From contig JACVTC010000460.1 of NCBI GenBank assembly GCA_016946835.1, positions 1 through 26,859 on the forward strand: a stretch of 26,859 nt of DNA, written 5' to 3'. Within the stretch, counting starts at the first letter, position 1. Each line of letters begins with the position of its first letter. The notes under the pieces are model-generated. The model made no database searches, had not been told where the DNA came from, and was given only the letters and a program-made list of their open reading frames with translations. Positions 1 through 26,859 of the stretch are shown piece by piece. Position numbers and translations under genes: made by a program. The stretch is from Neocallimastix lanati (nom. inval.). Lineage: Eukaryota; Neocallimastigomycota; Neocallimastigomycetes; Neocallimastigales; Neocallimastigaceae.

Positions 1-772
1 ATATATAAAATATAAGTAAAATTAATAATAATAATCAATAAATATTTATATTTTGATAAAAAAAGTAATAAATGTAAATAAATAAAATAAAATGTTATTT
101 ATTATTTTATTATTTTTATTTCAAGAGGTACATAACTTTTAATATTATTACTATTTTTTATTATTCATAATTATTATTAATAAGATGAATATTTATTTAA
201 ATATTAATTATTAAATATTCATTCTTTAATAAAATAAACATTTAAGAAATATTATTTAAAAGATATATTATTTATTGTACTACCATTTTTATTTCAAGAA
301 TTATTAAGCTTTAAATATTATATATATTTATTTAGTATATTAATATTTATTACTAACAATATTTTTATAAAGGATTTTGAAGATTAATATTTAATTAATC
401 ATTTAGTATTCAAAACATAATAAAATAAACCTATAATGATAAAAAAGAAAATATAAAAGTACTTTTTTATAAAAAAAATAATGTCAAAACTTTATAATAA
501 CATAAAATATGTATTTTAATAATTTTTATAAAAAAAAAATAAAATTAAATAATTTTTCTTAATTATTAATAATAATTTTTTAAATATAATATTTTTTTAT
601 ATATATTTAAATATTAAATATTTTTTAAATCAAAAATAAAAAGAATAAATAATTAAAGGTCACTCACTTTACAAATAATTTCTTTTTTATAGTAATTAAA
701 TGATATATTTTTATAGTTCTAATATAATTATTTTAAAAGAAACTAAATTATATATTTCATTTTTTTATTTAT

Positions 773-776
<4 letters not shown>
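1..776. other. AT-rich intergenic spacer
   Basis: Almost pure A/T sequence with stop codons in all frames. No coding region, RNA gene or tandem array is visible. A short imperfect inverted repeat with TGAATATTTA arms lies near 187-222, but such palindromes arise by chance at this base composition. Confidence 0.8.

Positions 777-808
<32 letters not shown>
777..808. repeat. A32 homopolymer
   Basis: An uninterrupted run of 32 A. It could be the decayed tail of a retrotransposed sequence or simple slippage. No recognisable element body lies upstream, so no origin is assigned. Confidence 0.9.
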
Positions 809-811
<3 letters not shown>

Positions 812-944
812 GATTTGAGACTTAGATATTTTATTTAAAAATTAATAAAGATTCAAATTTTATTTAAATAATATAATAAAAAGGCATATAATAATATATT
901 ATTTGAAAATACAATATTACTTGTTTATGAAAAATTAAAATTTA

Positions 945-1024
945 TTTTTTTTTTTTGTTTGTTTTTTTGTTTTTTTGTTTTGGTTTTTTTTTTTTTTTTT
1001 TATTTGTTTGTATGTGTGTGTGTT
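945..1024. repeat. T/G-rich low-complexity tract
   Basis: Long T runs interrupted by single G or GG, ending in a short TG dinucleotide run (about 1010-1023). It is the only TG-microsatellite stretch in the window and lies just before the satellite domain. Confidence 0.8.
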
Positions 1025-1029
1025 TCAAA

Positions 1030-1425
1030 AAATAGTGTTGAGATTTAATGGTTTACAATTATTGAAATAACTAACGAACAAATTAAAATTATATTATAAG
1101 ATGCTTATCAATTAAATGTATATTTCATTAAATGTTGAACCCTTCACAACTAAATTTTCAAGATATTCAAATATTTGTTTAAACTTAGGGTTATTTTTAT
1201 TAAATTATTAATAATACATATAGATAGTTTTGAGATTTGAAGTTTTATAACTTTTTAAATTTTTAACGAATAAATGAAAATAATATATCACTAGATGCAC
1301 AATAAATAGGGTTTTATTATATTAAACGTTGAATTCATCGCAACTAAATTTTAAAATTATTCAAGTATTTTTTTAATTTTTTCAAAAATTTTATAATTAA
1401 TTTTAATTATTAACCCTGAAATAAT
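1030..1425 (+). repeat. degenerate edge monomers of the 195-bp satellite
   Basis: Two divergent tandem copies with a period of about 191 bp. Matching landmarks are TTGAGATTT near 1039 and 1229, a GTTGAA segment followed by CAACTAAATTTT, and ATTCAAGTATTT versus ATTCAAATATTT. They keep elements of the neighbouring array in the same order, such as GAAATAACT followed by an AGATGC / AGAAATGC block. They are best read as decayed monomers at the array edge. Their relationship to the core is inferred from motif order, not from a computed alignment. Confidence 0.55.
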
Positions 1426-4400
1426 ATTGTATATACGATGAAATAATTCATGAAATAGTAAACCTAGAATAAAATAAATTATATCATTAGAAAAGCTTTT
1501 TTTTTCGCTAATTTTAAATGAAAATAAATTGTTTGTAACTTCATTTTTAAAAAAAAAAATTTTTTTTTTTTTTTTTCAGTATAATTTTTATAATAAATTT
1601 TTATAATAAGCATGTATCAAGTTGGATATATAGGTTGAAATAACTCATGAAATAGTAAACCTAGAATAAAATATATTATATCATTAGAAATGTATTTGTT
1701 TGAGCTTACTTAAAATGAATATAAATTATTTTTAACTTCATTTTTAAAAAAAAAATTTTTTTTTTTTTTTTCAGTAAAATTTTTATAATAAATTTTTATA
1801 ATAATCATGAATCAAGTTGGAAATATAGGTTGAAATAACTCATGAAATAATAATCTTAAAATAAAAATAAATATATCATTAGAAAAGCATTTGTTTTCGC
1901 TTACTTAAAATGAAAATAAATTATTTGTAACTTCATTTTTAAAAAAAAAATTTTTTTTTTTTTTTTCAGTAAAATTTTTATAATAAATTTTTATAATAAT
2001 CATGAATCAAGTTGGAAATATGGGTTGAAATAACTCATTAAGTAGAAAACCTAGAATAAAATAAATATATCATTAGAAATGCATTTGTTTGCGTTTACTT
2101 AAAATGAAAATAAATTATTTGTAACTTCATTTTTAAAAAAAAATTTTTTTTTTTTTTTTTTAGTAAAATTTTTATAATAAATTTTTATAATAAGCATGGA
2201 TCAAGTTGGAAATATGGGTTGAAATAACTCATGAAATAATAATCTTAAAATAAAAATAAATATATCATTAGAAAAGCTTTTGTTTGCACTTACTTAAAAT
2301 GAAAATAAATTATTTATAACTTCATTTTTAAAAAAAAAATTTTTTTTTTTTTTTTCAGTAAAATTTTTATAATAAATTTTTATAATAAGCATGGATCAAG
2401 TTGGAAATATGGGTTGAAATAACTCATGAAGTAGTAAACCTAGAATAAAATATATTATATCATTAGAAAAGCATTTGTTTTCGCTTACTTAAAATGTAAA
2501 TAAATTATTTGTAACTTCATTTTTAAAAAAAAAAAATTTTTTTTATTTTTTAGTAAAATTTTTATAATAAATTTTTATAATAAGCATGAATCAAGTTGGA
2601 AATATTAGTTAAAATAACTCATGAAGTAGTATACCTATAATAAAATAAATTATATCATTAGAAAAGCATTTGTTTTCGCTTACTTAAAATGAATATTAAT
2701 TATTTGTAACTTCATTTTTAAAAAAAAAAAATTTATTTTATTTTTTACTAAAATTTTTACAATAAATTTTTATAATAAGCATGGATCAAGTTGGAAATAT
2801 AGGTTGAAATAACTCATGAAGTAGTAAACCTAGAATAAAATAAATTATATCATTAGAAAAGCATTTGTTTTCTCTTACTTAAAATGAATATTAATTATTT
2901 GTAACTTCATTTTTAAAAAAAAAAAATTTTTTTTATTTTTTACTAAAATTTTTATAATAAATTTTTATAATAATCATGAATCAAGTTAGAAATATGGGTT
3001 GAAATAATTCATGAAATAGTAAAAGTAGAATAAAATATAATATATCATTAGAAATGCATTTGTTTTCTCTTACTTAAAATGAAAATAAATTGTTTGTAAA
3101 ATCATTTTTAAAAAAAAAATTTTTTTTTTTTATTTTTCAGTAAAATTTTTATAATAAATTTTTATAATAAGCATGGATCAAGTTGGAAATATGGGTTGAA
3201 ATAACTCATGAAATAGTAAACTTAGAATAAAATAAATTATATCAATAGAAAAGCATTTGTTTTCTCTTACTTAAAATGAATATAAATTATTTGTAACTTC
3301 ATTTTTAATAAAAAAAATTTTTTTTTTTTTTTCAGTAAAATTTTTATAATAAATTTTTATAATAAGGATGGATCAAGTTGGAAATATGGGTTGAAATAAT
3401 TCATGAAATAGTAAACCTAGAATAAAATATATTACATCATTAGAAATACATTTATTTGCTCTTACTTAAAATGAAAATAAATTATTTGTAACTTCATTTT
3501 TAAAAAAATTTTTTTTTTTTTTTTTTTTCAGTAAAATTTTTATAATAAATTTTTATAATAAGCATGGATCAAGTTGGAAATATGGGTTGAAATAACTCAT
3601 GAAGTAGTAAACCTAGAATAAAATATATTATATCATTAGAAAAGCTTTTTTTTCGCTAATTTTAAATGAAAATAAATTATTTGTAACTTCATTTTTAAAA
3701 AAAAATTTTTTTTTTTTTTTTTCAGTATAATTTTTATAATAAATTTTTATAATAAGCATGGATCAAGTTGGATATATAGGTTGAAATAACTCATGAAATG
3801 GTAAACTTATAATAAAATATATTATATCATTAGAAATGCATTTGTTTGCACTTACTTAAAATGAAAATAAATTATTTGTAACTTCATTTTTAAAAAAAAA
3901 ATTTTTTTTTTATTTTTTAGTAAAATTTTTATAATAAATTTTTATAATAATCATGAATCAAGTTGGAAATATGGGTTGAAATAACTCATGAAATAATAAT
4001 CTTAAAATAAAAATAAATATATCATTAGAAAAGCATTTGTTTTCGCTTACTTAAAATGAATATAAATTATTTGAAACTTCATTTTTAAAAAAAAAATTTT
4101 TTTTTTATTTTTTACTAAAATTTTTATAATAAATTTTTATAATAATCATGAATCAAGTTAGAAATATGGGTTGAAATAACTCATGAAGTAGTAAACCTAG
4201 AATAAAATATATTATATCATTAGAAAAGCATTTGTTTTCGCTTACTTAAAATGAATATAAATTATTTGTAACTTCATTTTTAAAAAAAAAAAAAATTTTT
4301 TTTTTTTTTCAGTATAATTTTTATAATAAATTTTTATAATAATCATGAATCAAGTTGGAAATATGGATTGAAATAACTCATGAAATAATAATCTTAAAAT

Positions 4401-6140
4401 AAAAATAAATATATCATTAGAAAAGCATTTGTTTTCGCTTACTTAAAATGAATATAAATTATTTGTAACTTCATTTTTAAAAAAAAAATTTTTTTTTTAT
4501 TTTTTACTAAAATTTTTATAATAAATTTTTATAATAATCATGAATCAAGTTAGAAATATGGGTTGAAATAACTCATGAAGTAGTAAACCTAGAATAAAAT
4601 AAATTATATCATTAGAAAAGCATTTGTTTTCGCTTACTTAAAATGAATATAAATTATTTGTAACTTCATTTTTAAAAAAAAAAAAATTTTTTTTTTTTTT
4701 TCAGTATAATTTTTATAATAAATTTTTATAATAATCATGAATCAAGTTGGAAATATGGGTTGAAATAACTCATGAAATAATAATCTTAAAATAAAAATAA
4801 ATATATCATTAGAAAAGCATTTGTTTTCGCTTACTTAAAATGAATATAAATTATTTGTAACTTCATTTTTAAAAAAAAAAATTTTTTTTTTATTTTTTAC
4901 TAAAATTTTTATAATAAATTTTTATAATAATCATGAAACAAGTTGGAAATATGGGTTGAAATAACTCATGAAGTAGTAAACCTAGAATAAAATAAATTAT
5001 ATCATTAGAAAAGCATTTGTTTTCGCTTACTTAAAATGAATATAAATTATTTGTAACTTCATTTTTAAAAAAAAAAATTTTTTTTTTATTTTTTACTAAA
5101 ATTTTTATAATAAATTTTTATAATAATCATGAAACAAGTTGGAAATATGGGTTGAAATAACTCATGAAGTAGTAAACCTAGAATAAAATAAATTATATCA
5201 TTAGAAAAGCATTTGTTTTCTCTTACTTAAAATGTAAATAAATTATATGTAACTTCATTTTTAAAAAAAAAATTTTTTTTTTTTTTTCAGTAAAATTTTT
5301 ATAATAAATTTTTATAATAAAGATGGATCAAGTTGGAAATATGGGTTGAAATAACTCATGAAATAGTACTCTTAGAATAAAATATATTATATCATTAGAA
5401 AAGCACATATTTGCGCTTACTTAAAATGAAAATATATTATTTGTAACTTCATTTTTAAAAAAAATTTTTTTTTTTTTTTTTCAGTAAAATTTTTATAATA
5501 AATTTTTATAATAATCATGAATCAAGTTGGAAATATGGGTTGAAATAACTCATGAAGTAGTAAACCTATAATAAAATATATTATATCATTAGAAAAGCAT
5601 TTGTTTTCGCTTACTTAAAATGAATATAAATTATTTGTAACTTCATTTTTAAAAAAAAAATTTTTTTTTTATTTTTTACTAAAATTTTTATAATAAATTT
5701 TTATAATAATCATGAATCAAGTTAGAAATATGGGTTGAAATAATTCATGAAATAGTAAAAGTAGAATAAAATATAATATATCATTAGAAATGCATTTGTT
5801 TTCTCTTACTTAAAATGAAAATAAATTGTTTGTAAAATCATTTTTAAAAAAAAAATTTTTTTTTTTATTTTTCAGTAAAATTTTTATAATAATTTTTTTT
5901 AATAAGCATGGATCAAGTTGGATATATAGGTTGAAATAATTCATGAAGTTCTAAGCTTAGAATAAAATAAATTATATCATAAGAAAAGCATTTGTTTTCG
6001 CTAATTTTAAATGAATATAAATTATTTGTAACTTCATTTTTAAAAATAGATATTTTTTTTTTAATAAAATTTTTATAATAAGCATGAATCAAGTTGGATA
6101 TATAGGTTAAAATAATTCATGAAAAAATAAGTATATAATA
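1426..6140 (+). repeat. ~195-bp satellite array, about 24 monomers
   Basis: The landmark CAAGTTGG (or a one-base variant such as CAAGTTAG) recurs at about 1618, 1813, 2008, 2202, 2397, 2592, 2787, 2982, 3179, 3374, 3570, 3764, 3959, 4154, 4351, 4547, 4743, 4939, 5135, 5329, 5523, 5718, 5914 and 6090. The spacing is 194-197 bp except for the last, shortened unit (176 bp). Each monomer contains, in order, TTGAAATAACTCATGAA, an ATATCATTAGAAA segment, GCTTACTTAAAATGAA, TAACTTCATTTTTAA, then a run of about 7-13 A joined to a run of T, and finally two TTTTTATAATAA motifs. Length differences come mostly from the A/T runs. The array encodes nothing. Monomer length near a nucleosome repeat, a homogeneous core and decayed edges are typical of centromeric or heterochromatic satellites. 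That function is inference. Confidence 0.93.
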
Positions 6141-6410
6141 AAAATGAAAATATCATTAAATATTTAATATTAGAAATATTTAATTTATAAAAATTTAAAC
6201 TCTTAATTATTAATATTTAAAGCTGATAATTAAAAAAAAATACCTATTCATATGTAATAAAATATTATTTATAATTAGATATATAAAAAAAATATAAATT
6301 TAAATATTAAATAAATTTAATTTAAAATATTAATGAATAAATATTAATTATATAAATAATTAAATATTTTAATAAAAAAAAATATTTTTATTTTATAGAA
6401 TAAAATAAAG
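6141..6410. other. AT-rich spacer between two satellites
   Basis: Non-coding A/T sequence separating the 195-bp and 274-bp arrays. Around 6325-6375 it holds one or two degenerate copies of the ATTAATGAATA / AATAAATATTTT motif that forms the 47-bp arrays further right. Nothing else is recognisable. Confidence 0.65.
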
Positions 6411-8210
6411 CATATTTAAGCCATATATGTCAAAAAAAATAGCGAAAAAACTTTTTTCTTTCAAATGCAAAAATATTTGAATATTTTATTCATAATAAGC
6501 AAAAGTATTTTCAGATTAATTTTTTTTTATAATTATTATTTAAAATAAAAAGTTTATATAAGTGGATGTATATTATGTTTATAAATAAATCAACTATACA
6601 TATTAATGAATAAATAATTATAAAATAAATAAATAAATAATTTCATAAACAAATTCTTTTATTTTTGGTAAATAAAAAAAATTTGCTCAAACCGTATATG
6701 TCAAAAAAAAATAGCGAAAAAACTTTTTTCTTTAAAATGCAAAAATATTTGAATATTTTATTCCCAATAAGCAAAAGTATTTTCAGATTAATTTTTTTTT
6801 ATATAATTATTATTTAAAATAAAAAGTTTATATAAGTGGATGTATATTATGTTTATAAATAAATCAACTATACATATTAATGAATAAATAATTATAAAAT
6901 AAATAAATAAATAATTTAATAAACAAATTCTTTTATTTTTGGTAAATAAAAAAAATTTGCTCAAACCGTATATGTCAAAAAAAAAATAGCGAAAAAACTT
7001 TTTTCTTTAAAATGCAAAAATATTTGAATATTTTATTCATAATAAGCAAAAGTATTTTCAGATTAATTTTTTTTATATAATTATTATTTAAAATAAAAAG
7101 TTTATATAAGTGGATGTATATTATGTTTATAAATAAATCAACTATACATATTAATGAATAAATAATTATAAAATAAATAAATAAATAATTTAATAAACAA
7201 ATTCTTTTATTTTTGGTAAATAAAAAAAATTTGCTCAAACCGTATATGTCAAAAAAAAAATAGCGAAAAAACTTTTTTCTTTAAAATGCAAAAATATTTG
7301 AATATTTTATTCATAATAAGCAAAAGTATTTTCAGATTAATTTTTTATATATAATTATTATTTAAAATAAAAAGTTTATATAAGTGGATGTATATTATGT
7401 TTATAAATAAATCAACTATACATATTAATGAATAAATAATTATAAAATAAATAAATAAATAATTTAATAAACAAATTCTTTTATTTTTGGTAAATAAAAA
7501 AAATTTGCTCAAACCGTATATGTCAAAAAAAAATAGCTAAAAAACTTTTTTCTCTAAAATGCAAAAATATTTGAATATTTTATTCATAATAAGCAAAAGT
7601 ATTTTCAGATTAATTTTTTTTTATATAATTATTATTTAAAATAAAAAGTTTATATAAGTGGATGTATATTATGTTTATAAATAAATCAACTATACATATT
7701 AATGAATAAATAATTATAAAATAAATAAATAAATAATTTCATAAACAAATTCTTTTATTTTTGGTAAATAAAAAAAATTTGCTCAAACCGTATATGTCAA
7801 AAAAAAATAGCTAAAAAACTTTTTTCTCTAAAATGCAAAAATATTTTAATATTTTATTCCTAATAAGCAAAAGTATTTTTGGATTAATTTTTTTTATATA
7901 ATTATTATTTAAAATAAAAAGTTTATATAAGTGGATGTATATTATGTTTATAAATAAATCAACTATACATATTAATGAATAAATAATTATAAAATAAATA
8001 AATAAATAATTTCATAAACAAATTCTTTTATTTTTGGTAAATAAAAAAAATTTGCTCAAACCGTATATGTCAAAAAAAAATAGCTAAAAAACTTTTTTCT
8101 CTAAAATGCAAAAATATTTTAATATTTTATTCCTAATAAGCAAAAGTATTTTTGGATTAATTTTTTTTATATAATTATTATTTAAAATAAAAAGTTTATA
8201 TAAGTGAATG
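6411..8210 (+). repeat. 274-bp satellite array, about 6.6 copies
   Basis: The landmark TATATGTCAAAA recurs with its C at about 6431, 6702, 6976, 7250, 7524, 7798 and 8071, a period of 271-274 bp. Copies are nearly identical. Each unit has a GAAAAAACTTTTTTC palindrome (for example 6444-6458, lost in later copies that read AGCTAAAAAAC), a TTGAATATTTTATTC segment, AAGTGGATGTATATTATG, an internal (AATA)n stretch and ATTTGCTCAAACCG. The last copies share private changes such as TTTTTGGATTAA, indicating local duplication. The final unit decays after about 8205. Short translations across it are chance open frames. Confidence 0.93.
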
Positions 8211-8423
8211 TAAAAATATAAATAAATAAATTTATTTATTAACATTAATGAATGTAAATTAATAATATAAATAAATATTTTAATATAAATATTAATGAAT
8301 ATATTAATATATTAAATAAATATTTTGACATATCTATTAATGAACATGTATTAATAATATAAATAAATAATTCAATATAGTTATTAATGAATATTTATTA
8401 ATAAAATAAATAAAATAGGATTA
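8211..8423 (+). repeat. degenerate copies of the 47-bp motif
   Basis: Irregular repeats of ATTAATGAATATAT...AATAAATATTTT at spacings of about 50-60 bp. The same segment, including CTATTAATGAACATGT and AATAATTCAATATA, recurs at about 9285-9380, so this stretch and the following foldback end are part of a segmental duplication about 960 bp apart. Confidence 0.6.
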
Positions 8424-8830
8424 TGAGTTGCATTTCGGATAACGTGGCTTTTTAAATTTAAATAAATTAAATCGGAGAGATGTGCTTTTCACAAAATGTG
8501 GCTTAAAATATTTTTATTATTTATTATTTATTTATTATATTATTATAATTATTTATTATATTTATTATTTGTTATTATATTTTATATTTATTATTTGCTG
8601 TTGTTTATTATTTATTATTATTTTTTATATTTATTATTTCCTATTATTTATTATTTGCTATTATTTATTATTTATTATTTATTATTTACTAGGGTTATTT
8701 ATTGGTTAAAAAAATATATATTGTGGCAATTAATTAAAAATATTTAAGCCACATTGTGAAAAACACAATTGCGAAATGCACATTTGCACATTCATAAAAT
8801 TGCATTTTGAAAATGTGGCTTTTTAAAGTT
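8424..8830. mobile_element. foldback / MITE-like element with GTGGC ends
   Basis: The left side has TTGCATTTCGGATAACGTGG (8426-8445) and TCACAAAATGTGGCTTAAAA (about 8489-8508). The right side has AAATATTTAAGCCACATTGTG (about 8738-8758) and CATTTTGAAAATGTGGCTTT. The inner pair (8480-8515 against 8737-8770) are inverted copies of each other around a low-complexity TTTATTATT core of about 220 bp. No transposase is present, so if mobile it would be non-autonomous. Similar ends occur at 9390, 10074, 10307 and 16537. The MITE call is inferred from the inverted repeats; target-site duplications cannot be recognised in such AT-rich flanks. Confidence 0.5.
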
Positions 8831-8855
8831 TTAAATAATTAATTAATAAATAAAA

Positions 8856-9457
8856 GTTAGGGTCAGAGATTTTTTAATTTTTATATTATTAAGTTATTAA
8901 TAATATAAATATTATAATATATATTAATGAATATATTCTACTATTTTAAATAAATATTAATAAAATATTATATAAGTGTATGTATATAATGTATATAAAT
9001 AAATTTAATTGTAAATATTAATGTATATATATTAATTATGTAAATAAATATTTTAATAAAAATATTAATCAATATATATTTATATACTATAAATAAATAT
9101 TATAATGTATATTAATGAATATTTATTAATAATACAAATTAATATTATAATATATATAAATTAATATTTAATAACAATATAAATAAATATTTATATATAT
9201 ATAAATGAATATTTAATAACAATATAAATAAATATTTTAATATATATATTAATGTATATATATTAATTTTTTAAATAAATATTTTTATATATCTATTAAT
9301 GAACATGTTTTAATAACATAAATAAATAATTCAATATATATATTAATGAATATTTATTAATAAAATAAATAAATAGGGTTATGAGTTCCATTTCGGATAA
9401 CGTGGCTTGTTAAAATTTAAATAAATAAAATAAAATTTAAAAATCTCTAACCCTAAT
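8856..9457. mobile_element. inverted-repeat-bounded segment (TTAGGGTYAGAGATTTTT ends)
   Basis: TTAGGGTCAGAGATTTTT at about 8857-8874 is matched in inverted orientation by AAAAATCTCTAACCCTAA at 9439-9456, with 17 of 18 bases paired. The roughly 600 bp between them is AT-rich, contains several 47-bp-family copies, and encodes nothing. It may be a non-autonomous DNA transposon or an inverted duplication. The telomere-like TTAGGG in the ends may be coincidental. Confidence 0.45.
9382..9430 (+). repeat. duplicate of the GTGGC element end
   Basis: GGTTATGAGTTCCATTTCGG followed by ATAACGTGGCTT closely matches 8420-8452, and the roughly 130 bp upstream matches too. This marks it as the right copy of a segmental duplication, with only one side of the foldback element retained. 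Confidence 0.65.
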
Positions 9458-9491
9458 ATTTATTTATTATTATTTAATTTTTATTTCTTTT

Positions 9492-9493
<2 letters not shown>

Positions 9494-9523
<30 letters not shown>
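9494..9523. repeat. T30 homopolymer
   Basis: An uninterrupted run of 30 T inside a wider T-rich stretch (about 9470-9545). On the minus strand it is an A30 run that could be a retroelement tail, but no element body can be recognised. Confidence 0.85.
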
Positions 9524-9525
<2 letters not shown>

Positions 9526-9545
9526 TTTTATTTCTATTATTATTA

Positions 9546-10070
9546 TTTATTTATTTTAAAAAATAGTTATATAAAAAAAAATATAAATCAATAAAAAATA
9601 TTTTAAATAAAAAATATATATTTATATATAAAATTTAAAAAGGTTTATATATATATTTAAAATATAAAAAATTAATTATATTTAAATTTTAAAAATCCTT
9701 ATAAATATCTTTAAAGTTATATTTAAAACTTAAAAAGGTTATATATCTTTTAATTATAAAAAAAAATATTCCTTAAATATTCTTCAGAAATATAAATAAA
9801 AGTTTTAAAATAAATTTTCTTTAAATGTTTATTAATTATTTAAGGTTAATAAAACAATTGTGACAAAATTCAGATAATTCTTTTCGTTTGATAATTAACC
9901 TGTAATTTATTATAAATTGGTATTTTCATTACTTAATTTAATTAAATATTTAAACTATCATTTAATATTATCATTTCTTAGTTCTTCCAGTATCATCAAA
10001 CATTGTTTACATCATAAGAAAGTTTATTTACTTATTTTTTTTTTTTTTTGTTATTTATGATTTAATTGAG
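9546..10070. other. AT-rich intergenic spacer
   Basis: No ORF, array or RNA gene is seen. It holds short repeats of AAAATTTAAAAAGGTTTATAT type at 9620-9740 and a T15 run near 10036. Base composition is slightly less extreme between 9860 and 10020, but all frames are closed. Confidence 0.7.
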
Positions 10071-10073
10071 GAT

Positions 10074-10344
10074 AGTGCATTTCGCAATGTGGCGTATTTT
10101 TGTATTTTACTATTTTTTTAATAATATAATAAATAATAAGTATTCTTTTTTCTTTTTTATATATAATTTATTAATATTCCATTGTAAAAATAAGTTTTTA
10201 TAAAAAATAATTTTTAATATTTCTTTTGAAATAGTAATTATTTTTATATTTATTTATGATTATATAGAATATCTTAAAAATGTATGGCTTTATTTTTTTA
10301 AATATTTAAGCCACATTACAAATCAAATTATTGTGAAATGTACT
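10074..10344. mobile_element. second GTGGC foldback / MITE relic
   Basis: GTGCATTTCGCAATGTGGC at 10075-10093 faces TAAGCCACATTACA (10307-10320) followed by ATTGTGAAATGTACT (10330-10344). On the reverse strand the right end reads AGTACATTTCACAAT, a short insertion, then TGTAATGTGGCTTA. This is the same end as the left with about 13 extra bases. The 210-bp core is AT-rich and non-coding. It clearly belongs to the family at 8424-8830. Confidence 0.5.
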
Positions 10345-10603
10345 ATATTCGAATTACTTGCATAAATCCCATTTTTTTTGTGATACTTTATTAAATATAT
10401 GTTTAAGTTTATACTGAAAAGAATTGAACTTTTTGCCGTTTCATCTTAAATTTTATTTTCTTCAATTGATATAGATGTATTAAATTCTTTTAGGGATGAT
10501 TATTTAAGCATTCATATTTAGGGGTTTTTATTTTTTTTAACATTTAAAATAATGAAAGATTTGCATTTATATAGTTTTATCATATATTATATTTAGGAAT
10601 TAT

Positions 10604-10604
<1 letters not shown>
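10345..10604. other. AT-rich spacer
   Basis: Slightly less biased sequence without an open frame of useful length. It contains GAATTGAACTTTTTGCCG and ATTTAGGGG-type words, but nothing assignable. Confidence 0.6.
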
Positions 10605-10636
<32 letters not shown>

Positions 10637-10648
10637 AAATATATTTTA

Positions 10649-10684
<36 letters not shown>
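10605..10684. repeat. paired T28 and T34 homopolymers
   Basis: Two long T runs (10605-10632 and 10651-10684) separated by AAATAAATATATTTTATC. The word AATAAATATATTTTA follows each run, so the pair looks like a tandem duplication of a unit ending in a T tract. Confidence 0.85.
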
Positions 10685-10688
<4 letters not shown>

Positions 10689-10694
10689 AATATA

Positions 10695-11488
10695 TTTTAA
10701 CTATTTAAATAAATATTTTGATATATATTTAAATGAATATATATTAATTAATTAAATAAATATTTTGTTATATATATAAATGTATATATAATAATTATTT
10801 AAATAAATATTTTGATATATATATTAATGAATTTATAATAACTAATTAAATAAATATTTTGATATATATTTAAATGTATATAATAATTATTTAAATAAAT
10901 ATTTTGATATATATATTAGTGAATATATAATAATTATATAAATAAATATTTTGATATATATATTAGTGAATATATAATAATTAATTAAATAAATATTTTG
11001 ATATATATATTAGTGAATATATAATAAATAATTAAATAAATATTTTGATATATATTTAAATGTATATAATAATTATTTAAATAAATATTTTGATATTTAT
11101 TTAAATGTATATAATAATTATTTAAATAAATATTTTGATATATATATTAGTGAATATATAATAAATAATTAAATAAATATTTTGATATATATATTAGTGA
11201 ATATATAATAAATAATTGAATAAATAATTTGATATATATATTAGTGAATATATAATAAATAATTAAATAAATATTTTGATATATATATTAATGAAAATAT
11301 AATAATTAATTAAATAAATATTTTGATATATATATAAATGTATATATATTAATTAATTAAATAAATATTTTGATATATATTTAAATGAATATATATTAAT
11401 TAAATAAATAAATATTTTGATATATATATTAATGAATATATATTAATTAATTAAATAAATATTTTGATATATATATTAATGAATATTT
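10695..11488 (+). repeat. 47-bp tandem array, forward orientation, about 17 copies
   Basis: AAATAAATATTTTG recurs, ending at about 10720, 10767, 10814, 10861, 10906, 10953 and 11000 and onward, at 45-48 bp steps. The rest of each unit is ATATATATTA(A/G)TGAATATATA followed by ATAATTAATT. Two sub-variants, TTAGTGAATATATAATAA and TTTAAATGTATATAATAATT, are interspersed. The array runs directly into the AAAAT block. Inverted copies form the array at 16560-17125. Confidence 0.9.
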
Positions 11489-12480
11489 AAATAAAGAATA
11501 AAATAAAGATAAAATAAAATAAAGAATAAAATAAAGATAAAATATAATAAAGAGAAAAAAAATAAAATAAAAAAAATAAAATAAAATAAAGAATAAAATA
11601 AAGAATAAAATAAAAAATAAAATAAAATAAAGAATAAAATAAAAATAAAGAATAAAATAAAAATAAAGAATAAAATAAATCAAAATAACATAAAATAAAA
11701 TAAAGAATAAAATAAAGAATAAAATAAAATAAAAAATAAAATAAAATAAAGAATAAAATAAATCAAACCAACATAAAATAAAATAAAGAATAAAATAAAG
11801 AATAAAATAAAGAATAAAATAAAAATAAAATAAAATAAAATAAAATAAAAAAGAAATAAAATAAAATAAAATAAAGAATAAAAAGAAATAAAATAAAAAT
11901 AAAATAAAATAAAATAAAATAAAAATAAAATAAAATAAAATAAAAAATAAAATAAAAAAGAAATAAAAAAAAAATAAAGAATAAAATAAAATAAAAAATT
12001 AAAATAAAATAAAACATAAAGAATAAAATAAAATAAAATAAAGAATAAAAAAGAAATAAAATAAAATAAAGAATAAAAAAGAAATAAAATAAAATAAAGA
12101 ATAAAATAAATCAAAATAAAGAATAAAATAAAATAAAAAATTAAAATAAATCAAAATAAAGAATTGAATGAAATAAAAAATTAAAATAAAATAAAATAAA
12201 GAATTGAATAAAATAAAATAAATAATGAAATATAAAATAAAATAAAACATAAAAAATAAATAAAAAATAAAATAAAAAAAATAAAATAAAACATAAAGAA
12301 TAAAATAAAATAAAACATAAAGAATAAAATAAAATAAAACATAAAGAATAAAATAAAATAAAGAATAAAATAAAATAAAACATAAAGAATAAAATAAAAT
12401 AAAGAATAAAATAAAATAAAACATAAAGAATAAAATAAAATAAAACATAAAGAATAAAATAAAATAAAATAAAACATAAA

Positions 12481-12600
12481 GAATAAAATAAAATAAAATA
12501 AAATAAAGAATAAAATAAAATAAAATAAAATAAAGAATAAAATAAAATAAAATAAAATAAAGAATAAAATAAAATAAAATAAAATATAGAATAAAATAAA
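12481..12600 (+). repeat. 27-bp higher-order repeat within the AAAAT block
   Basis: GAAT recurs at 12481, 12508, 12535 and 12562, each followed by four AAAAT-type steps and AAA, giving an exact 27-bp period. A comparable run lies at about 12745-12860. Confidence 0.8.
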
Positions 12601-14717
12601 ATAAAATAAAATAAAATAAAATAAAATAAAATAAAAAATAAATCAAAATAAAATAAAATAAAGAATAAAATAAATCAAAATAAAATATAATAAAGAATAA
12701 AATAAATCAAAATAAAATAAAATAAAAAATAAAATAAAATAAAATAAAGAATAAAATAAAATAAAATAAAATAAAGAATAAAATAAAATAAAATAAAATA
12801 AAGAATAAAATAAAATAAAATAAAATAAAGAATAAAATAAAATAAAATAAAATAAAGAATAAAATAAAATAAAATAAAATAAAATAAAATAAAATAAAAT
12901 AAAATAAAATAAAATAAAATAAAATAAAAAATAAATCAAAATAAAATAAAATAAAGAATAAAATAAATCAAAATAAAATATAATAAAGAATAAAATAAAT
13001 CAAAATAAAATAAAATAAAAAATAAAATAAAATAAAATAAAGAATAAAATAAAAAAGATATAAAAAAAAATAAAGAATAAAATAAAAAAGATATAAAAAA
13101 AAATAAAGAATAAAATAAAAAAAAATAAAGAATAAAATAAAATAAAATAAAGAATAAAAGAGAAATAAAATAAAATAAAATAAAATAAAATAAAGAATAG
13201 AATAAAATAAAATAAATAATAAAATATAAAGAAATAAAATAAAACATAAAAAATAAATAAAAAATAAAAAAAAAAAAAAATAAAACATAAAGAATAAAAT
13301 AAAGATAAATAAAATAAAATAAAGAATAGAATAAAATAAAATAAAGAATAAAATATAAAGAAAATAAATAAAAAAAATAAAATAAAACATAAAGAATAAA
13401 AAAAAAAATAAAATAAAACATAAAGAATAAAAAAAAATAAAATAAAACATAAAGAATAAAAAAAATAAAATAAAACATAAAGAATAAAAAAAATAAAATA
13501 AAACATAAAGAATAAAAAAAAATAAAATAAAACATAAAGAATAAAATAAAATAAAGAATAAAATAAAATATAATAAGGAATAAAATAAATCAAAATAAAA
13601 TATAATAAAGAATAAAATAAATCAAAAAAAATAAAATAAAAAAAAAATAAAATAAAACATAAAGAATAAAATAAAGATAAATAAAATAAAATAAAGAATA
13701 GAATAAAATAAAATAAAGAATAAAATATAAAGAAAATAAATAAAAAAAATAAAATAAAACATAAAGAATAAAAAAAAATAAAATAAAACATAAAGAATAA
13801 AATAAAATAAAATAAAATAAAATAAAATAAAATAAAATAAAATAAAATAAAATAAAATAAAATAAAATAAAATAAAATAAAATAAAATAAAATAAAAAAT
13901 AAATCAAAATAAAATAAAATAAAGAATAAAATAAATCAAAATAAAATATAATAAAGAATAAAATAAATCAAAAAAAATATAATAAAGAATAAAATAAATC
14001 AAAAAAAATAAAATAAAAAAAAAATAAAATAAAACATAAAGAATAAAAAAAAGATAAATAAAATAAAGAATAAAATATAAAGAAAATAAATAAAAAAAAT
14101 AAAATAAAGATAAATAAAATAAAATAAATAAAATAAAATAAAGAATAAAATAAAATAAAATAAAGAATAAAATAAAGATAAATAAAATAAAATAAAGAAT
14201 AGAATAAAATAAAATAAAGAATAAATAAAATATAAAGAAATAAAATATATCATAAAAAATAAATAAAAAATAAAATAAAAAAAAATAAAATAAAACATAA
14301 AGAATAAAATAAAGATAAATAAAATAAAATAAAGAATAAAATAAAAATTAAAATAAAATAAAAAAGAAATAAAATAAAACATAAAAAATAAAATATAAAG
14401 AAATAAAATATATCATAAAAAATAAATAAAAAATAAAATAAAGAATAGAATAAAATAAAACATAAAGAATAAAATAAAACATAAAGAATAAAATAAAGAT
14501 AAATAAAATAAAATAAAGATAAATAAAATAAAATAAATAAAATAAAATAAAGAATAAAATAAAATAAAATAAAGAATAAAATAAAGATAAATAAAATAAA
14601 ATAAAGAATAGAATAAAATAAAATAAAGAATAAATAAAATATAAAGAAATAAAATATATCATTAAAAAATAAATAAAAAATAAAATAAAAAAAAATAAAA
14701 TAAAACATAAAGAATAA

Positions 14718-15045
14718 AATAAAGATAAATAAAATAAAATAAAGAATAGAATAAAATAAAATAAAGAATAAAACAAAGATAAATAAAATAAAATAAAGAA
14801 TAGAATAAAATAAAATAAAGAATAAAACAAAGATAAATAAAATAAAATAAAGAATAGAATAAAATAAAATAAAGAATAAAACAAAGATAAATAAAATAAA
14901 ATAAAGAATAGAATAAAATAAAATAAAGAATAAAACAAAGATAAATAAAATAAAATAAAGAATAGAATAAAATAAAATAAAGAATAAAACAAAGATAAAT
15001 AAAATAAAATAAAGAATAGAATAAAATAAAATAAAGAATAAAATA
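14718..15045 (+). repeat. 54-bp higher-order repeat within the AAAAT block
   Basis: The rare C in GAATAAAACAAAGATAAA recurs at 14774, 14828, 14882, 14936 and 14990, exactly 54 bp apart. The 54-bp unit equals two 27-bp sub-units, one marked by AAAACAAAG and the other by GAATAGAATAAAAT. A preceding unit without the C starts at about 14718. Confidence 0.85.
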
Positions 15046-16118
15046 AAATAAAATAAAGAATAAAATAAAATAAAATAAAGAATAAAATAAAATAAAATAA
15101 AGAATAAAATAAAATAAAATAAAGAATAAAATAAAATAAAATAAAGAATAAAATAAAAAAGAAATAAAATAAAATAAAAAATAAAATAAAATAAAATAAA
15201 AAATAAAATAAAATAAAATAAAATAAAAAATAAAATAAAATAAAATAAAATAAAATAAAGAATAAAATAAAAAAGAAATAAGAATAGAATAAAATAAAAT
15301 AAAGAATAAAATAAAGATAAATAAAATAAAATAAAGAATAGAATAAAATAAAATAAAGAATAAAATAAAATAAAATAAAGAATAAAATTAAATAAAATAA
15401 AATAAAATAAAATAAAATAAAATAAAGAATAAAATAAAATAAAATAAAATAAAAAATAAAATAAAATAAAATAAAATAAAAAATAAAATAAAATAAAATA
15501 AAATAAAAAATAAAATAAAATAAAATAAAATAAAGAATAAAATAAAGAATAAAATAAAATAAAAAATAAAATAAAGAATAAAATAAAATAAAAAATAAAA
15601 TAAAATAAAATAAAATAAAATAAAAAATAAAATAAAATAAAATAAAATAAAATAAAGAATAAAATAAAAAAGAAATAAGAATAGAATAAAATAAAATAAA
15701 GAATAAAATAAAGATAAATAAAATAAAATAAAGAATAGAATAAAATAAAATAAAGAATAAAATAAAATAAAATAAAGAATAAAATAAAATAAAATAAAGA
15801 ATAAAATAAAAAAGAAATAAAATAAAATAAAGAATAAAATAAAATAAAATAAAATAAAAAATAAAATAAAATAAAATAAAATAAAAAATAAAATAAAATA
15901 AAATAAAATAAAGAATAAAATAAAGAATAAAATAAAATAAAAAATAAAATAAAATAAAATAAAATAAAAAATAAAATAAAATAAAATAAAATAAAATAAA
16001 AAATAAAATAAAATAAAATAAAATAAAATAAAGAATAAAATAAAAAAGAAATAAAATAAATAAAATAAAATAAAGAATAAAAAAAAATAAAATAAAAAAT
16101 AAAACGAAAAATAAAAAC

Positions 16119-16536
16119 ATTTAATGACTATTTTTTTTTTAAGGAATATATTATTTTTAGCAATACTTTTTTTATTTAAAAGAATAATTTTTTTTAAATA
16201 ATATTTTATTCTTTTAAATAATATTTTATTTGAAGTTTATTTTAAAGTATCATTTTTTTTTTATTATTAAGAATATTTTTTTTTTTTAGGTATAGGTACT
16301 TTTTTTAAATACAAATATTTTTAAGACTTTTTTAATTTTTAAATATAAGAATATATATATATTTTATTATTTAAATATTTTTATTGAATATTTTATTTTA
16401 TATTTATTTATTTATTTTTTTTTAAAATAAAAATAAATAAGAAAAAAAAAAAAAAAAAAAAAAAAAACTTTAATACTAATTTAACATTATTTATTAAAAC
16501 TGCTTATTTATTAATTCAATTATTAAAAATTTAGTT
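16119..16536. other. T-rich spacer with A26 homopolymer
   Basis: Non-coding sequence in which the strand bias switches abruptly from A-rich to T-rich at the right edge of the AAAAT block. It includes ATATTTTATTCTTTTAAATA-type repeats near 16199-16230 and an A26 run at 16442-16467. Confidence 0.7.
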
Positions 16537-16556
16537 AGCCACATTTTTCGAAATAC
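16537..16556 (-). repeat. solo end of the GTGGC foldback family
   Basis: AGCCACATTTTTCGAAATAC is an inverted copy of the ATTTCG..ATGTGGCT end found at 8424, 9390 and 10074. No partner end is visible nearby, so it is a solo terminus or relic, lying directly at the edge of the inverted 47-bp array. Confidence 0.45.
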
Positions 16557-16559
16557 TAT

Positions 16560-17125
16560 AATTCCATATTCATTAGTATATTAAAATATTTATTTATATT
16601 ATTAATATATATTCATTAAAATATATAATAAATAATTTATTTATATTATTAATATATATTCATTAAAATATATAATAAATAATTTATTTATATTATTAAT
16701 ATATATTCATTAAAATATATAATAAATAATTTATTTATATTATTAATATATATTCATTAAAATATATAATAAATAATTTATTTATATTATTAATATATAT
16801 TCATTAAAATATATAATAAATAATTTATTTATGTTATTAATATATATTTATTAAAATATATAATAAATAATTTATTTATATTATTTATATATATTCATTA
16901 AAATAGATATTAAAATATTTATTTATATTATTAATATATATTCATTAAAATATATATCGAAATATTTATTTAAGTAATTAATAAATATTCATTAATATAT
17001 ATATCAAAATATTTATTTAAGTAATTAGTAAATATTCATTAATATATATATCAAAATATTTATTTAAGTAATTAATATATATTCATTAATATATATATTA
17101 AAATATTTATTTAAGTAATTATTTT
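16560..17125 (-). repeat. 47-bp tandem array, inverted orientation, about 12 copies
   Basis: ATTCATTAAA recurs at 16611, 16658, 16705, 16752 and 16799, exactly 47 bp apart, with nearly identical copies. The last four units (16960-17120) contain ATATATATCAAAATATTTAT and AAGTAATTAATA. Reverse-complemented, these read as the GATATATAT / AATAAATATTTTG unit of the array at 10695-11488, so this is the same family on the other strand. Confidence 0.88.
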
Positions 17126-17335
17126 ATTTTTTTTATTCTTTATTTTATTTTATCTTTATTTTATTCTTTATTTTATTTTATTTTTTTTATTTTTTATTTT
17201 ATTTTTTTTTTATATTCTTTATTTTATTTTATTTTTTATTATATTATTTTTTATTTCTTTTTTATGTTTTATTTTATTTATTTTTTATTTTATTTATTTT
17301 TTATTTTATTTTATTTATTTTTTATTTTATATTTT
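17118..17335 (-). repeat. TTTTA simple-sequence block
   Basis: T-rich pentameric sequence with TTCTTTATTTTATTTTATC words, the reverse complement of the AAAAT / AAAGAAT block at 11489-16118. It abuts the inverted 47-bp array, so both repeat families occur together in both orientations. Confidence 0.85.
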
Positions 17336-17644
17336 TATATTACAATTTTTTTTATATTTTGATTTATTTAATTAGAAATTGCTTTAAAGAAAATATTTTA
17401 TTGTATTAAAAAAAAAAAAAAAATAAATAATTTATTAGTTAAAAATTAAAATAATAAATAATTAATCTTATAAATATTAATAACTATTAATTGAATATAT
17501 ATAAATTATTTGATGGATGATATAATCCATTAAATTAAAAATTTAATATTATAAATAAATTTTTATTAAACATAAAAATATATCAAAACAATTTTTTCTT
17601 AAAATATTATTTAATTTTAATATGATTAACATAAATTAAAGATA
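17336..17644. other. AT-rich spacer
   Basis: Non-coding AT-rich sequence with an A16-type run near 17409. No motif or open frame is recognised. Confidence 0.65.
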
Positions 17645-18180
17645 AATTATCCTATGATAATTTCATTTTTTTATGTAAAAATCATTTATAGTTCATGTGG
17701 AAAACATAAATAAATGACAAAATAGCATATGATTTTACATAATTTTATGAAAATAAAGCATTATTTTTCATGTGGAAAACATAAATAAATGACAAATTAT
17801 CATATGATTTTTACATAATTTTATGTAAAAAACATTAATTTTTCATGTGAAAACATAAATTAATGACAAAATATCATATGATTTTTACATAATTTTATGT
17901 AAAAAAACATTAATTTTTCATGTGAAAAACATAAATTAATGACAAAATATCATATGATTTTTACATAATTTTATGTAAAAAAACATTAATTTTTCATGTG
18001 AAAAACATAAATTAATGACAAAATATCATATGATTTTTACATATTTTTATGTAAAAAAACATTAATTTTTCATGTGAAAAACATAAATTAAAGACAAACT
18101 ATCATATGATTTTTACATAATTTTATGTAAAAAAACATTTATTTTTCATGTGAAAAACATAAATTAATGATAAAAAAAAT
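17645..18180 (+). repeat. 76-bp satellite with two palindromes per unit
   Basis: CATATGATTT recurs at 17726, 17801, 17875, 17951, 18027 and 18103 (74-76 bp apart). A diverged first unit starts near 17649 and a decayed last unit ends near 18180. Each unit has a 24-bp inverted repeat with 11-base arms TTTTTACATAA / TTATGTAAAAA (for example 17958-17981) and a 16-bp one, TTTTTCATGTGAAAAA (for example 17990-18005). The outer units vary: in the first ones the second motif reads TTCATGTGGAAAAC. It is not a CRISPR array, because the whole period is repeated and there are no unique spacers. Confidence 0.9.
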
Positions 18181-18454
18181 TAATGATGAAATATCAAATG
18201 ATGATTTATATAATTTAATATAAGAAAACAAATAAAATTATATTTTATTTTTTTATATTTAATTGCAATTATTTTAAATTATATAATTATTAATAGATTA
18301 GTATGTTGTTTGAATAATACTAATCAATATTAAAAATTTAAAAATTTTTTATATTTATATTTATTTTTTATTTTATATTTTATATTAGATTTTAATTTAT
18401 TTTAAATTATTACTTAGATTTTAATTTACATTAGAATAAAGTTAATTAATTAAA
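18181..18454. other. AT-rich spacer
   Basis: Non-coding AT-rich sequence between two tandem arrays, with a TTAGATTTTAATTTA motif present twice near 18385-18430. Nothing else is recognised. Confidence 0.6.
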
Positions 18455-18830
18455 TTTATAATGATTAAATAATTAATAACATATAATTATGATATTATAA
18501 AATTTATATTTTTAATTTTATAATGATTAAATAATTTATAACATATAATTATGATATTATAAAATTTATATTTTTAATTTTATAATGATTAAATAATTAA
18601 TAACATATAATTATGATATTATAAAATTTATATTTTTACTTTTATAATGATTAAATAATTAATAACATATAATTATAATATTAATAAAATTTTATTATTT
18701 AATAATGATTAAATAATTAATAAAATTTACTATGATATTAGAGAAATTTTTATTTTTAATTAAATAATTATTAAATAATAAATAATATATCATTATTATT
18801 TATATTTTTAATTTGATAATGATTAAATAA
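18455..18830 (+). repeat. 62-bp tandem array, about 6 copies
   Basis: ATGATTAAATAATT recurs at 18461, 18523, 18585, 18647 and 18705, with more decayed copies up to about 18830. Units carry AACATATAATTATGATATTA and TAAAATTTATATTTTTAATT. The central copies are almost identical; the right-hand copies drift in length and sequence. Non-coding. Confidence 0.85.
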
Positions 18831-20898
18831 TAAATAAAATATATATATAATATTATTAAAATTCACATTTTTAATTAAAATATAATTTTTAAATAAAATT
18901 TAAATTTATATTTTAATAATTAATTATATATTATATTGTGAAGTATATATAATTATATTGATAATAAATATTATTTGCAATATATTAAATTTTAAATAAA
19001 ATATTACAATTTTTAAATAATAATTTACTTAATCTCAATGATAGTATATAAATACAGCTATTATTTTATTAATAAAAATTTAAATTATATTATAAATGAT
19101 ATGAACAATTAAATTTTAAAATTATTAAAAATATTTATTTTATTTGTTTAATTATTAGTAAAAAAGAATAATAAGAATATTACATTATACATATGGAAAA
19201 ATTTATAATATTAAAATTTAATATAGAAGATAAAAAAAAAAATTTTTTTTATATATTTATATAAAATAAATAAAAATATTTAATTTTTTTTTTTTAATTT
19301 AAAATTTTGTTATTTTTTGTTTTAATGTATAAATTAAAAAAAAAAAATGAAAGTTTATTTTAAAATATAATGTATATATATAAAAAATTTTTTTTTATAT
19401 TCAGGTATATATAAAAATTGAAATTTTTTATTTTTAATTAGTTCAGAATTATTTTATTTTTACTATTAATGTATAAAAAAATAAACATAAAAATAATTAT
19501 TTATATTTTAAATTAATAATAATAAATTTAAAAATTTATAAAAAAATAATTTTATGTAAATAATGTATATTATTAAATTATGTTTTAAGTGGTAAAATGA
19601 TATAAATTTATATTAATATATAAATATAATTATTTTTTTAGAATATAAAATTTAAATGATTTTTCAATTTAAAATTAAATACTTTATATAAAAATTTCAA
19701 TTAATATATAATATTAATTTAAATAAATTTAAAATTTAATAGTATAAGATTACTTCTATTTAAATTTAATATTAAATATTATTATATTATTATTAAAATA
19801 TTTTATTTATTATAGTATATTTTTAGTAATTAGTATTAACGTTTGAATATAATAATCTTGATAGATTACTATAAATATTAAAATATTTCGTTTTTAAAAA
19901 ATATAATTATTCGTATAAAATAATATATATATTATTTTTATTATTTATTTTATTTATTTTCTAAATAAAAAGAAAATAAATTGCAATAAAAAATATTTAA
20001 AAGAATTAATAATTGAAATATTTTTTTATAAAGGAAAGTATTTATTAAAAAAATTAATAAAAAAAAAAATATTAATATAATTAAATTAATTTAAAAATTC
20101 AATTATCGAATATTTTTAGTTTTATAATTAATAAAGAAATATATTTAATATATTTTAAATTGATTTATTAAAATTAGTATTTTCATTTTAATTTATATTT
20201 TATCAATAATAATTTCAATTATTTTAAATTTCAAATTATAAATTTAGAAAATTGTATATATATATTAAATTATTATTATAATGGAAAGGTATAAAATTAT
20301 TTATATTATTACAGTTTATTAGATTTTAAAAATATATAATTTTTGATTAATATAATAAGTTTTTATTTATATAAAATACTTTCAAGTATAAAATTAAGAA
20401 AATTTATTTTCAATTATGAACAAAATATTAATATTTAATTTAATAAATAAAAATAAGATTTATTTAAAATTTATTGTTAAATTTAAGGCTAATAATTTTT
20501 ATTTTATAATTAAAATGATTAATATTTTGTTATTAAAATAAAAACAAATAACTTTTAAGATTATTTAATATTTAAAATTGAAATAAAATTATTTAAATAT
20601 AAATTAATTTAAAAAATAAAGAAAATTTAGTTTAAATGAAATTTATAAATTTGTTAAAAATTTTCCAATATAAGAGTAAAACGGATTCATTGAAAAAATA
20701 AAATTAGTCTAACTAATTTAAAAAATTAAATTATTTTATAAGAAAGAAATAAAAATAAAAAATAAAGATAAATTTAAATTATTATTTATTTAAAAAGTAT
20801 GAATAAAAAAGAAAATAATATAAATTATAAAGGAATTTTATTTGTTTAATTAAAGAGATAAAAAGAACAAAAAAAAAGAAATAAAAAATCTTTTTAAA
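18831..20898. other. 2-kb AT-rich intergenic region
   Basis: Nothing recognisable: no sustained open frame, no array, no structured RNA signature. Isolated GC-bearing words such as GAGTAAAACGGATTCATTG (20674-20692) stand out only against the background. Confidence 0.7.
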
Positions 20899-20908
20899 AT
20901 CACGTGAT
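20899..20908. promoter_or_regulatory. ATCACGTGAT palindrome (E-box / CDEI-like)
   Basis: A perfect 10-bp palindrome containing CACGTG, two bases left of the telomere-like tract. In yeasts, bHLH proteins of the Cbf1 type bind RTCACRTG sites at promoters and centromeres. Whether a homologue acts here is unknown. It stands out because G/C is so scarce around it. Confidence 0.35.
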
Positions 20909-20910
20909 AA

Positions 20911-20932
20911 GGGGTTAGGGGTTAGGGTTAGG
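20911..20932 (+). repeat. telomere-like tract (TTAGGGG / TTAGGG)
   Basis: Reads as GGGGTTA, GGGGTTA, GGGTTA, GG: about three and a half telomere-type units mixing seven- and six-base forms. It is too short to be a functional chromosome end and is interstitial here. With the G-rich strand as the + strand, a telomere with this polarity would lie to the right. The same tract type recurs at 20965, 23625 and 24546, always followed by TTTTAAA. Confidence 0.85.
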
Positions 20933-21003
20933 TTTTAAACGTTATAATTTTATTTAATAAAATAGGGTTAGGTTTTAAACGTTATAATTTTATTTAATAA
21001 AAT
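20924..21003 (+). repeat. 40-bp tandem duplication starting in telomere repeat
   Basis: Two perfect 40-bp copies (20924-20963 and 20964-21003). Each begins AGGGTTAGG, continues with TTTTAAACGTTATAATTTTA and ends TTTAATAAAAT. The second copy leads into the 3' flank of the minus-strand gene. Because each copy starts with a telomeric seed, the shorter one can be read as a strongly 5'-truncated insertion of the same element end, or as a simple slippage duplication. Confidence 0.9.
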
Positions 21004-21359
21004 TAATCAAAATAGTTAATACATTATTAATGTATATATAATTACATGGAATCATGACTACATGACTTTGAGTAATTTAATACAAATTTTTAATAAGAAG
21101 AAAAAATTCAGTAAAATAGTAAAGTAAATATTTAAAGAGTTTAAGATTTTAAGGAAGAAAAATTATTCTTTTTTAATAAAGTAAATGATTAATTAAAGTA
21201 ATTCTAATTAAGAATTTTTTTTTAATAGTTATCTAAAAGAATATAAAGTTTTTATAATCTAGTAGAATATTTTAAAATAAAATTTATAAAGAAATTAAAT
21301 TTTTAGTTTGTTCGTAAAGTAAGTATATTTAATTAAGACTGAAATCGTATGAAATATAT
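21004..21359 (-). other. 3' flank of the minus-strand gene
   Basis: About 350 bp of AT-rich, non-coding DNA downstream of the stop codon, reaching the telomere-seeded 40-bp repeat. No second ORF, and no reverse transcriptase or endonuclease fragment, can be read in it. AATAAA on the minus strand overlaps the stop codon, but in this composition it is not informative as a polyadenylation signal. Confidence 0.6.
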
Positions 21360-23549
21360 TTATTCATTGATATATTTCATAGATTCAATAATATCCTCCG
21401 AACTATAATCCATAGGTTTTAATGGATTAATAGTTGTATTCAGGATGTTAGGGGAATTGGATATTATAGTATCACTATACATATCCATCCCTGCTTCCTG
21501 ATAGTGCTCAATTGGCACTGTAGGAGTTAACGTTGAGGAGATAATTGAATCATTATCATCCTCTGTGCATTGGTCGTCATCCTCAAAGAGTTCAGACGTA
21601 CCTTTGAATTCTGGGGATTCAAGAGGGCCACTTGGACTAGCAGCCTTAAAAACAGCAAAGCCCTTTGATGGGCTAATTACCCTTTCCTTTAGCGCTAGGG
21701 CAAAGGCAGAAATAGCTTCTTTACTAGAGCGACGGGCAGCATTGGCTACTTTTGGGTTCGAGCCAGACGAGTTAGCTGGGGTACCTTTGGGGGTAGCTGG
21801 AGCATTATCGGGGGCACAGCCCGAGGGAGGAGCAGCGAAGTTGTTACCTGAGGTAGAGACTTCTGCATCAGGAAGTACAGTAGGTGTGGGCGTAGGAATA
21901 TTAAATTTGGTAAATTTAATATTTTGGATAACATTAGAAAAGAAGTCCTTAACATAATCAGGACTTCTTTCTCTATTAATAGTTTCAGATATTCTTCGGT
22001 AGCAAGCTTTTTCTATCCTAAGAATATCTTCACCATTTGCTGTTGAGGCATTTTCAACAGCTACGGGGTTAAAGTTTTCGAGAACTTTAAATGAGTTTTC
22101 AAAAACTTTAAGAATATCAGTAATCATTGGTTTGAATTTTTTGAGAACTGTAAGTTCACAAATGTCCTTACCAATGAACGAGACATTTCTGATGTAGAAA
22201 TGTCTAATACCAAGATTACTAAGGCATTTTTTAACAATCCAGATGGGTTGTCTTTGTATGCCTTGAATATATAAAAGGTCAAGGTCTTCCTTTCGGATGA
22301 TCTTGGGTTGTTTCAGAATGAGATTCAGGACACTTTCCTGAATTATGGGGAGACCATCTTCCTGGCTCTTGATTCGTCGAAGTTGGAGAGGAAGATGGTC
22401 GGCATTCTTTTCAAGGGAATCTGTAATTTCTTTACATTTTCCCTTTTTTTCTTCTATCATTTTTTTAATCCTCTCCTTTTTCTCTAATATTTCAAGAGAA
22501 AGGCGAGAGGGTGCGACTTCAGAATTATTAGGTAGCACTGGGTTAAGTGCTACTGGTTGATTTTGGATCTTAGAAATTTTGGATAAAAGTTTACTTTTAT
22601 CCTTTTTCCAAGATTCTTGGAACAAATTAAACGCATTAGTAAGATTGGATATTTCAATCTTACTATTATTATACAGATTTTTTAAATGAGCGTTCTCAGT
22701 TCTAAGACGATTAAATTCATCTAAATTGAACTGATTAAGCTCTTCGGTTGGCGAGTCCTGGTGCCTTGGGAGATATCTCTCAATGGTAGGACTGCGTTCT
22801 TCTTCCAGAGGATTATTTTTTCTTTTACCGAGAGTTTCGGTAACTGGCTTCTTGAATAATCCTTCTTGAGATATTCTTTCTTCCGATTTCCTTAAAGTAG
22901 GAAAAACCGGCGTCAAGACGGGTTCTTCAGTAATACTATGATTACTGATATTTTTTTCTTCAGGTTCTTCCATCTCAGCATCTTGGGTCGATACTGCAAT
23001 GGATGGGGTAGTAGCGGTAGCAGCAGTAATAGGACTAGTAGCAGGAATAAGTCCAGCAAATAGAAGGGTTTGATTATCTATAATCTCTTCTTTGTCTTCT
23101 AATTCTGGTCGGTAGTAGTCGAATTCGCAACAGAAATGATTTCTTAACTTAAGCACGTCTAAGGGTCTCGTATGCCCTGTTAACGGCTTTTTTATATCTG
23201 TTTTTAATTCATCTTTTGGATTAGGACTCTTAAAGGGAAGAGTGATGAATTTCTTCCCATTCTTGAAAGTGATTTCCGTTTTGTTTTCATTAAGAGAGAC
23301 GATCCCATGATCATAAAGATCAATGAGGTACGCCTTAAGACTGGTAAAGGGGCAACCATTATTACACTTCTTCTTCTTTTTGTTGATGCAGATGAGGCGG
23401 GTTTCACTCGTCTTAGTGAATGTTCCCCCACATCTTCTGCATCGGATCGGAGTAGGACGTCCGTCCGTGCTTTGGGTTTTACCACTAAGAATAAAGGAAT
23501 AGTGGTAAACTCCGAAACTTCTAAAAACTTCTTCTCCTTTAGATGGCAT
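21360..23549 (-). CDS. ORF1/gag-like protein: Cys-rich motif, coiled coil, RRM-like segment
   Basis: An intronless 729-residue protein. The ATG (23547-23549) is the first after an in-frame stop at 23586-23588 and follows a run of ten A on the coding strand. It ends in TAA. Residues 37-66 hold a Cys cluster (C37, C40, C54, C62, C66; CxxC-x13-C-x7-C-x3-C) followed by FTSLKAYLIDLYDHG, a likely zinc-binding module. Residues 165-270 are disordered. Residues 272-328 (LDEFNRLRTENAHLKNL and following) and 349-380 are coiled-coil-like. Residues 425-485 fit a beta-alpha-beta-beta-alpha RRM-like fold, with LLYIQGI, PIWIVKKCLSNLGI, FYIRNVSFIGKD, CELTVL and FKPMITDILKVF. Residues 551-650 are Ala/Ser/Pro-rich and 652-668 acidic. 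Coiled coil plus RRM is the layout of many non-LTR retrotransposon ORF1 proteins, which bind RNA and form particles, so that is the best guess. No CCHC knuckle, endonuclease or reverse transcriptase is present. GC is roughly 40% by eye, far above the flanks, and codon third positions are mixed. Alternatives are a lineage-specific orphan or a domesticated ORF1. The CDS is firm; the function is tentative. Confidence 0.85.
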   Translation of the reverse strand: MPSKGEEVFRSFGVYHYSFILSGKTQSTDGRPTPIRCRRCGGTFTKTSETRLICINKKKKKCNNGCPFTSLKAYLIDLYDHGIVSLNENKTEITFKNGKKFITLPFKSPNPKDELKTDIKKPLTGHTRPLDVLKLRNHFCCEFDYYRPELEDKEEIIDNQTLLFAGLIPATSPITAATATTPSIAVSTQDAEMEEPEEKNISNHSITEEPVLTPVFPTLRKSEERISQEGLFKKPVTETLGKRKNNPLEEERSPTIERYLPRHQDSPTEELNQFNLDEFNRLRTENAHLKNLYNNSKIEISNLTNAFNLFQESWKKDKSKLLSKISKIQNQPVALNPVLPNNSEVAPSRLSLEILEKKERIKKMIEEKKGKCKEITDSLEKNADHLPLQLRRIKSQEDGLPIIQESVLNLILKQPKIIRKEDLDLLYIQGIQRQPIWIVKKCLSNLGIRHFYIRNVSFIGKDICELTVLKKFKPMITDILKVFENSFKVLENFNPVAVENASTANGEDILRIEKACYRRISETINRERSPDYVKDFFSNVIQNIKFTKFNIPTPTPTVLPDAEVSTSGNNFAAPPSGCAPDNAPATPKGTPANSSGSNPKVANAARRSSKEAISAFALALKERVISPSKGFAVFKAASPSGPLESPEFKGTSELFEDDDQCTEDDNDSIISSTLTPTVPIEHYQEAGMDMYSDTIISNSPNILNTTINPLKPMDYSSEDIIESMKYINE

Positions 23550-23623
23550 TTTTTTTTTTAGAAAATAATTATAAGAGATTAAAATTTATAAGAATATTTA
23601 ATTATTAAGAATATTTTTATTTT
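23550..23623 (-). promoter_or_regulatory. short leader between gene and telomere-like seed
   Basis: Only 74 bp separate the start codon from the TTAGGG seed on its right. The leader is AT-rich, with an A10 run directly before the ATG and one in-frame stop (23586-23588). If the segment is a retroelement, this is its 5' UTR and any promoter must be internal or supplied by the neighbouring unit. No promoter motif is identifiable. Confidence 0.4.
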
Positions 23624-24545
23624 AGGGTTAGGTTTTAAATTCTTTTATTTATTTAAGATTTACAAAGTATTACATGTATTTGATAAATATAATAATTACA
23701 AGAATAAAATATAATAATATAAAATTATTAAAGTATTTACTAAATATAACTATTATAAGAATTAATAAGTAATTTAAAATATTAAATATTATTACTAAGT
23801 TAAAATTAATAAAGATTTAACTAACTAATAAAATTATTTAATATTAAAATATTTAAAGTTTGATAAAAAATATAAATTTAAAGTTATTAAAATTTTGATC
23901 AAAAATAAATTTAAAGTTATTAATGTTTTGATCAAAAGTAAATTAAAGTATTTAAAGTTTTGATTAAAAAGTAAAACGGATATACTAAATATGTCCATTA
24001 TCTAAAAAAGGAAAATATTCTAATTAAACTATATCTAAGAGAAAATTTATGAAAATTAACAAACTTAATTCATATACTGAAATCCCATGAGGAATTTCAA
24101 TATCTTGACTATCTCTAAAAGGAAATATTAAAAAAATAACTATTATTAAGTATTAATAACTATAAGAAAATATAACTTATTTAAGAAATTAGAATATATA
24201 ATTATAAAAGTAAATAATTATATAAGATAATAATCTAAGTATTATATAAGATATTAATCTAAGTATATAACTATAAAAAGTAATAATAAAAATATATAAT
24301 TATATAATTATTAAAATAAATAATTATATAAATGAATAAATATATAATTATAAATGAAATATAATTATATAATAAAATAAAAAATATAATTATTAAAACA
24401 AATAATTATATTAGGTAATAATAAAAATATATAATTATAAATAAATATTATATAAGTGAATAAAATATAATAAAATATATAATTATTATAAGTAAATAAT
24501 TATATAAGTGAATAAAATATAATAATTATATAATTATTATAAGTA
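23624..24545 (-). repeat. telomere-seeded ~929-bp unit, copy 1
   Basis: It starts with AGGGTTAGG, then TTTTAAATTCTTTTATTTAT, and extends to the next seed at 24546. Landmarks are GTATTACATGTATTTGATAA, three TTTTGATCAAAA / TTTTGATTAAAA motifs, GTAAAACGGATATACTAAAT, and an imperfect palindrome, TGAAATCCCATGAGGAATTT. The right third decays into (A/T)-only microsatellite. No ORF on either strand. The unit is about 97% identical by eye to copy 2 over its first ~500 bp. Confidence 0.88.
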
Positions 24546-25460
24546 GGGGTTAGGGGTTAGGTTTTAAATTCTTTTATTTATTTAAGATTTACAAAGTATT
24601 ACATGTATTTGATAAATATAATAATTACAAGAATAAAATATAATAATATAAAAATTATTTAAAGTATTTACTAAATATAACTATTATAAGAATTAATAAG
24701 TAATTTGAAATATTAAATATTATACTAAGTTAAAATTAATAAAGATTTAACTAACTAATAAAATTATTTAATATTAAAATATTTAAAGTTTGATAAAAAA
24801 TATAAATTTAAAGTTATTAAAATTTTGATCAAAAATAAATTTAAAGTTATTAAAGTTTTGATCAAAAGTAAATTAAAGTATTTAAAATTTTGATTAAAAA
24901 GTAAAACGGATATACTAAATATGTCCATTATCTAAAAAGGAAAATATTCTAATTAACTATATCTAAGAGAAAATTTATGAAAATTTAACTAACTTAAAAT
25001 TCGTATACTGAAATCCCATGAGGAATTTCAATATCTTGACTATCTCTAAAAGGAAATATTAAAATAACTATTATTAAGTATTAATATCTATAAGTAAATA
25101 TATCTAAAATAGATAATTATTATAAGTAAATAATTATATATGATAATAATCTAAGTATATATAAGATATTAATCTAAGTATATAACTATAAAAAGTAATA
25201 ATAAAAATATATAATTATATAATTATTAAAATAAATAATTATATAAATGAATAAAATATAATTATAAATGAAATATAATTATATAATAAATAAAAAATAA
25301 AAAATATAATTATTAAAATAAATAATTATATTAGATAATAATAAAAAATATATAATTATAAGAAAATAATTATATAAGTGAATAAAATATAATAAAATAT
25401 ATAATTATTATAAGCAAATAATTAATAAGTGAATAAAAATATATAATTATTATAAGCAAA
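24546..25460 (-). repeat. telomere-seeded ~929-bp unit, copy 2
   Basis: It begins with a longer seed (GGGGTTAGGGGTTAGG, 24546-24561) followed by the same TTTTAAATTC sequence as copy 1, shifted by 929 bp. The body differs from copy 1 only by scattered substitutions and small indels until the microsatellite part (from about 25090), where alignment becomes loose. The right end near 25460 is approximate, because no further telomeric seed follows. Non-coding. Confidence 0.85.
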
Positions 25461-26208
25461 TAATTATATTAGTGAAAAAAAAAAATATATAATTATAAAA
25501 GATATATAAGTATATAATATAATAATAAAAATATATAATTATTAAAAGAAATAATTATATAAATAAATAATAAAATATATAATTATAAAAAGTATATAAT
25601 TATATAAGTAAGTAAAAAGTATATAACTATTAAAAGAAATAATTATATAAGATAATGAAAAAAATATATAATTATTAAAAAAATTATATTAAATAAAAGT
25701 ATATAATTATAAAAGATATATAATTATAAGTAAATAAAAGTATAATAATTATAAAGATATATAATTATATAAGTAAATAAAAGTATATAATTATTTTAAG
25801 CAAATAATTATATAAGATAATGATAAAGAAAGTATATAATTATTTAAAATAAATAATTATATAAGTAAATAATAAAAATATATAATTATAAAGGTATATA
25901 ATTATATAAGATAATAAAAGTATATAATTATTAAAAGAAATAATTATATAAGAAAAAAGAGAAGTATATATATTATTTAAAGAAAATAATTATATAAGAA
26001 ATTAAAAAATATATAATATAAAAGATATATAATTATATAATAAAATAAAATAAAAGTATATAATTATTAAAAGAAATAATTATATAAGATAATAAAAAAT
26101 GTATAATTACTTAAAGTAAATAATTATACAAGAAAGAAAAGAAGTATATATAATTATAAAAGAAATAATTATATAAGATAATAATAAAAAGTATATATTA
26201 TAAAAATA
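25461..26208. repeat. degenerate TATAATTATA microsatellite
   Basis: Irregular repeats of AATATATAATTAT(T/A)AAAAG and AAATAATTATATAAG at variable spacing, continuing the tail composition of the 929-bp units. Self-complementary TATAATTATA words are dense. No coding potential. Confidence 0.7.
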
Positions 26209-26298
26209 TAAATTATATAAAATGATAAAAGTTTATATAAAATTATATAAAATGATAAAAATTTATATAAAATTATATAAAATGATAAAAGTTTATAT
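26209..26298 (+). repeat. 30-bp tandem repeat, three copies
   Basis: AATGATAAAA recurs at 26221, 26251 and 26281, exactly 30 bp apart, in units reading AATGATAAAAGTTTATATAA then AATTATATAA. The middle copy has ATTTATATAA in place of GTTTATATAA. Confidence 0.85.
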
Positions 26299-26673
26299 TA
26301 TTATCTAAAGATAATAACTATAATAAAATAAGAGTTAATAATTAAAAATAAAGGGTAAATAAAGTAAAGTAATTATTAACCAAAGTAAATAAAATAAATA
26401 AAAAAAGGTAAGGTTGAAAGAATAATAAAGGTTATAAAAATATAATTATTATAATGAAAAAAAATAAAAGGTATTATATAAATATTTAAATTATTATGAA
26501 GACATAATAAAATAAGATATATATATATAGAGATAATTTATAAAAGATAATTTATAAAAGATAAAAATAAAAAATAAAATAAAAAAAGAATAAAAGAAAA
26601 TAAAAATAAAATAATAATTATTCTTATGTATTTATATATAATTAAATAAAAAGATTAAAAAAAAATAAATCTT
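26299..26673. other. AT-rich spacer
   Basis: A-rich non-coding sequence with runs of AAATAAAAT and AGATAATTTATAAA (the latter duplicated near 26531-26560). No feature recognised. Confidence 0.6.
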
Positions 26674-26749
26674 TTAATAATTTATATATAAAGGGAACAC
26701 AAGAAAAATTTATAATAATTTATATATAAAGGGAACACAAGAAAAATTT
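26674..26749 (+). repeat. 38-bp tandem duplication
   Basis: GGGAACACAAGAAAAATTT occurs twice, with its GGG at 26693 and 26731, exactly 38 bp apart. Each copy is preceded by TAATTTATATATAAA. The rest of the window to 26859 is AT-rich without features. Confidence 0.85.
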
Positions 26750-26859
26750 TTAATATAAATTTTTTAAATATAAATATTAAAGAAATTATAATAAAAATTA
26801 TAGAATTATATTAAAAGTAAAATAAAAGGATAACTATTGTAAAAGTTAAAAGGGTAAAT

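Follow-up and report, generated by a model that had tools for sequence, protein, structure and literature searches.

Some of the closest described counterparts of the elements considered here are fungal. MoTeR and FoTeR retrotransposons target TTAGGG repeats and form head-to-tail arrays in which 5' truncation and internal relics are documented, and the telomeric tracts that separate the elements in these arrays can be as short as half a repeat or exceed 20 repeats (PMC7367193, PMC8381367, PMC12857005). MoTeR2 is the partner that lacks a reverse transcriptase (RT), and the parts of the literature drawn on here describe its unique portion as having no obvious function (PMC7367193, PMC8381367).

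Comparable systems are known in insects. In Bombyx, the telomere-specific TRAS and SART elements combine an endonuclease with an RT and form a precise 3' junction with the telomeric repeats; in SART1, a poly(A) tract of variable length is joined to the AGG of the TTAGG repeats (PMC7265360). Drosophila telomeres consist of HeT-A, TAHRE, and TART elements in place of telomerase repeats, and include a gag-only unit beside RT-bearing relatives, long untranslated regions (UTRs), and head-to-tail arrays in which the poly(A)/3' end points towards the centromere (PMC5537684).

Here, we report the analysis of an entire contig (C402) of the fungus Neocallimastix lanati, a stretch of 26,859 bases that we refer to as the window, together with searches of the 199 Mb genome (762 contigs) from which it comes. 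This genome is very AT-rich and contains at least 150 fungal dockerin-type CBM_10 matches over the cut-off (the best 150 of 1,440 candidates, all of which passed). An abundance of this domain is characteristic of the anaerobic gut fungi (Neocallimastigomycota), which agrees with the source of the DNA. We conclude that the region under study is, with high probability, the proximal piece of a chromosome-end array built by telomere-targeted non-LTR retrotransposons, in which a gag-only RNA would be mobilized in trans. An earlier note on this DNA had proposed a retroelement origin, and the results described below support that reading.

Telomeric seeds and stacked units in the window

The exact sequence GGTTAGGTTTTAAA occurs four times in the window, at 20926, 20966, 23626, and 24555, on the plus strand only, compared with no occurrence in 100 dinucleotide shuffles. 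The earlier note had described four telomeric seeds of one polarity, each followed by TTTTAAA, that delimit a 40-bp unit, a ~2.6-kb unit with the sole gene, and two ~929-bp units. The seeds and the adjoining TTTTAAA are present where they were reported, and the description as a whole is confirmed except for the second 929-bp unit.

Reading from the proximal to the distal side, the first seed (20911..20932, plus strand; its C-strand tract can be parsed as 23 nt) is joined to a severely 5'-truncated family-B 3' end (20933..20962, minus strand), a 30-nt stub that corresponds to the 40-bp unit minus its seed. The 40-bp unit is real (TRF period 40, two copies, 100%), and the junction pair of the stub is also found in contigs C175 and C589. 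The second seed (20963..20972, plus strand) is followed by a short gag-only unit of family B, 2,649 bp in length (20973..23621, minus strand), which is bounded by seeds at both sides and, as had been claimed, holds the only gene-like open reading frame (ORF) of the window. This unit comprises a 3'UTR (20973..21359, minus strand), the sense strand of which ends in ACGTTTAAAA; a gene for a gag/ORF1-like protein of 729 amino acids (aa) (21360..23549, minus strand), recognized as an open reading frame with matches elsewhere in the genome; and a 72-nt 5' leader (23550..23621, minus strand) whose 5' end coincides with a recurrent start site. The GC content of the 729-aa ORF is 38% vs 10% in the rest of the window, and Rfam and tRNA scans of the window yielded no matches.

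Distal of the third seed (23622..23632, plus strand) lies a 5'-truncated family-A copy that consists of 3'UTR only (23633..24543, minus strand) and ends, on the sense strand, in GAATTTAAAA. It matches the family-A 3'-end query at 98% and also matches the 3'UTR of the RT-bearing copy on contig C497; together with the fourth seed (24544..24561, plus strand), it makes up the one genuine unit of 929-bp period (23633-24561). The supposed second unit of this length starts at 24562, but there is no seed at ~25460 and the unit runs off the contig. By alignment, this right-edge unit (24562..26859, minus strand) is identified as the 3' portion of a longer element of family A that is cut by the contig end: positions 24518-26859 of the window are 97.9% identical to 15640-13270 of C497, in the 3'UTR on this RT-bearing contig, up to the right edge of the window.

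The sibling contig C175 shows the same order of 3' ends and is 99.97% identical to the window over positions 19466-22861 and 99.4% identical over 24437-25231. The right edge of the window, 26859, equals C175:68553, within a stretch that is 98.3% identical, and a family-A RT domain is located at C175:71797-73101, ~3.2 kb past that point; the interval between 68553 and the RT domain was read only in small part. The window, C175, and C589 are mutually 99.97% alike, and many copies and junctions are common to several contigs. Blocks shared in this manner, through recombination or as uncollapsed haplotigs, inflate the copy counts, which are therefore not counts of events.

Two sister families and their telomeric 3' junction

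Family A, to which the 929-bp unit and the right-edge unit belong as 3' ends, was read in C497 and C191, and its RT is also found on C175, C297, C507, C1, C177, and, in part, C126. It is organized as ORF1 (807 codons), an overlapping ORF2 (~1,480 codons), and an AT-rich 3'UTR of ~4.2 kb. The ORF2 frame has no Met at its start, and we infer that a frameshift links the two ORFs. On C497, the 3' end of the family reads GAATTTAAAA, immediately followed by CCTAACCC. Family B, read in C191 and C299, has a different layout, with an RT ORF of ~1,200 aa, a 1.4-kb spacer, a gag-like ORF of 729 or 740 aa, and a 3'UTR of 0.39 kb that ends in A[C/A]GTTTAAAA, again followed by CCTAACCC. Pairs of RT and gag genes of this family are also present at a second place of C191, in C126, and in C175; the family-B RT on C1 contains one stop.

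The RT domains of the two families are 57% identical and match Pfam RVT_1 with E-values of 2.7e-34 (A) and 8.1e-31 (B); the best PDB matches of the family-B RT are to LINE-1 ORF2p (E 1.3e-20). On this evidence, A and B are assigned as two sister families of non-LTR (LINE) RTs. Among 100 matches in the RT search, for which the best 97 of 1,523 candidates were scored, identity to family A is 38-100% in 38 and 32-34% in 62. The abundant RTs of ~1335 aa were considered as additional LINEs and rejected: the eight loci read are Ty3/gypsy-like by translation, and hence these RTs are not the helper.

Upstream of the RT, both families contain six endonuclease motifs in canonical order, N..G, E, VY.PP, GDFN, WDH, and (S/T)DH, all of which are present in the full open ORF2 frame of family A. 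Their order and near-spacing are those of an ordinary LINE in the same genome, the endonuclease of which is recognized by Pfam. The endonuclease of A and B was not recognized in Pfam or PDB searches, comparison with the ordinary LINE endonuclease using hhalign gave a weak probability of 3.4%, and in a MAFFT alignment with this LINE, only the VY.P and GDFN motifs fall in register. Given that statistical recognition failed, the designation APE-like rests on the motifs. The C-terminal CCHC is present (CPIC..H...C), and by-eye comparison of the A and B translations with the published consensus of the REL endonuclease revealed no RHD/N plus R/KPD run after it.

The two families share the terminal TTTAAAA, and their 3' ends are fused to short telomeric tracts in a single phase. 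The earlier note had pointed out that, on the minus strand, the units of the window end in TTTAAAA followed by telomeric sequence and had predicted a TTTAAAA-CCTAACCC junction in other copies; this turned out to be the general junction genome-wide, and tabulating what follows TTTAAAA, as the note proposed, gave CCTAACC in nearly all scored A and B 3' ends. The pattern TTTAAAACCTAACC occurs 183 times in the genome (101 forward, 82 reverse) vs 2 for the reversed control pattern. When the family-B 3' end plus seven telomeric bases served as the query, 40 of 43 matches (a lower bound, as only the best candidates were scored) reached the last base, including CCTAACC, and the other three ended two or three bases short, still within CCTAA. 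The corresponding family-A query, a 3' end extended by nine telomeric bases, gave 42 matches, and all 42 continued at least through CCTAACC (best 40 of 886 candidates scored).

In the fetched DNA, the last 16-18 bases before the end, with two mismatches allowed, are found in 93 distinct contexts, 75 of which continue exactly as TTTAAAACCTAACC; three others, slightly altered, extend as far as CCTA, one continues in A, and the 14 without TTTAAA at the expected place resemble AT-rich chance matches. Much of this DNA was chosen via the junction itself, so that the context counts are biased and the genome queries with the B and A 3' ends are the fairer test. A poly(A) tail was not found at the telomeric junction: in the 79 contexts with TTTAAA or a sequence close to it, the run of A is exactly four bases long in 77 and three bases long in one, and one context continues in A.

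Individual inspection of 103 junction sites allowed 92 to be placed in family A or B; these have tracts of 8-31 nt (median 11; the pattern requires CCTAA). The remaining 11, several of which resemble chance AT-rich matches and some decayed copies, were left out. After repeats were collapsed, 68 distinct junctions remained (8-31 nt, median 12), with one 3' phase and variable 5' ends. The families combine a fixed 3' end, variable 5' truncation, and head-to-tail arrangement, as expected of LINEs. Their copies are often 5'-truncated, lie in the same arrays as the RT/endonuclease genes, and have their 3' ends away from the telomere.

Chromosome ends, interior copies, and priming

Uninterrupted stretches of five and a half or more CCCTAA repeats were detected on 26 contigs, near the end wherever the contig size is known, apart from one interior run on C269. 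On the 16 of these 26 contigs with family 3' ends among the first 100 places listed per 3'-end search, 52 of the 52 listed copies have the same polarity, with the sense strand in line with the telomere C-strand and the 3' end facing away from the telomere. At the end of C505, a family-B copy truncated within the gag gene is capped directly by ~375 bases of TTAGGG/TTAGGGG. Similar stacking beneath a terminal array is seen in C666 and C57, and in C666 the array caps a truncated copy; the terminal arrays, as read, are ~230-375 bases long. Both expectations of the earlier note concerning chromosome ends are thus borne out, in that terminal TTAGGG arrays abut truncated copies (C505, C666) and RT ORFs are found in the same arrays. 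Two fragments of the telomerase RBD exceed the cut-off in the genome, one of them with internal stops. Subtelomeric satellites were likewise seen next to seeds. For the RT-bearing copies of A and B, the loci read did not reveal the 5' ends; satellites are located there.

Family-related copies are not confined to contig ends: at least six lie more than 150 kb from both ends of their contigs. Those at C1:3776083, C24:1214379, C168:171614, C190:638844, and C212:1307288 all have TTTAAAA joined to CCTAACC, and a more decayed copy at C35:262344 has TTTAAA, one A fewer, before CCTAACCC. Copies away from telomeric repeats and devoid of a fixed junction had been named in the earlier note as evidence that would speak against its reading; interior copies do exist, but those read keep CCTAACC. 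Either targeting is not purely terminal, or these copies are remnants of old ends; accordingly, they may represent relics of former ends or interior insertions. Internal MoTeR relics have been described in Magnaporthe (PMC8381367).

Under the reading that we favor, the element RNA would end in, or pair with, CCUAACC, and a TTAGGG 3' end, either free or nicked by the APE-like endonuclease, would prime cDNA synthesis. Before a further insertion takes place, telomerase would then extend the new 5' end with repeats. A related scheme is that the RT primes on eroded chromosome ends and has no need of the endonuclease at these sites; a similar use of eroded ends as primers has been proposed for HeT-A or Athena elements. 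The very short seeds, compared with terminal arrays of ~230-375 bases, would fit addition to nearly bare ends. However, families A and B have both retained the endonuclease motifs, interior copies exist, and the fixed phase would have to be accounted for separately, for example by pairing of the RNA end, so that we regard endonuclease-independent extension as possible but lean against it. As to whether a nick or a free end is used, the short tracts favor nearly bare ends and the conserved endonuclease motifs favor nicking.

The gag-like gene and comparison with known telomeric elements

The 729-aa protein consists of an N-terminal Cys motif, a low-complexity, helical-looking middle part, and a conserved domain in common with family-A ORF1 (BLASTP E 3e-33), and has 75 matches (HSPs) in its own genome. 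No Pfam family scored over the cut-off and no PDB match had a useful E-value; a single-sequence prediction for the conserved gag domain of the window gave no usable fold (mean pLDDT 42), and none of five pattern matches in viral contigs was confirmed as a relative. The ORF1-like layout ascribed to this protein in the earlier note holds insofar as the protein is homologous to family-A ORF1, but in family B its gene is located 3' of the RT gene; gag thus precedes the RT in A and follows it in B. Comparison of the 729-aa and 740-aa types gave a dN/dS of 0.34, indicating that the gag gene is under purifying selection.

Of the 16 gag starts examined, ten immediately adjoin a seed and the other six extend into the spacer of family B; C481 and C197, considered as gag-only units, were ruled out because their gag starts continue into the spacer. 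The ten seed-bounded starts represent five distinct junctions (the window; C126/C269/C347/C497/C666; C177; C239; C296/C750), which start within ~4 nt of one another and lie 52-72 nt upstream of the ATG. This recurrence is indicative of a transcript start and not of truncation at random. The 2.65-kb unit of the window is best classified, from its sequence, as the gag-only form of family B. Because the unit has no RT ORF, the enzyme would be supplied in trans, and this kind of element probably borrows its copying enzyme from relatives elsewhere in the genome.

It is conceivable that family B is not one element at all but an RT element and a gag-only element that were duplicated together as neighbors. 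Between C299 and C191, every 250-bp block of the RT module and spacer shows 98-100% identity, compared with 68-93% for the gag module, and the switch occurs within the ~100 nt preceding the ATG, at the start of the gag-only unit, which speaks for this alternative. Against it, RT, spacer, and gag keep their order and a spacing of 2.78-2.81 kb in five loci with two gag types, and there is no seed between the RT and gag genes in the two loci read. Furthermore, a family-B copy on C297 (23101) is truncated within the spacer, directly at a seed, and retains gag, which suggests that the spacer and gag moved as one RNA; we therefore consider this alternative unlikely. Passive build-up, in which eroding ends acquire ordinary subtelomeric fragments through recombination and telomere healing without targeted transposition, is highly improbable: it could account for the near-identical large blocks common to the window, C175, and C589, for the recurrence of junctions across contigs (92 reduced to 68), and for satellites that abut seeds, but not readily for 68 distinct junctions with a single 3' phase and variable 5' ends, a phase seen independently in the A and B 3'-end searches, open RT/endonuclease ORFs within the same arrays, a gag gene under purifying selection (dN/dS 0.34), or a gag-only 5' end that recurs in five distinct junctions.

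Under the favored reading of targeted retrotransposition, the gag-only RNA would start just upstream of the gag gene and be mobilized in trans by the RT of family A or B. More tentatively, and with considerable doubt, we suggest a fungal analogue of HeT-A that operates alongside telomerase. A promoter inside a telomeric LINE of pol-gag order would yield a gag-only RNA with a 3' CCUAACC, and the Gag protein would carry this RNA to chromosome ends; there, the RNA tail would pair with the TTAGGG overhang, akin to a telomerase template, and the RT of sister elements would copy it. Short ends would grow in steps of 2.65 kb, each re-capped by telomerase, and RT and gag modules would be swapped between elements.

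The comparison with MoTeR1/2, TRAS/SART, and HeT-A/TAHRE supports the view that the window families work in a similar manner. With MoTeR1 and MoTeR2 of Magnaporthe and the FoTeRs of Fusarium, of the CRE clade, they have in common the TTAGGG-separated arrays, here with tracts of 8-31 nt; as far as the consulted descriptions go, MoTeR and FoTeR have a REL endonuclease after the C-terminal CCHC, whereas the APE-like motifs of the window families precede the RT, and in contrast to MoTeR2, the RT-less unit here carries a conserved gag-like gene. TRAS and SART, the RT of which belongs to the R1 clade, are alike in having an RT and a precise telomeric 3' junction; their endonuclease is of the APE type, to which the APE-like motifs of the window families may correspond. 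SART1, however, joins poly(A) to AGG, whereas the window families join TTTAAAA to CCTAACC with no poly(A), and the ORF order of family B is the reverse of that in TRAS/SART. HeT-A and TAHRE provide the parallel of a gag-only telomeric unit next to an RT-bearing relative, but the window families have no oligo(A), unlike HeT-A, TAHRE, and TART; the host keeps TTAGGG arrays at contig ends along with telomerase-like exons; and the order in TAHRE is gag-pol vs pol-gag in family B. The HeT-A/TAHRE system is further characterized by a gag protein that localizes to telomeres and by a promoter within the 3'UTR. Athena and other Penelope-like elements of rotifers attach to telomeric G-strand ends, also with the 3' end inward. 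To our knowledge, these elements lack an endonuclease, whereas the window families keep APE-like motifs, and the family-B RT is nearest to LINE-1 ORF2 among PDB sequences.

Among the matches listed in the open-licence PMC literature, we found no telomeric elements in gut fungi and no paper on reversed ORF order in LINEs, which does not prove their absence. The pol-gag order of family B suggests how head-to-tail telomeric arrays may permute and recombine LINE modules. The system also offers an opportunity to test how the same chromosome end can accommodate both a retroelement and telomerase, and whether the phase of insertion is dictated by short tails of telomeric RNA.

Judged from their sequences, the window families are distinct from the described systems in their APE-like rather than REL-type motifs, the lack of poly(A), the pol-before-gag order of family B, and the gag-only unit whose 5' end is recurrent. 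This last unit would repeat, outside animals, the division of labor known from Drosophila. An early-diverging fungal lineage appears to retain telomerase-type repeats on chromosome ends that also bear stacked elements with APE-like motifs, whereas MoTeR and FoTeR, as described in the sources used here, employ a REL endonuclease.

A second recurrent 5′ end in family A

Several units of family A, the telomere-targeted non-LTR retrotransposon with a ~4.2-kb 3′UTR, lie downstream of different seeds, the short telomeric tracts separating head-to-tail elements, yet have one common start point in this 3′UTR. This point lies at TTTCTCCTAATGTATAATCC, which is a short tandem repeat, and was found on five other contigs of the assembly (C57, 7441; C126, 38757; C750, 6892; C497, 19332; and C666, 984923). 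Such a second recurrent 5′ end, besides that of the family-B gag-only unit, suggests, from the sequence, a short non-coding transcript.

A shared array and an opposite-polarity tract

The array at 19466-22861 of the window is also present on contigs C175 and C589, with 99.97% identity across all three. Either chromosome ends have recently exchanged sequence, or the assembly has left haplotypes uncollapsed.

The plus strand of the window reads TTTAAAAATCTCTAACCCTAA at 9435-9456, a tract that is decayed in appearance and reversed in polarity relative to the array, and is possibly a relic 3′ end.

Sequences adjoining seeds, and an interstitial telomere run

A 195-bp satellite occupies much of the left side of the window (1439-6062). 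On C191 (8527-9683 and 32863-34023), a satellite array with a 195-bp unit begins directly at a telomeric seed, the junction being CCTAACCC followed by ATGCTTATT; therefore, subtelomeric satellites, too, adjoin seeds.

C269 carries a perfect interstitial telomere run (29997-30029) as well as a terminal one. On C57, a fragment (10366-12425) judged by eye to be Ty3/gypsy-like integrase starts immediately at the seed that lies furthest in within the telomeric stack of elements. Gene-like, GC-richer sequence directly adjoins some seeds (C1:3920271 and C165:24692), as if ends left by breakage had been repaired by adding a brief stretch of telomeric sequence plus an element.
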